DNA of 64,000 nt from Runella sp. MFBS21 (GTDB lineage: Bacteria; Bacteroidota; Bacteroidia; Cytophagales; Spirosomataceae), in the NCBI RefSeq assembly GCF_029433105.1, contig NZ_JARNTW010000007.1, forward strand, positions 186,001-250,000. Direction: 5' to 3'. Positions 1 through 64,000 of the stretch are shown here, piece by piece. The notes under the pieces were generated by a model. It worked only from the letters and a program-made list of their open reading frames with translations, was not told where the DNA came from and made no database searches. Made by a program: the position numbers and the translations under genes. Positions within the stretch are counted from its first letter, which is position 1. The number at the start of each line of letters is the position of its first letter.

Positions 1-2
1 AT

Positions 3-1694
3 AACCTTTCGTTTTTCTTTTCTCATCAATTAGGCCATATGTATTGGCGCTATTTCTTGTGGAATTTTGTGGGCCGTGAAAGTGATGAAGAAGGTGCAGG
101 CGGTTTGCGCCCTTGGGAGACTTCTGCTGGGTTGCCTGCCCCAATGGCCAACAATCCCGGACGTGACAATTATTATATGATTCCATTTTTATTGGGTCTT
201 TTGGGTATACTTGGTCAAGCTTTCCGTCGTAAAAATGATTTACTCGTTACGGGGTTACTGTTTATGATGATGGGTATAGCGCTGGTAGTTTACCTCAACT
301 CCCCTCCTGTAGAGCCTCGTGAGCGAGATTATATTTATGTAGGTTCGTTTTACATCTTTGCTTTCTGGATTGGATTAGGAGTAGTATTTATCTATGATTT
401 CTTATCAAAGGTCCTTCCTTCGGCTAGTACGCGTGCAGGTTTGGCTACAGTACTTGGTTTGGCGGCGCCTATCCTGATGGGAGCCAAAGGGTGGGACAAT
501 CACGATAGAAGTAATCGATATCACTCGGTTGATTTTGCCAAAAACCTCTTAAATTCTTGTGCTCCAAACGCCATTTTGTTTACGGGTGGAGATAACGACA
601 CCTTCCCTTTATGGTATGTGCAGGAGGTAGAAGGCTTCCGTACAGATGTACGAGTATGTAACTTAAGTTTATTAGGAACGGATTGGTACATTGGCCAGAT
701 GAAACGTAAAACATATGAGTCTGATCCACTGCCAATTTCGTTGGATTATGCAAATTTTGCCGCTGGCAAAAATGACATTGTACCTTTTTATGAAATGCCT
801 GCTGTAAAAAATGGTATTAATCTTAAAGAGTATATTGCATTGGTAAAACAAAACAATGCCGCGATTCAAGTCCCACTTACCAGCGGCGAAATGACCAGTA
901 TTTTGCCTTCTTCGGTGCTAGTATTGGGGATTAACTCAGATGAAGTGAAGAAAATGAAAATTCTTAAACCTGAGCTAGCTTCGTTTGTAAAAGATACTAT
1001 GCAGTGGACCATGGGTAAGCGTGACCTTTATAAGTCAGATTTAATCATGCTTGATATGATTGCAACTAATGACTGGAAACGCCCGATTTACTTCTCAGGA
1101 ACCCTTACCAACGACAATTACTTGAACCTGAAAGAGTTTATGCAGCTCGAAGGTTATGCGTATCGATTGCTTCCTGTACGTGTACCAGGTGCTACAGATG
1201 GCTATGTCAATACGGATGTAATGGCTAACAACCTCATGAAGAAAACCTTCTGGCGCGAGTTGGATAATCCAAATACATACTACGATGGTACTTACAAAGG
1301 CTCGCCTGCGTTTTCGGCTCGTATTGCTTTTATGAGACTGGTGGATCAGCTCATTCGGGAAGGTAAAAATGACAAAGCCAAAGAAGCCTTGAATTTTATA
1401 TTGGCAAAAATGCCTGATAAGACTATCCCTTATGACCAGATATCGGCAAACTATGTCAATTATCTTTTCATTTTGGGAGAAAACAAAAAAGCGATTGAGA
1501 TTGCGACGGTGATGGGCGCACGTGCCGAAGAAATGTTGAAATACAATGTTCAGCATCATGTAAATAATGATACTAACATTCAGCTTTATATCTTGCAAAC
1601 TATCGCCAATGCGTGTAGGGAAGGTAAGCAAGAAGCAATGGCGAAAAAATACGAAACACTTCTACAGCAGTATATGACTGTGTTGGGGGGATAG
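3..1694 (+). CDS. DUF2723 family membrane protein, C-terminal part (5' truncated by window edge)
   Basis: The frame is already open at the first base of the window, ahead of the first ATG at 39, so this is the 3' part of a longer gene. What remains has about four membrane segments in its first ~160 residues (the hydrophobic runs around PFLLGLLGILG, LLFMMMGIALVVYL, FYIFAFWIGLGVVF and ATVLGLAAPILMG), then a soluble C-terminal domain of about 380 residues. The stretch MYWRYFLWNFVGRESDEEG is typical of DUF2723 proteins, large multi-pass membrane proteins of Bacteroidota that resemble glycosyltransferases. Family members are usually near 1000 residues, so roughly half is missing. The exact substrate is unknown. 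A terminator hairpin follows directly. Confidence 0.85.
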   Translation, partial: NLSFFFSHQLGHMYWRYFLWNFVGRESDEEGAGGLRPWETSAGLPAPMANNPGRDNYYMIPFLLGLLGILGQAFRRKNDLLVTGLLFMMMGIALVVYLNSPPVEPRERDYIYVGSFYIFAFWIGLGVVFIYDFLSKVLPSASTRAGLATVLGLAAPILMGAKGWDNHDRSNRYHSVDFAKNLLNSCAPNAILFTGGDNDTFPLWYVQEVEGFRTDVRVCNLSLLGTDWYIGQMKRKTYESDPLPISLDYANFAAGKNDIVPFYEMPAVKNGINLKEYIALVKQNNAAIQVPLTSGEMTSILPSSVLVLGINSDEVKKMKILKPELASFVKDTMQWTMGKRDLYKSDLIMLDMIATNDWKRPIYFSGTLTNDNYLNLKEFMQLEGYAYRLLPVRVPGATDGYVNTDVMANNLMKKTFWRELDNPNTYYDGTYKGSPAFSARIAFMRLVDQLIREGKNDKAKEALNFILAKMPDKTIPYDQISANYVNYLFILGENKKAIEIATVMGARAEEMLKYNVQHHVNNDTNIQLYILQTIANACREGKQEAMAKKYETLLQQYMTVLGG

Positions 1695-1712
1695 TCTTTC
1701 AGAAAGAAAAAT

Positions 1713-1752
1713 AAAAAAGGGTAGTGAGATTCTCTCGCTACCCTTTTTTTTA
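1713..1752. terminator. Bidirectional rho-independent terminator
   Basis: An A-run, an arm GGGTAGTGAGA, a 3-nt loop, the arm TCTCGCTACCC and a T-run lie between two convergent genes. One G-T wobble is present. It can serve the DUF2723 gene and the DUF423 gene. Confidence 0.85.
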
Positions 1753-1765
1753 TGCACAGCTAAAT

Positions 1766-2149
1766 TTATGATTTCGTAGCCCCCAAGAAAAGCAATAGCC
1801 AGCCTACAATCATCAATGTACCTCCGATAGGAGCCACTGCTCCAAACGCTTTGATACCCGTAAAACAAATGGTATATAAAGCACCCGAAAAAATAATAAC
1901 ACCTCCGAGCGTGGCATAGCCGGCCCAATTGTACCACTTGGCTGCGGACACAGAAGCATTTTGCAGTAAAATGCTAATCAGAATCAAAGCTAAGGCGTGA
2001 TAAAATTGATACTTGACGGCGGTTTCGAAAGTGTCAAATCGTCCTGAAGCTTCGAGTGAAGGCTTGAGCGCATGAGCACCAAAAGCACCAAGAGCGACTC
2101 CTAATAATCCTAAAATAGCGCCTGCTTGAAGAAAAAGTTTATTTGTCAT
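1766..2149 (-). CDS. DUF423 family small membrane protein
   Basis: The protein is about 127 residues, almost entirely hydrophobic, with four predicted membrane helices and the motif LGVALGAFGAHALK near the N-terminus. This matches the DUF423 (YgdD/YwdK-like) family of inner-membrane proteins of unknown function. I chose the ATG at 2149, giving MTNKLFLQAGAILGLLG, because upstream in-frame codons would add 13 non-conserved residues ahead of the first helix. It is convergent with the DUF2723 gene and shares its terminator. Nothing in the neighbourhood indicates a specific role. Confidence 0.85.
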   Translation of the reverse strand: MTNKLFLQAGAILGLLGVALGAFGAHALKPSLEASGRFDTFETAVKYQFYHALALILISILLQNASVSAAKWYNWAGYATLGGVIIFSGALYTICFTGIKAFGAVAPIGGTLMIVGWLLLFLGATKS

Positions 2150-2427
2150 GGTTATGATTGCTTGGTTAAAAACCTTAGAAAAACTCAAAAATAGGCACTT
2201 TCGTCCATACCGTATTAGCCTGAGGTTAGAATAATTTGAGATAGGAAATCATACCTTTAAAAAAGTAACAACAATAATAAAGAGAGATTAGCATGCCCAA
2301 AAAAGGTTTTTAACCTAATTTTGTAAGATTGAAAGTGTCGAAATAAGATAAATGAGGGAAATTCATTTTTCTTTTTTGTCGATTCATTCTAACAAACTTA
2401 CCAAAACTTAGATTTACCCGTTTTAAG

Positions 2428-3477
2428 ATGAGTATTGCTGCGACCATTGCACTTTGGAAACATCGTTATCGGAAATATTCATACATAGCCAAAGAATGTT
2501 TAGGGGCGGTGGGGGAGATAATCCGTTTTTTATTACTTAAAATCTCATTTTTTGGAAAACGTAAGCTGATAGCCATCATCCGCACCGAACATTTTGGTGA
2601 TATTGTAGCGGCTGAGCCGCTTGCTAGACAAATAAGAGAGATTCATCCCAACGACTATGTAGTGTGGATGGTAAAACCCGTATTTAAAGAACTTGTAACG
2701 CACCACCCCGCAGTGGATGAGGCTTGGGCGCAGCCTTCTGTTTTAAGGAGATTGCTGGTATGTAAGTCGGGGGTTTTTGATAAGATTTATAACCTCGAAT
2801 TTTGGCAAAGTAACTTCGATTTGGTCAGTGGGCAAGTGCACAAAAATGAAGTTGCGGCTCAAAAAGATATCACGGTTTTTAATTACTTTGAAAAGGGTAA
2901 TTTGCTCACTATTTTTCAGTTGTGTGCTGATTTGCCAATCCGAGATGATGCTCCTCAGCTCCTAATTTCGAAGGCTGATGAAGCAAAAATAAAATCCCTG
3001 AGACTCCCTCCCAACCTAGTAGTGATTCATTGTAGCTCTAACTATCCCGCCAAAGACTGGTCGGTGGAGAACTGGCAAAAACTGGTAGATTGGTTGATTG
3101 ACGAAAAAGGATACTATGTAGCCCAAATAGGTCTTAAGGCCATAAACATCATCGAAAACCCTAAGTACCTAGATTTATGTGGGAAGTTTACGATTCTACA
3201 AACCGCCGAAATTATTAAGCATGCTGCTTATTTTATTGGGATTGATAGTGGGCCGGCACATTTAGCGAATGCGGTAGGGACGTTTGGAATATTGCTTTTT
3301 GGTAAGCTCAACAATTTTGACCATTATATGCCCTATTCTGGAACGTATCAGAATGGAAAGAATGCTATTATTATTTCAGAGATAAATAAAACTTGTGCTG
3401 AACTTGACTATCAAATAGTACAGACGCAGCTCGAAACATTAATGACCGGAAGTCAGGAAAAAACGCTTAGTATGTAG
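2428..3477 (+). CDS. Glycosyltransferase family 9 (heptosyltransferase-like)
   Basis: This 349-residue protein has the two halves of a GT-B fold of the ADP-heptose:LPS heptosyltransferase type. Visible signatures are IIRTEHFGDIVAAEPLARQI near residue 50 (nucleotide-sugar transferase N-half), VVIHCSSNYPAKDWSVENW in the linker, and FIGIDSGPAHLANAVG near residue 275, the donor-binding loop of GT9. The family transfers heptose or related sugars to lipopolysaccharide or other glycans on the inner face of the inner membrane. A hydrophobic N-terminal stretch (LLLKISFFG) may associate with the membrane. The acceptor cannot be told from sequence. It stands alone, about 100 bp before dnaB on the same strand. 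Confidence 0.85.
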   Translation: MSIAATIALWKHRYRKYSYIAKECLGAVGEIIRFLLLKISFFGKRKLIAIIRTEHFGDIVAAEPLARQIREIHPNDYVVWMVKPVFKELVTHHPAVDEAWAQPSVLRRLLVCKSGVFDKIYNLEFWQSNFDLVSGQVHKNEVAAQKDITVFNYFEKGNLLTIFQLCADLPIRDDAPQLLISKADEAKIKSLRLPPNLVVIHCSSNYPAKDWSVENWQKLVDWLIDEKGYYVAQIGLKAINIIENPKYLDLCGKFTILQTAEIIKHAAYFIGIDSGPAHLANAVGTFGILLFGKLNNFDHYMPYSGTYQNGKNAIIISEINKTCAELDYQIVQTQLETLMTGSQEKTLSM

Positions 3478-3579
3478 TATATTTGTTATCAGGTAGTTAT
3501 CTGCCGTGGTTGATTTTTGTTGTATAAGACACTTTCAGAATCCTAAAAATAGGCGTATCATTGTGGTTGATTTTAACAC

Positions 3580-5208
3580 ATGGAAAACGACAAATCCCAT
3601 AATTTTTTAAGAAAGAATCTTCCTGGAGGTTCGGCTCGCCCCAATTCTAGCAATCGTTGGCTAGAAAATGGAGGAGCTTCTATGGGAAAACTCCCCCCTC
3701 AAGCGATTGATTTGGAAGAGGCAGTTTTGGGGGCATTGATGATTGAAAAAGATGCACTCAACTCAGTTATCGATATTTTGAAGGCTGAGAGTTTTTATAA
3801 AGAATCGCATCAGCGAATATATAATGCTATCATTACGCTTTTTACCAATTCAGAACCCATAGACTTGCTGACCGTCACCAATCAGCTACGGCAGTTGGGT
3901 GAGCTAGAAATGGTAGGTGGAGCGCAGTACGTCACTACCCTGACCACTAAAATCAACTCGGCAGCTAACATCGAATATCACGCACGCGTAGTGGCGCAGT
4001 CGGCCATGAAGCGTGAAATGATTTCGGTAGCTTCCAAAATCTTGCAAGATGCTTTTGAAGATACTACTGATGTCTTTACACTTTTAGATACGGTAGAACA
4101 GTCCCTCTTTAAAATTTCTGAATCTAATATCCGTAAAAACTATGCGGATATGAGCGCTATCATGACGGAAGCTTTGAGAGAATTGGAGCGCCGGCGTGAA
4201 CAAAAAGATGGCTTAACAGGAGTACCTTCTGGATTTACCCAACTCGACCGCCTTACTTCAGGATGGCAACCTACCGAACTTATCATTTTGGCGGCTCGGC
4301 CTGCAATGGGAAAAACGGCCTTTGTCGTTTCTTCTTTGCGCAATGCTGCCGTTGATTTTGGTATGCCGGTGGCAATATTTTCGCTAGAGATGTCGGCGGT
4401 GCAGCTCGTAAATAGGATGATTTCGGCGGAAGCCGAATTGGATAGTGAGAAGCTTAAAAAAGGAAACCTTGCCCCTCATGAATGGACGCAGCTTCATCAG
4501 CGGATCGACCGCTTGATGCGAGCACCTATTTATATTGATGATACGCCAGCTTTATCAATTTTGGAGCTGAGAGCTAAGTGCCGTCGTCTAAAACAACAAC
4601 ACGACATTCAGATGATTGTGATTGATTACTTGCAGCTGATGCAAGGTGACGGTGGTAAAGGTGGAGGAAACCGCGAGCAAGAAATTGCCTCGATTTCGAG
4701 AGCCCTCAAAAATCTCGCAAAAGAACTGAATGTACCCGTTATTGCCCTTTCTCAGCTAAGTCGTGCGGTAGAAACTCGTGGTGGTGACAAGCGTCCTCAA
4801 CTTTCAGATTTGAGGGAGTCGGGCTCCATTGAGCAAGATGCTGATATGGTGGCGTTTTTGTATCGCCCTGAATACTATGGCTTTACACAAGATGATGCTG
4901 GGAATTCAGTGCAGGGCGTGGGCGAAGTGATTATTGCTAAAAACCGAAGCGGCTCGCTAGATACGATTCAATTGAGGTTTATTGGAAAATATACCAAATT
5001 TGCGGATTTGGACGGGTATTATTCTCCAAACCCTTCTACTACACCTAGTGGCGCAAACGCAGCTACCTTTGGAAATGATGCCAAAATGCCTCCCTCTTCT
5101 TCTTTTGACACTTCTCCGCCCGTAGGAGGCACATTCAAAAGTAAAGCTAACGACTTAGGAGGTATGAATTTCCCGCCGCCTAATCCTTCTGAAGAGCCAC
5201 CTTTTTAA
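3580..5208 (+). CDS. dnaB: Replicative DNA helicase DnaB
   Basis: DnaB is the ring-shaped hexameric 5'-3' helicase that unwinds DNA at the replication fork. The protein is 542 residues. It opens with a ~35-residue low-conservation leader, then the primase-binding N-terminal domain (PPQAIDLEEAVLGALMIEKDALN), then the RecA-like motor with Walker A ARPAMGKTAF near residue 240, the Walker-B-like region MIVIDYLQLMQG, and the DnaB signature LSQLSRAVETRG followed by LSDLRESGSIEQDADMVAFL. The C-terminal ~45 residues are Pro/Ser rich and probably disordered. No intein is present. A later start (MGKLPPQ, at 3682) would also give a complete N-domain, so the leader is less certain than the rest. Confidence 0.97.
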   Translation: MENDKSHNFLRKNLPGGSARPNSSNRWLENGGASMGKLPPQAIDLEEAVLGALMIEKDALNSVIDILKAESFYKESHQRIYNAIITLFTNSEPIDLLTVTNQLRQLGELEMVGGAQYVTTLTTKINSAANIEYHARVVAQSAMKREMISVASKILQDAFEDTTDVFTLLDTVEQSLFKISESNIRKNYADMSAIMTEALRELERRREQKDGLTGVPSGFTQLDRLTSGWQPTELIILAARPAMGKTAFVVSSLRNAAVDFGMPVAIFSLEMSAVQLVNRMISAEAELDSEKLKKGNLAPHEWTQLHQRIDRLMRAPIYIDDTPALSILELRAKCRRLKQQHDIQMIVIDYLQLMQGDGGKGGGNREQEIASISRALKNLAKELNVPVIALSQLSRAVETRGGDKRPQLSDLRESGSIEQDADMVAFLYRPEYYGFTQDDAGNSVQGVGEVIIAKNRSGSLDTIQLRFIGKYTKFADLDGYYSPNPSTTPSGANAATFGNDAKMPPSSSFDTSPPVGGTFKSKANDLGGMNFPPPNPSEEPPF

Positions 5209-5389
5209 GAACTATTTGTTCTGAATGTTTTGTGCAAATGATTTGTTTTATAATAGCAAGTCATTTAGGGTCAACTATCATCGCATTAGAACCATGTGTC
5301 TCAACCTCAAAACATTTAACGAATCATTTAGAGAATGGGCTGCTAAGGATGAAGATTCGCAATTTTGGTGGGCTGTTTCTTTACAAGAA

Positions 5390-6175
5390 TCAGTACCAAT
5401 CGAAGGTGTTGCGGACTCCTCTGAAAGACTTCACTTCCATCACCAAAGCACCCACCCAGAGGTCAACCTCCACCTTAATGGGGACTTTGTTGGCGTCGTC
5501 GGAGACCCAAATACGGATTGAGTTTTCGCCCTTGAAAAGCTGATTGTTGGGCATAATGGGCGTTAGTTTAATCGCTTTTATTTTGCCAAACTTCGTTTTT
5601 ACATTGTCTTTTCCTCGGTATTTGACTTTCAGTTTATAAACTTCATTCTCAAAAAAAGTAGGCACATCAATTACATCATTGGGCTGTAATTTATTAAAAT
5701 CTACGGTACGGAGATAAAAATACCCACTGATAGCATCTTGAATATGATCTGGAACATCAAACTTCTTGGTGCCATTTTCGTCAGTGACGGTGGCGTCGTC
5801 GGTGGCATGATTAAAAATCGTCGTTTCTACTTTTCGGTAGTTGTTTTCTCGTATATTCCGATAAAACTTTTGGGATACAATCGCCGAGGTATCCATCCAT
5901 GATTGCCATTCGTCTCTCACTTTGGCAAACCAACTAAATGCCCCTAAAGTGGTACCAACAATATTGATTTTATAACACGGACGCCCATTCACGTACTGTA
6001 TTTGTGGACTTACATCCACTACTGCATCAGCCGCATTGAAAATACCGTAATGAACACGATACTCAAAATGCTCTCCTATACCAAAGCTCGTCTGTGGAAC
6101 ACGCCGGTAAGAGTCTTTGGTGTGAAAGGCTGACAATAACAATACTATGAAGACGATGGCAAAACGTCGTAGCAT
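5390..6175 (-). CDS. DUF3108 domain protein, exported
   Basis: The 261-residue protein starts with a signal peptide (MLRRFAIVFIVLLLSAFHT) and continues as a beta-rich domain: GIGEHFEYRVHYGIFNAADAVVDV, YKINIVGTTLGAFSWFAKVRDEW and GKIKAIKLTPIMPNNQLFKGENS. These are typical of DUF3108, a periplasmic family of unknown biochemical role, structurally related to lipoprotein-carrier-like folds. It ends TFDWY and is read towards dnaB. Two plus-strand frames at 5225-5543 overlap its 3' end and are shadows. The start is a regular ATG at 6175. Confidence 0.85.
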   Translation of the reverse strand: MLRRFAIVFIVLLLSAFHTKDSYRRVPQTSFGIGEHFEYRVHYGIFNAADAVVDVSPQIQYVNGRPCYKINIVGTTLGAFSWFAKVRDEWQSWMDTSAIVSQKFYRNIRENNYRKVETTIFNHATDDATVTDENGTKKFDVPDHIQDAISGYFYLRTVDFNKLQPNDVIDVPTFFENEVYKLKVKYRGKDNVKTKFGKIKAIKLTPIMPNNQLFKGENSIRIWVSDDANKVPIKVEVDLWVGALVMEVKSFRGVRNTFDWY

Positions 6176-6319
6176 ACTTACTTTTTATTTGTTGTCAAGG
6201 CAGTGATTTCGTAATATATACGATTTGTATTCAATATTCTGATGCTTTTAACTTGGCGAAAGTTCTGTTTTTACTTTTAAAAATACAAGAAAAAACGGTC
6301 AGAAGTTCAAATAACTCCC

Positions 6320-7351
6320 TCAAAATGAGGTAGGATACTTTGCTTTTAAATGAGAAAGATATTTTCGAAAGTCTCCTTTAAACTGCGTTTGAAATTCTTT
6401 TTGAAACTGATTTTGTTGGGAATGATACGTTAAATATCCTATGAAAAACGCATTGTTGGGAAGTTTCTTGCCACGCCACGGGTATTTTTTGCCAATTACT
6501 CCTCCCAACAAAGTATCCGAACTGATGACTATGTGCTTGATAGTAGCCATTTTGAGGGTATCTTTTTGGGTGGTGGTCAATGAAGAAGGAAAGTTTTTGT
6601 ACAGACTATCAAGTTGATGGGCTCCTCTTACGATATGCTGGCTTAGGGCGTCGTTATATTGTTTCCTGAATTCATACTTTTCAAGTTGCGGAGAGTCTTT
6701 GCCGTACTTCGCTGTTAGAAATCGTATAGCACCATAATCTCCTACAAAACTTGCCAAATTCTCGTTGAGTTCGAGGTTGTCTTTCACAAATAGCGTACCG
6801 TGGGTCATTTCGTGGATGATAAGATTGGCTAAGCTCCCTTCTCCACGATACAGCATAGAAGATAAAATAGGATCTTTGAAAAAACCCAGCGTACTCCATG
6901 CCGATACTTCATTGATTTGGGTGTCAAATCCTTGGTCGATAAATGCTTTTTCTTCGGCTTGGGCGCGAGCATTATCAAAAAAACCTTTGTAGGCAAAGGT
7001 TCCGATGACGGGAAAACGCCATTCTTTAGGTTTCATTTGAAATCTTTCACAAGCGGTAAGTACCCACAAAATAGGCTTGCCTTTTTGGTCATAAAATGTG
7101 GTATAACTTTCTGAAGAATCTAGCCCTAGAGAGTCGACCGCAAATTTTTTAATTTCACCGATGAGTTGGAGACGTTGTTTGAGAGAGTCGGGTAGGGTAG
7201 GGTCTTGGAGTACTTCCGTGACAGGTTTTGTATTCCACAAAATCTGAATTTGTCCTTTGGCTTGCATATATCCATAGCTGACCAAGTCGCGGTAAAAAAT
7301 ACCAACAGCAATCAGCATTAATAGAATACCTAACAAGATTTTTCGGACCAT
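6320..7351 (-). CDS. Predicted zinc aminopeptidase (PF10023-like)
   Basis: The 343-residue protein has an N-terminal membrane anchor (ILLGILLMLIAVGIFY) and a globular domain with the metal-binding motif NLIIHEMTHGTLFVKDNLELNENLASF. The HExxH pattern plus the downstream NE...ASF glutamate is typical of the putative aminopeptidase family named from PF10023. VLTACERFQMKPKEWRFPVIG and STLGFFKDPILSS also fit that family. It is likely tethered to the inner membrane with the active site in the periplasm. The substrate is unknown. It lies about 50 bp downstream of metX on the same strand, so co-transcription with metX is possible. Confidence 0.8.
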   Translation of the reverse strand: MVRKILLGILLMLIAVGIFYRDLVSYGYMQAKGQIQILWNTKPVTEVLQDPTLPDSLKQRLQLIGEIKKFAVDSLGLDSSESYTTFYDQKGKPILWVLTACERFQMKPKEWRFPVIGTFAYKGFFDNARAQAEEKAFIDQGFDTQINEVSAWSTLGFFKDPILSSMLYRGEGSLANLIIHEMTHGTLFVKDNLELNENLASFVGDYGAIRFLTAKYGKDSPQLEKYEFRKQYNDALSQHIVRGAHQLDSLYKNFPSSLTTTQKDTLKMATIKHIVISSDTLLGGVIGKKYPWRGKKLPNNAFFIGYLTYHSQQNQFQKEFQTQFKGDFRKYLSHLKAKYPTSF

Positions 7352-7399
7352 ATCGGCTGCTAAGTTTCAGAAAAAAGTGTGGCACTTTGCGTCCCTTTT

Positions 7400-8437
7400 T
7401 TATTTAGCTACTTGAACATTTTGTTTCGTTTCCCAAGAGGTTAGAATTTGCTTCAATTGCTTGTATTCAATCAAAAAACCGTCATGCCCATAAAGCGAAT
7501 CAATCTCTTGATATTCGGCATCAGGGATGTGTTTAGCCAAAAACTTTTGTTCGCTAGGTTGGAATAAAATATCTGAGCTAATCCCAATGACAAGCGTATG
7601 GGCTTTGATTTGGGATAAAGCATGTACTACGCTAGGACGGTTGCGGCCTACATTGTGTAAATCCATCATTCTCGATAGGCTCCAATACGAGAAAGCATTG
7701 AAACGATTGGCAAGCTTATCACCTTGGTATTGTTGGTAGGTAGCAGCCCGAAAATTTTCAGTTTGCTCGTTGCTATCTCTGGCTTGGGTAAAATCGTACG
7801 TATCGTAGTTGCGATAGGAAAGCAACGCAATAGAACGAGCGACTTTCATACCTTCTATACCCGCATCTGGGCGTGCTTCTTTCCAAGTAGGGTCGGCTTT
7901 GATAGCCATCCTTTGGGATTCGTTGAAAGCAATGCCCCAAGGTGAGTGCAGTGCATTGGTGGCAATCAGTACAAGATTTTTGATTAAGTCGGGTTTGATA
8001 ATTGCCCATTCGAGGGCTTGTTGTCCGCCCAACGACCCCCCCACAAGTGTATGAATTTGAGTGATTTCCAGTTCTTCCCGAAGTAGTTCAAAGGCGGCGA
8101 TATTGTCACGTATCGAAACCTCAGGAAAAGCCTGAAAATAAGGAGTGCCGGTTTGAGGGTTGATACTCAAGGCATTGGTAGAGCCATAATGTGACCCGAT
8201 GACATTGGCACAGATGATAAACCAATCTTTAGGATCATAATGAAGTCCAGGTCCCACCAGACCATCCCACCAATCGATGGGGTCGGAGCTGCCCGTGAGA
8301 GCATGACAAATCCAGAGTACATTGCTGCTATCGGCATTGCGAGTGCCGTGCGTCGTATAGGCCAATTGAAAGCCTGCCAATTCGCCGCCTAACTCCAAGG
8401 AGAAAGTATAGGGGTATTTGAAAATAGAGAATGCCAA
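7400..8437 (-). CDS. metX: Homoserine O-acetyltransferase MetX (TTG start)
   Basis: MetX acetylates homoserine with acetyl-CoA, the activating step of methionine biosynthesis by direct sulfhydrylation. The protein is an alpha/beta hydrolase of 345 residues with the oxyanion region CHALTGSSDPIDWWDGLVGPG, the nucleophile elbow VGGSLGGQQALEW (Ser135), an acidic residue in VIGISSDILFQP and the catalytic histidine in YGHDGFLIE. No in-frame ATG exists between the preceding in-frame stop (TAA at 8450-8452) and the conserved N-terminus, so the only usable start is TTG at 8437. A five-codon mini-ORF ends one base before it. A SAM-I riboswitch sits about 30 nt upstream, which fits control by S-adenosylmethionine. 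Confidence 0.93.
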   Translation of the reverse strand: MAFSIFKYPYTFSLELGGELAGFQLAYTTHGTRNADSSNVLWICHALTGSSDPIDWWDGLVGPGLHYDPKDWFIICANVIGSHYGSTNALSINPQTGTPYFQAFPEVSIRDNIAAFELLREELEITQIHTLVGGSLGGQQALEWAIIKPDLIKNLVLIATNALHSPWGIAFNESQRMAIKADPTWKEARPDAGIEGMKVARSIALLSYRNYDTYDFTQARDSNEQTENFRAATYQQYQGDKLANRFNAFSYWSLSRMMDLHNVGRNRPSVVHALSQIKAHTLVIGISSDILFQPSEQKFLAKHIPDAEYQEIDSLYGHDGFLIEYKQLKQILTSWETKQNVQVAK

Positions 8438-8438
8438 C

Positions 8439-8456
8439 TTAGAAAAATCTTAACAT
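8439..8456 (-). other. Mini-ORF of five codons between riboswitch and metX
   Basis: Read on the minus strand the bases are ATGTTAAGATTTTTCTAA, then a single G, then the TTG start of metX. It is either a leader peptide that lets ribosomes reinitiate at the TTG, or the true metX start put out of frame by one extra T in the T5 run: deleting one T gives an uninterrupted MLRFSKLAFSIF frame. The sequence alone cannot decide. Confidence 0.4.
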
Positions 8457-8465
8457 GAGTGTTTG

Positions 8466-8586
8466 GATTCATATTCCCTAGTCATTTATAGCTAGGTAGG
8501 AATTAGCACCTTATTTTGTGTATGATAAAACAGGTTGCCAGAGGTTCGCGGAGCCTATTCTCTCCCCTCTTCTTTATAAATCAATC
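8466..8586 (-). promoter_or_regulatory. SAM-I (S-box) riboswitch upstream of metX
   Basis: On the minus strand this non-coding stretch contains, in order, AAGAGGGGAG, AGGCTCCGCGAACCTC, TGGCAACC, a variable spacer, and AAGGTGCTAATTCC followed by a small hairpin. This is the conserved order of S-box SAM-sensing leaders (the GGCAACC and GGTGCTAANTCC blocks are diagnostic). Weak P1 pairing is possible between GATTGAT at the 5' end and ATGAATC at the 3' end. No U-tracted terminator is visible between it and metX, so control at translation initiation is more likely than attenuation. Confidence 0.88.
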
Positions 8587-8736
8587 GCTGTGCGAATGAG
8601 AAGCAACTGACTTGATAATGCAATATTACGGCGCAATGAGCTTAATCCAAAATTATTTCTAAAAAAGTCTATCGGCTAGTCTATGCTTAGGGGGATATTT
8701 GTAAATTTGTAAAGTTAATACTTTGCCCTGTTGGTT

Positions 8737-9057
8737 ATGATTTATAGATTCAAAAAAGAAAATGCTGCTCGCCGCCCTGGAGTAACTACCGTCGGCGAAG
8801 CGATCAATAAAATGCTTGAAAGTTATCGTCTCCGTTCGCAATTTGACGAATCGGCGGTGAAGGTATATTGGGAAAAATTGGTGGGAAAAGAAATATCGAC
8901 CCGTACCAGCGAAATATATGTAAAAGACAAAGTCCTCTTTTTGCGTCTTACTTCGGCTCCTTTGGCCAACGAACTTGTCATTGCTAAACGCAAACTTATC
9001 GATTCACTCAATCGGGAGTTTGGCTATGAACTTATCACTGATATCGTATTTATCTGA
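8737..9057 (+). CDS. DUF721 domain protein
   Basis: This is a 106-residue basic protein with the DUF721 pattern: VGEAINKMLESYRLRSQFDESAVKVYWEKLVGKEISTRT and VLFLRLTSAPLANELVIAKRKLIDSLNREFG. Such proteins often lie near recF or other replication and repair genes and are suspected nucleic-acid binders (DciA-like). In Bacteroidota the short version is widespread and not characterised. I start at the ATG at 8737 rather than the TTG two codons earlier. It is transcribed divergently from metX across the riboswitch region. Confidence 0.8.
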   Translation: MIYRFKKENAARRPGVTTVGEAINKMLESYRLRSQFDESAVKVYWEKLVGKEISTRTSEIYVKDKVLFLRLTSAPLANELVIAKRKLIDSLNREFGYELITDIVFI

Positions 9058-9077
9058 GATTTTACTCTAAAATAGAA

Positions 9078-9123
9078 ATAACGAATTAGGCGAGGCTTCA
9101 TGAAACCTCGCCTAATTCGTTAT
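9078..9123. terminator. Bidirectional terminator, 22-bp arms
   Basis: A near-perfect inverted repeat (ATAACGAATTAGGCGAGG and its complement, one mismatch, 2-nt turn) lies between the convergent DUF721 and GH95 genes. The last bases of the GH95 gene, including its stop codon, are inside the right arm. Confidence 0.85.
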
Positions 9124-11732
9124 AAATGTATGGTGTAGCTTTTTCCTACTTCGGTTTTGAACTCTTGCACGATGCCATCTACCGCAAGTATAGGTGCTTG
9201 TGACGACGCATTGACAATGAGCGGTTTTCCGGGATTAATAAAGTTGAACAGGGTATTGGGGTTGGAAGTCTTGTCCACAACAGTTGCTGGAACTGAGACT
9301 ATCGCCTTGCTTGAAGTTCGGATTCGACAATTACCTCCTAGAGTAGAAGTGATTTTGGCCGTTTTGAGCAGTCCCTTTTCCCATTCCAAATCTATGATAA
9401 ATCCTCCTCGTGCTTTCAGCCCCGTTATTTTACCTGTGTTCCAAACTTTCGGTAATGCGGGCAGTAAATGTATTTCGCCTGCATGGCTTTGTACGAGCAT
9501 TTCGGCGATGCCAGCGGTGGCACCGAAGTTTCCGTCAATTTGGAAAGGAGGACACGAATCAAAAAGGTTGGGATAGGTGCTGCCATTGAAATTTTGACGG
9601 TCATTTTCTTTGATAAGGGTCAATAAGTTAGAGAGAAGGGTATAGGCTTTGTCTCCATTATAAAGCCGTGCTTGTACATTGAGTTTCCAGCCCATCGACC
9701 AGCCAGTAGCCTTATCGCCGCGCCGCTCCATGGTACGACTCACCGCAGCGGCTAGTTCGGGCGTAGTGATAGGATTGATTTGATTGCTTGGATGGAAAGC
9801 ATAAAGGTGTGAGATATGCCGGTGTTCTTTTTCGCTATCTTCAAAATCTACCGACCACTCTTGTAGATGGCCGTATTCGCCGATTTGATAAGGAAGGAGG
9901 CGCTTTAGTTTGTCGGCTATTTCGAGGGCGAGAGGGTCTTGAATATTTAGGATTTTAGTGGCTTCGAGATAGCGCTCAAACGACTCTCGTATGATAGCCA
10001 TATCCATTGTGGGGCCTTGACTAAAGGTCGCAATTTTGTCGCCGTCGTATTTGAAGTTGTGCTCGGGTGAATGCCCCATCGGAGTTACCAAATACCCTTG
10101 GGCATTGGGTACTAGCCAATCTTTGTAAAAAAGGACAGCACCTTTCAAGAGGGGAAAAGTTTCGTTGCGTAAAAACTGAACATTGCCCGTAAAAAGATAA
10201 TGTTCCCACAAATGACTCACAAACCAGCCTGTGGCCATCGGCCAAAATGAACAATTGCAAATGTCAATCGGCTCAGCATGACGCCAAATATCCATATTGT
10301 GATGCCCTACCCATCCTTCATTGCCATACATAGTTCGGGCAGTTTTGCTGCCGTTGATAGAGAGTTCTTTGATAGCTCTAAAAAAAGGCTCCTGACATTC
10401 GGAAAGATTGGTAAGCTCGGCAGGCCAATAATTCATCTGGGCGTTGATATTGGTTGTATAGGCACCATTCCAAGGTGGAATGATTTGGTCGTTCCAGATA
10501 CCTTGCAAATTGAGTGGCTGCCCCCCCGGACGAGAGCCGGCTATCATCAGGTACCTTCCAAACTGAAAATGCAAAGCTGCCAAAGAAGGGTCTTGGCCAT
10601 TTTTAAAGAGCAGAATACGTTGGTCAGTAGTAAGGGCTGACTGTGCCGTGGGTTTTTCAAGTTGAATTTTAACTCGATTGAATAAGCGCTGATAATCAGC
10701 GAGATGTGTTTGTTTTAAGATTGTAAAACTTTTGCTTGTCGCTTTGTTTAAATAGCCATTTGCTAATTTGGAAGCATCGAGACCTTCTGTAGCGGGGCTT
10801 TTGTCGAAGCCATTATAACTAGAGGCTGCACTCAATACTATCACCACTTCAGTAGCATTTGAAATTTGGATATGCTCTTTTTCAAAGGTGATTTTTCCGT
10901 CACATTTAAGAATTTTTAATCGGGTATCAAAGCTCATTCCTAAGCCATTGGCGTCTGCTCCGTACAAGATGCGGTCGGCATTGGGATAGGGGGCGTTATC
11001 TTTATCAAAGATTTCGGGATATTTATATTGGTCGCCTTCTTTTTGGATTTGGGGTAAAGTACGCCTAACGACAAAACCAGGTACTTTACCATTCATAATC
11101 AACTGTTGAGAGGCTGTTTTGAAGGTAGTAGTAGGAGTGTGAGGCGTCGAAAAATACACTTTCCCATTTATTTTTTCGGGACCTTGCGCGTTCAATTTCA
11201 TCACAAGAGCATGGTCAGGATAGCTCATGAAATATTCACGCGTAAAGCGCGTCCCCTTGTATTGGTACTCCACGAAGGTAGTAGCTGTGGCCAGATCAAG
11301 CGAGCGTTTGTAGGCAGTTGCGGGGGCTTTATGGTCAAAATCTATCCACAAATCTCCCATTGGCTGATAGCTCTGGTGATTGCGGCCAAGCCATTCTTTA
11401 TGAATCAAATTTTGAGCTTCGAGATAAAGCCCTTTTTTTAGCAGTGAATCTACCGTTCTGAAGTATTTGCGGACGTTGATGCTTTTAAAAGTACCTTTAG
11501 GGTCTCCTGAGTAGAGCGTTGATTCGTTGAGTTGGAGATGCTCCTGAGTGGTTCCCCCAAATACCATCGCGCCCATATAACTATTGCCTAAAGGTAAAGC
11601 TTCCGTCCAAACTTCGGCGGGTTTGTCGTACCAGAGCTTATCGTCTTGGGAGGAGATAGAAATGGCGCTGTTTTGTTGGGCAAATAGAGGAGTGCCTATA
11701 CAAAATATAAGTAAAAATAAAACTTGCTTCAT
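9120..11732 (-). CDS. Glycoside hydrolase family 95 (alpha-L-fucosidase/galactosidase type)
   Basis: GH95 enzymes are inverting hydrolases that remove terminal alpha-1,2-L-fucose (some act on alpha-L-galactose) from glycans. The mature protein follows a signal peptide (MKQVLFLLIFCIGTPLFAQ) and has the N-terminal beta domain (WYDKPAEVWTEALPLGNSYMGAMVFGG), the (alpha/alpha)6 catalytic domain with TTNINAQMNYWPAE (two catalytic-site Asn), the acid Glu in MGHSPEHNF, and QIDGNFGATAGIAEML (Asp), then a C-terminal beta domain. These correspond by motif to the residues described for Bifidobacterium AfcA. I start at ATG 11732, which begins a clean signal peptide. It is the last gene of a sigma-FecR-SusC-SusD unit, so the enzyme probably acts in the periplasm or at the cell surface on the glycan imported by SusCD. 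Confidence 0.93.
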   Translation of the reverse strand: MKQVLFLLIFCIGTPLFAQQNSAISISSQDDKLWYDKPAEVWTEALPLGNSYMGAMVFGGTTQEHLQLNESTLYSGDPKGTFKSINVRKYFRTVDSLLKKGLYLEAQNLIHKEWLGRNHQSYQPMGDLWIDFDHKAPATAYKRSLDLATATTFVEYQYKGTRFTREYFMSYPDHALVMKLNAQGPEKINGKVYFSTPHTPTTTFKTASQQLIMNGKVPGFVVRRTLPQIQKEGDQYKYPEIFDKDNAPYPNADRILYGADANGLGMSFDTRLKILKCDGKITFEKEHIQISNATEVVIVLSAASSYNGFDKSPATEGLDASKLANGYLNKATSKSFTILKQTHLADYQRLFNRVKIQLEKPTAQSALTTDQRILLFKNGQDPSLAALHFQFGRYLMIAGSRPGGQPLNLQGIWNDQIIPPWNGAYTTNINAQMNYWPAELTNLSECQEPFFRAIKELSINGSKTARTMYGNEGWVGHHNMDIWRHAEPIDICNCSFWPMATGWFVSHLWEHYLFTGNVQFLRNETFPLLKGAVLFYKDWLVPNAQGYLVTPMGHSPEHNFKYDGDKIATFSQGPTMDMAIIRESFERYLEATKILNIQDPLALEIADKLKRLLPYQIGEYGHLQEWSVDFEDSEKEHRHISHLYAFHPSNQINPITTPELAAAVSRTMERRGDKATGWSMGWKLNVQARLYNGDKAYTLLSNLLTLIKENDRQNFNGSTYPNLFDSCPPFQIDGNFGATAGIAEMLVQSHAGEIHLLPALPKVWNTGKITGLKARGGFIIDLEWEKGLLKTAKITSTLGGNCRIRTSSKAIVSVPATVVDKTSNPNTLFNFINPGKPLIVNASSQAPILAVDGIVQEFKTEVGKSYTIHL

Positions 11733-11755
11733 GATAAAAAAAAGTATGAGGAATA

Positions 11756-11790
11756 GAAAAACCCCCTGAGAAAACATTGTTCCTCAGGGG
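11756..11790 (-). terminator. Attenuator-like hairpin between susD-like and GH95 genes
   Basis: On the minus strand an arm CCCCTGAG, a 12-nt loop, the arm CTCAGGGG and the run GTTTTTC form a rho-independent terminator shape inside the operon, after the SusD gene and before GH95. It probably lowers GH95 expression relative to SusC/SusD. Confidence 0.65.
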
Positions 11791-11800
11791 CAAAATGGTG

Positions 11801-13522
11801 TTAGTTATAGCCAGGGTTTTGTTCGATTTTACCATTTACATTCCGTTCTATTTCCGAATACGGAATCGGCCAGAGGTTATGATATTCCTCAATGGACAGG
11901 CCTGATTTCTCATTATATTTTTTGGTACGTTCAAAAAGTTTTCCCATGCGGGTGAGTGTCACCATGCGTAGTTCTTCACCGTACAATTCTCGCAGACGTT
12001 CGTCCAGTAAAAAATCAAGGGTAGCCTCGCTTGCCGAAATAAGAGAAGTCTTAGCTCTTGCTCTAATCACATTGATATCGGCTGCTGCGGCGGCATTATC
12101 GCCTTTTAAAATATTGGCTTCGGCTCTTAGGAGGTAAGTTTCGGCCAACCGCATCAGGTATTGATCTCTAAACATATCTTGACTAGCATTGAGCAAGAGT
12201 TTGCCACCAAATGGAGAAACGAGAGGATTGCCCGAAGCATCTTTGCTGACGACTTGATCCGGGAAATCGCCTTCCGACATTGTCACTTTTTTCAAAATTG
12301 GAAACCAGTTACGGATAGTGTCGCCAAAATTAACCACCTTGGCTTTGTATCCGTCTTTGACATACCACTTTCCATAATCTGGAGAAGTAGGTGCGACACC
12401 ATCGATTTGAAAATCTCTGATGATATTGTATTCAGAATTACGAATATCGTTTTTACTGTTTTGCCAAATAGTATACAAAAAGTGAGAGGTGGGGCGCATC
12501 CAGCCTACTCCTCTGCCGGCTAGCTTGTCGTTGAATGCTTTGATAGCAGATACGCTTTGTTCGACTCCATTTACTTTGGAGCGGATAGTGAGGCTTCCCA
12601 TATTAGGAATCAATGCCCATTGAATCACGTCTCTTTGGGTAGATGCTGGATTTAAGTAATCAGACTGTATGACATACAGTCCTTCTCGGTTTCCACTACT
12701 ACGATTGAAGTTGTTGGCTTCAAAAAGATCACGATACACGTCTCCTGGGCGATTGACATGGCGGCCAAAGCGATCAGTCATGAGTTTTACGCCTGAATAA
12801 TTGATTACTTGGGTGGCGGTATTGATGGCCTCATTGTACTGTTTTAAAGAAATGTAAATTTCAGTCAAAAGGTGCTGGGTGGCTTGTTTGTTGACCGCTC
12901 CGTCTTTTACTTGGTCTACATTTCCTAAACTGGCAATGGCTTCTTCCAAATCAGTTTTGCATTGGGCATACACTGCCTCTCGGGTGGCTCTGACGTAGTC
13001 GCGGCGAGGAACTTTGATTTCTTCGATTACCAAAGGTACACCTCCAAAAAGATTAGCTAGTATTTTGTAAGACCATGCTCTAAAAAATAAAGCTTGTGCT
13101 CTAAAGGACTTCTTTTCTGTATCCGATAGTTTGCTAGAAGCGGGAGCGCGGTCTATGACGACGTTGGCATTAGAAATGATGACGTAGAGAGCCTCCCAAA
13201 TAAACTGCGGAACGTTGAAAGTAGGAACCATGGTGTTTTTATAATCATTGAGCTTTACGGCTGGATTATAATCGGTAGCATTGACTGCAAAATCCGTAGC
13301 ATAGCGAAATGCAAAGTTGGCATCTAAGTTGATACCCCCAAAGAGCGTAAATCTCAATCGATTGTGAAGATAATTGATTGCCGCTTCAAATTGTGGTCGG
13401 TTTTCTAGTGAGTTGCCTGGGGTATAAAAATCCAATGGCTCTTCTTCGAGAAATGTTTTCTCATTACAAGAAATCGTGCTTCCTAGAAGCAAGATGCATA
13501 TATAAAAAGCTATTTTTTTCAT
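11801..13522 (-). CDS. SusD/RagB family outer-membrane lipoprotein
   Basis: SusD-type proteins are surface lipoproteins that cap the SusC channel and bind oligosaccharides. This one is 573 residues with a lipoprotein signal (MKKIAFYICILLLGSTISC, lipidated Cys19), then TPR-like helices and the family stretches AQALFFRAWSYKILANLFGGVPLV, YLMRLAETYLLRAEANILKGDNAAAAADINVIRARA, LLDERLRELYGEELR, and the C-terminal LWPIPYSEIERN..IEQNPGYN. It starts 12 bp after the SusC stop, so the two are co-transcribed and presumably form one complex. Ligand specificity is not visible; the GH95 neighbour suggests a fucosylated or galactose-containing glycan. Confidence 0.95.
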   Translation of the reverse strand: MKKIAFYICILLLGSTISCNEKTFLEEEPLDFYTPGNSLENRPQFEAAINYLHNRLRFTLFGGINLDANFAFRYATDFAVNATDYNPAVKLNDYKNTMVPTFNVPQFIWEALYVIISNANVVIDRAPASSKLSDTEKKSFRAQALFFRAWSYKILANLFGGVPLVIEEIKVPRRDYVRATREAVYAQCKTDLEEAIASLGNVDQVKDGAVNKQATQHLLTEIYISLKQYNEAINTATQVINYSGVKLMTDRFGRHVNRPGDVYRDLFEANNFNRSSGNREGLYVIQSDYLNPASTQRDVIQWALIPNMGSLTIRSKVNGVEQSVSAIKAFNDKLAGRGVGWMRPTSHFLYTIWQNSKNDIRNSEYNIIRDFQIDGVAPTSPDYGKWYVKDGYKAKVVNFGDTIRNWFPILKKVTMSEGDFPDQVVSKDASGNPLVSPFGGKLLLNASQDMFRDQYLMRLAETYLLRAEANILKGDNAAAAADINVIRARAKTSLISASEATLDFLLDERLRELYGEELRMVTLTRMGKLFERTKKYNEKSGLSIEEYHNLWPIPYSEIERNVNGKIEQNPGYN

Positions 13523-13534
13523 GAGTAAAGTATT

Positions 13535-16500
13535 TTAAAATTCAATGTTTAGACCTACAGTGTAGCTTCTAAGAAGAGGATAGGCTGATACGTCAAGCCC
13601 AGAGCCAGTCTCAGGATCCCAGCCATCCCAATCACTAAGAGTTACTAAGTTTTTGCCATTTAAGAATAACTTAGCTCTATTGAGTTTTACCTTTTGAAGC
13701 CATCCTCTAGGTACTGAATAGGAGAGGGTTACGTCTTGCAATCTTACAAAACTACGCTGGACATAAGGTGAGAATGTCTCGCCCAAAGCCACGGTATAAT
13801 ATCCGATTTGGCGGTAACGTGCATTGGGGTTTTCGGGAGTCCAATAGTCAAACTTAAACAAATTGGAACCATAAATATTATCTGGATTGGCAAGAGAAGA
13901 GCCGGGTTGTCCATAATAATAGTTTTTCCCACCTTGAATTGAATTTATGAAGAACTTGAATTCCCAATCTTTGTACTTGAGAGTATTGAGAAAACTAAAA
14001 CGATACGAAGGGTCGGTGTAGCCTAGGATTTTGCGGTCGGCGGCGGCGGTATAGGCTTTATCTCCGTTGATGTCTTCAACTTTGTAAGTGCCATACGTAA
14101 ACCCACTCGGAATAAGCCCTGCTTCTCTATCAGCTAGTTGCCACATACCTATGATATTGAAATCATAAGCCACTCCGTAAGGATGATTGATGAAGATTTT
14201 GGAAGAAATTAAATCATCTTCTTTGCCGTCTTTGTTGTTGTCAAGCCCCAAAATACTCACTACTTTGTTGCGATTGCGGGCAAAATTGAACGTTACATCC
14301 CACCGAAAATCCTTTTTCTGCACAGGTACTCCTGTGAGGGTGATTTCTTGACCATTGTTTTTTAATTTCCCAATATTAGTCGGGGTAGAAGTAAAACCAT
14401 TGAGGGAAGGGATATTGATATTAAATAGCAAGTCGTGAGTATTGGAATTGTAATATTCAAAACTTCCTGAGAGGCGATTTTTAAACAAAGAAAAATCGGC
14501 GCCAATGTTGAAAGAACGAGTAGATTCCCATTTAAGGTCGCTGTTGGCAAGGCTAGTCATATTTTGGCCAATCTGAGCAGCGGCACCATCTCCATACAAA
14601 TAGCCGTTGGCTACTGAAGAGCCAATTTTGGCTAAGGTTTGATAACGATCTATGGTTCTATTTCCATTGACTCCATAAGATACCCGAAGTTTGAGTTCGT
14701 CAAGTACCCTGATGTTGTCTTTCATAAAACGTTCTTCGCTTAGCCACCATGCAAAAGCTGCTGAGGGAAAGACTCCAAATTTGTTGTTGGGACCAAATCC
14801 AGAGAAACCGTCTTTCCGAACAGTGGCTGTGAGGATATAGTTGTTTTTGTAAGTATAGCTCAACCTTAGCATTTGGTAGAGGCTAGACTCTTTCCAGGCG
14901 CTAGAAGTAGTAGTTTGCAAACCTGCCTGACCCGCATCTAGTTTGTTATAACCCAGGATATTGTTGGCAAATTGGATAGCAGTAGCGGTAGTGTTCTCAA
15001 AATTACGTTTCTCGATACCATACACAAAGGTTCCGTTCAGCGCATGGTCTCCAAAGGTATTTTGATAAGAGACGATATTGTCGAGGGTCATTAAATGTTG
15101 GGACGAATTGAGCTTCGACGCTTCTCCCGTGAAGTTTTGGGCGTATGAATTGAAATTATAGGTTTTACCCTCAATTAGGTTTTGTGAATAATTGAGGCGA
15201 TAACTAAGCCCTTTGATAAAAGGGATATTGATATCGGCATAAATCAACCCAAATAAATTGTTGCGTTTATCGAGGTTGTCTTGATCCATTTGTAAGAAAG
15301 GATTTAATATACCCCGATAAGGTTGGAGAATATATCCCCCGTTGGCGTCTAAGTAAGGTATTTGGGGAGGAAGCTGAATGACATTTCCTACCGAAGGAGA
15401 TACATTGGAGTAGTTGCTAATTCCCATAAAAGATTGTATCCCTACTTTCATCCAATTCGTAACTTTGGTGTCAAGATTGATACGAAAATTGTAGCGTTTG
15501 TAGCTATCATTGATGACTATATTGTCTTGGTTGGTATAGCCTAATGAGAAAAAGTACGAGCTCAAGTCGCTTTTGCCACTGATACTTACGTTATGGTTTT
15601 TGATAGAGGGGTTTTTGTTGGTCAGCAAATTCCACCAATTGGTCTCTACTCCATTTTGATACCCTGTCAAAATATCAGGGCCAAAAAATTTGCTGGTAGG
15701 ATCCCAATTGGGATTCATGGTAAGCATGTCGGTGCCAGTGCGGCTCTCGTTCAGAAAGCGGTCGCCAATACGACGGATAAACCCAGCACCATCTTCAGGC
15801 AGCATGGCTTTGTTTGAAACTTGCTGAATCGAATATGAAGTACTATATTCAATGGTCGGTTTTTTCTGGTTTTTGCCAGTTTTGGAAGTAATCAAAATCA
15901 CGCCATTGCTTGCTTGCGAACCGTAAATGGCCGCCGCACTAGCATCTTTGAGTACATCGATAGAAGCAATATCGTTGGGATTGATATCTACCAAATTGCC
16001 TCGGTAAATGATTCCGTCCAAAACGATAAGGGGAGAAGTGCCGCCAGAAATGGAGTTTCGTCCTCTGATAGAGATAGAAGGGTCGCTACCTGCTTGAGTC
16101 ACAGCACCGACGTTGAGGCCAGGGACGGCGCCTTGGAGTGATTGTAAAATACTGACATTGGGTGATTCGCTAAAAGACTCAATATTGGCTCTCACTACGG
16201 CACCTGTCACGTCTCGTTTTTTGGCCGTTCCGTATCCTACCACTACTACTTCTTGCAGGGCTTTTTCGTCGGCTTTGAAGGTGATGTTTAATACCGTGCG
16301 ATTGCCTACTTCTATTTCCTGTGTTAGGTACCCTACGTACGAAAATACCAAGATGGCATTGCCATCTGGCACCGAAATGCTGTAGTCGCCAGAGGGGTTT
16401 GTGACAGTTCCTTTGGTAGTACCCTTTTGGACAATACTCACGCCGGGCAACCCTTCTCCTTTATCGTCGGTTACTTTTCCCTTAATGGTAATATCTATGT

Positions 16501-16966
16501 ATTTGACTGCTTCAATACTCGGTACCGTGATTGACTCTTCTAGACGTTTGGATTGATTTTTACTCTTTACGTAGATGAGTACCATTTTGTCGTTGACTTG
16601 CCTAAACGAAAGTCTGGTATTTTTGAGAGCAGTGGTCAATATCTCTTGTACATTATGAACACCTTTGTAAATGGTAATGTCTCTGATAGCTTCCACTTCT
16701 TCGACAGGCAATACGAACGAAAGTTGCGTTTTTTTCTCAATATCTTTCAATACTTGAGAAAGGCTCGCTTTTTGCGCTTCAAACTGAATGATTCTATCCG
16801 TCAGCTTTTGTCCTTTACTATCAAATGCCAGGAGCATTTGCATCGTACACAACAGGAGTGCTAAATTGATTAAACTTACCTGCATGACAAATCGAAGGGT
16901 TTTTCGTTTTTTTTCAGAGCATAGAGTATTTGTCTCTATCCTGAATTTGGATAAAAATAAATGCAT
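13535..16966 (-). CDS. SusC/RagA TonB-dependent transporter with N-terminal STN signalling domain
   Basis: This 1143-residue outer-membrane receptor imports the glycan captured by SusD, powered by TonB. Domains in order: a hydrophobic leader ending near residue 50; an STN (secretin/TonB N-terminal) domain of about 60 residues (IIQFEAQKASLSQVLKDIEKKTQ...); a carboxypeptidase-D-like regulatory domain (GKVTDDKGEGLPGVSIVQKGTTKGTVTNPSGDY); the SusC signature LQEVVVVGYGTAKKRDVTGAV; the plug; and a long beta barrel ending in a motif of the type YTVGLNIEF. STN-bearing receptors signal across the envelope to a FecR-type anti-sigma factor, and exactly such a gene pair lies upstream. The preceding leader holds a hairpin and a possible antisense RNA. 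Confidence 0.95.
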   Translation of the reverse strand: MHLFLSKFRIETNTLCSEKKRKTLRFVMQVSLINLALLLCTMQMLLAFDSKGQKLTDRIIQFEAQKASLSQVLKDIEKKTQLSFVLPVEEVEAIRDITIYKGVHNVQEILTTALKNTRLSFRQVNDKMVLIYVKSKNQSKRLEESITVPSIEAVKYIDITIKGKVTDDKGEGLPGVSIVQKGTTKGTVTNPSGDYSISVPDGNAILVFSYVGYLTQEIEVGNRTVLNITFKADEKALQEVVVVGYGTAKKRDVTGAVVRANIESFSESPNVSILQSLQGAVPGLNVGAVTQAGSDPSISIRGRNSISGGTSPLIVLDGIIYRGNLVDINPNDIASIDVLKDASAAAIYGSQASNGVILITSKTGKNQKKPTIEYSTSYSIQQVSNKAMLPEDGAGFIRRIGDRFLNESRTGTDMLTMNPNWDPTSKFFGPDILTGYQNGVETNWWNLLTNKNPSIKNHNVSISGKSDLSSYFFSLGYTNQDNIVINDSYKRYNFRINLDTKVTNWMKVGIQSFMGISNYSNVSPSVGNVIQLPPQIPYLDANGGYILQPYRGILNPFLQMDQDNLDKRNNLFGLIYADINIPFIKGLSYRLNYSQNLIEGKTYNFNSYAQNFTGEASKLNSSQHLMTLDNIVSYQNTFGDHALNGTFVYGIEKRNFENTTATAIQFANNILGYNKLDAGQAGLQTTTSSAWKESSLYQMLRLSYTYKNNYILTATVRKDGFSGFGPNNKFGVFPSAAFAWWLSEERFMKDNIRVLDELKLRVSYGVNGNRTIDRYQTLAKIGSSVANGYLYGDGAAAQIGQNMTSLANSDLKWESTRSFNIGADFSLFKNRLSGSFEYYNSNTHDLLFNINIPSLNGFTSTPTNIGKLKNNGQEITLTGVPVQKKDFRWDVTFNFARNRNKVVSILGLDNNKDGKEDDLISSKIFINHPYGVAYDFNIIGMWQLADREAGLIPSGFTYGTYKVEDINGDKAYTAAADRKILGYTDPSYRFSFLNTLKYKDWEFKFFINSIQGGKNYYYGQPGSSLANPDNIYGSNLFKFDYWTPENPNARYRQIGYYTVALGETFSPYVQRSFVRLQDVTLSYSVPRGWLQKVKLNRAKLFLNGKNLVTLSDWDGWDPETGSGLDVSAYPLLRSYTVGLNIEF

Positions 16967-16979
16967 AACTTTGTTTGTT

Positions 16980-17046
16980 TTTAATAGTTGTTTGGACTAC
17001 TTAATGACACAGGTCATCTGACTCCTACCTCAGATGGCCTTTTTTG
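16980..17046 (+). ncRNA. Candidate antisense small RNA opposite the susC-like leader
   Basis: On the plus strand TAACTTTG at 16966-16973 matches the Bacteroidota -7 consensus TAnnTTTG, with TTTG at 16946-16949 as a possible -33 element (spacing 16, slightly short). About 65 nt further a terminator shape occurs: GGTCATCTGA (17012-17021), an 8-nt loop, TCAGATGGCC (17030-17039), then TTTTTTG. No plus-strand gene precedes it. The predicted RNA is fully antisense to the 5' leader of the SusC mRNA. Cis-antisense RNAs next to susC genes are known in Bacteroides; assignment here is inference. Confidence 0.4.
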
Positions 17047-17128
17047 TAGAAAAACGATACTAGGGTCTTACATAGGCACGTAATTGATTTTAAGGGTGAG
17101 CAATTTTTTAGGGGTTAGTGATAAAAAG

Positions 17129-18145
17129 TTACTTACAAGGATATCCACCCGTAATGATGATTTGATTTTTGTCTCTCTCATATTCGGCTTGGCGTGCTCC
17201 ACAAATTAGCGTCAGGATTTCGTCTAGGCTTTCGTCGTTAAGAAAAGACGCTCGGATACGGCAATCATTGATTTCGGGGTTCTCGATTTTAATAGATGTT
17301 TTGAAGCGTTTCTCCAAAAGATGAATGGCATCCGTAAAGGTAATGTCATCCATGAGTAAGCTGGTGGCTTTCCAAGTGAGGGATTGTTCTGCTTGGATAT
17401 TTTGCTGCTGAAAATCAGTCGATTTTTTATTGACAGAGATTTGTTGATTGGGTTTTAATATTCCCAGAATTTTATCTTTCTTTTCGACCTGGACCATCCC
17501 CCTTGTCACGGTTACGATGACTTTGTCATTGTGGGAATTGATATTAAAGGCAGTTCCTAAAACTTTGGTCGTGATATCTCCTGTGTGTATGATAAATGGA
17601 TGTAAAGAATCTTTTTTGATGTCAAAAAATGCCTCGCCACTCAAAAATATTTCACGTTGATTTTTGAAGTTGTTGAAGTAAGTAAGGGTGCTTTCAGAAT
17701 TGAGGAGTACGGTACTTCCGTCGGGTAAATAGATAAATTCTTTATTAGTGTAAGTGAATTTTTGGGGTGTTGGCGGGGGTGTTTGTTGGGCAATTGGCTG
17801 ATTAATAGGCGATTGGATTTGGATGTATATTCCTAAGCACAAAACAACAGCCGCTGCGGCTGCCCACCAAAAATATGATAGGCGTTTGTGAATAGGGAGC
17901 GGTTGGGGGAAATCGCTAGGGTGCTGTGTCAGGATTTCGTGAATTATTCGTTCAGAATCAAACTCTTTGGGAGTATTCAAGACTGGTTGAGATAGTTCGT
18001 TTGTGAGGGTGTGGACAATGTCATGTTGGAGAATTTCGTCAAATTGATTGTTTACTAGTAGCTCCATGAGTTCCGTTTTCTCGGACTCAGAGAGTGTTTT
18101 GTTTTTATGCTTGTCTAATAAATAAATAAATCTTTCTTTCATCAT
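17129..18145 (-). CDS. FecR-family anti-sigma factor
   Basis: FecR-type proteins hold an ECF sigma factor inactive until an outer-membrane receptor signals substrate binding. The 338-residue protein has a cytoplasmic N-terminal region (~85 residues), one membrane helix at about residues 90-108 (YFWWAAAAAVVLCLGIYI), a periplasmic FecR domain (FTYTNKEFIYLPDGSTVLLNSESTLTY...FFDIKKDSLHPFIIHTGDITTKVLGTAFNI), and a C-terminal DUF4974/STN-like domain (DDITFTDAIHLLEKRFKTSIKIEN). It sits between the sigma-factor gene (217 bp upstream) and the STN-bearing SusC (162 bp downstream), the usual order of such systems. Two ATGs in tandem start the gene; either may be used. Confidence 0.93.
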   Translation of the reverse strand: MMKERFIYLLDKHKNKTLSESEKTELMELLVNNQFDEILQHDIVHTLTNELSQPVLNTPKEFDSERIIHEILTQHPSDFPQPLPIHKRLSYFWWAAAAAVVLCLGIYIQIQSPINQPIAQQTPPPTPQKFTYTNKEFIYLPDGSTVLLNSESTLTYFNNFKNQREIFLSGEAFFDIKKDSLHPFIIHTGDITTKVLGTAFNINSHNDKVIVTVTRGMVQVEKKDKILGILKPNQQISVNKKSTDFQQQNIQAEQSLTWKATSLLMDDITFTDAIHLLEKRFKTSIKIENPEINDCRIRASFLNDESLDEILTLICGARQAEYERDKNQIIITGGYPCK

Positions 18146-18362
18146 GGTATAAGTTAAATATGGTAGAAGCAGGTGTGTACTTTTATTGAGAATAGTTAGT
18201 GTTATTCTAATATACTCCTTAGAGTCATATTGGAGGACGTAAGGGACAGTCGAATTTGCCTTTTTTTTAAAATATTTTATTTATCCTGCTTTTAGTAATA
18301 AAGAGGAACGGGTAAATGTCAGAAAATGAGGGTGTTGTGGCTTTGTGCGGCTGCTGGATTTT

Positions 18363-18935
18363 TTATCTAGAAAAAAATGAAAGGAGAACAAAAGAAGCCA
18401 AATGAGGAGCTAGATGTTTTCTAACAAATTTAAGAGCTCTCACCATGTGGTTTTTAACGGTACCTTGCGATAGGTTGAGGTGATGAGCGATGTCTTCGTG
18501 GCTCATGTTTTGCATTTTGCCTAAAATAAAGACCGTTTTTTGTTGGGGAGGGAGCTGCTCGACTGCTTCCAACAGCAACTCGTCGAGTTGTTGGGAGTCA
18601 AGGGTGATTTCTGTGAGGTTGGTGTCTAAGTCAAGCTGAGATAAGTAAGTTTGTTGTTGGTGCTGTTCGAAGGCTATTTTTTTCAATTCACGGAAAGTAT
18701 GATTTTTGGTCATCACTACCAGATAGCTCTCAAGGTTTTGTATATCAGTGAGCGAGCTACGATTGAGCCATATTTTCGTAAATACTTCTTGGACTACATC
18801 TTGCGCAAGATTTTCAGAATGAAGGTACTTATTTGCCGTTCTATAAACGCATGCAAAATAGCGTTCGTAGAGCAATCTGAACGATTGTTCGCACCCATTT
18901 GAAAGTTGTTTGATTAGATAGTCGTTGTCTATCAT
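18363..18935 (-). CDS. ECF-type RNA polymerase sigma factor
   Basis: The 190-residue protein has sigma-70 region 2 (FRLLYERYFACVYRTANKYLHSENLAQDVVQEVFTKIW) and region 4 with a helix-turn-helix (LPPQQKTVFILGKMQNMSHEDIAHHLNLSQGTVKNHMVRAL). It lacks region 3, as usual for ECF factors. It should direct transcription of the downstream SusC/SusD/GH95 genes when released by the FecR protein. The hydrophobic C-terminal end (LASFVLLSFFSR) is common in Bacteroidota members. Adjacent is a 300-bp divergent intergenic region shared with oxyR. Confidence 0.95.
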   Translation of the reverse strand: MIDNDYLIKQLSNGCEQSFRLLYERYFACVYRTANKYLHSENLAQDVVQEVFTKIWLNRSSLTDIQNLESYLVVMTKNHTFRELKKIAFEQHQQQTYLSQLDLDTNLTEITLDSQQLDELLLEAVEQLPPQQKTVFILGKMQNMSHEDIAHHLNLSQGTVKNHMVRALKFVRKHLAPHLASFVLLSFFSR

Positions 18936-19235
18936 TACTACAAATCCTATGAACGATTATTACTTAAACCTCAAAACTTCTTGTCGGGTAAAGGTACAAT
19001 AAGGTTTAAATTTAGCATAATTATTAGATAAATTAGTGATTATTTTGTTTTCGTTATGGGATATTTGTAAGATAAGCTTGTGTACAACAGTCAGCTAGAG
19101 GTTACGGATACTGGTAAGAGTGCGCGTCGTACAGGGTGAGAAGTGAGTATTTAGAGCCCCAAATGTAGAATATGTCTATCTTTGTTTTGAATAATCAACT
19201 TTATCAAGAGTTGACGAAATAAAGGAGAATTGAAT
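18936..19235. promoter_or_regulatory. Divergent promoter region between ECF sigma gene and oxyR
   Basis: This 300-bp stretch has no coding frame I would support. It must carry the promoters for the leftward sigma/FecR unit and for rightward oxyR. An AGGAG ribosome-binding-like sequence lies at 19223-19227, 8 bp before the oxyR ATG; this is unusual here, since most genes in the window lack one. Confidence 0.5.
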
Positions 19236-20174
19236 ATGACTTTTGTACAACTTGAGTACTTAGTAGCCTTAGATACTTATCGACATTTTGCCACGGCAGC
19301 CGAAAATTGTTTTGTAACGCAGCCCACGCTTAGTATGCAAATCCAAAAGTTAGAGGACGAATTGGGCGTAAAACTTTTTGACCGTAGCAAGCAGCCCGTA
19401 GTTCCTACCGAAATCGGAGAGGCCGTGATTCGTCAAGCACGAATTTTACTTCGCGAAGCCCTCAAAACCCGTGAGATTGTGGATGAGCATCGGGGAATTG
19501 TAGCAGGTGAAATACGAGTAGGGATTATCCCCACCTTAGCTCCTTACCTTCTGCCTCTTTTCTTGGCTAATTTTATCCAAAAATATCCGCACGTTAAGGT
19601 CAAAATCAAAGAACTAACGACCGAAAACTTATTGGCCAAATTGAACAAGGATTTGATTGACGTAGGTATTGTGGCTACTCCACTGCATGATGAACGGGTC
19701 TTTGAAGAACCCCTTTTTTATGAGGAGTTTGTAGCGTATGTCTCTGAAGATGAGGCTGCTTATCAAAAAGAGTTTTTGCTTTCAGAAGATATTGACTTGA
19801 GTCGTCTATGGCTTTTAGAAGAAGGACATTGTTTTCGAGGGCAAATCCTCAATATTTGTGAACTTAGAAAGCAAAATCCGGCGAATCGTAATTTTGAATA
19901 TGAATCGGGCAGCATCGAAACCCTCAAGCGCATGGTGGAGTCATATGGGGGAGTCACAATCCTGCCTGAACTATCGCTGACCGACTTGTCAGAAACCCAA
20001 CTTCAGCAAGTGAGACAGTTTCATAGCCCTAAACCGATAAGAGAAGTGAGCCTAGTCACGTTACGGCACCATTTGCGACGTGGGCCCATTGAGGCTATGA
20101 AGTCCGAAATATTGGCCGTGATTCCTGAAAAAATGAAGCAACCCCATCAGCGGAAATTGGTAGAGTTGGGATAA
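19236..20174 (+). CDS. oxyR: Hydrogen-peroxide-sensing LysR-type regulator OxyR
   Basis: The protein is 312 residues with an N-terminal winged helix-turn-helix (LEYLVALDTYRHFATAAENCFVTQPTLSMQIQKLEDELGVKLFDR) and a LysR substrate-binding domain. The decisive sign is EEGHCFRGQILNICEL: with the ATG at 19236 the two cysteines fall at positions 199 and 208, the same numbers and spacing as the redox-active pair of E. coli OxyR. Oxidation to a disulfide would turn on peroxide defence genes. The TTG two codons earlier gives a worse numbering and lies next to the AGGAG sequence, so I reject it. No catalase, dps or ahpC gene is adjacent, so it probably regulates distant targets. Confidence 0.92.
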   Translation: MTFVQLEYLVALDTYRHFATAAENCFVTQPTLSMQIQKLEDELGVKLFDRSKQPVVPTEIGEAVIRQARILLREALKTREIVDEHRGIVAGEIRVGIIPTLAPYLLPLFLANFIQKYPHVKVKIKELTTENLLAKLNKDLIDVGIVATPLHDERVFEEPLFYEEFVAYVSEDEAAYQKEFLLSEDIDLSRLWLLEEGHCFRGQILNICELRKQNPANRNFEYESGSIETLKRMVESYGGVTILPELSLTDLSETQLQQVRQFHSPKPIREVSLVTLRHHLRRGPIEAMKSEILAVIPEKMKQPHQRKLVELG

Positions 20175-20347
20175 CTGAGAGCTAATTTCGTCTAAAAATT
20201 TAAGCGAAACGTCGCTTCGTAGGTAAGAGGTATTTAAACTTTTACTAACTTTCAATTAATAGAATAAAGATTTTAAAAAATATATACTTGCTAGAAAATG
20301 TCTCTAGGCAGGTATTTTATCTCCTTCCTTATCTTAATTGAATAAGT

Positions 20348-21442
20348 ATGTTATCCCAGAGCCTAGTTAATCAAACTCTTTCGTTACCGACCTCCACCCG
20401 AAAAATCCGATGGCGACAAGTACTAGTGGTCGTTACTCATATTTTCTTTTGGGCCTGTTTTATTTTTTTGCCATTCATTCTGATACAGTCGCAGCAGCCT
20501 TCCGTGGATAGCCAACCTAGGCTTACGGCTGAGCAGCGTGACCGGATATGGCAATTGACCTTTTATTTTGGACAGTTTTTTTCGGTATTGTTGTTTTACT
20601 GTAATTCCGAAATTTTACTTCCCAAAGTTTTTAAAAAGCACGGGTTAGGAATTTATCTTTTGATCATCTTAGTGACGCTGATTTTGGTACTTACCATTAC
20701 TTATTTTTTTAGGTATTGGTTGATGGGCTTTGCTCCTCGTACATGGTTTACGTATTCTACTTTTTATTCATTAATTTCGGTGATTGGGATCAGTACATGT
20801 TTTCAGCTTTTAAGCGATTATCAACGAGAGCATAGACTTCAAAATGAGCGTGAAAAAGCACGTCTTCAGTCTGAACTTTCGTTTTTGCGTTCGCAAATTA
20901 GCCCGCATTTTATGTTCAATCTCATGAATAGTTTGGCGGCTTTGGCACGAAAAAAATCGGATTTGCTAGAGCCTATGATTGTGAAGATGTCGGATTTGCT
21001 TCGATATATGCTCTATGATTCTGATGATGCCAAAATCCCTCTCGACAAAGAAATCAACTACCTCAAAAGCTACGTAGAGCTACAGCAGATGCGTTTTGGC
21101 AATAAGGTGAAAGTCGATATGGATTTTGATGCGCTACTGCAAGGCATGGCTTTAGAGCCCATGCTGCTGATACCATTTGTAGAAAATGCCTTCAAACACG
21201 GAACTGGCCTTATCAAAGAGCCTGCTATCCAAATTGCTCTTTCTACTGAGTCAAAAAAATTACGGTTTAGAGTGCAAAACCGCTATAATAGCGAATTTAG
21301 CGGTAGTAAAGACAATAGCTCAGGGATTGGGCTGGCCAATGTCAAGAGGCGTTTGGAATTACTTTATCCTGATACACATACCCTAAAAATATCAAAGGAT
21401 AAAAGTATATTTATAACTGATTTAGAAATTATTTTGAAGTAA
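20348..21442 (+). CDS. LytS-type sensor histidine kinase
   Basis: The 364-residue protein has four predicted membrane helices in its first ~165 residues (VVVTHIFFWACFIFLPFIL, LTFYFGQFFSVLLFYC, IYLLIILVTLILVLTITYFF, FYSLISVIGISTCF), a coiled linker, the His_kinase domain (LSFLRSQISPHFMFNLMNSLAALA, phospho-acceptor His in SPHFMFN), and an ATPase domain with N-box MLLIPFVENAFKHG and G-box SSGIGLANVKRRLELL. It precedes its LytTR response regulator by 4 bp, so the two form an operon and a signalling pair. No extracytoplasmic sensor domain is visible; the signal probably acts within the membrane helices. Confidence 0.93.
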   Translation: MLSQSLVNQTLSLPTSTRKIRWRQVLVVVTHIFFWACFIFLPFILIQSQQPSVDSQPRLTAEQRDRIWQLTFYFGQFFSVLLFYCNSEILLPKVFKKHGLGIYLLIILVTLILVLTITYFFRYWLMGFAPRTWFTYSTFYSLISVIGISTCFQLLSDYQREHRLQNEREKARLQSELSFLRSQISPHFMFNLMNSLAALARKKSDLLEPMIVKMSDLLRYMLYDSDDAKIPLDKEINYLKSYVELQQMRFGNKVKVDMDFDALLQGMALEPMLLIPFVENAFKHGTGLIKEPAIQIALSTESKKLRFRVQNRYNSEFSGSKDNSSGIGLANVKRRLELLYPDTHTLKISKDKSIFITDLEIILK

Positions 21443-21446
21443 ACCT

Positions 21447-22169
21447 ATGCAAAAACTACGTTGTATTGCCGTTGATGATGAACCCTTAGCGCTCGAACTG
21501 TTGGAAGATAATATTCGACAAGTTCCTTTTTTGGAATTAGTGGGTAGTTGTCACGATGCTTTTGAAGTCATGGATTTGCTTCATGAACAAGAACAGACTG
21601 TTGACTTACTCTTTCTTGACATCCAAATGCCAGGCATTACTGGAATTCAATTTTTGAAATCTCTACAAGGCCAATCTTCCGCTCCTATGGTGATTCTCAT
21701 CACGGCTTATGAAGAGTATGCCATTGAGGGATTTGATTTGGATGTGGTCGATTATATGCTCAAACCAGTAGCTTTTGAACGCTTTTTGAAGGCTGCCAAT
21801 CGTGCTTATGAGTTGTTTAGATTGCGTCAACAAACCCCGGTAGAAGTTACGGCTACTCATTTTTTTGTGAATGCCAATTATGCCCTCGTCAAGATTAGAT
21901 ATGATGAAATTATGTATATCGAAGGTCTTAAAGATTATGTGAAGATATACGTGACGTCGGCGAGGCATCCGGTGATTACCCGCATGACTCTGAAAGGAAT
22001 AGAACAAAAATTGCCTTCTCAAGATTTTATGCGGATTCATAAATCATATATTGTATCTCTGGACAAAATCCAATCGGTTCGTAATCTTAAAATTCATATC
22101 GGAGAGGCCATTATTCCAGTAGGAGAGCAATACGTAGAAGATTTTATGAAGGCCATAGGCGAAAACTAA
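21447..22169 (+). CDS. LytTR-family response regulator
   Basis: The 240-residue protein has a receiver domain (AVDDEPLALELLEDNI; phospho-Asp in LLFLDIQMPGITG; Lys in DYMLKPVAFERF) followed by a LytTR DNA-binding domain (FFVNANYALVKIRYDEIMYIEGLKDYVKIY and MTLKGIEQKLPSQDFMRIHKSYIVSLDKI). It is the partner of the kinase 4 bp upstream. LytTR regulators bind direct repeats; none was spotted near this operon. Targets are unknown; the GH92 gene 245 bp downstream on the same strand is one candidate by position only. Confidence 0.95.
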   Translation: MQKLRCIAVDDEPLALELLEDNIRQVPFLELVGSCHDAFEVMDLLHEQEQTVDLLFLDIQMPGITGIQFLKSLQGQSSAPMVILITAYEEYAIEGFDLDVVDYMLKPVAFERFLKAANRAYELFRLRQQTPVEVTATHFFVNANYALVKIRYDEIMYIEGLKDYVKIYVTSARHPVITRMTLKGIEQKLPSQDFMRIHKSYIVSLDKIQSVRNLKIHIGEAIIPVGEQYVEDFMKAIGEN

Positions 22170-22432
22170 ATTTGACTTCTCCGAAGTTATTATTTTACTA
22201 ACAGCATTGTTGCTTTCTGCTTTAGAGAGGCTCAAGGTTTGTGGCAGTACCCTGTAAAAAACAAACGACAAACCTAAGCTTGATAGAGGAGAGAATCAAA
22301 AAACATTACTTACATACAAATTAGAAGGTTTTTAGAGGAATCATCTACATTTGAGACAATTCATGTTTCAAATTGATTTCCTTTGCAGTAAAGAAACCGA
22401 ATCTTGTTGTTTTTATGGTTAAAGCCATTTTC

Positions 22433-24721
22433 ATGAACCGTTTTTGTTACTTTTTGTTTGTTACCCTTCCTTGTTTTGCCCAAAAAACGCCTATTCAATA
22501 TGTCAATCCTCTGATAGGCTCGGCACCAGCAGCTACCGAAAGTGCTCGCCGACATAGTGAAGCGGCAAGTGAGCTAAGAGGCCAAATTTCGCCAGCTATC
22601 GGGTGGCCTCATGGCATGACTACTTGGACACCACAGACCCGAGCTACCGAAACAAAGTGCATTGCTCCCTATTATTATAATGACGCCAAAATCAATGGAT
22701 TTAGAGGAACCCATTGGCTCAATGGCAGTTGTGTACAAGACTATGGTAGTCTGACAATCATGCCTTTTTCTGGCAATCTTCAAGTCACTCCAGCTGAAAG
22801 GGCTTCGACTTATTCGCATAGTCAAGAAGTAGTTAATCCTGCCTATTATAGTGTCGAATTACAAGATTTAGACATCAAAGCAGAATTGACAGGGGCACAG
22901 CGGACGGGTTTTCTTCAATTTACTTTTCGTAAAAATGAACCGGCTTATATTCTCATTGAACCTAACAGCGATGAAGGAGAAGGAACTGTAGAAATCAATC
23001 CAGAGCGCCAAGAAATCATCGTTACTAATCCCGTACACCGTATTTATCAAGGCAATGGCCAATCGGCTGGTTTTAGTGGGTATTATGTGATTACCTTCGA
23101 AAAACCTTTCAAATCATATGGTGTCTGGAAATCTAACGATGTAAAAAAAGGGCAAACGGTAGCCAAAGGGACTAAAAAAGGTGAAAATGTAGGTGGTTTT
23201 GTGGAAATAGATCTCAATTCCAATCGGGTAGTAAAGGTGAAAGTAGGCTCTTCTTTTGCCCATATTGAAGGAGCAAGGAAAAATCTAATGGCTGAAATAA
23301 AAGATTGGGATTTTGGCTCGACCCAACAACGAGCCGAAAAAGCTTGGAATCAGGAGTTAGACAAAATTTCAGTGCAAGGAAATGAGGCCGACAAAGTAAA
23401 ATTTTATACTGCCCTCTATCATACCAAACAAACTCCCCGCCTCTTTTCGGATGTGGATGGGAGTTATCCTGGCTTTGCAGAAAATGACCAAATTCAGAAG
23501 ACCAACGGCTTTGATTACTATTGTGATTTTAGTCTTTGGGATACTTTCCGTGCAGCCATGCCTTTACATGTACTACTGCAGCCAGAGCGCTCGGCTAGTT
23601 TTATGCAATCGCTCGTAGTCAAAGCAGAGCAGGGTGGTTGGATGCCTATCTTCCCATGTTGGAATCACTATACAGCTGCTATGATTGGCGATCATGTGGG
23701 TGCCGTAATGGCCGATGCATATGTGAAAGGAGTCAGAAAATTTGACGTAGAAAAAGCTTATTTGTATCTTCGTAAAAATGCTTTTGTGCCTAATCCCGAC
23801 CCAAAAAGCTATGAAGCAGGAAAAGGCCGCCGCGCTTTGGATAGTTACTTGAAATACAACTATGTACCTCTTGAAGACTCGGTGTGGCAGGCGTTTCATA
23901 AACGCGAACAAACCTCCCGCACCCTAGAATATGCCTATGATGATTTTTGTGTGGGACAGTTGGCCAAAGCACTGGGCAAAAAACAAGATTATACTTTGTT
24001 GAGCAAAAGAGCGTTGAATTATCAGAATGTAATAAATCCTTCTACAGGCTGGGCACGCGGTAGGTATGCCGACGGGCGTTGGAGTCAAAACTCAGATCCC
24101 TTTGCGCTTCGTACTTCTTACATTACGGAGGGGTCGCCTGCGCAATACACTTGGTTTGTGCCACATGATGTAGCAGGGCTTATGAAGCAAATGGGTGGAA
24201 AAGAGCGTTTTGTGGCAAAACTAGATACGATGTTTGAGCAAGGGAAATATTGGCATGGCAATGAGCCGGGCAATCATACCGTGTATTTGTATGCTTTTGC
24301 GGGCATGCCTTGGAAAACCCAACGGTGGGTAAGACAGCTCATCAACGATGAGTATACTACTGGTGCAGGAGGCTTGAGTGGCAACGAAGACGGTGGGCAA
24401 ATGTCGGCATGGTTGGTATTTAGTATGATGGGATTTTATCCAGTATGCCCTGGAAAACCTTACTATATCATAGGCAGCCCTAGTTTTGATGAAGTTTCGG
24501 TTAAAACTCGCTCAGGCAAAACCTTTAAAATAAAGGCGTTAGACAACACTCCCGAAAATTGTTATATTGGATCTGCGATTTTGAATGGAAAAACGTACGA
24601 TAAAGCTTATATTTCACATCAGCAAATAGAACAAGGAGGCGAGTTGATCCTAAAAATGCAATCATCTCCCAATGCCGCATGGGGGAGTAACGCTGCTGAA
24701 TTGTCTTCTGATTTTAAATAA
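22433..24721 (+). CDS. Glycoside hydrolase family 92 (exo-alpha-mannosidase type)
   Basis: GH92 enzymes are calcium-dependent inverting alpha-mannosidases common in Bacteroidota. After a signal peptide (MNRFCYFLFVTLPCFAQ) the protein has the N-terminal beta-sandwich (YVNPLIGS...GWPHGMTTWTPQT) and the helical catalytic domain with DGSYPGF, DYYCDFSLWDTFRAAMPL, EGSPAQYTWFVPHDVAGL, GNEPGNHTVYLYAFAGMPW and GGLSGNEDGGQMSAWLVFSMMGFYPVCPG, all hallmarks of the family. I chose the ATG at 22433 because it starts a compact signal peptide; ATG 22415 is also possible, while the TTG at 22373 is unlikely. The linkage cannot be assigned. No SusCD pair is adjacent. Confidence 0.92.
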   Translation: MNRFCYFLFVTLPCFAQKTPIQYVNPLIGSAPAATESARRHSEAASELRGQISPAIGWPHGMTTWTPQTRATETKCIAPYYYNDAKINGFRGTHWLNGSCVQDYGSLTIMPFSGNLQVTPAERASTYSHSQEVVNPAYYSVELQDLDIKAELTGAQRTGFLQFTFRKNEPAYILIEPNSDEGEGTVEINPERQEIIVTNPVHRIYQGNGQSAGFSGYYVITFEKPFKSYGVWKSNDVKKGQTVAKGTKKGENVGGFVEIDLNSNRVVKVKVGSSFAHIEGARKNLMAEIKDWDFGSTQQRAEKAWNQELDKISVQGNEADKVKFYTALYHTKQTPRLFSDVDGSYPGFAENDQIQKTNGFDYYCDFSLWDTFRAAMPLHVLLQPERSASFMQSLVVKAEQGGWMPIFPCWNHYTAAMIGDHVGAVMADAYVKGVRKFDVEKAYLYLRKNAFVPNPDPKSYEAGKGRRALDSYLKYNYVPLEDSVWQAFHKREQTSRTLEYAYDDFCVGQLAKALGKKQDYTLLSKRALNYQNVINPSTGWARGRYADGRWSQNSDPFALRTSYITEGSPAQYTWFVPHDVAGLMKQMGGKERFVAKLDTMFEQGKYWHGNEPGNHTVYLYAFAGMPWKTQRWVRQLINDEYTTGAGGLSGNEDGGQMSAWLVFSMMGFYPVCPGKPYYIIGSPSFDEVSVKTRSGKTFKIKALDNTPENCYIGSAILNGKTYDKAYISHQQIEQGGELILKMQSSPNAAWGSNAAELSSDFK

Positions 24722-24815
24722 AAGAAAGGTGGTTGCTGTGCCGAAACAATCACAATATTTCTTTATATCGAATAACATAATTTGTACTTAACAAACTTTC
24801 TTACATCTAACCTCT

Positions 24816-25868
24816 ATGAATAAGTTAATTAGTGGAATCCAGCAAGTGGGGATTGGAGTACCGAATGCCAATGAAGTGTGGAAATGGTATCGAAAAACGC
24901 TGGGATTGAATGTGCCAATTTTTAATGATGAAGCGGATGCCAAACTCATGACCAACTATACATCGGGAGAGGTACGCCGTCGTCATGCCATTATGGCCCT
25001 AAATATGGCAGGAGGTGGGGGAGTAGAAATTTGGCAGTACAAAAATCGCATTCCAGTCGAACCTTCTTTCGTGCCTGAATTGGGTGACCTTGGGATTTTT
25101 TCAATCAAAATTAAAAGTCTTGATGTGACAAAATTTCATGGGCAATTGATGCCTTCTGAGGCCAAATCGTCACTGGTGAATTCGCCCGAAAACCATCCTT
25201 ATTTTTGGCTAAACGACTGCCGCAGCAATCCCCTGCAAATCGTGCCCAACGAGTCGTGGTTTAAACCCAACGGTTTTTTGACGGGGGGTGTATGTGGAGC
25301 GGTAATTGGCGTGAGTGATATTGACAAAGCCATAAAGTTTTATGCCAATACCTTGCAGATTGACCAAATCGTTTATGATAAAACAGGAGCTTTTGAAGAT
25401 TTCAAATTTTTGAATGCTCATCAGCAACGTTTCCGTAGGGTGTTGTTGCGTAAAGATTTGGGTAAAGACGGAGCCTTTGGAAAGCTATTGGGAGGAATTG
25501 AAATTGAATTAATTCAGGCTCTTGACCGCAAACCCCGCAAAATTTTCGAAAACCGTGATTGGGGCGATGCCGGATTCATACATTTGTGTTTTGACGCTCT
25601 TGATATGGATGCTCTCAAAACTCGTTGTGAAAAAAATGGATTCCCTTTTACTGTCGATAGCGCCGATTCGTTTGATATGGGAGAGGCAGCAGGAAGGTTT
25701 TCGTATGTAGAAGATCCCGATGGCACGTTGATCGAGTTTGTAGAAACCCACCGTGTGCCTATCCTAAAAAAATTTGGTATTTATTTGAATCTCAAAAAGC
25801 GCAAAAAACAAACGCATTTGCCCGATTGGATGGTCGCTACGCTTGGGTGGAGTAAAGTGAAAGATTAA
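24816..25868 (+). CDS. Two-domain VOC (glyoxalase/dioxygenase superfamily) protein
   Basis: The 350-residue protein carries two vicinal-oxygen-chelate modules: one at about residues 5-120 (ISGIQQVGIGVPNANEVWKWYRKTLGLNVPIF ... GGGVEIWQY) and one at about 155-310 (TGGVCGAVIGVSDIDKAIKFYANTLQIDQIVYD ... GFIHLCFDALD ... YVEDPDGTLIEFVETH). The first VOC half pairs V-G-I and E-I-W strands and the second H-L-C and E-F-V strands; His in GFIHLC and Glu in LIEFVE are likely metal ligands. The C-terminal tail is basic. Substrate unknown; VOC proteins include lyases, dioxygenases and isomerases. It follows GH92 by 94 bp and may share its transcript. Confidence 0.8.
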   Translation: MNKLISGIQQVGIGVPNANEVWKWYRKTLGLNVPIFNDEADAKLMTNYTSGEVRRRHAIMALNMAGGGGVEIWQYKNRIPVEPSFVPELGDLGIFSIKIKSLDVTKFHGQLMPSEAKSSLVNSPENHPYFWLNDCRSNPLQIVPNESWFKPNGFLTGGVCGAVIGVSDIDKAIKFYANTLQIDQIVYDKTGAFEDFKFLNAHQQRFRRVLLRKDLGKDGAFGKLLGGIEIELIQALDRKPRKIFENRDWGDAGFIHLCFDALDMDALKTRCEKNGFPFTVDSADSFDMGEAAGRFSYVEDPDGTLIEFVETHRVPILKKFGIYLNLKKRKKQTHLPDWMVATLGWSKVKD

Positions 25869-25887
25869 TTATTGGTGAGATACATTT

Positions 25888-25930
25888 CACAAAAATAGGG
25901 ACGGTCGCTTTGACCGTCCCTATTTTTGTG
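25888..25930. terminator. Bidirectional terminator, 19-bp perfect arms
   Basis: Arms CACAAAAATAGGGACGGTC and the exact complement are separated by a 5-nt loop (GCTTT) between the convergent VOC and lipoprotein genes. Its A/T flanks give a U-tract in both directions. Confidence 0.92.
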
Positions 25931-25945
25931 AGGTGATTCAGGAAA

Positions 25946-26401
25946 CTAGAGAGCAGGTACTAGCTCAAGGTTTACTTCAAACTTTATTCCGTTGAATTCC
26001 ATCGTATTGCGGAGACTCATGGTAGAGCGTTCCAATTTATTGATAGGGTATTTACCTTTAAAATCTTTTCCTAAGTCTATATTAAGTGCTTTAGCATCGT
26101 CCAAGAAATCCCAAGAACCTCCGTTGACTACCGTGCGGGCGATAGGGTCAATAGCGCGAACGGTCTTATCTTCACTAAATAAGATATTTACCCCAAAAAA
26201 GCTTTTTCCTTCGGGTGGAAGTAAATTTGGGTTGATGACATTGCCATTCAAATCCGTAATTTTGTCTAATTTCCACGGATTGGTCGTTAAAACTCTTATC
26301 GTAGTTTCGGTATCTGTGGGCGTAACGTCGCTACTTTGGCGGTTGCACCCCCCCAAAGCAAACGCGAGCAATACCGCACAAATGGACATTAGTTTTTTCA
26401 T
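25946..26401 (-). CDS. Small lipoprotein of unknown function
   Basis: The 151-residue protein has a lipoprotein signal peptide (MKKLMSICAVLLAFALGGC, lipidated Cys19), a Thr/Asp-rich linker, and a beta-rich domain with NPWKLDKITDLNGNVINP, FSEDKTVRAIDP and GSWDFLDDAKALNIDLG. The W-K-L ... G-S-W-x-F pattern resembles lipocalin-like lipoproteins frequent in Cytophagales, but I cannot name a family with certainty. It is alone, convergent with the VOC gene and divergent from the T9SS cargo gene. The start is an ATG at 26401. Confidence 0.75.
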   Translation of the reverse strand: MKKLMSICAVLLAFALGGCNRQSSDVTPTDTETTIRVLTTNPWKLDKITDLNGNVINPNLLPPEGKSFFGVNILFSEDKTVRAIDPIARTVVNGGSWDFLDDAKALNIDLGKDFKGKYPINKLERSTMSLRNTMEFNGIKFEVNLELVPAL

Positions 26402-26554
26402 AGCTTTTATTTACAGGTTATATTTGGTACCAAATTTAGCACTTTTCTCTGATTATTGTTTAATTCAAAAGCGTAAATCTTTTCGTTGATTGTGGTTTAT
26501 GGTTCTGATAAATAAGGGCTTAGGTTGTTTAATGTTATCAATAAATTTTTAGAT

Positions 26555-28216
26555 ATGCGATATAGTTTATGTGGCTTGGTTGCGGCGGGTTTGATGTGTT
26601 TTTCCACTTCTTTTGCGCAAGATTGTCCATCACCTTTGACTTGGAAGCCTGTTGAAAGTAATAACGTTATTGAATGGGAAAAATTTCCTGAATTTTCGCT
26701 TCCTTTTACGCTTGTCTATGAAGGCCCCCGCTTCGGTGATAGTCGCTCGCTGCCTTTGAGTCGTGGATTTAGTCATTTAGCTACTTTTTCGGGAAATGAA
26801 GGAGCCACCTTGCCCATTGGAAAAAGGGCGATTACATGGTATCATATTGCAACCGATGTCAGTAGCCAACCGTGGGCAGAACGTACCCTAGAAAGTCCTT
26901 GGGGAAACGATTTGGCTCAATACCGAAACTCGTGGAATAGCCAATTACGTGGCTATGCTAATATTTTTAATGATACACGAGGCTCTGACCGTCCTGCCTA
27001 CGATATTGTGGCCTTTGACATTGAACGAATCCATGATACCGACCGCGAAATACTAGGCATTAAAACCAATGCTCGTGTACCTGCTAATTATCGAAATCTG
27101 TCTGACAATCAGTTTGTGGATAGGTACAAAAAAGACATTCAAAAGCTCTATGCTGCACCAGGTGAGTACTTCCGAACCCTCGCACCTGCTTCTACCAAAT
27201 TGGGTAGCTACAGCGATGTATTGATTCGGGGGAGTTTTAATAATTGGCTTGGAATGACGCTCACTCCTTGGAAAGATTGGACGACCGACCCCAATTTGGT
27301 ACTCCATGTGATGCGCGATACAATCACAGGAAAAGTAGGAGGGCCGTTTTATAATCAGCTCAATTTCCTGACGCCTTCTTGCTATTATTATTATGATTAC
27401 AATACTTCACCCTTGGGAAAAGATTATTTATCCTATCTGCTCTTTGTGGTAGAAGCCAATCGTGCTTGGTCCGACAAGCCCGTGATTCCCTTTGTGTGGC
27501 TTCGTTATCACGATGCTTTCAATCCTACTATTCCGTTTGTACCTAGCTTTGTGGCAGAAGCTACGGCTATATTTCCTTTTTTCTCAGGAGCCAAAGGACT
27601 ATGGCTTTGGGAAGGTCCTGTGGCAAGCCGCCAAGATAATTATGCAGTTTACGAACATTTTATTGCGGGACTGCATCGCTTGTCTCAGTTTAAAGGATTT
27701 TTTGAAGGAAATTACGAATTAGTCATTCCCCAACCAGCGGTGGAGTCGGCACGTACCAAATCACCTCTATGGCGGGGCGCTATCAAAGGAAATGAAATTT
27801 TGATTGCGGCCCAAAACCCTTATGCCACCTCCGATACCCAAGTTACTGAACTGAAGCTTTCGTACCAAAACTGGCAAAAAACGATTACGCTAAAAGGTAG
27901 AGAAGTTTTTCTATGTAAATTTGAATACAACACCATTTCGTCGGTAAAGCCACCATCTCTTACTAATCTTCAAGTGGCTCCTAATCCAGTTCAAAACAGC
28001 TTAATTACGTATCAGTTTGAAAGCCTAACTAGTATGACAGGGACTGTATCGTTGGTTGATTTGACAGGAAGAGTACTTCAGCAAGAGCCCCTCAATGTAA
28101 ATGTGGGTAAACAAGAACGCTTCTTGAAAGCTAATTTTTTGCCCTCAGGTATGTATGTTTTGCAAGTGCAAGCGGGTGCTTATCGTTTGAGCCAACATGT
28201 AGTAGTGGCAAAGTAA
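26555..28216 (+). CDS. Secreted protein with type IX secretion sorting domain
   Basis: The 553-residue protein has a signal peptide (MRYSLCGLVAAGLMCFSTSFAQ), a large domain that reads like a TIM-barrel enzyme (YDIVAFDIERIHDTDREILG, PVIPFVWLRYHDAF, FFSGAKGLWLWEGPVASRQDNYAVYEHFIAGLHRL), and a C-terminal type A sorting domain of about 75 residues (LQVAPNPVQNS ... GMYVLQVQAGAYRLSQHVVVAK), which sends it to the type IX secretion machinery for release or surface attachment. I do not recognise the enzyme family. The ATG at 26555 is used; the upstream TTG at 26525 would spoil the signal peptide. Confidence 0.8.
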   Translation: MRYSLCGLVAAGLMCFSTSFAQDCPSPLTWKPVESNNVIEWEKFPEFSLPFTLVYEGPRFGDSRSLPLSRGFSHLATFSGNEGATLPIGKRAITWYHIATDVSSQPWAERTLESPWGNDLAQYRNSWNSQLRGYANIFNDTRGSDRPAYDIVAFDIERIHDTDREILGIKTNARVPANYRNLSDNQFVDRYKKDIQKLYAAPGEYFRTLAPASTKLGSYSDVLIRGSFNNWLGMTLTPWKDWTTDPNLVLHVMRDTITGKVGGPFYNQLNFLTPSCYYYYDYNTSPLGKDYLSYLLFVVEANRAWSDKPVIPFVWLRYHDAFNPTIPFVPSFVAEATAIFPFFSGAKGLWLWEGPVASRQDNYAVYEHFIAGLHRLSQFKGFFEGNYELVIPQPAVESARTKSPLWRGAIKGNEILIAAQNPYATSDTQVTELKLSYQNWQKTITLKGREVFLCKFEYNTISSVKPPSLTNLQVAPNPVQNSLITYQFESLTSMTGTVSLVDLTGRVLQQEPLNVNVGKQERFLKANFLPSGMYVLQVQAGAYRLSQHVVVAK

Positions 28217-28517
28217 AATGTGTAAAACTTTATTGCCAAAGGATTGAAGAGTAGGAGAAGAGATACTATCGAAATACTAATACGCCCAATTAAAGCAACA
28301 TGACTTTAATTGGGCGTTGGAATCATAACTTTTAAAGTAGGGTAAAATTCTATCAATTCTCTGATTACTAACAAAGTACAATAAATGTCTTTCAAGTAAC
28401 TTTGATTATCAATATTACATCACAAAGGAATTGATTATTTTCTAAATAAAATATACCTGACATCAGGTATATTTTGGCATGCATTTTAGTCTTTGCTTTG
28501 TGTATTGATAGGTCTCA
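28217..28517. other. 301-bp intergenic region with two separate hairpins
   Basis: Between the T9SS cargo gene and the sensor kinase no coding frame is convincing. A 14-bp inverted repeat at 28282-28317 (ACGCCCAATTAAAG, 8-nt loop) lacks a U-tract and may act as a weak terminator for the upstream gene. A second perfect palindrome at 28448-28475 is listed separately. Confidence 0.7.
28448..28475. promoter_or_regulatory. 28-bp perfect palindrome before the sensor kinase operon (possible operator)
   Basis: AAAATATACCTGA and its exact complement are separated by CA. The centre lies about 56 bp before the kinase ATG, a position typical of an operator overlapping the -33 region. It has no U-tract suitable for a terminator on the plus strand beyond the TTTT within the arm. 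Binding by the cognate NarL-type regulator is an inference from position. Confidence 0.5.
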
Positions 28518-30431
28518 ATGATTATGAAAAACAAATGGAGAAACTGGACAAAATGGGGCGAGAAGTATCGTGGCTTCTTCTGGACAATCGCCCTCATTCT
28601 GTTTGTACTTTATCAAAGACTACCTTCTTTTAAAAGCGTCACCTATACTCCAAATATTATACTTTCAGAAAAATTTGAACGACAAAACATAGGACTAAAT
28701 GTACGTTATAGCCTTCATTTTAACGAGCATTTGCTTCGACAAAAGCACACTCAACAGTTTATTAATCAAAATTTTACAGAAAAATCATCTTCTGAAATAC
28801 TTGTATTAGGTAAATCTTACCATCAATCCGAAGCATGGATTTATTTTGAAATCATCAATCCTACGGCCTTGTCCCAAAAGCTGGTTGTAGATGCGAGTCA
28901 CTTACGGTGCGATGCACTACAGATTTATACATTACAGAAAGGAATCCCTTCTCTTATGGGAAGTATTGAGCGTGCTACTCCTCTATCAGAGCGGCCCTAT
29001 CCGTTCTATGAGTTTGCGCTCCCTATATCAAGCCCACCGCATGATACTGTGGGAGTGATACTTCGTTCGAGTAGATTTACTGGACTTCATGAATTGGATT
29101 TACAACTTTCGACCGAAAAAAAATTTAAAGAATATGCCCTTACCAAAAATCTTAAAAATACATTTACAGTTTATTGGTTTTTTGCCTTCGCTGTTTTTAT
29201 GTGGGTAGTTGGAGGAATCTTTCGCCAAAAAAAACTGATTTATTTAGGTGGCTTTCTTTTCGGGCTTTGTATTATTTATCTCAATAGTGGCTACTTTGTA
29301 GATACCTTTCCCTTTGCTTCGCAATCGGCCTTAGGGCCTTCTAACGCAGGCAGTTTTTCGATATTTCTGACCAACGCCTTGTTTCATCCTTTTGCTTATC
29401 AAATGATGATTCACCTCCCCATTAATCTTCGACGTTATCGTATTTGGGCGTGGTTTTTGGCTTGTTGTAATATTTCTATGATGTTTTTGATCGTAGCTAC
29501 TGATGCCTCATGGGCAAATCTGGTATATACCAATGCACTTCAGCTACTTATCCTTGCAAATATGTTATGGGCGCTTTATCATGCGTATTTAGCTTATATT
29601 AGAGCCAATATTTCTTATTATTTGCTTGTAGAAGCCTTTGTGTTTGTCCCTCCGTTGGTAGAGTTATCGCTTCGCTATTTTAAGTTTTCCAGTTCCCCAT
29701 CTCCATTTAGTGAAATCTTTTTCAACGCCTCAGCTGTGATTCTTCTGGTAGCCTATCTTGCCCTCGAAGAACTCAAAAACGAACTTATCCTTAAACAGAA
29801 TCTTTTGGAGCGTTTAGATCAACTTCGGCAAAATACTGAAGCGCAGAGAAAATCAGAAATTGAGGCAATTGGGCGCAATCTTCACGACCAAGTAGGCAAT
29901 ACCCTAGCCTCAGCACTTGGCTATTTGAATATGAAAAAAGTCAACGTTGCTACGGCCAAAACACAAATAATGAATGCTCTTACTGAGTTGCGGTTTATTA
30001 GCCATAATCTTGTCAAAGATGATGACCGGCCATTGTCCGAAAAAGTAGAATCTTTGATAAGTCGATTCAATGATTTCTCTACTACCAACTTTTATTTTCA
30101 AGATTATAGCGAAAAAAAAATTGATGAACTTCCTCAGCTAACCCAGCAAAATGTTTATAATATCATCGAAGAATTGATGACAAACATCATCAAACACGCT
30201 CAAGCTACTGAAGCACATATTCAGTTTTTTGCCAATGATTCTCAATGGCAAGTAAGCATCGAAGACGATGGTATGGGGTTTGACACTAATCAGACCTATC
30301 AGGGGATTGGACTTCAAAACATCTATAAAAGAGCCGAATTAAGCTCCCTTCGTGTTCTGATAGACTCAACAAATGACGGAACTAGTGTAATCATCGAAAC
30401 AAACCATGCCCACAACAGTACTCATTATTGA
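28518..30431 (+). CDS. 7TMR-DISM-type sensor histidine kinase (NarX/HisKA_3 class)
   Basis: The 637-residue protein has an N-terminal membrane anchor, an extracytoplasmic beta domain of about 170 residues (7TMR-DISMED2-like: SEAWIYFEIINPTALSQKLVVDASHLRCDALQIYTL), a seven-helix membrane module (about residues 215-415), a coiled coil, the HisKA_3 phospho-acceptor box EIEAIGRNLHDQVGNTLASALGYL, and an ATPase domain with NIIEELMTNIIKHAQAT and GIGLQNIYKRAELS. DISM proteins probably sense small ligands such as carbohydrates. The end of the gene overlaps the start of its response regulator by 26 bp, so the two are translationally coupled. ATG at 28518 or 28524 are both possible. Confidence 0.93.
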   Translation: MIMKNKWRNWTKWGEKYRGFFWTIALILFVLYQRLPSFKSVTYTPNIILSEKFERQNIGLNVRYSLHFNEHLLRQKHTQQFINQNFTEKSSSEILVLGKSYHQSEAWIYFEIINPTALSQKLVVDASHLRCDALQIYTLQKGIPSLMGSIERATPLSERPYPFYEFALPISSPPHDTVGVILRSSRFTGLHELDLQLSTEKKFKEYALTKNLKNTFTVYWFFAFAVFMWVVGGIFRQKKLIYLGGFLFGLCIIYLNSGYFVDTFPFASQSALGPSNAGSFSIFLTNALFHPFAYQMMIHLPINLRRYRIWAWFLACCNISMMFLIVATDASWANLVYTNALQLLILANMLWALYHAYLAYIRANISYYLLVEAFVFVPPLVELSLRYFKFSSSPSPFSEIFFNASAVILLVAYLALEELKNELILKQNLLERLDQLRQNTEAQRKSEIEAIGRNLHDQVGNTLASALGYLNMKKVNVATAKTQIMNALTELRFISHNLVKDDDRPLSEKVESLISRFNDFSTTNFYFQDYSEKKIDELPQLTQQNVYNIIEELMTNIIKHAQATEAHIQFFANDSQWQVSIEDDGMGFDTNQTYQGIGLQNIYKRAELSSLRVLIDSTNDGTSVIIETNHAHNSTHY

Positions 30432-31026
30432 CGATCACCAGCTTTTCAATGACGGTTTAAGCTTGATTTTGAAAGAATCTGCCTTTTTTCAAGTAATAGG
30501 TCAAGTATATGATAGTAGGCAAGCTGTATATCAATGCCAGACTCTCAACCCCAAACTCGTATTGGTTGATTTCAATATGCCTCATTTGGACGGGCTAGGC
30601 GTTGTGAATGCCCTCAAAGCGCAAGGTTTTAAGGGTAAAATAGTAGTAATCAGTATGTATGCCGATGCCAAAGAAATCGCCATATTCAAACAATTGGGCA
30701 TAGACGGATATCTCCCCAAAACTACTCCTGCTTCTGAGTTAATTAAGGTACTAAAAAAAATCATGGCTAATGAACGTATCTATGAATCTCTTAATCTTCA
30801 AAAAAAACGCTCTATCAAAGAAGTATCAGAATATAAACTCACCAAGCGAGAAATAGATATTTTAAGAGCCCTAAAAAAAGGAATTACTACTGAGCAAGTA
30901 GCCCACGAACTAAACCTTAGTTATTATACTGTAGAAACACACCGCAAAAACATTAATCAAAAACTCAACTTAAAAAGCAAAATTGAATTTTATGATTTTC
31001 TACGAAACTTTGAGAGAGAAGACTAA
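30406..31026 (+). CDS. NarL/LuxR-type response regulator
   Basis: The 206-residue protein has a receiver domain (LIIDDHQLFNDGLSLIL; phospho-Asp in LVLVDFNMPHLDGLGV; Thr/Ser in VVISMYADAKE; Lys in GYLPKTTP) and a C-terminal LuxR helix-turn-helix (KLTKREIDILRALKKGITTEQVAHELNLSYYTVETHRKNINQKLNL). It is the partner of the 7TM kinase, whose gene it overlaps by 26 bp. Its gene ends 5 bp from the convergent AraC-type regulator, with no room for a terminator. Confidence 0.95.
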   Translation: MPTTVLIIDDHQLFNDGLSLILKESAFFQVIGQVYDSRQAVYQCQTLNPKLVLVDFNMPHLDGLGVVNALKAQGFKGKIVVISMYADAKEIAIFKQLGIDGYLPKTTPASELIKVLKKIMANERIYESLNLQKKRSIKEVSEYKLTKREIDILRALKKGITTEQVAHELNLSYYTVETHRKNINQKLNLKSKIEFYDFLRNFERED

Positions 31027-31031
31027 AGCCC

Positions 31032-31925
31032 CTAAAAAACAACGTGCATAGTATGTTGATTTTGGGTCATCTGCTTCTGAAATTGTTTCGGAGACTGACC
31101 TACTTGTTTTTTGAAAATACGCACAAAATACGCATCATCATCATATCCTAGCTGCTCGGCAACTTCGGCAATGGTGTTTTCTTTTTGGAGTAACAAACGC
31201 TTTGCTTCAATCATTACTCTTTTCAAAATCAATGCACCAGTTGTTTGGTGTTGGATTTCTTGGCAGATACGGTTGAGGTGTCGGGGAGTCATATGCATCA
31301 AATCCGCATAATCTTTAGGAAGCTTTTTGACCCTAAAATTTTCTTCTATCAATCGTTCTAATTTTTTCACTCTCAAAAAATTAAGGTGCGAAGACGGTAC
31401 CCTTTCTTCCTGATAAATCCGCGTCAGATGAATATAAACCAAATCAATCAAAGACGTGAGTTTGGGGTATTTGAGTGGCAACAGCTGCTGATATTCGTCA
31501 TAGATAGCTTTGAACAAAGGGATGATTTCTTGGAGCTGAGTTTCAGTGAGGTATATCGCCGGGTAATTTATTTCCAAATAATAAAAAGGAAAATCACTGA
31601 GCCGTTTTGAAAGGTAAGTCTGATTATAGAAGGCTTCGGTATGAAAAAATACATAGCCGTCTACATCTTCAGAAAGCACCCAGCTATGTACTTGGCCGGG
31701 AGTCAGCAAAAATACACTACCCGGTCGAACATCATAAGTATCAAAATCTATGTAATGAGTACCGCTACCCCTCGTAAAAAGTACCGCGATATAAGTACTA
31801 TGCTTGTGAGGGGTATTTACAAATTGATGCTCCTCCAAATGTGGCCGAAGCGCATTGGCATACAAAGCATGAGCCATGCTATCTTCGGCAAATTCGGCTA
31901 TGCCATAAATAGGGAAATTTTTCAT
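31032..31925 (-). CDS. AraC-family transcriptional regulator
   Basis: The 297-residue protein has an N-terminal cupin-type sensing domain (HKHSTYIAVLFTRGSGTHYIDFDTYDVRPGSVFLLTPGQVHSW) and a C-terminal double helix-turn-helix (LPKDYADLMHMTPRHLNRICQEIQHQTTGALILKRVMIEAKRLLLQKENTIAEVAEQLGYDDDAYFVRIFKKQVGQSPKQF). I start at the ATG at 31925 (MKNFPIYGIAEF); the earlier TTG adds 21 residues unlike the family. The sensed ligand and target genes are unknown. Confidence 0.93.
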   Translation of the reverse strand: MKNFPIYGIAEFAEDSMAHALYANALRPHLEEHQFVNTPHKHSTYIAVLFTRGSGTHYIDFDTYDVRPGSVFLLTPGQVHSWVLSEDVDGYVFFHTEAFYNQTYLSKRLSDFPFYYLEINYPAIYLTETQLQEIIPLFKAIYDEYQQLLPLKYPKLTSLIDLVYIHLTRIYQEERVPSSHLNFLRVKKLERLIEENFRVKKLPKDYADLMHMTPRHLNRICQEIQHQTTGALILKRVMIEAKRLLLQKENTIAEVAEQLGYDDDAYFVRIFKKQVGQSPKQFQKQMTQNQHTMHVVF

Positions 31926-32029
31926 GATACACGCTAATGTCCGTTTAGTACTATTTTTTGGCACTAAATGCTCTGTTTTGTCAAGCAATAGGGCCCTATT
32001 TTTGCATTGTAAACATTTTCAATAAAGCA

Positions 32030-32386
32030 ATGGCACTCTATCATATGATTCACAATAGATGTCCTAAATGTCATCAGGGACAAGTTTTTAAAACCAATAA
32101 TCTCTTCAGCTTTCGTCCTACCAAAATGGAAGATGTGTGTCCGCATTGCCATCAAAACTTTGTCAAAGAGCCAGGGTTTTATTGGGGAGCAATGTACGTA
32201 AGCTATGCCTTGGCTACCGCCGAAATGGCCCTAGCCTACGTTACAGCCTTATTGTTGGGGGCAAGTCCTTTCGATTTTGTCAATTTGGGGATTTGTATCG
32301 CCGTTGTTATCTTTTTATTTCCTTTCAATTTCCGGATGGCTCGCCTGATATGGCTTTATCTGTTTACGGGTGTGGTCGAGTCCTAG
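32030..32386 (+). CDS. DUF983 family membrane protein
   Basis: The 118-residue protein begins with a zinc-ribbon-like pair of CxxC motifs (NRCPKCHQGQVF and VCPHCHQNF) followed by the DUF983 signature VKEPGFYWGAMYVSYALA and two membrane helices. The family is of unknown function and common in Bacteroidota and Alphaproteobacteria. The start is ATG 32030, directly before the first CxxC; the longer upstream frame is not conserved-looking. The gene ends one base from the stop of the convergent rluD gene, so there is no terminator between them. Confidence 0.88.
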   Translation: MALYHMIHNRCPKCHQGQVFKTNNLFSFRPTKMEDVCPHCHQNFVKEPGFYWGAMYVSYALATAEMALAYVTALLLGASPFDFVNLGICIAVVIFLFPFNFRMARLIWLYLFTGVVES

Positions 32387-32387
32387 C

Positions 32388-33416
32388 CTAAGAGGATGCG
32401 TACTTTTCCCATTTTTCTATGACAGCTTTAAAGTCAACCGGCAATTCGGAATCGAACTGAAGCCATTGTTTGGTGCGTGGGTGCTGAAACCCAATCGACT
32501 TAGCATGAAGGGCTTGCCGAGGCATAAGCTCAAAACAATTTTCAACAAAAGCCCGATAGCTACCGCTTGTGGTTCCACGGAGTATTTTGTCACCACCGTA
32601 TACCGAGTCACTAAACAGCGGATGCCCCAAGTGCTGAAAATGCGCCCTAATCTGGTGAGTTCGTCCAGTCTCTAAATTACATTTTACGAGCGATACATAC
32701 TTGTAAGATTGCAATACTTCGTAATGCGTTACGGCATGCTTTCCTTGACTACCATCCACATACACCGACATCACTTTACGATCACGAGCACTTCTTCCGA
32801 TGTGCCCTACTATCGTTCCTTTGCTTTCTTTTGGTTCTCCCCATACCAAAGCATAATAGGTACGCTCAGTAGTATGCTCAAAAAACTGACGTGCAATATG
32901 CGCCATAGAATATTCGGTTTTGGCAATCACTAAGAGTCCTGAAGTATCTTTGTCGATACGATGAATCAAACCAGGGCGGGCTTCTCCGTTGCGTCCTGTG
33001 GGCAAATGCTGAAAATGATAAACTAGCGCATTGACGACCGTCCCGCTCCAATTGCCATAGGCAGGATGCACTACCATACCAGCGGGCTTGTTGAGGACAA
33101 GTACTTCTTCATCTTCGTAGACAATGTCAAGCGGAATATTTTCGGGGATAATCTCAGTTTCGCGGGGGGGGTGAGGCAGCGAAATCGTAATCACATCAAA
33201 TGGTTTGACCTTATAGCTTGATTTTATAGCTTTATTATTAACTTTGACCGATTCAGTCTCAATCGCATTCTGAAGCTTAGTACGAGTGACACCAGAAAGA
33301 TGATGTTTCAAATAATGGTCTATACGCATAAGGGTTTGGCCCTTATCGGCTACTATTCTATGATGCTCATAAAGCTCTTCATCTTCTTCTGTCAAGTATG
33401 GGTTGTTTTCTTGCAT
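32388..33416 (-). CDS. rluD: RluA/RluD-family 23S rRNA pseudouridine synthase
   Basis: RluD-type enzymes convert uridines of 23S rRNA helix 69 to pseudouridine. The 342-residue protein has an S4 RNA-binding domain (MRIDHYLKHHLSGVTRTKLQNAIETESVKVNNK) and the catalytic domain with VLNKPAGMVVHPA, the active-site motif GLIHRIDKDTSGLLVIAKT (catalytic Asp in RxD), and the TGRTHQIRAHFQHLGHPLFSDSVYGG motif. The exact rRNA target (RluD versus RluA or RluC) is inferred from the S4 domain and overall similarity. I use ATG 33416 (MQENNPYL). Confidence 0.88.
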   Translation of the reverse strand: MQENNPYLTEEDEELYEHHRIVADKGQTLMRIDHYLKHHLSGVTRTKLQNAIETESVKVNNKAIKSSYKVKPFDVITISLPHPPRETEIIPENIPLDIVYEDEEVLVLNKPAGMVVHPAYGNWSGTVVNALVYHFQHLPTGRNGEARPGLIHRIDKDTSGLLVIAKTEYSMAHIARQFFEHTTERTYYALVWGEPKESKGTIVGHIGRSARDRKVMSVYVDGSQGKHAVTHYEVLQSYKYVSLVKCNLETGRTHQIRAHFQHLGHPLFSDSVYGGDKILRGTTSGSYRAFVENCFELMPRQALHAKSIGFQHPRTKQWLQFDSELPVDFKAVIEKWEKYASS

Positions 33417-33501
33417 TGAAATATTTTTTAAATTTCGCAATAAAATTTTTAAGATTGCGTTTCTTGGGCTAATAACTAATCCTAACAATTATAAAAATCT
33501 T

Positions 33502-34464
33502 ATGGACTACAATCAAGGACAAAAGAATGACCGTAAAAGCCTTCTCCTTGCTGCATTGGCTATTTTAGCGCTCCTCAACGTGGTGCTAATTTATTTTTTC
33601 TACAAAGAACGAGAAAAGAATAAAGAACAAGAAACAGTAATTGCAGCTAAAACGGAAGAGCTTGTCTCTACCAAGATGAAATTAGATTCTATTTCTGCTC
33701 AGTTGGATGCTAAAATTGCTGAAATCCAACAACTAGGTGGTCAGGTTGATTCTCTTATTGCTTTGAAACAACAAATTGAACGAGATAAAGCGGCCCTTAA
33801 AAGTGCTTCAACAGCTGCCTCGGTCGATGTCTCTAGATACAAACAAAAGATTCGTGAATATGAAGCGATTTTAAATCAAAAAGACCAAGATATCGCTAAA
33901 CTCAAGGAAGAATTGGGAATTGTGACGGCCCAAAACCAAGAACTTGCCAGCAAAGTAACTGGCTTAGAAGGCGAAAAACAAACCTTGCAAAAAAGCTTTG
34001 AAGATTCGGTCGGAACTTTGAGCAACAAAAACCGGGAATTGGCCGAGAAAGTTACGATTGCCTCTGCCTTAAAGGCCGAAAAAATCGCCGTAAATGCCGT
34101 ATCGGCTAAAGGGAAAGAACGTGATGGTGGTAGCTACCGTGCCAAACGTATTGACAAACTTAAAGTAGATTTTGACTTAGCCGCCAACCCTATCTCTCCC
34201 AATGGCGAACGCGAAATTTATCTCCGTATCTTGGATCCAGAAGGAGCAGTGATGGCTGATATGGCTACTGGCTCAGGTACTTTTGTGTATCAAGGCAGAG
34301 AGACTGTTTATACCGCCAAACAAACGCTAGACTATAGCAACGAAGGCTCACAAGGCTCTATTATTTATTCAAGAGGTGGTATACCACTCAAAAAAGGCGA
34401 ACATACTATTGAACTTTACTGCCAAGGGTTCCGTATTGGGTCTACGGTATTTAAAGTCAAATAA
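33502..34464 (+). CDS. Membrane-anchored coiled-coil protein, unknown function
   Basis: The 320-residue protein has one N-terminal membrane helix (SLLLAALAILALLNVVLIYFFY), a long coiled coil over about residues 35-185 rich in Lys, Glu, Gln and Leu heptads, and a C-terminal beta-rich domain of about 110 residues (KLKVDFDLAANPISPNGEREIYLRILDPEGAVM ... GIPLKKGEHTIELYCQGFRIGSTVFKVK). Related proteins are widespread in Cytophagales as hypothetical proteins. It is likely anchored in the inner membrane with the coiled coil outward. Start ATG 33502 gives a positively charged end before the helix. A large two-tier terminator follows. Confidence 0.8.
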   Translation: MDYNQGQKNDRKSLLLAALAILALLNVVLIYFFYKEREKNKEQETVIAAKTEELVSTKMKLDSISAQLDAKIAEIQQLGGQVDSLIALKQQIERDKAALKSASTAASVDVSRYKQKIREYEAILNQKDQDIAKLKEELGIVTAQNQELASKVTGLEGEKQTLQKSFEDSVGTLSNKNRELAEKVTIASALKAEKIAVNAVSAKGKERDGGSYRAKRIDKLKVDFDLAANPISPNGEREIYLRILDPEGAVMADMATGSGTFVYQGRETVYTAKQTLDYSNEGSQGSIIYSRGGIPLKKGEHTIELYCQGFRIGSTVFKVK

Positions 34465-34482
34465 TTCCTTTATGGCTGTGAT

Positions 34483-34559
34483 AGAGAGGATTAGAGTTGT
34501 TTTTGGGAAATAAATAAAAGTTTTTACCCAAAAATGAACCTCTAACCCTCTCTTTTTTT
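34483..34559 (+). terminator. Large two-tier hairpin with U-tract before infC
   Basis: Outer arms AGAGAGGATTAGAG and CTCTAACCCTCTCT (one mismatch) enclose an inner stem TTTTTGGG / CCCAAAAA; a T7 run follows. It most simply terminates the coiled-coil gene. It also lies about 110 bp before infC, so a role in infC control is possible. Confidence 0.75.
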
Positions 34560-34666
34560 GTTATTTGTAAATAAAAATAAACTTTTTTCCACGTTTTTTT
34601 GTAGAAAACTCAACTATTGATTAGTTTTCGCAGTAAACAAAATGTTACTATAATTTTAAGTACTGA

Positions 34667-35221
34667 ATGGCTCAACAACAACGCAAACCTTTCCGCCCAG
34701 TAAGACAAGAAGAACCGTACCGTATCAATGATCGTATCCGTGTACCTCAAGTACGCCTCGTAGGTGAAAACATTGCTCCTGGCATCTATGATATTCAGCA
34801 AGCATTGCGCATGGCTGAAGAGCAAAACCTTGATTTGGTAGAGATTTCTCCTAATGCCGTTCCGCCTGTTTGCAAAGTGATTGATTATTCTAAGTTCAAA
34901 TACGAACAAAAGAAAAAGCAAAAAGAGATTAAAGCAAACGCCCAAAAAGTAGTCATTAAAGAAATCCGGTTTAGTCCCACTACCGACGATCACGATTATG
35001 AATTTAAGCTAAAACACGCGCTCAACTTCCTAAAAGAAGGAGCAAAGGTGAAAGCTTATGTACAGTTTTCTGGTCGGGAAATTGTATTTAAAGAACAAGG
35101 CTATAAATTGCTTGAGCGTTTTGCCAAAGGACTCGATGAAGTAGGTAAAATCGAATTAGAGCCTAAATTGGAAGGCAAACGTATGAGTATTATTTTAACG
35201 CCTAAAGCGCTCAAAAAATAA
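34667..35221 (+). CDS. infC: Translation initiation factor IF-3
   Basis: IF-3 binds the 30S subunit, checks the start codon and prevents early 50S joining. The 184-residue protein has the N-domain ([67 protein letters not shown]), the lysine-rich linker helix and the C-domain ([42 protein letters not shown]). It starts with ATG, unlike the AUU start of E. coli infC. In most bacteria infC is followed by rpmI and rplT; here a terminator and a leftward transporter gene follow, and thrS is not upstream. Confidence 0.97.
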
Positions 35222-35256
35222 GCGCAAGAAGCATTTTATCTTGCATGATATATCGC

Positions 35257-35288
35257 AAAAGCTGCAAATATTCTTTGCAGCTTTTTTG
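35257..35288 (+). terminator. Rho-independent terminator after infC
   Basis: Arms AAAAGCTGCAAA and TTTGCAGCTTTT, a 5-nt loop and a T-run follow the infC stop by about 35 bp. The A-rich left flank lets it also serve the convergent EamA gene. Confidence 0.88.
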
Positions 35289-35304
35289 TGTTGTATCTCA
35301 TTTT

Positions 35305-36201
35305 TTATCTGAATAAAATAATCAAAGCAGCTCCTGCCACCATAATAGCCGCCCCTCCAAGTTTGCGCCAAAGCTTAGTTTCTTTGAAAAAGTGTACCCC
35401 TAGTAATACACTCACCAATGCCGAGATTTGGAACAATGCCAACGCATAACTCACCTGAATTCCCTCAAAAGCGTAATTGGTTGATAATTGCATCAGCCCT
35501 GTCGAAATGGCTAAGGCAAAAAAATGCCATTTATAGGCTCTGACGACGCCTAATTGTAGTCGTAATTGGAGCTTTCGTGCAGTCAATAGAAGCAGCAAAA
35601 TAGATATTATAAATCCTCCCACACACCACGAAACAAAAGCCACATTGGCATCGGTAAGCAAGATGATTTTTTTGAGAAATAAGGCATCAATCGCCGAAAA
35701 AATCAATGCCAAAAACCGATATTGAACTTCCTTTTTTTGAAAAATATCCCAACTAAACCGCTCAGAAGAACCCGATTGGCTCAATACAAAATAACTTCCT
35801 GACACAATCAATATCATTCCGATAATCCCCCAAAGGTTGGGTATCTCACCTAATAAAAAAATGCCAAACACTAAGCTTACCAATGACTTATAGGCATTGA
35901 TAGGGCCTAGTACCGACAGGTCACCTTCTTGGAGCGATTTGACAAGAAAGAAGTTTCCGGTTACCGCCAATAAATTAAAAATGAGTGAATTGTACCAAAA
36001 ATCAGCCGATAGCTGAGGCAAGGGGTGAATGAGAATATACCCAACACAACCTACGCTAAGTAACGCGTAGGTAATCATCACCACCAACAATGGGTTGGAT
36101 TGGCGCTGGGTTAGGTATTTTTGGAAAACGTTTGATAAAGGGTTTACCAAAATCCTAACCCCAATCGCCAATGTCGTAGTACTAAGAATCAGTAACAGCA
36201 C
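35305..36201 (-). CDS. EamA/DMT-family transporter
   Basis: The 298-residue protein has about ten membrane helices in two repeats of the EamA type; the second half shows ALIFSAIDALFLKKIILLTDANVAF, LQLSTNYAFEGIQVSYALALFQISALVSVLLGVHFFKETKLWRKLGGAAIMVAGAALI, the usual end of the family. It exports or imports an unknown small metabolite across the inner membrane. It starts with GTG at 36201, 8 bp after the stop of the Gfo/Idh/MocA gene, so the two are likely one operon. Confidence 0.88.
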   Translation of the reverse strand: MLLLILSTTTLAIGVRILVNPLSNVFQKYLTQRQSNPLLVVMITYALLSVGCVGYILIHPLPQLSADFWYNSLIFNLLAVTGNFFLVKSLQEGDLSVLGPINAYKSLVSLVFGIFLLGEIPNLWGIIGMILIVSGSYFVLSQSGSSERFSWDIFQKKEVQYRFLALIFSAIDALFLKKIILLTDANVAFVSWCVGGFIISILLLLLTARKLQLRLQLGVVRAYKWHFFALAISTGLMQLSTNYAFEGIQVSYALALFQISALVSVLLGVHFFKETKLWRKLGGAAIMVAGAALIILFR

Positions 36202-36209
36202 CTAGTTTG

Positions 36210-37565
36210 TTACATCAGTTTTAGGTTTTTCGGATCCCAAGCGACCACTTTTTTCTCAAAATAGCTTTTGTTGCAAGCCAATACTGGCGCCGCAGCCCTA
36301 AAACCAAAAAGAGGGTCTTCAATCACGGGTTTTCCGGTGAGTATTCCTTCAAAAAAGTTAGCAAAGTGGTTTTTGTGTGCATCATCATCGGCAGGCGCTT
36401 CAAATTTAATTTCTTGTACTGGCTCTACCGTACGTGTATCGGCAGGGTACTTAGCATCATAAGCAGCGAGGTATTCTTTTTGTTGGGCTTCCGTAAAAGT
36501 TCCAAAACTCTCTCCGTTGCTATAACCCGGAGCTGCCGATAGCTTGCGTTTAGTCAAGGTCAGTGAATTTCCTCCAAAGGTGATTTCACCTTCATTTCCC
36601 ACAATACGCGTCACGTTTTTGATGGCACCTGCATTGGCAAAATTGACCCTCAATACCATCTGAAAAGAATCTAACTTGCCCATCGCAGGGTACTCCATGG
36701 TAGCTACCATGACATCGGGCACATCGCGCCCGTCTTTCCAGTAGGCAAGTTGTCCCGAAGAAAAAATACGATTGGGCCCCAATGAACCTGTCACAAAATG
36801 AACTCCCGTAATCAAGTGTACGAACAAATCTCCTGCGACACCCGTACCGTAGTCGCGATAATTGCGCCAACGGAAAAAACGAACCGGGTCAAAAGCCCGT
36901 TTGGGAGCATCTCCTAAAAAAGTCTCCCAATCAATCGTTTTGGGAGAAGCATCCGTCGGAATCGAGTACTGCCATGCTCCAATAGCATTGAAGCGGTCGT
37001 TGGTAGATTCGATAAAATTAATCATTCCTATATCACCTGCTTCTACCAATCTCTTTGCTTCTTTGAAAGCCGCCCCACTGATACGCTGACTTCCTACTTG
37101 CATTACTTTGCCCGAAGCCTTGGCCGCCGCAATCACCGCCGCACCTTCTTCTATGTTTTGAACCATTGGTTTTTCACAATATACGTGCTTGCCCTTTTTG
37201 AGAGCGGCAATCGATATACGATCATGCCAGTGGTCAGGAGTGACAATCAAAACCGCATCCACATCTTTGCGCTCTAGTACCTCACGATAATCACGAGTAG
37301 TAAACACATGACTGCCAAAAACTTCTTTAGCATGAGCCAATCGACCATCATACAAATCTGCCACGGCTACCAGTTCACACATACCTGTCCGAAGGGCTGC
37401 GTTGGTATCCGAAAATCCCTGTATGCCCATGCCAATGGTCGCAATACGGATTTTGTTGTCGTTAAGACTTCTGATAATATTAAAAGAGGGCGCTACAGCC
37501 GTTGAGGCCGTCACTACTCCTAGCTTTTTGACGAAGTCACGGCGATTGGTTTTCATTTCTTGCAT
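36210..37565 (-). CDS. Gfo/Idh/MocA-family oxidoreductase with Tat signal
   Basis: The protein starts with a twin-arginine signal (TNRRDFVKKLGVVTASTAVAPS), so it is exported folded to the periplasm. The NAD(P)-binding Rossmann domain follows (IRIATIGMGIQGFSDTNAA, VAVADLYDGR, VDAVLIVTPDHWHDRISIAALKKGKHVYCEKPM), then the C-terminal alpha/beta domain (RISGAAFKEAKRLVEAGDIGMI, DYGTGVAGDLFVHLITGVHFVTG). Such exported members act on sugars or sugar-like polyols, often alongside sugar-modifying enzymes. Length 451 residues is usual. Two in-frame ATGs (37565 and 37556) are possible starts; the shorter keeps the whole Tat motif. Confidence 0.9.
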   Translation of the reverse strand: MQEMKTNRRDFVKKLGVVTASTAVAPSFNIIRSLNDNKIRIATIGMGIQGFSDTNAALRTGMCELVAVADLYDGRLAHAKEVFGSHVFTTRDYREVLERKDVDAVLIVTPDHWHDRISIAALKKGKHVYCEKPMVQNIEEGAAVIAAAKASGKVMQVGSQRISGAAFKEAKRLVEAGDIGMINFIESTNDRFNAIGAWQYSIPTDASPKTIDWETFLGDAPKRAFDPVRFFRWRNYRDYGTGVAGDLFVHLITGVHFVTGSLGPNRIFSSGQLAYWKDGRDVPDVMVATMEYPAMGKLDSFQMVLRVNFANAGAIKNVTRIVGNEGEITFGGNSLTLTKRKLSAAPGYSNGESFGTFTEAQQKEYLAAYDAKYPADTRTVEPVQEIKFEAPADDDAHKNHFANFFEGILTGKPVIEDPLFGFRAAAPVLACNKSYFEKKVVAWDPKNLKLM

Positions 37566-37625
37566 GTACAGGTGAGTCTTTGGTAGTAATAAAATGAAGT
37601 GTTTGTTCTAATGTCTTAAAGGCAA

Positions 37626-38189
37626 CTAAGAGTTAGTCTTACTTTGTCGCTGGAGGATTTTCCGAATCAACCAAAAAATAAAAATCACTACCAACGAAAA
37701 CGCAATAATCGGAAACCAAAAAGTGATAAAACTAAGTCCAATAGATACTATATTTTCGACAGTAGCCACCACAGGATTGGCCACACCTCCGCTCAGTTTG
37801 GTAGAAGCAAGCCGCACCATACTCGTACCTGCTTGAATAAAACCCGCCGTTCCACCTCCTACCATCAGTCCCAATCCCCACTGAAGCATAGGGTTATTGA
37901 TTTCAATAAAAGAGGTCGTCAACAAAGTACCTGCTGCAAAGGCCGTAGGCATGGCGATAGTGTCTAGGAGATTGTCAACCCAAGGAATATAATAACCACC
38001 GATTTCGAGAACCGTAGCCGTGCCAAGCAGCGTGATGGCCGTCCACGTCCCCATCCATTCGAAGCCAGTGGCTACATTGACCCAGCCAAAATGAACCGCA
38101 ATGCTACTTAGTAGTAAAGGTACAAATACCCTAAATCCCGAACAGGCCGCCAAGCCTATCCCCAGACATAAACTTAGAAAAAACTCCAT
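37626..38189 (-). CDS. DUF4126 family membrane protein
   Basis: The 187-residue protein has five to six membrane helices and the family pattern LGIGLAACSGFRVFVPLLLSSIAVHFGWV, YIPWVDNLLDTIAMPTAFAAGTLLTTS, and QWGLGLMVGGGTAGFIQAGTSMVRLASTKLSGGVANPVVATVEN. DUF4126 has no known function. The ATG at 38189 (MEFFLSLCLG) is preferred over a GTG six codons earlier. It precedes the Gfo/Idh/MocA gene by about 60 bp on the same strand. Confidence 0.88.
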   Translation of the reverse strand: MEFFLSLCLGIGLAACSGFRVFVPLLLSSIAVHFGWVNVATGFEWMGTWTAITLLGTATVLEIGGYYIPWVDNLLDTIAMPTAFAAGTLLTTSFIEINNPMLQWGLGLMVGGGTAGFIQAGTSMVRLASTKLSGGVANPVVATVENIVSIGLSFITFWFPIIAFSLVVIFIFWLIRKILQRQSKTNS

Positions 38190-38302
38190 GCTTAAGTGCT
38201 TTCGCACAGTTATTTGTTAACCGTTAATAAAGCCAAAATTTTAAACACTAAGGCACTAAGTATCAATAAGATTTAAATGGTTAACTTTCAGAGATTTATC
38301 AT

Positions 38303-39157
38303 TTATTTTATTTCATACGCAGTTACCATATTCTTGTAGAAATTGGGAACAAGCACTTTCTTTTGCTGAGGAATGTACCCAAAATCAGCCGTGTTGACTT
38401 TGGCCTCTTTGCTGTCGATGAGTTTCCAGGTTTTTCCTGAAGGAGATACGCAATAGATTTCACCATGCCAGCACGAAATCAAATAATTGTCGCCATGTTT
38501 CAAAATCCCGTCGGCGGTTTTATTAGTTATGGCCCAAGATTCGTATTTTTTGGTATTGTAATCCAACTTCCAGAGATTGCCAGTGCCTGCTGAAGCTACT
38601 ATGAGATAATCTTTCTCGGCAAAAACTCCGTTGGGGGCTTGCAGGTTGGGGTCATCCAAAAACAACTCCAATTTACCATCTGCATAGCGATACAACTTAT
38701 GCCCACGTGAATCGCTCGCAAATACTTCTCCCTTTGGACTTACACTTACATCATTGAGCATGACGGCATTGGGCGCCGCATGTCGTTTGATAATTTTTCC
38801 TGACTTCAAATCTATTTCTACTAAATCTTTCAAATCCGCTACAAACAATGAGTTTTTCACTACACCCATTCCTTTGGGGTCATTGAGTCCCTTTGTCCAG
38901 TCCAAGGTTTTGATTTTGCCGTCGGTAGTCAGTACCGAAATAAACCCGTCACCGTCCGGGGCGTCTGCGTTCATCTTGTTGATGTTAGCCACCAGTAGGC
39001 GTTTGTTTTGAGCATCATAATATACCGATTCGGGCGTGCGCAAAGTGGTGTCAGATTGCCACACTTGGGTGAGCGATAGAGGTGAGCTATCTTGCGAATA
39101 GACAGCCGTTAAGCCTCCCATGAGGAGAGCCGATGCAAGAAAAAAAGAAGTTTTCAC
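38303..39157 (-). CDS. SMP-30/gluconolactonase-like beta-propeller protein, exported
   Basis: The 284-residue protein has a signal peptide (MKTSFFLASALLMGGLTAVYSQ, GTG start) and beta-propeller repeats of the type TPESVYYDAQNKRLLVANI, DPKGMGVVKNSLFVADLKDLVEIDL, LNDVSVSPKGEVFASDSRGHKLYRY, APNGVFAEKDYLIVASAGTGNLWKLD. This pattern belongs to SMP-30/gluconolactonase or NHL-type propellers. Metal ligands are not all identifiable, so lactonase activity is not certain. It is divergent from the DUF1080 gene and shares about 60 bp with it. Confidence 0.78.
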   Translation of the reverse strand: MKTSFFLASALLMGGLTAVYSQDSSPLSLTQVWQSDTTLRTPESVYYDAQNKRLLVANINKMNADAPDGDGFISVLTTDGKIKTLDWTKGLNDPKGMGVVKNSLFVADLKDLVEIDLKSGKIIKRHAAPNAVMLNDVSVSPKGEVFASDSRGHKLYRYADGKLELFLDDPNLQAPNGVFAEKDYLIVASAGTGNLWKLDYNTKKYESWAITNKTADGILKHGDNYLISCWHGEIYCVSPSGKTWKLIDSKEAKVNTADFGYIPQQKKVLVPNFYKNMVTAYEIK

Positions 39158-39218
39158 GGTAAAAAATAGTTAAGAATTACTTAATTTGTCGAATTAAACA
39201 CTTTCATATTTAAAAGCA

Positions 39219-39839
39219 ATGAACACCATCAAACTACGCAATCTATTCTTCATTACTGTCTGTTGTGCTTTTTTTGCCTTTTCAAGTTTCGCCCAAAAGA
39301 AAGAAAAACTATTTAATGGCAAAGACCTGAAAGGCTGGAAAATATACGGTACCGAAAAGTGGTATGTCGAAAAGGGAGAGTTGGTATGCGAAAGCGGCCC
39401 CGATAAAGGGTACGGCTATTTGGCTACCGAAAAAACGTATAAAAACTTTGAACTTAGCGTAGATTTCAAACAAGGAGCCAACGGTAACAGTGGCGTTTTT
39501 ATCCGTTCTAACATCGCCGAAGGTAGCACCAAAATCAGTGGCTGGCAGGTAGAAGTAGCTCCGCCAAACCACGATACAGGCGGTATTTATGAGTCTTATG
39601 GACGCGGATGGCTTATTCAAATCCCTGATGATAAAGAAGGGTTTTTGAAGTTTGGAGAGTGGAATACCCTCAAAATCAGAGCAGAAGGCTCTCGGGTGCA
39701 AACTTGGCTCAATGGACATGAAATGGTAGACCTTACTGACGAAAAAATCGGTGCCGGAAATGGCTCCATCGCTCTCCAAATCCACGACGGAGGAGGCATC
39801 AAAGTCAATTGGAAAAACCTAGTAATCAAACCTTTGTAG
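39219..39839 (+). CDS. DUF1080 (3-keto-disaccharide hydrolase-like) exported protein
   Basis: The 206-residue protein has a signal peptide (FFITVCCAFFAFSSFAQ) and a single jelly-roll domain with KLFNGKDLKGWKIYGTEKWYVEKGELVCES, YLATEKTYKNFELSVDFKQGANGNSGVFIRS, GWQVEVAPP, and GEWNTLKIRAEGSRVQTWLNGHEMVDL. This is DUF1080; members are 3-keto-disaccharide hydrolases or carbohydrate-binding proteins. Together with the Gfo/Idh/MocA oxidoreductase nearby it fits a 3-keto-sugar route, in which a sugar is oxidised at C3 and then cleaved. That link is an inference. Confidence 0.85.
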   Translation: MNTIKLRNLFFITVCCAFFAFSSFAQKKEKLFNGKDLKGWKIYGTEKWYVEKGELVCESGPDKGYGYLATEKTYKNFELSVDFKQGANGNSGVFIRSNIAEGSTKISGWQVEVAPPNHDTGGIYESYGRGWLIQIPDDKEGFLKFGEWNTLKIRAEGSRVQTWLNGHEMVDLTDEKIGAGNGSIALQIHDGGGIKVNWKNLVIKPL

Positions 39840-39908
39840 ATTAGTTGGTTCGCAAAAATTTAATCTCCACAAAAAAGCAGTATCTTTAGGCTCCATTGGT
39901 GGAGTTTG

Positions 39909-39944
39909 ACCTTCCAGTTCTTGGCGAATTGGAAGGTTTTTTTA
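39909..39944 (+). terminator. Rho-independent terminator after DUF1080 gene
   Basis: ACCTTCCAGTTC pairs with GAATTGGAAGGT (one G-T wobble) around a 5-nt loop, followed by a T-run, about 70 bp after the stop. Confidence 0.82.
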
Positions 39945-40007
39945 TAACATTTTAATTAATGCTAGATAAGCTAATTCGCTAAGAATCAGAATATCTATTT
40001 TTATTTT

Positions 40008-41291
40008 ATGACATTTGATTCATTAAATCTTATTGACCCCATTCGCAAGGCTCTACAAGCGGAGGGATATAGTACTCCCACTCCCATTCAAGCCCAGGCG
40101 ATTCCGGTGGTACTCGAAGGAAAAGACTTGCTGGGCTGTGCCCAAACAGGTACGGGTAAAACAGCCGCTTTTGCGATTCCGATTTTACAATTATTGGCTC
40201 AAAAGCCTTCCCAACGACGCGAACGACGCAATATAAAAGCATTGATTTTGACCCCAACTCGTGAGCTTGCCATACAGATTGGGGAGAGCTTTGCTGCCTA
40301 TGGCCGCTATACTAACCTTAGGCATACCGTTATTTTTGGTGGCGTAAAACAGCATCAGCAGACCAACGCCCTCCAAAATGGCGTGGATATTTTGATTGCC
40401 ACTCCGGGGCGGCTTATCGACCTCATGGCGCAGCGTTTTGTGAGTTTAAAACATTTAGAGATTTTTGTGCTCGACGAAGCCGACCGGATGCTCGACATGG
40501 GTTTTGTACATGACGTACGAAGAATCATCGCCGTCCTTCCTCCCGAACGGCAATCTTTGTTTTTTTCGGCGACCATGCCCCCCGAAATCACCAAACTTGC
40601 CGATTCTATTCTCCAAAATCCTGCTAAAGTAGAGGTAACCCCCGTGTCTTCTACGGTAGATATTATCCAGCAGTCGGTATTTTTTGTAGATAAAGAAAAT
40701 AAAAACGCTTTGTTGTTGCATCTTCTTCAAGACAAAGCCATGGAAACCGTTTTGGTATTTACCCGTACCAAGCACGGCGCTGATAAAGTAATGAAAATGT
40801 TATTGAAAAATAATATCAAAGCGGAGGCTATTCACGGCAATAAATCCCAGAATGCTCGCCAAAATGCGTTGAACAATTTCAAAACCAAAAGTACACGTGT
40901 ATTGGTGGCTACCGACATCGCAGCGCGTGGTATCGATGTAGAAGAATTAGCGTACGTTATCAATTTCGAAATACCCGATATTCCAGAAACTTATGTTCAC
41001 CGCATCGGTCGGACGGGTAGAGCAGGAGCCAAAGGGACGGCTTATTCTTTCTGCGATACGGAAGAAAGAGCCAATTTGAAAGACATCCAAAAACTCATTG
41101 CGAAGGTGATACCAGTCATTGAAGAGCATCCTTTTCCACTGACTCAAATCCCCGGAAATGAAGCTTCTAAATCACGTAATAACACTCCTGCGCGTGGTAA
41201 CCGTCCTTCTAAACCAAAACCTCAAGCAGCAGACTCCTCGGCTCCAAAACCTGAACGAAGCAAGCGACCTTGGTACGCAAGAAAAAGATAA
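40008..41291 (+). CDS. rhlE: DEAD-box RNA helicase, RhlE type
   Basis: The 427-residue protein has all DEAD-box motifs: Q-motif [20 protein letters not shown], motif [12 protein letters not shown], Ia [68 protein letters not shown]. The C-terminal tail is basic and Pro/Lys/Arg-rich (~60 residues), as in RhlE proteins, which help in ribosome assembly and RNA turnover. The precise subfamily rests on the overall pattern. A terminator follows, shared with the convergent Fur-family gene. Confidence 0.92.
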
Positions 41292-41297
41292 ATGATT

Positions 41298-41324
41298 AAA
41301 AGCGCTCTTGAAGCGCTTTTTTTA
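41298..41324. terminator. Bidirectional terminator between rhlE and the Fur-family gene
   Basis: AAAAGCGCT, a 5-nt loop, AGCGCTTTT and a T-run. The right flank touches the stop codon region of the Fur-family gene. Confidence 0.88.
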
Positions 41325-41738
41325 TTTGCTACACAGCGGGCAAGTACCTTGAATGAGTAAGTTCATTTCGGTAGAAGAAAAACCTTGAGGTAACTTGACG
41401 GCCGGAATGTGTATATCGTCCAGACAAGTAGTTTTACCGCACATTTGACATTTAAAATGTACATGGTCGTGGTGATGATCATGGCTATGGCATACGTCTT
41501 TACACAACGCATAACGAAGCCCTTCTTCGTCTAATACCTTATGGATGATGCCTTTATCAACAAAAGTTTTGAGGGTACGGTAAATCGTAACACGGTCGTA
41601 TCGCTCTTGTAAGCCACTTTCCAAATCACCGTGCGAGAGGGCAGAATCTTGATGATGAAGTATATCTAAAATGTCTTCACGACAGCTAGTATGACGCAAT
41701 TCGTGCAAACGTAGTGTATCTTTGGCGAATGTATTCAT
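41322..41738 (-). CDS. Fur-family metal-responsive repressor
   Basis: The 138-residue protein has the winged helix (RHTSCREDILDILHHQDSALSHGDLESGL..YDRVTIYRTLKTFVDKGIIHKV), a His-rich stretch (HSHDHHHDHVHF) and two structural Cys pairs (CQMCGKTTC and CPLC). Members of the Fur family sense iron, zinc, manganese or peroxide. The His-rich metal region and two CxxC pairs fit a zinc or iron sensor, but the subtype (Fur, Zur or PerR) cannot be decided. Divergent from mog across 128 bp. Confidence 0.88.
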   Translation of the reverse strand: MNTFAKDTLRLHELRHTSCREDILDILHHQDSALSHGDLESGLQERYDRVTIYRTLKTFVDKGIIHKVLDEEGLRYALCKDVCHSHDHHHDHVHFKCQMCGKTTCLDDIHIPAVKLPQGFSSTEMNLLIQGTCPLCSK

Positions 41739-41866
41739 AATCGGTATCAGTTAACTTTCGAGATGTTATCTGTTACTGTTAAAATGCTTTAAACTTCGCG
41801 AAAGTTCGAGACTTTCGACAAGTTATCAAAATTATCAAATTTAAAATCCAACGTTTCAGCGTTACT

Positions 41867-42391
41867 ATGATTAAAATTGGTATCATCAACGTCTCCGACC
41901 GCGCTAGTGCCGGTATCTATGAAGATATTCCGGGCAAGGCCATTGTTTCTACCCTTCAAGAGTACCTCATCAGCGAATGGGAACCCGTATATCGAGTCAT
42001 TCCAGACGAGCAACACCTTATCAGTCAAGCCCTTGTCGAAATGGCCGACAAAGAAGGCTGCTGCTTGGTAGTCACGAGCGGCGGTACAGGCCCTGCCCCG
42101 CGTGATGTCACTCCTGAAGCTACCGAAGCTGTTTGTCAGAAAATGATGCCCGGTTTTGGTGAACTCATGCGACAAGTAAGTTTGCAATATGTACCCACGG
42201 CGATTTTGTCGCGCCAAACCGCTGGTATCCGTCACAAAACCCTGATTGTCAATCTTCCCGGAAAGCCTTCTGCTATTCGTCAATGCCTCGATGCTGTTTT
42301 TCCAGCGATTCCTTATTGCATTGATTTGATTGGGGGACCGTATTTAGAAACCAACGATGCCGTTATCAAAATCTTTAGACCCAAATCATAA
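41867..42391 (+). CDS. mog: Molybdopterin adenylyltransferase-like protein (MogA/MoaB family)
   Basis: The enzyme adenylates molybdopterin before molybdenum insertion during cofactor synthesis. The 174-residue protein has the family motifs GIINVSDRASAGIYED, VVTSGGTGPAPRDVTPEAT and LIVNLPGKPSAIRQCLDAVF. Length and the GPAPRDVTPEA motif point to MogA rather than MoaB. No other molybdenum-cofactor gene is in the window. A long minus-strand frame over 41789-42283 is an antisense shadow. Confidence 0.88.
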   Translation: MIKIGIINVSDRASAGIYEDIPGKAIVSTLQEYLISEWEPVYRVIPDEQHLISQALVEMADKEGCCLVVTSGGTGPAPRDVTPEATEAVCQKMMPGFGELMRQVSLQYVPTAILSRQTAGIRHKTLIVNLPGKPSAIRQCLDAVFPAIPYCIDLIGGPYLETNDAVIKIFRPKS

Positions 42392-42479
42392 TTTTTGACG
42401 GTAGGCCGTTCTGAAAAAATCAACCTGTTTCAGAAAACAACACCCATAACGATTAACGGTGCAGAAGCACCACTTTTCC

Positions 42480-43475
42480 ATGAATCTCTCTGAATTAACT
42501 TCTATTTTCAACCATATCAAACATTTACGGGTAGGAGTGATTGGCGATTTTGCCGTAGATTTCTACTATCAACTTCAAACCCACACGGGAGAGCTGTCGG
42601 TCGAAACCCAAAAAGAAGTATTTTGGGCTCAAAAACCTATCGCTTCTTTGGGAGGTGCAGGCAACGTAGTACAGAACATCGCCGCTTTGGGGGCTCAATC
42701 GATAAAAGTTTTTGGTTGTATCGGAAACGATATTTTTGGACGTGAAATGCTGCATCTCTTTCAAAATCTTCGGGTAGATACGCAAGCTTTACAAATAATC
42801 GAACAAGGCTGGGATACTTGCACTTATACCAAGCCCATGACGAGTAGCGGTGAAGCCAATCGCCTTGATTTTGGAACCAACAATCAACTTTCTGAAACTC
42901 ATTTCGAACAGATTGTCAGTGATTTAGAATCAAGTCTTCCTGAGCTTGACGTACTCATCATCAATCAGCAATTTACGAACCCTCTCCTAAACGCTCAAAG
43001 ATTGACGATGCTCAACAGGCTCATTGCTCGCTTTCCGAAGTGTTTTATCTTGGCCGACTCCCGCGACTTCGGGGGGAGTATCAGGGGAGCTACTTTAAAA
43101 GTAAATACCGACGAAATAGCCCGAATCCTGTCTTGCGCCGTCTCTAATGATTTAGGAAGCTGTATCACCCAAAGTCGTCAGCTCCAAGCTATCACCAAAG
43201 CACCCGTGCTTATTACCCGTGGAGAGCAGGGCATACTGTACGTGGACAAAGACGAAACTTGCCAAGTAAAAGGTATTCCGCTACAAGGCCCTCTTGATAC
43301 TGTGGGAGCAGGAGATACAGTAGTAGCGGCATTTGCGTTGGCAAAGGGCGTTAGATGTAGTGACTTTGCGGCTTTACAAATTGCCAACTATGCCGCTGCC
43401 GTTACGGTTCAGAAATTAAACCAAACGGGTACGGCTTGTTTGGAAGAAATAGTAGCCTTGAAAGCTCGCTTGTAA
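42480..43475 (+). CDS. PfkB-family carbohydrate kinase (RfaE/HldE-like)
   Basis: The 331-residue protein has the PfkB N-terminal pattern LRVGVIGDFAVDFYY ... SLGGAGNVVQNIAALGA and the C-terminal anion-hole and catalytic motif GPLDTVGAGDTVVAAFA. The GGAGNVVQNIAALGA stretch and the layout resemble the kinase half of HldE/RfaE, which phosphorylates heptose-7-phosphate, but the nucleotidyltransferase half is absent. The sugar substrate is not certain. The ATG at 42480 is used; the earlier GTG adds only seven residues. An AGE epimerase follows by 47 bp, so the pair may act on one sugar. Confidence 0.85.
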   Translation: MNLSELTSIFNHIKHLRVGVIGDFAVDFYYQLQTHTGELSVETQKEVFWAQKPIASLGGAGNVVQNIAALGAQSIKVFGCIGNDIFGREMLHLFQNLRVDTQALQIIEQGWDTCTYTKPMTSSGEANRLDFGTNNQLSETHFEQIVSDLESSLPELDVLIINQQFTNPLLNAQRLTMLNRLIARFPKCFILADSRDFGGSIRGATLKVNTDEIARILSCAVSNDLGSCITQSRQLQAITKAPVLITRGEQGILYVDKDETCQVKGIPLQGPLDTVGAGDTVVAAFALAKGVRCSDFAALQIANYAAAVTVQKLNQTGTACLEEIVALKARL

Positions 43476-43522
43476 GGAATCGTATTTTCAAACCATTCAA
43501 TATATATCATTTATCTTAGACC

Positions 43523-44797
43523 ATGACCTCGGAAAAACTTACGGCACTCCGCCAAGAAATTCAGACGTATCTTTCGGGTAGCTTACTTCCTTTTTGGATT
43601 CAACGTACCGTTGATAAGGAAAATGGCGGCTTCATTACTCATTTTGACCAATTTGGCAAGGATTCGGGCGAAGACGAAAAATCTTTGATTGCGCAATCTC
43701 GGTCAGTATTTACGTATTCGTCGGCGGTGCGAGCAGGCTATGATACCGACGGCACCCTCGCAGAGATGGCACGCCAAGGGGTAGATTATCTCATTGATAA
43801 AATGTGGGACAATGAATACGGCGGATTTTTTTGGATGACCAACCGCAAGGGAGAAGTTACGATTGACGAAAAAATCGTTTATGGGTTGAGTTTCTGTATT
43901 TATTCATTGAGCGAATACACCCTCGCCCTTGGCGACCCACGGGGCCAAGAATACGCCGAAAAATGCTTTGACCTATTACAAAAATACGCTGTAGATACCC
44001 ACTATGGAGGGTATTTTGAGATGTTTACTCGCGACTGGACCCTCAAAGGACCCGGCTCCGCTGGCGGCGACCGCAAAACCCTCGATGCGCATATGCACCT
44101 TATGGAGGCATTCACGACTTTGTATGAGTGTACGGGCAAAGAAATTCATCGCCGCAAGCTTCTCGAAATCATTGAGTTGCTGGTTTCGCGTATTATGCAT
44201 CCTGAGTATGGCACGGGTGTTCCGCAGTTTTGGGCCGATTGGCGCGTAGCTCCTCAGATTAAATTTGACATCGTATGGGGCTGGGATCGCTTCACCGAAG
44301 ATGGTCTAAAAGCCGCCGCTGAAGATAATACAAGCTATGGTCACAATGCCGAATTTGCGTGGTTGTTGATGCACGCTTTGGATATTCTAGGTCTTCCGTA
44401 TGATACTTATGGTGAGCAAATTACGAAATCATACAGTCATGCTTTAAAGTATGGTGTTGATTGGGAGTTTGGCGGCGTGTATGTAGAAGGTTCTCATGCG
44501 GGTGAGGTATATGACCGCGAAAAAGAGTTTTGGCAACAAGCCGAGATGCTCATCGGAATGCTCGATGCTTATCGCTTTTTGAAAGATGAAAAATACCTAG
44601 AAGCCTACGAAAACGTTCATCGTTTTGTATTTGACAAAATGATTAATCATGAGTTGGGGGAATGGTGGCCGCTTATGACCCGCGACGGCGTTCCTATTTG
44701 GAAGCACATGAGCCACTCTTGGAAAATCAATTATCATGATGTACGCTCGATGATTCAGTCGGCTATTCGCCTCGACAAAATCGTCAGAGGAGTCTAA
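43523..44797 (+). CDS. AGE-family sugar epimerase (cellobiose 2-epimerase-like)
   Basis: The 424-residue protein has the (alpha/alpha)6-barrel pattern of N-acylglucosamine/cellobiose 2-epimerases: ENGGFITHFDQFGK, LIAQSRSVFTYSSAVRAGYD, WDNEYGGFFWMTNRKG, DAHMHLMEAFTTLYE, TSYGHNAEFAWLLMHALDIL, KEFWQQAEMLIGMLDAYRF, and EWWPLMTRDG. The residues in SYGHNAEFAWLL and KEFWQQAEM are those that carry the catalytic His and Glu in cellobiose 2-epimerases. It probably converts glucose to mannose at the reducing end of disaccharides, which would suit the mannan-related GH92 gene elsewhere in the window. Confidence 0.87.
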   Translation: MTSEKLTALRQEIQTYLSGSLLPFWIQRTVDKENGGFITHFDQFGKDSGEDEKSLIAQSRSVFTYSSAVRAGYDTDGTLAEMARQGVDYLIDKMWDNEYGGFFWMTNRKGEVTIDEKIVYGLSFCIYSLSEYTLALGDPRGQEYAEKCFDLLQKYAVDTHYGGYFEMFTRDWTLKGPGSAGGDRKTLDAHMHLMEAFTTLYECTGKEIHRRKLLEIIELLVSRIMHPEYGTGVPQFWADWRVAPQIKFDIVWGWDRFTEDGLKAAAEDNTSYGHNAEFAWLLMHALDILGLPYDTYGEQITKSYSHALKYGVDWEFGGVYVEGSHAGEVYDREKEFWQQAEMLIGMLDAYRFLKDEKYLEAYENVHRFVFDKMINHELGEWWPLMTRDGVPIWKHMSHSWKINYHDVRSMIQSAIRLDKIVRGV

Positions 44798-45152
44798 ATC
44801 CTTAGCTATATGCTTTTTAAATGCTTAATGGTTTTGTGTGGGGAAGACCTAAAAAATGCCTAAAGCTTACAGCCTATTGCTACGTAGTTAGTGTTTTTAT
44901 ATTAGTTACGAATATTGCTCAAAACGGGGAGAAACTTCCCCGTTTTTGTTTTTTTTAATAACTTGCTTCGCAGATTAGAATAAAGTTTGCAAGCTGGGTA
45001 ATTGGTTCATTATCAGGGTTTTATTTTCAAATTTGCTTATTTTAAAATTTGCACATTTACTCAGTGGATTGTTTTTTTAAATGACATATTCTAAAACTGC
45101 AATATACCGAAGGCGTTCAATCAATATTCATCCTAAAATCACAACTGCTTAT
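44798..45152. other. 355-bp intergenic region with one terminator
   Basis: After the epimerase gene there is no supported coding frame up to the small-protein gene at 45153. The region holds a terminator at 44921-44950 (AAAACGGGGA, 6-nt loop, TCCCCGTTTT, T-run) for the epimerase operon and an AT-rich stretch that probably contains the promoter of the small gene. Confidence 0.7.
44921..44950 (+). terminator. Rho-independent terminator after the epimerase gene
   Basis: Arms AAAACGGGGA and TCCCCGTTTT with a 6-nt loop and a T-run about 125 bp after the stop codon. Confidence 0.85.
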
Positions 45153-45272
45153 ATGAACAATTTATTCAGAGGTCTACTAGCTGGCTATGGTGCCAAAAAA
45201 TTAGGAGGTGGATGCCTCAGTACTATCCTTATTTTTATTGTATTGTGGGTTATTTTGGGGCAGTGCCAATAA
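45153..45272 (+). CDS. 39-residue hydrophobic small protein
   Basis: From the ATG at 45153 the frame encodes MNNLFRGLLAGYGAKKLGGG followed by CLSTILIFIVLWVILGQCQ. It has a basic, glycine-rich N-terminal part (GAKKLGGG) and one membrane helix ending in Cys-Gln. I recall similar short proteins in Bacteroidota genomes but cannot give a name. A terminator follows closely, which supports an independent transcription unit. The longer frame from 45081 adds a non-hydrophobic, probably untranslated, stretch. Function unknown; possibly a membrane-embedded regulator. Confidence 0.6.
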   Translation: MNNLFRGLLAGYGAKKLGGGCLSTILIFIVLWVILGQCQ

Positions 45273-45326
45273 GGCTCCTACGCTAATCCTTGACAGCTAC
45301 TCATCAAAATCTTTCTGCTATTTCTG

Positions 45327-45360
45327 CAAAAGCTCCAAATACGCATTTGGGGCTTTTTTT
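45327..45360 (+). terminator. Terminator after the 39-residue gene
   Basis: AAAGCTCCAAAT pairs with ATTTGGGGCTTT (one T-G wobble) around a 4-nt loop and ends in a T-run. Confidence 0.82.
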
Positions 45361-45457
45361 GTGGGGTTACCTTTCAATACAAACTGACAAATATCTTATA
45401 CCTCATGGTGCAAAGGCCAACAAAAGCAATTTATTCAACAACATAAAGTTGATATTC

Positions 45458-45604
45458 TCTGCTCCGTGGTCTTTGGGACAAAGACCACGGAGCAGAATTT
45501 GTTTTCTTGATGTTCGTTTACCATGTTAATCATTCTTAAACTTATACTCCAAAACTTTTTTGGGTGGTATTTTTTAGGGCTGTGGAGACACAGACCACGG
45601 GGCA
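45458..45604. mobile_element. Non-autonomous RAYT/REP derivative 1 (~147 bp)
   Basis: A perfect 18-bp-arm hairpin (45458-45496, core GGTCTTTG GGA CAAAGACC) is joined to a copy of the first ~10 codons and the upstream region of the intact RAYT gene (TTTCTTGATGTTCGTTTACC near 45503), and ends in the right REP hairpin at 45578-45597. The rest of the transposase is missing. It is an internally deleted, MITE-like copy. Confidence 0.8.
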
Positions 45605-45613
45605 TAGAAAATT

Positions 45614-45808
45614 TTACTTATTTAATTGAAAAATTATGTTTGTTAAATTTTTACGAAAAACCCACCTTAAATTAAAGTTTTTATCCTCATTCAATTCATC
45701 AAGTACACCTTTTAATATTTCTTTTTCTTTACAAAAAGGTACTTCTTCTAGAAAACTTTCAATGTTTTTTTGTGAAGCAATAATTCCAATGATATTTTTT
45801 AAAAAATA
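45614..45808 (-). pseudogene. Orphan C-terminal gene fragment adjoining the RAYT element
   Basis: A minus-strand frame encodes about 64 charged, protein-like residues (FLKNIIGIIASQKNIESFLE ... RWVFRKNLTNIIFQLNK) and ends in a stop at 45614. Its upstream side runs straight into the left REP of the RAYT element, and no start codon belongs to it. It looks like the tail of a gene whose head was lost or displaced when the element arrived. No continuation is found on the other side of the element. Confidence 0.45.
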
Positions 45809-45809
45809 T

Positions 45810-46497
45810 CTGCTCCGTGGTCTGTGTCCCACAGACCTATTTGCAGTAGCTGATTTTAAAACCGATTCGCATAATGTGTCAAAAATCCAAATTCGTCTTT
45901 TTGGCTTTGATAAAATTTTGCTGATGACCATCTGTAATTTTCAGGACAATCTGCTAAACTCCATCGTTCATGTAGGGGATTTCGGTGAATATAGTCTATT
46001 TTCTGTTCTACCTTTTGCTTTGAGTCCATAAGTATTGCTAACGGATCTCGTTGCCAAATACGATATTCTCGTTCGGAGTCATCAACCTTAAAAAATGGTA
46101 ATACTGCAGCATGATGATGTTTTAAATCTTTTAAAATCATATGACTAGTGTATTTATTGAAACTTGCATGAGGCAATTCTTTACCATTGGGTTCTTTCAA
46201 TTCCCAAATCACGTGCAAGTGATTGGGCATAATCACGTATGCATACACTACAATTTGACCTCTGCCTACTAATTCTTTCCAAGAAGAAAGAATCAATTCT
46301 TTGTATTTGTCTTGTTTTAGCAAATGCTTCCAATCTTTAATGGTATCCGTCCAAAAATAAACTTCATCAAAGTTCATTCTTGAGTTTCGGAATTTGCTTT
46401 CTTGATGTTCGTTTACCATGTTAATAATTCTTAAACTTGTACTCCAAAACTTTTTTGAGTTGCATTTTTTAGGTCTGTGGAGACACAGACCACGGGG
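45810..46497. mobile_element. Intact RAYT element flanked by inverted REP hairpins
   Basis: The left REP is at 45810-45846 (CTGCTCCGTGG, then stem GGTCTGTG TCC CACAGACC). The transposase gene follows, read leftwards, and the right REP is at 46472-46497 (GGTCTGTG GAGA CACAGACC, CACGGGG). The two REPs are inverted with respect to each other. This is the arrangement expected for a REP-associated tyrosine transposase and its cognate repeats. Confidence 0.85.
45856..46419 (-). CDS. REP-associated tyrosine transposase (Y1 HUH family)
   Basis: The protein is 187 residues, full length for the class. It contains the HUH metal motif in AYVIMPNHLHVIW (His67, His69) and the nucleophile Tyr143 in EQKIDYIHRNPLHERW, followed by NYRWSSAKFY. 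RAYTs cut and rejoin single-stranded DNA at REP hairpins and are related to IS200/IS605 transposases. REP hairpins lie on both sides, and partial copies of this gene's two ends occur within 2.2 kb. The reading frame is uninterrupted, so the enzyme may be active. Confidence 0.9.
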   Translation of the reverse strand: MVNEHQESKFRNSRMNFDEVYFWTDTIKDWKHLLKQDKYKELILSSWKELVGRGQIVVYAYVIMPNHLHVIWELKEPNGKELPHASFNKYTSHMILKDLKHHHAAVLPFFKVDDSEREYRIWQRDPLAILMDSKQKVEQKIDYIHRNPLHERWSLADCPENYRWSSAKFYQSQKDEFGFLTHYANRF

Positions 46498-46560
46498 TGG
46501 GGGGTGGGGTGTTCAAAAGTGTATCAGTTGCAATAATTCAACTATTATTCTTCATCTGAG

Positions 46561-46998
46561 TCAAAATACAGAGTCAAAATCTTTTCTTAAATATAAATAA
46601 ATAAATCCTATGATATTAGTAGAAAAAAACCAACTAATTTTTATATTATTTTCATAAATAATTATTTCATAAAAAGATTTTGAATTCTTTAATTCGATGT
46701 ATTGATTAAAAAAAAGATAAAAAAACAAAAAATTAATTGAAAATAAATGAATTATAACTAAGAATACTCTTTTTTTTATTATATTATTAAATATAAACAG
46801 AAAAAATAATAAACAAATGGAATAAGATATTATAGCATATAATGGAAAGAAATAAGCAGAAATCTGATTATATATACTAATGTTTTCATTTATATTTAGA
46901 AGGAAATGTATTAGCTGCCACAATAACCACACCGCGAATAATACAGGAATAAAAATAATCGCCAGTTCATTACCCATTTTTTTCATATTTATTGCCAT
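46561..46998 (-). CDS. Hypothetical membrane protein, very AT-rich gene
   Basis: The 145-residue protein has four predicted membrane helices (LAIIFIPVLFAVWLLWQLIHFLL, FFPLYAIISYSICLLFFLFIF, VFLVIIHLFSINFLFFYLFF, ISWFFSTNIIGFIYLYL). The family is not recognised. The gene is much richer in A and T than the housekeeping genes around, which suggests transfer from elsewhere. It lies between the RAYT element and truncated element copies. It could be an orphan immunity or accessory membrane protein; that is a guess from context. Confidence 0.55.
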   Translation of the reverse strand: MAINMKKMGNELAIIFIPVLFAVWLLWQLIHFLLNINENISIYNQISAYFFPLYAIISYSICLLFFLFIFNNIIKKRVFLVIIHLFSINFLFFYLFFNQYIELKNSKSFYEIIIYENNIKISWFFSTNIIGFIYLYLRKDFDSVF

Positions 46999-47050
46999 TT
47001 AAAAGTTGCTTCGTACTTGATTTTAATGAATTCTGCTGGTTTATCATCAC

Positions 47051-47264
47051 CATGGTCTGTGTCCCACAGACCTATTTGCAGTAGCTGATTTTAAAACGGA
47101 TTCTGCTCTGCTCCTGCTCCCTGCTCTGCTCTGCTCCTGCTCTCCTGCTCCGTGGTCTGTGTCCCACAGACCTATTTACAGTAGCTGATTTTAAAACCGA
47201 TTTGCATCATGTGTCAAAAATCTAAATTCGTCTTTTTTACTTTGATAAAGTTTTGCGGATGACC
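47051..47264. mobile_element. Two truncated RAYT left ends in tandem
   Basis: A first left REP (47051-47080, GGTCTGTG TCC CACAGACC) keeps about 25 bp of the transposase 3' region. After a CTGCTC-rich stretch, a second left REP (47150-47177) is followed by about 85 bp that match the 3' end of the intact RAYT gene with scattered changes up to GATGACC at 47264. Both lack the rest of the element and cannot encode a transposase. Confidence 0.8.
47103..47151. repeat. CTGCTC-rich microsatellite
   Basis: Irregular repeats of CTGCTC and TCCTGCTC fill about 49 bp just before a left REP. The REP's own flank is CTGCTCCGTGG, so the tract looks like an expansion of that flank by slippage. Confidence 0.75.
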
Positions 47265-47275
47265 AAGGTGTAGGG

Positions 47276-47968
47276 CTAAAACTCAATTTTCTCAATAGGT
47301 ACTTTGGCTTTATGCAAGTATTTAAGAATATGCTTTAAGGCAGACATCCCTGCATAGCCTGTATCTACATGAATTTCACAACGGTTAGCGTCTAGTTTTT
47401 CGGCAGTGCCAACATAATGAATTGGGTGGCGTTTTTTACCTTTTTCAAAAAGGTCGTTCCAGCCAACAAAAGCATCATCAATTATTTGTATTATTTGATT
47501 AAAATACTCCTCAGGGGTTGTGATTTCAAACATGGCATCTACGCCATCCCATTTCCACATTTCTACCCTAAACGAATAACCTTCTATCAGTGTAGGTTTT
47601 GGCTTTGACTTGAATCGTTCTCGAATTCGCTCTACAAATTCATCCAGTATTTCAATCCAAAATTGAATATCTTTCTCCTCTACTTCCTCATGGGGATAAA
47701 GCGGTAATTCACCATTTTTGTATTTCCAATAAAAGGTAACGGGTATATAAACGCTGTGAAAATTACCTGCCAAACCAACTCTTTCAATCCACATAATCAC
47801 TTGGCCTTTATCTATTTTAATTTTAACTTCGGAACAAGTTACCATATTTATGGTAACATATTCAATGAAAGGGTTTATCTGCACTAACTTTTGGGCAAGA
47901 AAAGCACTACTGAGTTTCTCAAAACTTTTTGATATTTCAAATTTACTTGTTAGAGTTCTTGTTTTCAT
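47276..47968 (-). CDS. Hypothetical protein, unknown family
   Basis: The 230-residue soluble protein has no signal peptide or membrane helix. Visible parts are a beta-rich N-half (INPFIEYVTINMVTCSEVKIKIDKGQVIMWIERVG), a charged helix (EEKDIQFWIEILDEFVERIRERFKSKPKP) and a C-half with FEITTPEEYFNQIIQIIDDAFVGWNDLFEKGKKRHPIHYVG. I do not recognise the family. It lies between truncated RAYT copies and a candidate immunity gene, so it may be a second orphan immunity protein of a decayed toxin locus; there is no direct proof. Confidence 0.6.
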   Translation of the reverse strand: MKTRTLTSKFEISKSFEKLSSAFLAQKLVQINPFIEYVTINMVTCSEVKIKIDKGQVIMWIERVGLAGNFHSVYIPVTFYWKYKNGELPLYPHEEVEEKDIQFWIEILDEFVERIRERFKSKPKPTLIEGYSFRVEMWKWDGVDAMFEITTPEEYFNQIIQIIDDAFVGWNDLFEKGKKRHPIHYVGTAEKLDANRCEIHVDTGYAGMSALKHILKYLHKAKVPIEKIEF

Positions 47969-48011
47969 CTAATTATAGTAGTTATCGTTGCTCTTTATTT
48001 GATAATTGTAC

Positions 48012-48156
48012 GCCGTGGTCTGTGTCCCAAAGACCTATTTGCAGAATTTGCTTTCTTGATGTTCGTTTACCATGTTAATAATTCTTAAACATTAAACTTG
48101 TACTCCAAAACTTTTTTGGGTTGTATTTTTTAGGGCTGTGGAGACACAGCCCATGG
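48012..48156. mobile_element. Non-autonomous RAYT/REP derivative 2 (~145 bp)
   Basis: It has the same structure as derivative 1: a left REP (GGTCTGTG TCC CAAAGACC, one mismatch), then TATTTGCAGAATTTGCTTTC, i.e. the first codons of the RAYT gene and its upstream region, then the right REP at 48133-48152 (GGGCTGTG GAGA CACAGCCC, perfectly paired). It carries an extra 7-bp duplication (ATTAAAC) relative to derivative 1. Confidence 0.8.
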
Positions 48157-48183
48157 GACAGTAAGACGAGTGGTGATAAAAAT

Positions 48184-48912
48184 TTATTGATTTAAAAATG
48201 TAATGGTACGCGGGCTAATGTCTTCAAACTTCCAACCCTCGGTAAGCCCTGCCGCCTCCAACGCTTCTTTGAGCGGCTCGCTCACTACTTTGAATAATTC
48301 GTCACAAATGAAATAATCGTGGTATTTATCCAAAACAAAATCGTGAATATCTAATACAGAACCCTTATCAAAAAATTTTATCCTTGTCTTTAAGTAATCA
48401 TCTTCATTATGAATGCCAAGTTCGGTGGCTGATTGTATAATACCACTTTTCCTATCAGCATAAGTACATTTTTCAAAAGTTATTTTGGTTTCTTCGCCTA
48501 ACTGAAAAACATAGTAATCTAATTTTTCGCCTTTATACATCAGTTTAGCAGGGTAAAACTTATGCCGAGGGAGATTGAAAGCAGCGATAGTTTCTTTGAA
48601 CTGTTCTGATACTAAAAAGCAAGAACTTGTTGTGTAATGATTGACAACAAACTTATAAATATGGAGTTTTATCCAATCGAATTTCTTTTTTCGACTGCCA
48701 TACAGTTCCTTCAACACAAAATAATCAAAAACAGGTACATCGTCAATAAGAGATCTATTATTGATGGATTTTTCGAGGGGCTGCTTAAAAAAATTCTTCG
48801 TATCACCGCCATCAGGGATGAACTCAGCCCCTTGCATTTCGGGGGATAAATAGGCAGAAGGATAAATTTTTTGCCCAGGTCTTATTTCAATTTCTAATTG
48901 ATAAAATTTCAT
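48184..48912 (-). CDS. Candidate immunity protein (Imm11/Imm43-like)
   Basis: The 242-residue soluble protein ends with DYFICDELFKVVSEPLKEALEAAGLTEGWKFEDISPRTITFLN, which resembles the C-terminal signature of the Imm11 (DUF1629) and Imm43 immunity families of polymorphic toxin systems (a 'lexSEpLKeALEaAGLtG'-type stretch). The ATG at 48912 overlaps the TGA stop of the upstream toxin-like remnant (ATGA), the coupled arrangement expected for toxin and immunity genes. The TTG two codons before is less likely. If the toxin is indeed broken, this would be an orphan immunity gene. The family call is from memory of the motif. Confidence 0.55.
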   Translation of the reverse strand: MKFYQLEIEIRPGQKIYPSAYLSPEMQGAEFIPDGGDTKNFFKQPLEKSINNRSLIDDVPVFDYFVLKELYGSRKKKFDWIKLHIYKFVVNHYTTSSCFLVSEQFKETIAAFNLPRHKFYPAKLMYKGEKLDYYVFQLGEETKITFEKCTYADRKSGIIQSATELGIHNEDDYLKTRIKFFDKGSVLDIHDFVLDKYHDYFICDELFKVVSEPLKEALEAAGLTEGWKFEDISPRTITFLNQ

Positions 48913-49079
48913 TTGCAATTGATAGTTAATGAATTGAGAGGATTACCATTTACGCCAGTGGCAGGTGTACCTGTTGCACAAACGCCTTCTACCTGTTTTT
49001 TAAGGCAACTAATATACTTCTTTATGCTTTTGATAGCGTCAATTTTATCTTGCGGACTCGATAAAGGCGAACCTAATAC
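48909..49079 (-). pseudogene. Beheaded C-terminal reading frame, possible toxin remnant
   Basis: A minus-strand frame of 56 residues (VLGSPLSSPQDKIDAIKSIK ... NGNPLNSLTINCK) ends in a TGA that overlaps the ATG of the candidate immunity gene. It contains helix-forming and Cys-containing segments and no start codon. Upstream the frame runs into a perfect palindrome at 49081-49109 and soon meets a stop. It looks like the last piece of a larger protein, plausibly a polymorphic toxin, truncated by the repeat. Confidence 0.5.
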
Positions 49080-49080
49080 G

Positions 49081-49109
49081 CCCCGTTGTGGGTAGCAACC
49101 ACAACGGGG
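49081..49109. repeat. Single perfect palindrome, 11-bp arms (second REP-like family)
   Basis: CCCCGTTGTGG, a 7-nt loop (GTAGCAA) and CCACAACGGGG. The sequence is unlike the CCGTGGTCTGTG REPs nearby. It lies exactly at the upstream end of the toxin-like remnant. Confidence 0.7.
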
Positions 49110-49388
49110 TGGAGATAAAAAAGTAAGACACTTCGGAGAAGTCAGCTATCAGCCTCATCTATTTGTTGAAGACTAGTCTTTAGATTAAGATTAGCTCTTC
49201 TGTTTTGCGTCGGCAATGCAGTCGCTGCATTTTTAGTAAGGTTCATCGTAGCATCAAAGGTCTAGTGAACAAAACTCATTATTGGTAAATTAGTCGGTTT
49301 TACAAACCTTTTTCCTGTACAGTTCGTTGTGAATAGAGATAACAAACAACCACCACCACCCGTTGTAACTATCTCTAAAAAGACAATC
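49110..49388. other. Intergenic region before the TetR-like gene
   Basis: No supported gene. A short hairpin with a T-run (AATGCAG TCG CTGCATT, 49215-49231) could terminate plus-strand transcription, but no plus-strand gene precedes it. The rest should include the promoter of the TetR/ABC1 operon. Confidence 0.5.
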
Positions 49389-50030
49389 ATGGACATGGAA
49401 AAAGTCGAAAAAATTCGCAAAACATACGTTGAGTACGTACTCGAACAGGGGCAAGCTCCCGCTTCTTTTTATGCTTTCGCCAAAAAATTAAAAATGGCGG
49501 AAGCCGATTTATACGAATTTTATACTTCTTTTGAAGCCATAGAAATGGATTTGTGGGCTTCGTTTTTTACTCAATCCCGCACTACCGCCGAAAACGACCC
49601 TGTCTACCAAACCTATTCGGTGCGTGAAAAACTACTTGCGTTTTACTACACTTGGGTAGAAGTGCTTAAATCAAATCGGAGTTTTGTAGTGTATAGCTAC
49701 CGCAAATTGCCTCAGCCTGTTGCTCCCAAAAACCCCCAACAGCTCCGTCCGTTCAAAGATGCTTTCCTGAACTACGCCCACGATTTGATGTACGAAGGCC
49801 GCGAAAGTCAAGAGATTGTGGCTCGCCCTTATATTTCTAATCGCTATCCAGAAGCGGTGTGGCTCAATACGCTCTATATTTTGGATTTTTGGGTAAAAGA
49901 TACAAGTCGCAATTTTGAACTAACGGATACTGCTATCGAAAAAACCGTCAACACAGGCTTCGACTTGATGGGCCGTTCGATTGTGGATACGGTGGTTGAT
50001 TTGGCAAAATTTGTATACCAAAATCGATAA
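49389..50030 (+). CDS. TetR-like regulator
   Basis: The 213-residue protein has an N-terminal helix-turn-helix-like part (EKIRKTYVEYVLEQGQAPASFYAFAKKLKMAEADLYEFYTSFEAIEMDLW) and an all-helical C-terminal domain (LLAFYYTWVEVLKSNRSFVVYSYR...). The layout fits TetR/AcrR regulators, though the recognition helix is less canonical than usual. It ends two bases before the ABC1 kinase gene, so they are co-transcribed and co-regulated. I start at ATG 49389; the GTG at 49329 would add a Pro-rich stretch. Confidence 0.75.
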   Translation: MDMEKVEKIRKTYVEYVLEQGQAPASFYAFAKKLKMAEADLYEFYTSFEAIEMDLWASFFTQSRTTAENDPVYQTYSVREKLLAFYYTWVEVLKSNRSFVVYSYRKLPQPVAPKNPQQLRPFKDAFLNYAHDLMYEGRESQEIVARPYISNRYPEAVWLNTLYILDFWVKDTSRNFELTDTAIEKTVNTGFDLMGRSIVDTVVDLAKFVYQNR

Positions 50031-50032
50031 CC

Positions 50033-51373
50033 ATGAAACAACAAGATAAAATCCCCACCTCCAAAGTAGCACGTGCTACGCAGTTTTTGAAGACCGGTGC
50101 CAAAATCGGTGGCAATTATCTCAAATACAACGTCAAAAAGATAATTGACCCTACTATCTCTCGCGATGAGCTTCACCAAGACAACGCCACGGATGTGTAT
50201 GCTTCGCTCAGTGAGCTCAAAGGTTCGGCGCTCAAAGTAGCCCAAATGCTCAGCATGGATCGTAGCGTATTGCCACGCCAATATGTAGATAAGTTCCAGA
50301 TGTCTCAATACTCTGCGCCGCCACTTTCGGGGCCGCTGGTAGTCAAGACTTTCCGTAGTTATTTTGGCAAAGCTCCGCATGAGCTTTATGATACTTTCGA
50401 CATCAACGCCATCAATGCGGCCTCTATCGGGCAGGTGCATCAAGCATGGAAGTATGGCAAAAGATTGGCCGTAAAAGTGCAATACCCTGGCGTAGCCGAT
50501 AGCATCAGCTCTGACCTCAAAATGGTCAAACCTATGGCGGTCACGCTTTTTGGACTTAACGAAAAAGATGTAGAACGCTATACCGAAGAAGTAGAAAGCA
50601 AGCTCTTGGAAGAAACCGACTACGAATTGGAATTACGGCGCTCGGTTGAAATTTCGGAGGCGTGCCAGCATATCAAAGGACTGATTTTTCCGAAATATTA
50701 TCCCGAATTGTCTTCCAAACGAATCTTGACGATGGATTGGCTCAACGGGCAGCACCTCAAAGATTTTTTGCAAACGGATCCTTCCCAAGAAGTACGCAAT
50801 CAGATTGGGCAATTGTTGTGGGATTTTTATGACCATCAAGTGCATCACCTCCGTCAAGTACACGCCGACCCTCATCCGGGCAATTTTCTGATGCGTGCCG
50901 ACGGTACAATGGGCGTTATTGATTTTGGGTGTGTCAAAGTGATTCCTGATTATTTTTATGACAATTATTTCACCCTTATCAATCCTGATACCATCGAAGA
51001 CGATGCCTTGGTTGAAAAGATATTTTATAACTTGGAGTTTTTGGTCAAAGAGGATGCGCCACGCGAAAAAGCCCTTTTTACTAACTTATTCAAGCAAATG
51101 ATTCGTTTGTTAGGCAAACCATTTGCCGTTGATGAATTTGATTTTGGCGACCATTCTTACTTCGATACGGTTTATGCTTTTGCCGACGAACTTGCAAAAG
51201 TGGAAGAAATTCGCAATTCGAAAGTAGCACGTGGTTCCAAAGACGGCTTGTATATCAATCGTACCTATTTTGGACTTTACTCCATGCTCAACGAACTAGG
51301 AGCCAAAATACACACTACTCGGCCCGATTGGCTACGTAGCAAAAAACAATTAAGCTCTGTCGAAGTTCAATAA
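50033..51373 (+). CDS. ABC1/AarF/UbiB-family atypical kinase
   Basis: The 446-residue protein shows the family marks ELKGSALKVAQMLSMD (the KxGQ-type helix), AINAASIGQVHQAWKYGKRLAVKVQYPGV (Ala-rich loop and the ion-pair Lys), LLEETDYELELRRS, HADPHPGNFLM (catalytic loop) and VIDFGCVKVIP (metal-binding Asp). UbiB-like proteins support isoprenoid-quinone synthesis or lipid handling by ATPase activity rather than classic kinase activity. No membrane helix at the C-terminus is obvious. The gene follows a TetR-like regulator by 2 bp, an arrangement that suggests autoregulated expression. Role in this organism unknown. Confidence 0.9.
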   Translation: MKQQDKIPTSKVARATQFLKTGAKIGGNYLKYNVKKIIDPTISRDELHQDNATDVYASLSELKGSALKVAQMLSMDRSVLPRQYVDKFQMSQYSAPPLSGPLVVKTFRSYFGKAPHELYDTFDINAINAASIGQVHQAWKYGKRLAVKVQYPGVADSISSDLKMVKPMAVTLFGLNEKDVERYTEEVESKLLEETDYELELRRSVEISEACQHIKGLIFPKYYPELSSKRILTMDWLNGQHLKDFLQTDPSQEVRNQIGQLLWDFYDHQVHHLRQVHADPHPGNFLMRADGTMGVIDFGCVKVIPDYFYDNYFTLINPDTIEDDALVEKIFYNLEFLVKEDAPREKALFTNLFKQMIRLLGKPFAVDEFDFGDHSYFDTVYAFADELAKVEEIRNSKVARGSKDGLYINRTYFGLYSMLNELGAKIHTTRPDWLRSKKQLSSVEVQ

Positions 51374-51376
51374 TCA

Positions 51377-51412
51377 CAAGATGAGTAGGAGAAAATAAAC
51401 CTACTCATCTTG
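51377..51412. terminator. Convergent hairpin terminator, 13-bp perfect arms
   Basis: CAAGATGAGTAGG, a 10-nt loop, and CCTACTCATCTTG, between the ABC1 gene and the leftward gene whose stop at 51405 lies inside the right arm. It has no long T-run. Confidence 0.75.
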
Positions 51413-52919
51413 CCTTCAAGGCTTCGAAGACAGGATAGACACTGCCTGATTCGCTCATAATCCCCAACTCTCCGATGGTTCGGAACATCGTGACCGATGC
51501 TACTTCCGTATGTGCTAGATGTGACAAAAGCTTGGTAGCCCATTCTTTGGCAAAAGCTGTAGATTGACGCTTATCTATTTGATTTTCAATCGCCAAAACC
51601 ATATCAGCCGCCTGCGTAGCGTAAGGGTTGGCTCTTCTACAGAGGGCTATAAAAGAAATATGAACGGGTTTTTGATAAATGTTGTGGGCACTCTCCACCA
51701 AGTACTTCACTGTTTCGGTGTTTTCGAGTAGCGAGAGTTCGTCAAAAGCGTGTTCTTGAGGATCAAAAGAGCAGCTCACAAAATCTGCTTCTCCTGCCTC
51801 AAATCGGTTACGATTCAATTCCGTAAAATTATAATCGGTCCCAACTCCGATTTTTACTCCTGAAAGCTGCGTTTTGAGTTGGGGAATGTAATCAATAACA
51901 GCTTGAGAAGTCACGAGTTTTTGTGCTGACAACAACAGTAAATGCTTGATTTGTAGTCTGTTTTGTTGTAATACTCCTACAAAATCAGCAAGTTGAGATT
52001 CGAAATCATCATTTAAAGTCAACACTATTTCCAGTGGCAAACCTAAAAGCAGGGCCTTTTCTGCTTGACCTGAAAGATAAGAAATCCAATCTTTGTCAAA
52101 AAGAGTCAAATCAACCCGATAATGACTTAGCTTCAAAGTCTTGAGTATTTCAACACTCTCAGCCGACAATTCGTCTGTTTCGATAGCAGCTGCAATACCT
52201 ATGTTTACCGCTTGTTGTCGGAGCGCTGATTTTTGATTTAGGGCTTTGTCTTGAGGTTCTTTGCTTTTTGTTGCCAACCGAAAACTAACGCGCTGCCGCA
52301 CGGTATCGCCTTGGTGCAGTTGAACGGGAAACGGCTCAGACAAGGGTGTACAAAAAGTTTTGTAAGAAGCGTCGCCCCAATTGCGCTGGTCTTCGGTCTG
52401 AAATATATCTCCCTCACAATCAACCTTGTATACACACCCGTTGGCCGCTTGCCATTGCATAGATTTAATATCTAAAAAAGGGTCTTGTGGCGCAATGTAT
52501 CGCGGAAAATGGGTAGCTGTAGAAGAGCCACTTGGGTGAAAAATCGTAACAGGTTGCTCGGCTACGCCTTCAATTGGATGGAGAATACAAAAACCCGCTC
52601 GATTTTTTCGTACCGCTTGTAAGGCTTTGCCTTCAATGTTGAATACAATAGTGCCATTTTCATGCCCTTCGATGAAAGCTTTCCACTCAAAAATAGGCAC
52701 TTGATTTTTGTCTATGTTGTAAGACAAGTAGGATATTGAAAAGTGATTTTCTTGAGTATCAATCTTTTCTTCAACGATTTGAGTCGCAAAAGTACCCCAA
52801 TTGTGGTCGCGTAAGGCAAAGTAAATCATTCTTAATACTTCAGTATCTTCGTGGGTGATTTGCCGAACAAACCCGTTTTGGTAAAGAAGTCGAAAAGGCC
52901 CTGCTTGTAAAAATGGCAT
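51405..52919 (-). CDS. Conserved protein resembling D-apionate lactonase (ApnL)
   Basis: The 504-residue protein has no signal peptide. The N-terminal ~220 residues are beta-rich, opening GPFRLLYQNGFVRQITHEDTEVLRMIYFALRDHNWGTFATQIVEEKID. The second half reads like a TIM barrel (LSHYRVDLTLFDKDWISYLSG, IKHLLLLSAQKLVTSQAVIDYI, VKIGVGTDYNFTELNRNR, EADFVSCSFDPQEHAFDELSLLE, VHISFIALCRRANPYATQAADM). The 'LR.I.Y.A.RD..WGT' opening resembles proteins annotated as D-apionate lactonases, of apiose breakdown. That is a recollection, not a test; no other apionate gene is adjacent. The gene lies beyond the tandem hairpin array from its upstream neighbour. Confidence 0.6.
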   Translation of the reverse strand: MPFLQAGPFRLLYQNGFVRQITHEDTEVLRMIYFALRDHNWGTFATQIVEEKIDTQENHFSISYLSYNIDKNQVPIFEWKAFIEGHENGTIVFNIEGKALQAVRKNRAGFCILHPIEGVAEQPVTIFHPSGSSTATHFPRYIAPQDPFLDIKSMQWQAANGCVYKVDCEGDIFQTEDQRNWGDASYKTFCTPLSEPFPVQLHQGDTVRQRVSFRLATKSKEPQDKALNQKSALRQQAVNIGIAAAIETDELSAESVEILKTLKLSHYRVDLTLFDKDWISYLSGQAEKALLLGLPLEIVLTLNDDFESQLADFVGVLQQNRLQIKHLLLLSAQKLVTSQAVIDYIPQLKTQLSGVKIGVGTDYNFTELNRNRFEAGEADFVSCSFDPQEHAFDELSLLENTETVKYLVESAHNIYQKPVHISFIALCRRANPYATQAADMVLAIENQIDKRQSTAFAKEWATKLLSHLAHTEVASVTMFRTIGELGIMSESGSVYPVFEALKAR

Positions 52920-53000
52920 CGTAAAAAATTATTGGTTTAGATGCTGCGAAGATAAAAAACTAAAACGACTTCCAAGTTTTTACAAGCTAGAGTTTGATTA

Positions 53001-53610
53001 GACTTTCCAAGTTTCGAATTCGTAGTAGACAAACTTGGAAAGTCTCTGATTTGCCCGACTTTCCAAGGTTTCGAATTCGTAGTAGACAACCTTGGAAAGT
53101 CTCTGATTTGCCCGACTTTCCAAGGTTTTGAATTCGCAGTAGCCAAACTTGGAAAGTCTCCGACCTTGTCCGACTTTCCAAGTTTCGAATTCGCAGTAGA
53201 CAACCTTGGGAAGTCTCCACCTCGACTGACTTTCCAAGTTTTGAATTCGCACTAACCAAACTTGGGAAGTCTCCACCCTTGTCCGACTTTCCAAGGTTTT
53301 GAATTCGTAGTAAGCTAACTTGGAAAGTCTCCGACCTTGTCCGACTTTCCAAGTTTTGAATTCGCAATAACCAACCTTGGAAAGTCTCCACCCTGGCCGA
53401 CTTTCCAAGGTTTGAATTCGCAGTAGCCAAACTTGGGAAGTCTCTGACTTGCTTGACTTTCCAAGTTTCGAATTCGCAGTAGACAAACTGGGGAAGTCTC
53501 TGATTTGCCCGACTTTCCAAGTTTTGAATTCGCAGTAGCCAAACTTGGGAAGTCTCTGATTTGCTTGACTTTCCAAGTTTCGAATTCGCAGTAGACAAAC
53601 TTGGAAAGTC
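53001..53610. repeat. Tandem array of eleven ~57-bp hairpin units
   Basis: Eleven units start at 53001, 53057, 53114, 53172, 53228, 53285, 53343, 53399, 53455, 53511 and 53567. Each has arm GACTTTCCAAG(T/G)TT, a conserved central GAATTCG(C/T)A element, the complementary arm AAACTTGGAAAGTC, and a 12-13-nt spacer such as TCTGATTTGCCC. Period is 56-58 bp, so reading frame is not kept; all three minus frames are open for long stretches. The array lies between two minus-strand genes, 4 bp from the SRPBCC stop codon. Confidence 0.95.
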
Positions 53611-53614
53611 TAAA

Positions 53615-54049
53615 TTAAGGTTGTTCGGCTCTGGTTTTGAGTGCTTGATTCATTTTGACAAAGTTGTTGCGGGTATCGTTTCCGATTTGTTTCAGAATAA
53701 GCGAGCTCAATAACCCCGAGAAATTTTCGCCGTGAATAAGATTTATTTGATTTGGAGATATTTCTTCGATTTCGAAGTAATGATGCCCATCAAAAAGACC
53801 TTTTATCCACAGCGATCCCAGCCAATCAAAGTATTGGTTGGGTATGACACTCAACACTTTTGGCGTAAACACGATGGTTTTTGCGCCATTTTGTAGAGTA
53901 TTTTTGAGCTTTGTTCCCGCTTGAAGTTGTCCCTCACTTTGTACGATAAATGGATTCCAGACAGCGTAGTTTTCTAAATCAGCGAGGATATTCCAGACTT
54001 TTTCTTTGGAAGCATTAATGACGATTTCGGTTCTGATTTTGTGTTTCAT
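53615..54049 (-). CDS. SRPBCC (START-like) family protein
   Basis: The 144-residue protein has the SRPBCC pattern: TEIVINASKEKVWNILADLENYAVWNPFIVQSEGQLQAGTKLKNTL, FDWLGSLWIKGLFDGHHYFEIEEISPNQ, and an amphipathic C-terminal helix (LILKQIGNDTRNNFVKMNQALKTRAEQ). Such folds bind hydrophobic ligands or act as cyclases; the ligand is unknown. A Crp/Fnr regulator gene lies 87 bp upstream on the same strand. The tandem hairpin array begins directly after its stop codon, so the mRNA tail would be highly structured. Confidence 0.88.
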   Translation of the reverse strand: MKHKIRTEIVINASKEKVWNILADLENYAVWNPFIVQSEGQLQAGTKLKNTLQNGAKTIVFTPKVLSVIPNQYFDWLGSLWIKGLFDGHHYFEIEEISPNQINLIHGENFSGLLSSLILKQIGNDTRNNFVKMNQALKTRAEQP

Positions 54050-54136
54050 GACTGCAACATTTTGTTTTAATGATGTTGCAAAGGTAGCGTGCTCTATGCG
54101 CTCCTTCCATTAACAATTGTAAAGAAATGAGCCTTT

Positions 54137-54718
54137 CTAACGTTTTTGTTGTGCCAGGCGATTGCGGATGCGACTCATCGATACGGGCGTCATTCCCAAA
54201 TACGAAGCGATAATGTGATGCGGTACGCGAAGCAATAAGTCGCCGTTTTGTTCAACAAATTTTGCGTAGCGTTCTTCGGGGCTATCTAATAGAAATGAAG
54301 ACAAAATCTGCTGCGCATTGATAAAACGCTGTTCGGCTATTTTGCGAGTGAGGATATTGAATTTGGGTAGGACTTCGTAGAGTTCATTCATTTTAGGCTG
54401 AGTAATCACCAGTAAGTCTGAGTCTTCTAGGGTTTCGAGTGATTGAATACTGGGCGTTTGTCGCAAAAAACTATCATAACTACTCGCAAACAGATTTTCT
54501 CGAAAAAGATAAGCCGTGATTTCGTCACCGTCATTTTCGTAAAAAAGGCGCAACATCCCTTTGTTGATAAAATAAAGTTCGTTGGCTATTTGGCCGTGCT
54601 TGACAAGCGGAAACTTGCGGGGCACTTGTTTAAACACAAACGCACTTTCCAAAACTGATTTTTCACGGTCGGAGAGCGGCACAAATTGAGCCACTAAATA
54701 ATGTAAAGCGTCAAACAT
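54137..54718 (-). CDS. Crp/Fnr-family regulator
   Basis: The 193-residue protein has a cyclic-nucleotide-binding-type beta barrel (KFPLVKHGQIANELYFINKGMLRLFYENDGDEITAYLFRENLFASSYDSFL) and a C-terminal winged helix (HIIASYLGMTPVSMSRIRNRLAQQKR). The family senses diverse signals; no Fnr-type cysteines are visible, and the cAMP-contacting Arg/Ser pattern is incomplete, so the ligand is unknown. Many Bacteroidota carry several such proteins in this size range. It may regulate the SRPBCC gene downstream. Confidence 0.9.
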   Translation of the reverse strand: MFDALHYLVAQFVPLSDREKSVLESAFVFKQVPRKFPLVKHGQIANELYFINKGMLRLFYENDGDEITAYLFRENLFASSYDSFLRQTPSIQSLETLEDSDLLVITQPKMNELYEVLPKFNILTRKIAEQRFINAQQILSSFLLDSPEERYAKFVEQNGDLLLRVPHHIIASYLGMTPVSMSRIRNRLAQQKR

Positions 54719-55002
54719 AGAAGGTTATAAAAGGCATATGTATTTCTAGTATATTCTATACGTAGGAAGTTTCAAATAAAGCTAAAAGAAAAAACTGGCT
54801 TTCCTTACTATCTCAGCCCTAAAAAAGTGATATTATTGATAATCAATACATTATACTTTTTAAAGAACTTGCTGTATTCCCTCAACAAATTTAGGGTATT
54901 TGTGGCACTTCTATTTTCTAAAATTGTACTTTTTTGAGTGTGTATTTGGTCTATTGTTGTATTATTCCGAACTTTGCATAGATTTATTAACCAATTACGA
55001 CC

Positions 55003-55158
55003 ATGAACACACTTAATTTTCAGCATATTACTGCTTATTTTCATAACCTCAAACTGTCGAACTCATTCCGACATATCAATACCTTTATCGTACGTCACTC
55101 CACCATATTTGAAGCTTTGACTCGTACGGGTCAGCCTTTTGGAGGGAAAGTTTGCTAA
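55003..55158 (+). CDS. Possible 51-residue protein
   Basis: An ATG at 55003 opens a frame of 51 codons (MNTLNFQHITAYFHNLKLSN ... GQPFGGKVC) with a stop at 55156. The peptide is basic and soluble, with balanced composition. A promoter-like stretch (AACTTTG, near 54969) precedes it by about 30 bp. A longer minus-strand frame over 54808-55044 looks like chance. Without homologues I cannot be sure it is translated. Confidence 0.35.
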   Translation: MNTLNFQHITAYFHNLKLSNSFRHINTFIVRHSTIFEALTRTGQPFGGKVC

Positions 55159-55172
55159 TGCTTTCTAAGAAT

Positions 55173-55210
55173 TTAGACATTCTAAATTTTTGACAATTTG
55201 GAATGTCTAA
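55173..55210. repeat. Lone hairpin resembling the tandem array units
   Basis: TTAGACATTCTAAATT and AATTTGGAATGTCTAA (one T-G wobble) flank a 6-nt loop. The arms follow the same plan as the array units (AGACnTTCnAA ... TTnGAAnGTCT), with a different loop. Confidence 0.65.
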
Positions 55211-55313
55211 GCTTTGCTACTTATTGGTTCAAAACATTGACTCTACAAAATATACATATCTGAGGCCAAAGAATTGGTTTTCAAATGTCGTGATATTATT
55301 CCGACATATTCTT

Positions 55314-55322
55314 GGGGGGGGG
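55314..55322 (+). repeat. G9 homopolymer upstream of the PL8 gene
   Basis: Nine consecutive G bases lie 92 bp before the PL8 ATG, in a non-coding region. Long G runs are prone to length change during replication. Confidence 0.8.
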
Positions 55323-55413
55323 CTGGCTTAGATTTCAAACTTCTACCAAAGGCCAGGTTAGAAAAAGACTAGACATCACTTTTTTTAGTCTATCTTCTTC
55401 ACTCTTTTAATTT

Positions 55414-57570
55414 ATGAAATCCATTTCTAAAGTACTACTACTGTTTTTGTTGAAGCAGTTTTGTTTCGGACAAAGCAATGATTTTGTCACTATTAAACAG
55501 CGGATTGTCGGGGATTTGATGGCCGTCAAGGTCACTGATCAAAGTGTCGAGACAATTATGGCTAAGATGAACAACGACGGAAGTTTTCAGGGTATCAATT
55601 ATACCGATCTTAGTCGTACAGCGAGTTTCCCACACGGAGGTCATACGCGTGACTTGGTTGTTTTGGCAAAAGCCTACAAAACCCCTTCTTCCAAATTTTA
55701 TAGGGATAACAAGGTAAAGTCGCTGGTAGTGAAAGGATTAGAGTTTTGGGTCAAAAATGATTTTGTAGGGGACAATTGGCATGACAATCAAATTACCACT
55801 CCTACTAATCTTGGAAATTTGATGTTGGTGATAGGGGAGGAGCTACCCAAAGAACTCATCGAAAAGGCCCAACCGATGATTGGTCGTGCCAATATGAGCG
55901 CTTCGGGTGCACGCCCTAGCGGAGATAAAATAGTGATTGCAGGGATTTTGGCTAAAAACCTGATTTTTAAGGATAATTATGAAGAATTTGATAAAATCAT
56001 AAAAATCATTGAAGACGAAATCAAGTTTTCGACCGGAGAGCGCGGGATTCAGCATGACTATAGTTTTCATCACCGAGTAGATAGGGTCAACAACACCTCC
56101 TCCTATGGATACGGCAAATACGCCAATGCCTATGGCGAATGGTCTTATTATGTAGCAGGTAAGCGCTACGCTTTTTCTAAAACTAAAATCAATCAATTGA
56201 TAGATTATTACCTTGATGGCATCTATAAACAGATGGTGTATGGAGTATATGAAGATATTAGTGTCAAAAACCGCAGTATTTCCCAAAAAGTAGCCACTTT
56301 TCAACCTTATGGTACCCTCGAAATCGAACGGCTTTTTGTAAGCACAGATTACCGAAAAAAAGAGTTGGAAGAAATCATCAAGCTACGCAAAGGAGAAGCG
56401 CAACCTTCGGCCTCTTTTGCGAAGTTTTTTTGGCAAACCGAACACTTTGTTTTCCAAAGACCTCATTTTTATACGACGGTCAGAATGTTTTCGACCCGAA
56501 ATAGGAATATGGAAGAACCCTACAACGGACCCGGCAAAACGACTCATCATCGTGCTGACGGCACCAACTACCTCATGCTCAAAGGGGATGAATATCATAA
56601 TATTTGGGCGGTGTATGATTGGCAAAAAATATCGGGTACTACCATCCTTCAGAAAAAACAACTTCCTAGCCCTGAAGAAATTCAGAAAGACGGACTTACT
56701 GATTTTGTAGGAGCGGTGACAGACGGGATGTATGGAGCCGTAGTCTTTGATTTTAAAAGTCCTCATGACGGCACTGAGGCCAAAAAATCATGGTTCTTTT
56801 TTGATGAAGAGTACGTATGCTTGGGTACGGGTATCAAGGCCAAACCAAACTTTCCAGTGGTAACCACTCACAATCAAACCCTAATGCGTAGTGAGGTGAA
56901 GATAGCTCAAAACGGAACGGTCAGCACCTTGCCCAAGGGGAGTAGAACAGCCGAAAATGTAAAGTGGATTTTTCACGATAAAGTAGGCTATGTATTTCCA
57001 CAATCGGCTACTGTGCAAGTTTCTAATCAGTCCGAAACGGGAAGGTGGTCCGATATCACTGACCAAAAAAATATCAGCAAAGAACTCGTCAATGAAGATG
57101 TATTTAAGGTGTGGTTTGACCACGGCTCTAAACCTATCAACGCTTCTTATCAGTATATCGTAGTGCCAAATGTGACGTCGCAGCAACTAGAGGCGAGTAG
57201 TAGTAGTAATCGGGGTATTGAAATTTTGGCAAATACTGCTGATTTACAGGCCGTCAAGCACACTCAATTGAAAATAGTGCAATCTACTTTTTACAAAGCT
57301 GGGGAAGTAGAAATAGAGAAAGGTCGTAAACTAAAAATGGATAGCCAAGGTATGGCGTTGCTGAAGATGAAAGGTGATCGCCTTCAAGAACTGACTATAG
57401 CAGACCCATCTCGTAAGCTTAGTCGTATGGTGGTGACCGTGCCGGGTATTTATAAGAACAAAGGAGAAGGTTTTATCGCACTTCCGAACCTTTCACAAAA
57501 CCAAACCATTTTTTTGATTGACCTACCACAAGGTGTGTATTTAGGAAAAAGCGTGACACTGAAGTTATAG
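55414..57570 (+). CDS. Polysaccharide lyase family 8 (hyaluronate/chondroitin/xanthan lyase type)
   Basis: PL8 enzymes cleave uronic-acid polysaccharides by beta-elimination. The 718-residue protein has a signal peptide (MKSISKVLLLFLLKQFCFGQ), the helical toroid domain with the catalytic Asn region DNWHDNQITTPTNLG (residues ~120-134), the His region GIQHDYSFHHR (~210) and the Tyr region YGYGKYANAYGEW (~230), then beta-sandwich domains (NGPGKTTHHRADGTNYLMLKGDEYHNIWAVYDW). All three catalytic positions are kept. The substrate cannot be told. It stands alone: no SusCD or sulfatase gene is near, and a G9 tract precedes it. Confidence 0.93.
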   Translation: MKSISKVLLLFLLKQFCFGQSNDFVTIKQRIVGDLMAVKVTDQSVETIMAKMNNDGSFQGINYTDLSRTASFPHGGHTRDLVVLAKAYKTPSSKFYRDNKVKSLVVKGLEFWVKNDFVGDNWHDNQITTPTNLGNLMLVIGEELPKELIEKAQPMIGRANMSASGARPSGDKIVIAGILAKNLIFKDNYEEFDKIIKIIEDEIKFSTGERGIQHDYSFHHRVDRVNNTSSYGYGKYANAYGEWSYYVAGKRYAFSKTKINQLIDYYLDGIYKQMVYGVYEDISVKNRSISQKVATFQPYGTLEIERLFVSTDYRKKELEEIIKLRKGEAQPSASFAKFFWQTEHFVFQRPHFYTTVRMFSTRNRNMEEPYNGPGKTTHHRADGTNYLMLKGDEYHNIWAVYDWQKISGTTILQKKQLPSPEEIQKDGLTDFVGAVTDGMYGAVVFDFKSPHDGTEAKKSWFFFDEEYVCLGTGIKAKPNFPVVTTHNQTLMRSEVKIAQNGTVSTLPKGSRTAENVKWIFHDKVGYVFPQSATVQVSNQSETGRWSDITDQKNISKELVNEDVFKVWFDHGSKPINASYQYIVVPNVTSQQLEASSSSNRGIEILANTADLQAVKHTQLKIVQSTFYKAGEVEIEKGRKLKMDSQGMALLKMKGDRLQELTIADPSRKLSRMVVTVPGIYKNKGEGFIALPNLSQNQTIFLIDLPQGVYLGKSVTLKL

Positions 57571-57598
57571 AGGGCTAAGGTTCTCTAAAACAACCCGC

Positions 57599-57647
57599 AA
57601 AAAGCGAGAATTCCTAAAGTTTTTAATTTAGGAACTCTCGCTTTTTA
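57599..57647. terminator. Terminator after the PL8 gene
   Basis: AAAAGCGAGAATTCCTAAA and TTTAGGAACTCTCGCTTTT (one mismatch) surround an AT loop and end in a T-run, about 30 bp after the stop. Confidence 0.88.
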
Positions 57648-57830
57648 ATTTATTGATGCCATGAACTTGGAGTATATTATAATTATTTCAAAAATAAATT
57701 GTACTTTGTTTTTATTTTGTGTTTTATTATATTAAATTAAACGGCTACCATAGAAGCAGGTCAACAGACCATGACTATGGGAAATAACAAGGGTAAGTTC
57801 ACATTTATTTCATCTAAAACATCTAGATTT

Positions 57831-58373
57831 ATGAAAACTACGTTGTTTGCCCTGTTGATGATTATTGGCGCTTTCAGTGCTTGTAAAGAGGCCGATAGTA
57901 AAAACACTTCCTCAATGACCAAGATTGATGAAGAACGCGAAACCAAAGCGATTATGCAAACCATTGAAAACGAAACGGAATGTTTCTTCAAGGGAGATTA
58001 CAATTGTTGGAAAGAGAGTTTTGTTCATGCCAATTATGCTTTTCAAGTTTGGAGCAAAGATGGTTATTTTGACCCCAAAATAGGCTGGAATGAGGTAGAT
58101 GATAAGATAGGACGCTACATTGAGGACAATAAAATAGGAGTAGGGGGAAGCAACAATCCCAAGGTAATTCGAAAGGATATGATTGTGAAGTTTTTTGGCG
58201 ACAATGTAGCGTATTTGATTTGGAATCAGTACAATAGCGACAAAAAAATGAAACACTATACCCATAGTACCGAAACTCGAATCATGGAAAAGCAGGACGG
58301 TAAATGGAAGATTGTAAACGTGACGGCATTGTGGGATAGAAATCAGCCTATTCCATTTGATAGTTTACAGTGA
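57831..58373 (+). CDS. NTF2/SnoaL-like lipoprotein
   Basis: The 180-residue protein has a lipoprotein signal (MKTTLFALLMIIGAFSAC, lipidated Cys18) and one NTF2-like domain: IMQTIENETECFFKGDYNCWKESFVHANYAFQVWS, the middle strand VKFFGDNVAYLIWNQYN and the end STETRIMEKQDGKWKIVNVTALW. This is the shape of SnoaL/DUF4440-type domains, which bind or transform small molecules. The start is ATG 57831; the upstream frame from 57771 lacks a signal peptide. It has its own terminator downstream. Confidence 0.82.
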   Translation: MKTTLFALLMIIGAFSACKEADSKNTSSMTKIDEERETKAIMQTIENETECFFKGDYNCWKESFVHANYAFQVWSKDGYFDPKIGWNEVDDKIGRYIEDNKIGVGGSNNPKVIRKDMIVKFFGDNVAYLIWNQYNSDKKMKHYTHSTETRIMEKQDGKWKIVNVTALWDRNQPIPFDSLQ

Positions 58374-58383
58374 GTTATCACCC

Positions 58384-58412
58384 AAAAAGGGAAGGCACGC
58401 CTTCCCTTTTTT
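58384..58412. terminator. Bidirectional terminator between NTF2-like gene and kdsA
   Basis: AAAAAGGGAAGGC and GCCTTCCCTTTTT with a very short turn, between convergent genes. Confidence 0.9.
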
Positions 58413-58428
58413 GATGTCAATTATCTAG

Positions 58429-59280
58429 CTAAGCTAGTTCTTGAGCAGTAGCGCGGTATTTGACCTCTACATTGTGTAATTCAATAAGAGGCTTTAAAAA
58501 TTCTTCTAAGTAGTTGATGTCAAGCTGACTAGCAGCATCGCAAAGTGCTTCTGAAGGACAAGTGTGAGCTTCTACAAACAAGCCATCTACTCCCGCTGCC
58601 ACGCCTGCACGAGCAAGTACGGGCAGATATTCTCTTGCGCCACCTTTACTGTCTTTGGAAGGTATTCCGTATTTACGGATAGCGTGTGTCACGTCAAATA
58701 CAACCGGATAACCCGTTTTGTTCATATGATAAAAACTGCGGGGGTCTACGATAAGGTCGTTGTAGCCAAACGTATAGCCGCGTTCGGTTAAGATGATTTG
58801 CTCGTTGCCACTATCTTCAATTTTTTTGACGGGATGCTTCATGTTTTCTGGTGCCAAAAACTGTCCGTGTTTTAGGTTGACTACCTTGCCAGTTTTGGCG
58901 GCGGCTACTACAAGGGTAGTTTGCATACACAAGTAAGCTGGAATCTGTAATACATCCACCACCTCAGCTACGGGGGCGCATTGGTCAGGATAATGAACAT
59001 CCGTCAACAAGGTAAAGCCGAATTGCTCTTTCACTTTTGCCAAAATTTTCATTCCTGCCTCTAGCCCTGGCCCCATATAATAATCAAGACTGCTGCGATT
59101 GTCTTTCATGAATGAAGATTTATAAACAATCTTGATATTTAAGCGCTCTGAGATTTCTTTGAGACGCTCTGCTACGGTCATCATGATTTTTTCGTCTTCA
59201 ATGACACAAGGCCCCGAAATGAGAAACAACTCATCTGAACCACATTCAATATCGCCTACGCGAACGATTTTCTTTTGCAT
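58429..59280 (-). CDS. kdsA: 3-deoxy-8-phosphooctulonate synthase
   Basis: KdsA joins arabinose-5-phosphate and phosphoenolpyruvate to make KDO-8-phosphate, a precursor of lipopolysaccharide inner core. The 283-residue TIM-barrel protein has ISGPCVIEDEKIM (Cys25 in the metal position, so the metal-dependent class rather than the E. coli-type with Asn), YKSSFMKDNRSSLDYYMGPGLEAGMKIL, LLTDVHYP, LKHGQFLAPENMKHPVKKI, LTERGYTFGYNDLIVDPRSF, VFDVTHAIRKYG, and GLFVEAHTCPSEALCDAASQL. Its presence implies a lipopolysaccharide with KDO. Confidence 0.97.
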   Translation of the reverse strand: MQKKIVRVGDIECGSDELFLISGPCVIEDEKIMMTVAERLKEISERLNIKIVYKSSFMKDNRSSLDYYMGPGLEAGMKILAKVKEQFGFTLLTDVHYPDQCAPVAEVVDVLQIPAYLCMQTTLVVAAAKTGKVVNLKHGQFLAPENMKHPVKKIEDSGNEQIILTERGYTFGYNDLIVDPRSFYHMNKTGYPVVFDVTHAIRKYGIPSKDSKGGAREYLPVLARAGVAAGVDGLFVEAHTCPSEALCDAASQLDINYLEEFLKPLIELHNVEVKYRATAQELA

Positions 59281-59359
59281 TGTATTTGGATATTTTGGAC
59301 TACAAAGTTCGTTTTTTAGGCGTTACTACCGCCAATTATTACCGAAAAATTATACACAC

Positions 59360-60262
59360 CTACTTCTCTTCCCATTTGGATTTGATGCCTACTTTCTCAA
59401 ACAATTCAGACAAACTCAACTGCGTTTGACGAATATCTTGCCAATCTTTTAGGATGACTCCTAAGGTAGCTTCAACGAGTGATTTGTCGAGGTGGGTAAT
59501 GTGCATTTCGGCCAATGCTTGTGCCCAGTCAAGTGTTTCGGCAATGCCTGGCACTTTGTTGAGGCGTTGTTGGCGAAGTTCTTGCATAAAACCCGTGATT
59601 TGACGTGCCAAGGTAGCATCAATCTGCTCCACCTTGGATTTGACAATGGCCAGTTCTTTATCAAACGGCGGATAATCAATCCAGAGATACAAGCATCTTC
59701 GTCGAAGTGCTTCAGATAACTCCCGCGTGCGGTTACCAGTCAGAATGACGTAGGGAATATGGGTCGCTTTGATGGTGCCGATTTCGGGAATACTGATTTG
59801 CCAATCCGACAACATCTCTAGCAGAAAGCTTTCGAACTCTTCGTCGGCGCGGTCTATTTCATCAATCAATAAGACGGGTGCTTTTTCTTGAGTAATGGCT
59901 TGTAAAAGAGGACGTTTTAGGAGGAATTTTTCGCTAAATAAGGTGTGTTCAATAGTGGCAGTGTCTGTCTCATGGGTGGTACTTTCTGTCATTTTGAGAT
60001 AAAGCAATTGATGTTGATAATTCCACTCATAGATAGAATGGTTGGCATCTAGCCCCTCATAACATTGCAGCCGAATCAAATTGGTATGGAGTGCTTCTGC
60101 CATCACTTTGGCTATTTCTGTTTTGCCGACACCCGCAGGTCCTTCGATGAGCAAAGGCTTGTGAAGCTGCATTGCCAAAAAAACTGACATTGCAATGTAC
60201 TCGTCGGTGATGTAGCCACGATTAGCTAAAAGCGCCTGTACGGATGATAGAGTATGAGACAT
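59360..60262 (-). CDS. MoxR-family AAA+ ATPase
   Basis: The 300-residue protein has Walker A LLIEGPAGVGKTEIAKVMAEAL (near residue 40), Walker B VLLIDEIDRADEEFESFLLEMLSDWQ, sensor 1 VILTGNRTRELSEALRRRC (the arginine finger lies in this region), and a C-terminal helical domain. MoxR ATPases act as chaperones that mature metalloenzymes, and usually sit next to a VWA-domain gene. Here none is adjacent; the neighbours are kdsA and an amidohydrolase lipoprotein. The family resembles CoxD-type members. Starts with ATG at 60262. Confidence 0.9.
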   Translation of the reverse strand: MSHTLSSVQALLANRGYITDEYIAMSVFLAMQLHKPLLIEGPAGVGKTEIAKVMAEALHTNLIRLQCYEGLDANHSIYEWNYQHQLLYLKMTESTTHETDTATIEHTLFSEKFLLKRPLLQAITQEKAPVLLIDEIDRADEEFESFLLEMLSDWQISIPEIGTIKATHIPYVILTGNRTRELSEALRRRCLYLWIDYPPFDKELAIVKSKVEQIDATLARQITGFMQELRQQRLNKVPGIAETLDWAQALAEMHITHLDKSLVEATLGVILKDWQDIRQTQLSLSELFEKVGIKSKWEEK

Positions 60263-60303
60263 GACAGAAACGATTGGTAAATCCTACGATACTAAAGAGA
60301 ACT

Positions 60304-61437
60304 TTATTGAGGGAATTGGGACTTATCGATACCTGGAATGATTCTCAATGCATTTTTGTAATATACTTTCTTGAGTACATCATCCGGCAAACCCATGCCA
60401 TACATGCGCCAAAAGGCGTGGTATTTTTTGTGATAAGGAAAATATTCATCTTCTGTTTCAAGCACTCTAAAGTAAGTGGCGTATTCGGAAGGAACCCAAC
60501 TGTCTTTTCCAAACAAAATACGATCTTGCCACTTCGTAAAAAACTTTTTGGAAGCCCGTGGTTGACGGCCTAATTCGGCAATAACAGCTCCAATTTCGAC
60601 ATACATATTGGGGAATTTAGTCATGAGGCTATCGAGCTTTCGGAGGTCGTTGGGATACCACCCCATGTGGGCATTGATGAAGGTAGTTTTGGGATGACGT
60701 GCAAACACCGCGTGCTGTTCGCGAATAAGCGAATCAAAAGGCACCGGGTCGGTGTCGGTACGTTTGCGGCCTGCGTGAGTTTTGAGCTCAAGCCAGCGTT
60801 CGTTGTAGCGGTCGAGTGGGTCCCAAAAAGACTTGGGGTCGGCGGTATGAATAATGACGGGAATTCCTAACTCTCCGCATTTGGCCCAAATAGGGTCGAG
60901 ACGGGGGTCACTTACGGCGACCCGTTTGCCATCAGTATCTTTAATACCACTAAAACCAAGGCTTTTGTAAACTTTCATGCCTACGGCGCCCGCTTTTACA
61001 TCATCTTCGATTTGTTTGGCGGCGCGTTGCCCCCAGCCTGGCGAACCAATACCTTTTAGTTCTGGATTGGTAAAGACCATAAAACGTTTAGGGTAATTTT
61101 TGCGGACATTGGCAATAGCACCCGTAATGGTAGCGGTGCCGTCTTCCCATTGTTGTGAAAAACCTCGACCACTCAAATTGACCATAATGCCCATGTTGAG
61201 TTTATCCATTTCACTGATAAGTTCACCCAGATTTTGGCTATCCATTCGATATTGATGGTTATGGACATCAATAAAAGGGAATTTGGACCGTGTCACTTTA
61301 TGTTCGTCTACTTTTAGGGTAGATACGGGGTCATATTCCTCAAAACCAAGCGGCTGTGTAATGGGGCCATTTGAGGGGTTTTGGCCACAAGCTGCCAAAG
61401 CAATCAGGCTGGCTAAAAAAGTAAGAGAATGTTTCAT
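60304..61437 (-). CDS. Amidohydrolase-family lipoprotein
   Basis: The 377-residue protein has a lipoprotein signal (MKHSLTFLASLIALAACGQ, lipidated Cys17) and an amidohydrolase-2 type TIM barrel: FPFIDVHNHQYRMD (metal-binding HxH), GAVGMKVYKSLGFSGIKDTDG, PVIIHTADPKSFWDP (metal His), TTFINAHMGWYPNDL (His), MYVEIGAVIAELGRQP and ILFGKDSWVPSEYATYFRVLE (Asp). The metal ligands of the family are all visible. It should be anchored to a membrane facing the periplasm and hydrolyse an unknown substrate. It lies 42 bp before the MoxR gene on the same strand. Confidence 0.88.
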   Translation of the reverse strand: MKHSLTFLASLIALAACGQNPSNGPITQPLGFEEYDPVSTLKVDEHKVTRSKFPFIDVHNHQYRMDSQNLGELISEMDKLNMGIMVNLSGRGFSQQWEDGTATITGAIANVRKNYPKRFMVFTNPELKGIGSPGWGQRAAKQIEDDVKAGAVGMKVYKSLGFSGIKDTDGKRVAVSDPRLDPIWAKCGELGIPVIIHTADPKSFWDPLDRYNERWLELKTHAGRKRTDTDPVPFDSLIREQHAVFARHPKTTFINAHMGWYPNDLRKLDSLMTKFPNMYVEIGAVIAELGRQPRASKKFFTKWQDRILFGKDSWVPSEYATYFRVLETEDEYFPYHKKYHAFWRMYGMGLPDDVLKKVYYKNALRIIPGIDKSQFPQ

Positions 61438-61470
61438 GAGGATAGGCTAAAAGGTCAGACAATGAGGTAT

Positions 61471-61950
61471 TTATTTGTAAATTAAAGCTACACAGTGAGC
61501 AGCAATTCCTTCTTTTCGTCCCACAAATCCGATATGCTCAGAGGTGGTAGCTTTGATAGATACATCCTCTGCATCTATCTGCATTACCCCCGATAGGCAT
61601 TCTTTCATTTGGGGAATGTGGGGATTGAGTTTCGGCTCCTGAAGTACTACTGTGACATCTACATTGCCTACTTCATAGCCTGCTTCTCTAATCATTTCCA
61701 TTACTTTAGAGAGTAAAATTTTGCTGTCAACGCCCTTCCATTGAGGGTCTTTATCCGAAAAATGGTAGCCGATATTGCGCATATTAGCGGCTCCAAGGAG
61801 CGCATCACAAATGACATGGCAGATTACATCGGCATCCGAATGCCCCTTGGCACCGTGGGTATGTGGAATTTGGATGCCCCCAAGCCAAAACGGACGACCT
61901 TCTTCGAGCTGGTGTACGTCATAGCCGAGGCCAATTCTAAATTTGTTCAT
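61471..61950 (-). CDS. ispF: 2-C-methyl-D-erythritol 2,4-cyclodiphosphate synthase
   Basis: IspF makes the cyclic diphosphate intermediate of the MEP (non-mevalonate) isoprenoid pathway. The 159-residue protein has the zinc motif GLGYDVHQLEEGRPFWLGGIQIPHTHGAKGHSDADVICHVICDALLGAA and the CDP-binding end DVSIKATTSEHIGFVGRKEGIAAHCVALI. Family length and motifs are complete. It shows that isoprenoids here come from the MEP pathway. Downstream lies the amidohydrolase gene. Confidence 0.97.
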   Translation of the reverse strand: MNKFRIGLGYDVHQLEEGRPFWLGGIQIPHTHGAKGHSDADVICHVICDALLGAANMRNIGYHFSDKDPQWKGVDSKILLSKVMEMIREAGYEVGNVDVTVVLQEPKLNPHIPQMKECLSGVMQIDAEDVSIKATTSEHIGFVGRKEGIAAHCVALIYK

Positions 61951-61992
61951 GTTGTACAGAAAATCGGGTTACTATTATTTATATGGCTTTGG

Positions 61993-63231
61993 CTAGGCCA
62001 AAGCCCGGTAGTACATCGTTGAGCAGTTGGTCTCTTTTAAGATATTTTGTGCCTGCTGTTGGATGCCTTCCACTTGAATTGCCTGAATCTTCTCTGCTTC
62101 GTAGTTGACAAGTTCGGGGTTTCCGGCATTTGCGGCATAGGCTAGATTCATAGCTCTATTGAGGAGTTCGACCTCAGAGAAAGCCAAGGTAGATTCGGCT
62201 TGGTTTTTTACTTTTGAGAGTTCTTCTTCAGCAAGTTTGGTTTCTACTAGCTCTTGCAATATTTCTTTAACCGCCGCATCGGCTTCTTCAAGCGAAACAT
62301 TCGCATTGAGATTTCCTTGTATTACTATTAGTCCTGGGTCGATAGAGGCGGTATTGTAAGCATTGATATTGGCAAAAAGCTTACGCTCTTTCAGAAGTTT
62401 TTGATACAAACGCGCCGATTTTCCTCGTCCCAAAATATCACACATAAGATCGGCAGTATAATAATTATCCTCAAATCGGCCTGGCATATGATAGGCTTTA
62501 TAGAGTGCATTGAGGGGTACTTTGGCCTCCGTTTCCAAAAATCGGGAAGCGGTTTGAAGCGGTTCTTGGGGTAAATTTCTTACATATTTAGGCCCTGCCG
62601 GGATGCTACCAAACCATTTTTCGGCAAGGGCTTTGACTTGCGGCACCGTCACATCACCTGCCACCACCAAAATGGCATTGTTTGGGAGATAATATTTATA
62701 AAAAAAGTGCTTGACATCTTCCAGAGTAGCTTCTTCGATATGGCTAATTTCTTTGCCGATAGTAGCCCAGCGGTACGGGTGCGTGGTATAGGCCAAGGGA
62801 CGCAATTTCAACCACACGTCGCCGTAAGGCTGATTAAGGTAGCGTTGCTTAAACTCTTCAACTACTACTTTTTGCTGTACTTCAAGCACTTTGGGATCAA
62901 AAGAAAGACTTAACATTCGGTCTGACTCCAGCCAAAAAGCCGTTTCGAGATTGACAGATGGAAGGGTAATATAATAATTGGTAATGTCAGGAGATGTGAA
63001 GGCGTTGTTTTCTCCGCCTACTTTTTGAAGGGGTTCATCGTAAGAAGGAATGTGTTTTGAACCCCCAAACATAAGGTGTTCGAAAAGATGGGCAAATCCG
63101 GTTCGGTTTTCTTCTTCGTCACGAGAGCCTACATTGTACAAAATATTGACGGCTGCCATCGCGGTGGAGTGGTCTTCATGAACATATACTTCTAGGCCGT
63201 TGTCAAGAATAAAGTGCTCGTAATGAATCAT
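61993..63231 (-). CDS. M16-family zinc metallopeptidase
   Basis: The 412-residue protein has the inverted zinc motif TGFAHLFEHLMFGGSKHIPSYDEPLQKVGGENNAFTSPDITNYYITLP (HxxEH, with the downstream Glu in VVVEEFKQRYLNQPYGDVW) in its N-terminal half, and the second, inactive M16 repeat (AYHMPGRFEDNYYTADLMCDILGRGKSARLYQKLLKERKLF). No signal peptide is visible, so the protein may be cytoplasmic; many M16 peptidases of this type come in pairs, with a second, exported copy. Ends 42 bp before ispF. Confidence 0.92.
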   Translation of the reverse strand: MIHYEHFILDNGLEVYVHEDHSTAMAAVNILYNVGSRDEEENRTGFAHLFEHLMFGGSKHIPSYDEPLQKVGGENNAFTSPDITNYYITLPSVNLETAFWLESDRMLSLSFDPKVLEVQQKVVVEEFKQRYLNQPYGDVWLKLRPLAYTTHPYRWATIGKEISHIEEATLEDVKHFFYKYYLPNNAILVVAGDVTVPQVKALAEKWFGSIPAGPKYVRNLPQEPLQTASRFLETEAKVPLNALYKAYHMPGRFEDNYYTADLMCDILGRGKSARLYQKLLKERKLFANINAYNTASIDPGLIVIQGNLNANVSLEEADAAVKEILQELVETKLAEEELSKVKNQAESTLAFSEVELLNRAMNLAYAANAGNPELVNYEAEKIQAIQVEGIQQQAQNILKETNCSTMYYRALA

Positions 63232-63466
63232 ATAGGTTGGTCAGTGAATTTGAATCTCAAGCAAAAAGAGTGAAAATACCTCAAAATTGATTTTGATTAC
63301 GGAGATAAGTCATTGTTAGGATTGTAAAAAAAAACTATTTATTAAACTCTTTACTGTTTTTTTAACGTTAAGAACAAAGCTAAAGGTTTCAACCTGAATG
63401 CCCAAAAAATTGAAAAATACAGTCTATTTACTTTTTTAGATTACCAGTATTGACAGCCTGAATCCA

Positions 63467-64000
63467 TGAGAAAATTTTTGTTATTTGTTTTGTTGTGTAC
63501 ATCATTTATTTCAAAAGCCCAAGTCTTATATGATGCGCATACGCAAGAACTAGTCCTAAAGGCGATTGACCATATTTATGATTTTGAGTTTGGAGAAGCC
63601 GAGCCTTTGATGAAACAAATCAAGGCTAAATATCCTAATCATCCTCTTAATTCCCTCTTGAAAGCACTTCAGCTACAGTGGCAATACTTGCCCGTAAAAG
63701 ATAACAAAACCATGAGTGCGCAGTATTTGGCGCTTCTTCAAGATTGTATCAATAAAGCCAAAACGCTTGAAAAAGATGAGAAAACACGCCCCGAAGCAGC
63801 TTTTTTTTCGATGGCAGGGCATGGCTATATCGCTTTGGTACACAACTACAACGATGATAAAATGAAAGCCGCCGCCGAAGGCAAAAAAGCTTATAACTAT
63901 GTGATGGAAGGCTTTAAGTATATGGAACGCAATCCTGAGTTTTATTTTTCTTCAGGTCTTTATAATTATTATGTGATACGTTATCCAGAAGACCATCCCA
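63467..64000 (+). CDS. Exported helical (TPR-like) protein, N-terminal part (cut by window end)
   Basis: An ATG at 63467 opens a frame that is still open at base 64000 (178 codons so far). It begins with a signal peptide (MRKFLLFVLLCTSFISKAQ) and continues as helical repeats (LVLKAIDHIYDFEFGEAEPLMKQIKAKYPNHPLNSLLKALQLQWQYLP, AFFSMAGHGYIALVHNYNDDKMKAAAEGKKAYNYVMEGFKYM). The pattern looks like a tetratricopeptide-type solenoid, probably periplasmic. The full domain content cannot be known. It is divergent from the M16 gene over about 235 bp of AT-rich DNA. Confidence 0.75.

Follow-up and report, generated by a model that had tools for sequence, protein, structure and literature searches.

A small gene tightly conserved in scattered Bacteroidota adjoins stress-protection genes in some lineages

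In the yciGFE-katN stress locus of Salmonella and E. coli, a DUF892 gene and a Mn-catalase gene lie side by side; we take DUF892 to be the YciE/YciF-type family. The locus is named in the reference list of a paper on sigma-S dependent small proteins of Salmonella, in which such proteins are proposed to modify larger proteins or complexes (PMC5437024). On a broader scale, sORFdb is reported to comprise 8,884 families of proteins of 50 aa or fewer (PMC11796252).

Here we analyze a small gene in the window, by which we mean the whole 64,000-nt stretch of Runella DNA under study. The gene is tightly conserved in scattered Bacteroidota and, in some lineages, adjoins stress-protection genes. On the strength of these two features, its product is a candidate for a missed membrane microprotein of the stress response.

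Reading frame, transcription unit and selection on the protein

The gene is an ORF of 39 codons on the + strand, with an ATG at 45153 and a TAA at 45270-45272. Its product, MNNLFRGLLAGYGAKKLGGGCLSTILIFIVLWVILGQCQ (39 aa), is the 39-residue hydrophobic protein that a preliminary description had placed there. The following features define its surroundings.

44921-44956 (+): terminator closing the upstream epimerase gene, -15.4 kcal/mol, also found in a consensus terminator scan
44957-45152 (+): expected promoter region, with a weak candidate, ATTG-N20-TAAAACTG, picked out by eye
45153-45272 (+): gene for a 39-aa single-pass membrane protein, stop codon included (ORF, conservation, purifying selection)
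45328-45357 (+): intrinsic terminator hairpin of the small gene, -14.9 kcal/mol, with a T run to 45360

The same frame is open in the 5' direction as far as an ATG at 45081, which would give 63 aa. Among 28 loci, the 24 codons 5' of Met 45153 are common only to the near-identical L001. The conserved block begins at this Met: N2 is present in 84 of 88 distinct sequences, M1 being fixed by construction because a script placed each start at the nearest Met. The set of 88 includes the window sequence and leaves out L021, L048 and L100 (one-residue mis-parse).

Upstream, an N-acylglucosamine 2-epimerase-type gene (43523-44797, PF07221) is separated from the small gene by a gap of 355 nt. The preliminary description credited the small gene with a terminator of its own, in agreement with the hairpin at 45328-45357, which is absent from the list of the consensus scan and came from a separate analysis of hairpins followed by T runs. 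Such a hairpin and T run lie within 130 nt 3' of the gene at 13 of 28 loci, the window locus among them. Given the terminator of the epimerase gene on one side and its own on the other, the small gene in the window looks like a monocistronic unit. Neither a sigma-70 scan nor a scan for Bacteroidota -33/-7 elements returned a promoter 5' of the gene in the window. The pattern ATTG-N20-TAT[AC]TTTC precedes the gene at 4 of 10 Runella loci (L003 and L005-L007), a promoter candidate too weak to claim.

A palindromic repeat, CCGTGGTCTGTGTCCCACAGACC, is present in five near-identical copies (at most 2 mismatches) over 45468-48035, around a REP-associated tyrosine transposase-like gene (45856-46419, -; NF047646, 70.6 bits versus a cut-off of 80). 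Genome-wide, exact matches to the core palindrome pattern number 7; they form two clusters, both on the contig that holds the window. The window also holds a sub-threshold match to the Imm11 immunity family (48184-48918, -; 20.6 bits versus a cut-off of 22.1) and a gene for a TetR-type regulator (49329-50030, +; PF17931). At Runella loci L003, L088 and L089, what appears by eye to be a relative of this regulator gene is located 0.2-0.4 kb 3' of the small gene.

In a comparison of the window gene against 26 relatives, we put aside the near-identical L001, leaving 25. The pN/pS ratio was 0.08-0.27 for 23 of these; L027 and L028, which are the most distant, gave 0.39 and 0.52. The ratios are uncorrected and silent sites approach saturation; nor are the rows independent, as close kin are numerous among the relatives. 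In the same relatives (L001 aside), only 22-38% of the 60 nt 5' of the start codon are identical. Low pN/pS next to so divergent an upstream region indicates that strong selection acts at the level of the protein, and the ORF is a real protein-coding gene. A chance ORF or a non-coding RNA would agree with the shortness of the frame and with the lack of an apparent Shine-Dalgarno site. This explanation is refuted by the substitution pattern, as well as by residues fixed over a phylum, and its probability is negligible; across 44700-45900, Rfam gave 8 matches, none of which reached the gathering score.

Distribution and predicted membrane anatomy

When 200 genomes of the same family were searched, 28 had a clear relative (E 5.3e-9 or better); these 28 include 10 of 13 genomes of the window's own genus (its own genome counted). 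Clear relatives were also detected in the order, where 16 of 291 genomes were positive at E 7e-17 or better, and in the phylum, where 47 of 395 were positive at E 6e-6 or better. A wider profile recovered the same 47 phylum genomes at E 3e-8 or better. Matches set aside as chance amounted to 22 of 50 matching genomes in the family search (E 0.05-1 only), 2 of 18 in the order, 1 of 48 in the phylum and 3 of 50 in the phylum with the wider profile. A scan of a genome collection confirmed 387 places. The best 80 of these 387 include Runella, Pontibacter, Chryseolinea, Flavobacterium, Segetibacter, Emticicia, Cesiribacter, a Rhodothermaceae MAG and others; among them, the nearest named genome is Runella zeae, whose protein is identical. 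Conservation of this extent is far beyond chance. The preliminary description had suggested a conserved membrane regulator or component of Bacteroidota: judged by sequence, the component stands, with relatives in family, order and phylum, and nothing here shows a regulator.

Presence is patchy, even inside one genus. In g145, taken as Flavobacterium (as g1 is taken as Runella) because loci and positions on contigs agree, 71 of 150 genomes were positive at E 0.001, 7 of them with matches weaker than E 1e-7. Such patchiness within a genus suggests that the gene is useful rather than essential. All 71 positive genomes have a single match each, and G372 has two intact copies. The preliminary description held that a lack of conservation, or stop codons in the same frame, would speak against the gene. 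Neither applies, apart from two broken copies: L021 has a TAA at codon 8, and L048 is a decayed second copy in which core residues differ and a TAG interrupts the frame.

These copy numbers bear on the possibility of a type I toxin or a similar membrane-permeabilising peptide. Length, hydrophobicity and a positive N-terminus are all compatible with a toxin, as are the decayed copy L048 and the paired copies of G372. The single match in every positive g145 genome and the residues fixed across the phylum point the other way, and no relative was found in viral contigs, plasmids or phages. We regard a toxin as improbable.

At E 10, the window protein matched 0 families in Pfam, NCBIfam and PHROGs. 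The 88 members, which were searched against Pfam and NCBIfam (PHROGs received the window protein only), reached no cut-off, with best E values of 0.0021 and 0.039, respectively. Weak matches of some members to DUF3309 (PF11752; 7 of 88, best E 0.0021) and ERGIC_N (PF13850; 11 of 88, best E 0.0094) are hydrophobic similarities of low significance, and the window protein itself matches neither. The peptide GYGAKKLGGG was not found in the papers searched, and the matches listed (titles and abstract starts) included no paper on the family. The family thus has no curated model in the libraries searched, yet it is of a known kind, the small single-pass membrane proteins. It may be among the families of sORFdb.

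The protein divides into three parts.

45159-45203 (+): helix 1, residues 3-17 (AlphaFold2 model, column statistics)
45204-45215 (+): GGG hinge and invariant Cys21, residues 18-21 (alignment, AlphaFold2 model)
45213-45263 (+): transmembrane helix, residues 21-37 (AlphaFold2 model, hydropathy)

Residues A10, A14, K16, G18, G20, C21, F28 and L35 are invariant in the 88 distinct sequences. C38 is present in only 80 of 88, indicating that the universal Cys is Cys21 and not the near-terminal Cys38. The glycine- and lysine-rich GAKKLGGG pointed out in the preliminary description corresponds to residues 13-20. The 19-residue Kyte-Doolittle maximum, 2.48, starts at residue 17 and predicts one membrane helix, as had been proposed; the accompanying statement that the helix ends in Cys has to be corrected, because Cys38 is penultimate and the last residue is Gln. 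At less than 50 aa and with one membrane helix, the product has the size and topology of a single-pass microprotein. AlphaFold2, run with the 88-row alignment, likewise modeled a helix at residues 3-17, a break at GGG and a second helix at 21-37 (mean pLDDT 87, pTM 0.55). No PDB entry matched by sequence. Foldseek gave 11 matches in the PDB, none at E 0.001, and we took these as chance helix pairs (best E 1.9).

In helix 1, residues 7, 10, 11, 14 and 18 are small in 93-100% of sequences and fall within 100 degrees of one another on a helical wheel, opposite L8, Y12, F5, K16 and L9. G13 is always small too, but lies off this face. We read the stripe of small residues as a candidate helix-packing face. 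An amphipathic surface helix is not supported for helix 1, whose hydrophobic moment is 0.13-0.17, a value that 73-84% of shuffles equal or exceed.

Acidic residues occur within residues 1-20 in only 1 of 88 sequences, and positive charges precede the membrane helix, from which the N-terminus is predicted to be inside; Cys21 would then be located at the cytosolic border of the membrane. In several lineages, a variable tail of 18-47 residues extends past the helix (up to 86 aa in total), as expected of a free end outside the membrane. In six genomes of the flavobacterial family f26 (L179-L184), extra residues produce GGG[KR]CGC ahead of the helix.

Two other readings of the Cys21 region were considered. 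The first, a bacterial lipoprotein, was rejected: a lipobox needs a hydrophobic stretch before the Cys, whereas here LGGG precedes Cys21 and the hydrophobic stretch follows it. The second, a secreted, bacteriocin- or signal-like double-glycine peptide cleaved past GGG, is suggested by the Gly-Gly pair ahead of Cys21. Such cleavage would leave nothing but a bare membrane helix, and by eye no peptidase-exporter appeared among the printed neighbours or the 25 of 138 neighbour families listed, within which MacB/FtsX permeases account for 3 of 123 near neighbours. We consider such a peptide highly improbable.

Gene neighbourhood and stress genes

The only functional lead is a neighbourhood of stress genes in other genomes, not in the window. 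No stress gene was seen near the small gene in the window, and none was seen by eye at the Runella, Emticicia and Pontibacter loci (one locus each probed). In genera g59, g120, g181, g196 and g226 and in two MAGs, a DUF892 gene lies directly 5' on the same strand, with a gap of 11-25 nt. These cases span five GTDB-type families (f22, f19, f26, f41 and f43), and this adjacency is the part of the stress-neighbour evidence that we trust. DUF892 is rare: G252, G372, G381, G609 and G799 were each found to have one such gene, and in each it is the neighbour of the small gene. Of 16 genomes that carry the small gene, 10 have no intact DUF892 gene next to it. The window's genome has a single DUF892 gene, on another contig; G608 has four, all elsewhere; G477, G646, G733 and G768 also have theirs elsewhere, G768 with an additional fragment near the small gene; and G022, G093, G401 and G700 have none. 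Overall, DUF892 makes up 7 of 123 near neighbours versus at most 1 of 87 far ones.

Around several loci we also found genes for Mn-catalase, DUF2383, DUF4142, YtxH, DUF5670/lmo0937, an AI-2E transporter, BON and ferritin/Dps, as well as a YflT-like gene (E 1.3e-4, below the curated cut-off). Dense groups of stress-type genes, with DUF892, Mn-catalase, YflT-like, DUF2383, YtxH, lmo0937-type and AI-2E genes in varying sets, are present at L156, L157, L158, L161, L166 and L185.

We then probed for 13 families that we take to be stress-related. Of 52 case loci, 20 had at least one of them within 6.5 kb and 13 had at least two, compared with none of 39 control windows in either case (Fisher p 3e-6 and 4e-4, respectively); these p-values flatter the association, because the families were picked after the neighbours had been viewed and six case loci were chosen partly for theirs. 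Three of the 20 positive loci rest on ClpB or DUF808 alone, so that 17 of 52 remain without these two families. When the six picked loci were removed as well, 5 of 26 other whole-genome loci were positive versus 0 of 39 controls (p 0.008). The 52 loci represent 45 genus-level groups, 16 of which are positive without ClpB and DUF808. Eight case loci missed by the motif pattern were centred on the middle of their stretch. Controls came only from the genomes of whole-genome cases, some with 2-3 windows each, and a 2-kb control (L189) was dropped. L031-L033 were removed as duplicates; in addition, several pairs of the remaining loci (e.g. L036/L108) come from a single genome that has two ids.

In Flavobacterium, the order clpB-small gene-DUF808 is common, with clpB upstream at 37 of 148 loci and DUF808 beside the small gene at 49 of 148. 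A clpB operon was rejected, as all 5 loci examined have a terminator in the gap between clpB and the small gene. In two g23 genomes (L010 and L014), the microprotein gene is followed after 19 nt by a gene (1640-2029 in L010) for a 130-aa protein, whose resemblance to pelota is faint (E 4e-4, well short of the cut-off).

Gene context in several families, though not in the window, thus supports the stress link. The product might instead be a small subunit of a membrane complex without a role in stress, its stress neighbours being incidental or lineage-specific. This would suit the 32 of 52 loci with no stress-type gene nearby, the terminator close behind the gene at 13 of 28 loci and the strong conservation. 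Patchy presence disfavours a housekeeping subunit, however, and the DUF892 genes placed immediately 5' in five families are difficult to dismiss as incidental. On balance, a subunit unrelated to stress seems somewhat unlikely.

Proposed role and comparison with known systems

The explanation we favor, with a probability of roughly 0.45, is that the gene encodes an unnamed, usually single-copy inner-membrane microprotein that is part of the general stress equipment in some Bacteroidota. The microprotein would be made together with this equipment. Helix 1 would lie at the cytoplasmic face, with its stripe of small residues packing on another helix, a mechanism that we infer from the alignment and the model, and Cys21 would sit at the membrane border. 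When stress genes are expressed, the microprotein would most likely serve a larger membrane protein as a small subunit or modulator, or else work as a homo-oligomer. A more specific role for Cys21 is suggested by its invariance and by the doubled Cys of GGG[KR]CGC in one subfamily: it might sense oxidants or bind metal, making the microprotein a thiol-based membrane partner of the DUF892/Mn-catalase module that holds stress proteins of the ferritin-like kind, or else a membrane enzyme, at the inner membrane. We consider this role unlikely.

The gene belongs to a protein family at the level of the phylum, whose members are of a size frequently missed in annotation. Through the DUF892 operons, the general stress response of Bacteroidota, which has received little study, becomes accessible to tests; the invariant Cys and the small-residue stripe can be probed residue by residue.

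Among described proteins, lmo0937 (NF033488/DUF5670; about 50 aa) is likewise hydrophobic and occurs in some of the same neighbourhoods, its gene type being detected by phmmer at 5 of 52 case loci (one verified). Its sequence is different, however: none of the 88 members matches NF033488 or PF18919, whereas a true lmo0937/DUF5670 member in the neighbourhood does match its model. With yciGFE-katN, the Bacteroidota loci L108, L156 and L158 share the side-by-side arrangement of DUF892 and Mn-catalase genes; unlike it, the Bacteroidota loci add the microprotein gene. To our knowledge, sigma-S is absent from Bacteroidota. The sigma-S dependent small proteins of Salmonella belong to another phylum and are likened here by description. 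As portrayed in PMC5437024, they are also tiny, stress-linked and mostly uncharacterised, and the general mode proposed for them resembles the one that we propose for the microprotein.

Follow-up and report, generated by a model that had tools for sequence, protein, structure and literature searches.

The window analysed here, a 64,000-nt stretch of the Runella sp. MFBS21 genome (G000), encodes on its minus strand a Y1 (HUH) transposase-like protein of 187 aa (45856-46419). BLAST and folding place inverted REP hairpins on both sides of the gene, and left REP, gene and right REP together make up an intact element, E (45810-46497, minus strand). The left REP (45810-45846) has an 8-bp stem, a 3-nt loop and an outer CTGC/GCAG foot, and the right REP (about 46471-46497) pairs over 8 bp around a 4-nt loop. 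The initial annotation had described an intact element between inverted REPs, two derivatives of about 147 bp and two left ends, and all of these were recovered.

The 187-aa protein matches the NCBIfam family REP_Tyr_transpos (NF047646) with 70.6 bits, under the curated cut-off of 80, and no Pfam family at E≤1e-3. A profile from 25 relatives matches the TnpArep structure (PDB 4er8, E 5e-7), which the single sequence alone does not match. His67-Leu-His69 and Tyr143, which we take to be the catalytic tyrosine, are invariant across the 25 aligned relatives. Judged by these sequence features, the protein is a RAYT. Its motifs NHLH, WQ, YIHxNP and SSA were compared by eye with a published table that gives NH[LIV]H, WQ, YIH[QN]NP and SS for subclass 2.6 (PMC6006769), from which they differ in an R where the table has Q or N. 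By this comparison by eye, motifs and Bacteroidetes host fit a subclass 2.6 RAYT. The closest relative found (78%) is from Runella aurantiaca and is the same gene as in genome G001.

A gene remnant (45605-45809, minus strand; 3' part with its stop at 45614), recognised by reading-frame inspection only and of no family found, is cut off by the left end of E. A hydrophobic-looking protein of 145 aa (46561-46998, minus strand), also of no family found, is encoded by a gene whose 3' end and the right REP of E are 64 bp apart. A further protein, of 230 aa (47276-47968, minus strand), has no Pfam or NCBIfam family, and its homologue in G003 lies close to homologues of toxin-locus genes. An Imm11-like orphan immunity gene (48184-48918, minus strand) scores 20.6 bits against a cut-off of 22.1, and its homologues in G012:C17 (G012 being a second Runella species) and G006 adjoin proteins with an AHH nuclease domain near the C-terminus.

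Derivative A (45458-45604, plus strand) consists of a left REP (45459-45495) joined to the RAYT 5' part, followed by a right REP (about 45577-45602). Derivative C (about 48012-48158, plus strand) has its junction, GCAG/AATTTG, at 48044/48045 and its right REP at 48133-48157. As proposed in the initial annotation, these units are internal-deletion derivatives that retain about 10 RAYT codons and the upstream region; the deletion runs from the left hairpin's outer GCAG foot to a point in RAYT codon 10. The whole-genome search that had been called for found two further copies, B (C67:278196-278340, minus strand) and D (C67:276471-276621, minus strand), both on the window's own contig, although copies are few overall. 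The same junction occurs in five derivatives over two genomes (A, B, C, D and one at G012:C31), and a 108-nt unit is repeated in the window at 94% and 69% identity. Because this unit recurs and the five derivatives have one junction, chance repetition is ruled out.

The common junction claimed for the two window copies holds for all derivatives, but the left end of A differs from those of the other copies, since the CAG before AATTTG is there the end of its own palindrome. The left REP of A has become a perfect palindrome of 37 nt whose stem measures 17 bp (-20.4 kcal/mol, compared with -9.1 for the parent), a change best explained by template switching inside the hairpin, with a return at the common GCAG. 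Both arms are altered in the right REP of C, which nevertheless folds into a hairpin (-10.1 kcal/mol), so that pairing has been kept in this copy. The right REP of A is changed in one arm only (-6.9 kcal/mol), and the left hairpin of C is weakened to -3.9 kcal/mol, with 17 of 200 shuffles folding as well.

Two left-end fragments on the plus strand lack a right REP: one (47042-47103) contains the left REP and about 30 bp (92% over 62 nt), and the other (47145-47265) the left REP and the RAYT 3' end (93% over 121 nt). BLAST and a left-end sequence model built from 13 sequences identified a further type, in which some 100-120 bp from the 3' end of the RAYT gene adjoin the left REP. At least three more arrangements of the right part were recognised by eye, some with an extra REP tip, inverted or direct. 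Elements with this type of left end are located in G000 at 78.6 kb of C72, at 654.8-659.9 kb of C12 (four, C12a-C12d among them) and at 139.8 kb of C71, and those of G012 on C54, C16, C40, C12 and C20 (two). Weak model matches in G000 (C2 and C13, E 0.02-0.03) and G012 (C12:191075 and C3, E 0.01-0.02) were dropped. The total in G000 is 13 elements of all types in five regions of a 7.88-Mb genome, which rules out wide genomic spread. A model search of 13 Runella genomes returned clear members from G000 and G012 only, plus one RAYT element in G001; the derivatives were found in G000 and G012 only. G012 has no intact RAYT of the G000 family, only two 25-residue fragments. Plasmid sequences gave no match, nor did viral contigs searched with the exact junction pattern.

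With both ends common to an autonomous element, no gene and dispersed copies, the derivatives have MITE-type features. Like REPINs and BIMEs, they are non-autonomous units with two inverted REPs in a genome that contains a RAYT, but they differ from those units as described in the available parts of PMC3116915 and PMC2817692 in being about 147 bp or longer, in keeping RAYT coding ends and in amounting to 13 elements, compared with the usual >100 REP copies. They are thus not the short, high-copy inverted REP pairs that define REPINs. These same sources propose RAYT-like elements as the origin of REP pairs.

All five element regions of G000 carry genes of toxin/immunity type, two of the five by sub-threshold Pfam matches only. 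Matches above the Pfam cut-off are Imm11 in region C12, two SUKH, a barstar and a PT-HINT in region C71, and an AHH nuclease with Imm11 in region C72; under it are the Imm11-like gene of the window and an Endonuclea_NS_2 piece at the C67 end. Relatives lend support to both of these regions, the window through the AHH-linked homologues of its Imm11-like gene noted above and the C67 end through a 1087-aa protein that resembles the toxin-type proteins of G012:C17 and G006. At E≤1e-3, a toxin/immunity family was assigned to 9 of the 27 array ORFs (Imm11, 3; SMI1_KNR4, 2; Barstar, AHH, PT-HINT and Endonuclea_NS_2). Three of the eight PF07791 and PF09346 matches genome-wide lie within 3 kb of elements, a span that makes up 0.48% of the genome (binomial P 6e-6, or about 5e-4 when the two SUKH genes of C71 are counted as one locus); the remaining five lie elsewhere, without elements.

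An immunity-gene setting as a general trait of RAYTs was not borne out. None of 297 ORFs surrounding RAYTs of other genera (25 of 52 loci) and none of 224 ORFs around 24 matches to other Runella RAYTs resembled the 27 array proteins, whereas in the G012 arrays such a resemblance was seen for 11 of 74 ORFs. The link to immunity genes is therefore a feature of the G000/G012 lineage and not of RAYTs at large. A phmmer comparison of 60 background ORFs with the array proteins gave one weak match (E 1e-4); the Pfam tally of the same 60 ORFs, with 25 of 113 families listed, is of no use as a negative control.

Tandem, co-oriented immunity genes without toxins, the hallmark of polyimmunity loci, are best developed at C12 and C71 and present in part in the window, where a single gene is Imm11-like and two others have no family assignment. 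The loci described by Zhang et al. (2012, PMC3482391) are similarly tandem, co-oriented and variable between related strains; however, in the available text neighbouring XerC/D are named as possible agents, whereas each gene here has a RAYT-derived repeat.

Comparison of G000 with G012 revealed four gene blocks that lie between two elements (one of them via a remnant) in one species and are absent from the other, which retains one element or remnant. The first is the 2.4 kb between A and C in the window, absent in G012:C31. On its left the single element at G012:C31 is flanked as A is, and on its right as C is, so that A and C are most simply derived from one ancestral site and, as brackets of a 2.4-kb block, need not represent two transpositions. 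The movement of both copies after one deletion event, as read in the initial annotation, is thus not supported. The second block spans about 1.0 kb from C12a to C12b, contains Imm11 and is absent in G012:C40, where a right-end remnant and the flank meet at a 7-bp match and not element to element. The third (2.9 kb, C12c to C12d) is also absent in G012:C40, which has one element with the left flank of C12c and the right flank of C12d. The fourth, 1.7 kb with a SUKH gene, lies between a right-end remnant and an element in G012:C12; G000:C72 lacks it and contains a single truncated element.

These comparisons also bear on the age of the derivatives, which had been read as a direct snapshot of recent activity driven by the intact enzyme. 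Under such a recent burst, deletion of the window's own RAYT copy would have given rise to the derivatives, which its action then transposed. All four G000 copies do have one junction, and a 7-nt stretch present in C, D and the G001 element is missing from A, B and E. However, the same junction is found in G012, which is without an intact RAYT of the same family, so the deletion predates the split between the two species or was passed between them. Further, A and C trace to one site, the 7-nt stretch is bounded by TTAAAC repeats, so that slippage could account for its loss or gain, and none of the copies had a clean empty counterpart among the loci compared between G000 and G012. By sequence comparison, the deletion is not a fresh event of the window, the claim that the intact enzyme drove the derivatives is not supported, and a recent burst appears very unlikely.

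At the third and fourth joints, the switch from the sequence of one parent to that of the other falls within the single element; at the window joint the internal sites are mixed, and clear left/right hybrids are thus two of three aligned joints. In the comparisons C71/G012:C20 and C67 end/G012:C16, element ends coincide with the breakpoints or contain them, and the two-for-one pattern is absent; some breakpoints fall at outer element edges (the left edge at G012:C16 and the right edge of copy B). The Imm11-like gene of the window is itself a mosaic, with about 490 bp from the right-REP edge of C matching the toxin-linked G012:C17 copy at 98% (by bins of 100 columns, four of five reach 97-100%; the first has 87 of 89). 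Beyond this stretch the match to G012:C17 falls to 87%, and that to the positional partner G012:C31 stays at 93%. The window site has no counterpart in 11 other Runella genomes, which leaves gain versus loss at this site unpolarised. The LytS gene beside C12 has relatives in other Runella that are only 55-61% identical.

The elements have an almost fixed orientation relative to genes. In 20 of 21 elements and remnants from G000 and G012, the right-REP side meets the 3' end of an ORF, within 64 bp or overlapping in 16 and at 110-172 bp in four; the sole exception is at G012:C54. The left-REP side meets a 5' end in 17 of 21. An array thus runs from the 3' end of a gene through a right REP and a left REP to where the next gene starts. 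These counts are based on 22 entries, 21 with an ORF on the right-REP side, with element ends set by hand and ORFs of 60 aa or more called mechanically. Two entries are right-end remnants found by eye, the right-REP side of the two left-end fragments of the window was assigned by orientation, and entries that correspond between G000 and G012 are not independent. Because one element of an array may be derived from another, orientation was also counted by separate loci, of which six of seven agree (P 0.06).

Taken together, we consider it probable that RAYT-derived repeats serve as recombination joints of polyimmunity arrays in the two Runella species. A RAYT acting in trans probably first spread the derivatives, leaving an element behind nearly every array gene in one fixed orientation, so that each pair of elements in an array would form a direct repeat. 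Because these direct repeats are about 100-150 bp long, recombination between neighbouring elements could delete or insert the gene block between them and leave a single element, most likely by general recombination or slippage between repeats. The altered content of immunity genes would then matter to the cell. Several observations fit this model less well: the direction of change at the window is not polarised, its joint is mixed at internal sites, the Imm11 block of C12 was lost through a 7-bp match between flank and element, two loci have no two-for-one pattern, agreement in orientation by locus is six of seven, two of the five regions depend on Pfam matches under the curated cut-off, and RAYTs of other genera and other Runella RAYTs have no such neighbourhood.

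Alternatively, the elements could be bystanders that, like REPs generally, insert 3' of genes, survive mainly in dispensable islands and supply only occasional homology, with immunity genes turning over by ordinary exchange. REPs near stop codons are known in E. coli (PMC12306157, available text), the immunity arrays of Vibrio are described in the accessible part of PMC5361080 as recombining without special sites, and several breakpoints here are microhomologous or one-sided. Elements of four deletion types in five regions, all at toxin/immunity-type loci and in one orientation, together with the hybrid joints inside elements at two sites, argue against a bystander role, which we regard as possible but unlikely.

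Fixed orientation of gene to element also invites comparison with integron cassette arrays, in which a palindromic site stands behind each gene and all have one orientation. The RAYT could act as a cassette recombinase that works on single-stranded DNA and cuts at REP hairpins in a pair of neighbouring elements; the left REP of one copy and the right REP of another would then carry a gene block off in circular form. Its catalytic residues appear intact, hairpins are retained (including the two-arm change in the right REP of C), and the breakpoints at outer element edges noted above would suit such cutting. The readable hybrid joints, however, switch inside elements and not at the REP foot, the G012 arrays differ although G012 lacks an intact RAYT of the same family, and RAYTs are described, in the available text of PMC6006769, as vertically kept single genes. 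This function is therefore highly improbable. The Runella arrays share with integrons the orientation of gene and palindromic site, but their joints lie inside the repeat, no integron integrase was noticed on reading the array ORF lists, and they are not members of that class. Were the RAYT a cassette recombinase, immunity genes would be exchanged between arrays as single strands, a role so far known for integrons, by an enzyme unrelated to theirs.

The preferred model, in which RAYT-derived repeats act as joints, combines parts that are individually familiar. Subclass 2.6 RAYTs (TnpA-REP; Bertels group 5) with odd flanking hairpins and hairpin copies elsewhere are already known from Bacteroidetes and resemble the gene described here in motifs, flanking hairpins and dispersed copies; the available part of that report (PMC6006769) does not mention deletion derivatives with RAYT coding ends or a link to immunity genes. 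The T6SS immunity-gene arrays of Vibrio are likewise mosaic and change by recombination, but this is reported without specific sites in the accessible text of PMC5361080. Among the matches listed in searches of the open literature, none had RAYT or REP elements in immunity arrays. What appears to be new is the probable use of RAYT-derived repeats as joints of immunity arrays; the RAYT subclass, REP pairs and polyimmunity loci themselves are known.

The RAYT-derived units, with about 10 codons at one end, are intermediate between complete RAYT elements and REP pairs. If the joints are RAYT-derived repeats, the role of RAYTs and REPs in their hosts and the way in which polyimmunity arrays gain and lose genes meet as questions at one testable locus, in a genus, Runella, that is not known to harm people. 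The leftover repeats and the turnover of gene blocks between the two Runella species suggest a route by which collections of immunity genes may be reshuffled.

Adjoining the left-end fragments in the window is a small tract of CTGCTC-type repeats (47102-47151), the unit of which is identical to the tip of the left REP. A number of deletion junctions, and of the points at which recombination switches, are grouped close to the left-end region that ends in ACTTTGATAAAGTTTTGCTGATGA, in the Runella sp. MFBS21 genome (G000:C12 and C71), in the second Runella (G012:C40) and at other sites. The left-end stretch with this ending includes the inverted repeat ACTTT-GAT-AAAGT.

Elsewhere in the window, approximately 11 units of 56 bp form a tandem array (53001-53611), in which each unit carries the inverted arms GACTTTCCAAGTTT and AAACTTGGAAAGTC; in some units both arms are altered, with pairing kept. 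The array in the second Runella (G012:C31:22279-22552) is shorter. Runella aurantiaca has two tandem units of ~192 bp (G001:C1:494241-494531; loci L029 and L166), in each of which the same CCGTGGTCTGTG hairpin occurs as a pair; both units are far from the RAYT of that genome.

Two pieces in another genome, G003, look like RAYTs of another clade (L164, G003:C9:60707-60976; L162, G003:C27:69142-69486), and neither has a Pfam match. They adjoin homologues of the 230-aa gene of the window and homologues of the Imm11-like genes.

In Pedobacter, the RAYT is flanked by apparently the same two genes at seven loci (L067, L070, L071, L074, and L076-L078), and this apparent constancy of its neighbors fits vertical descent of the RAYT at one place.
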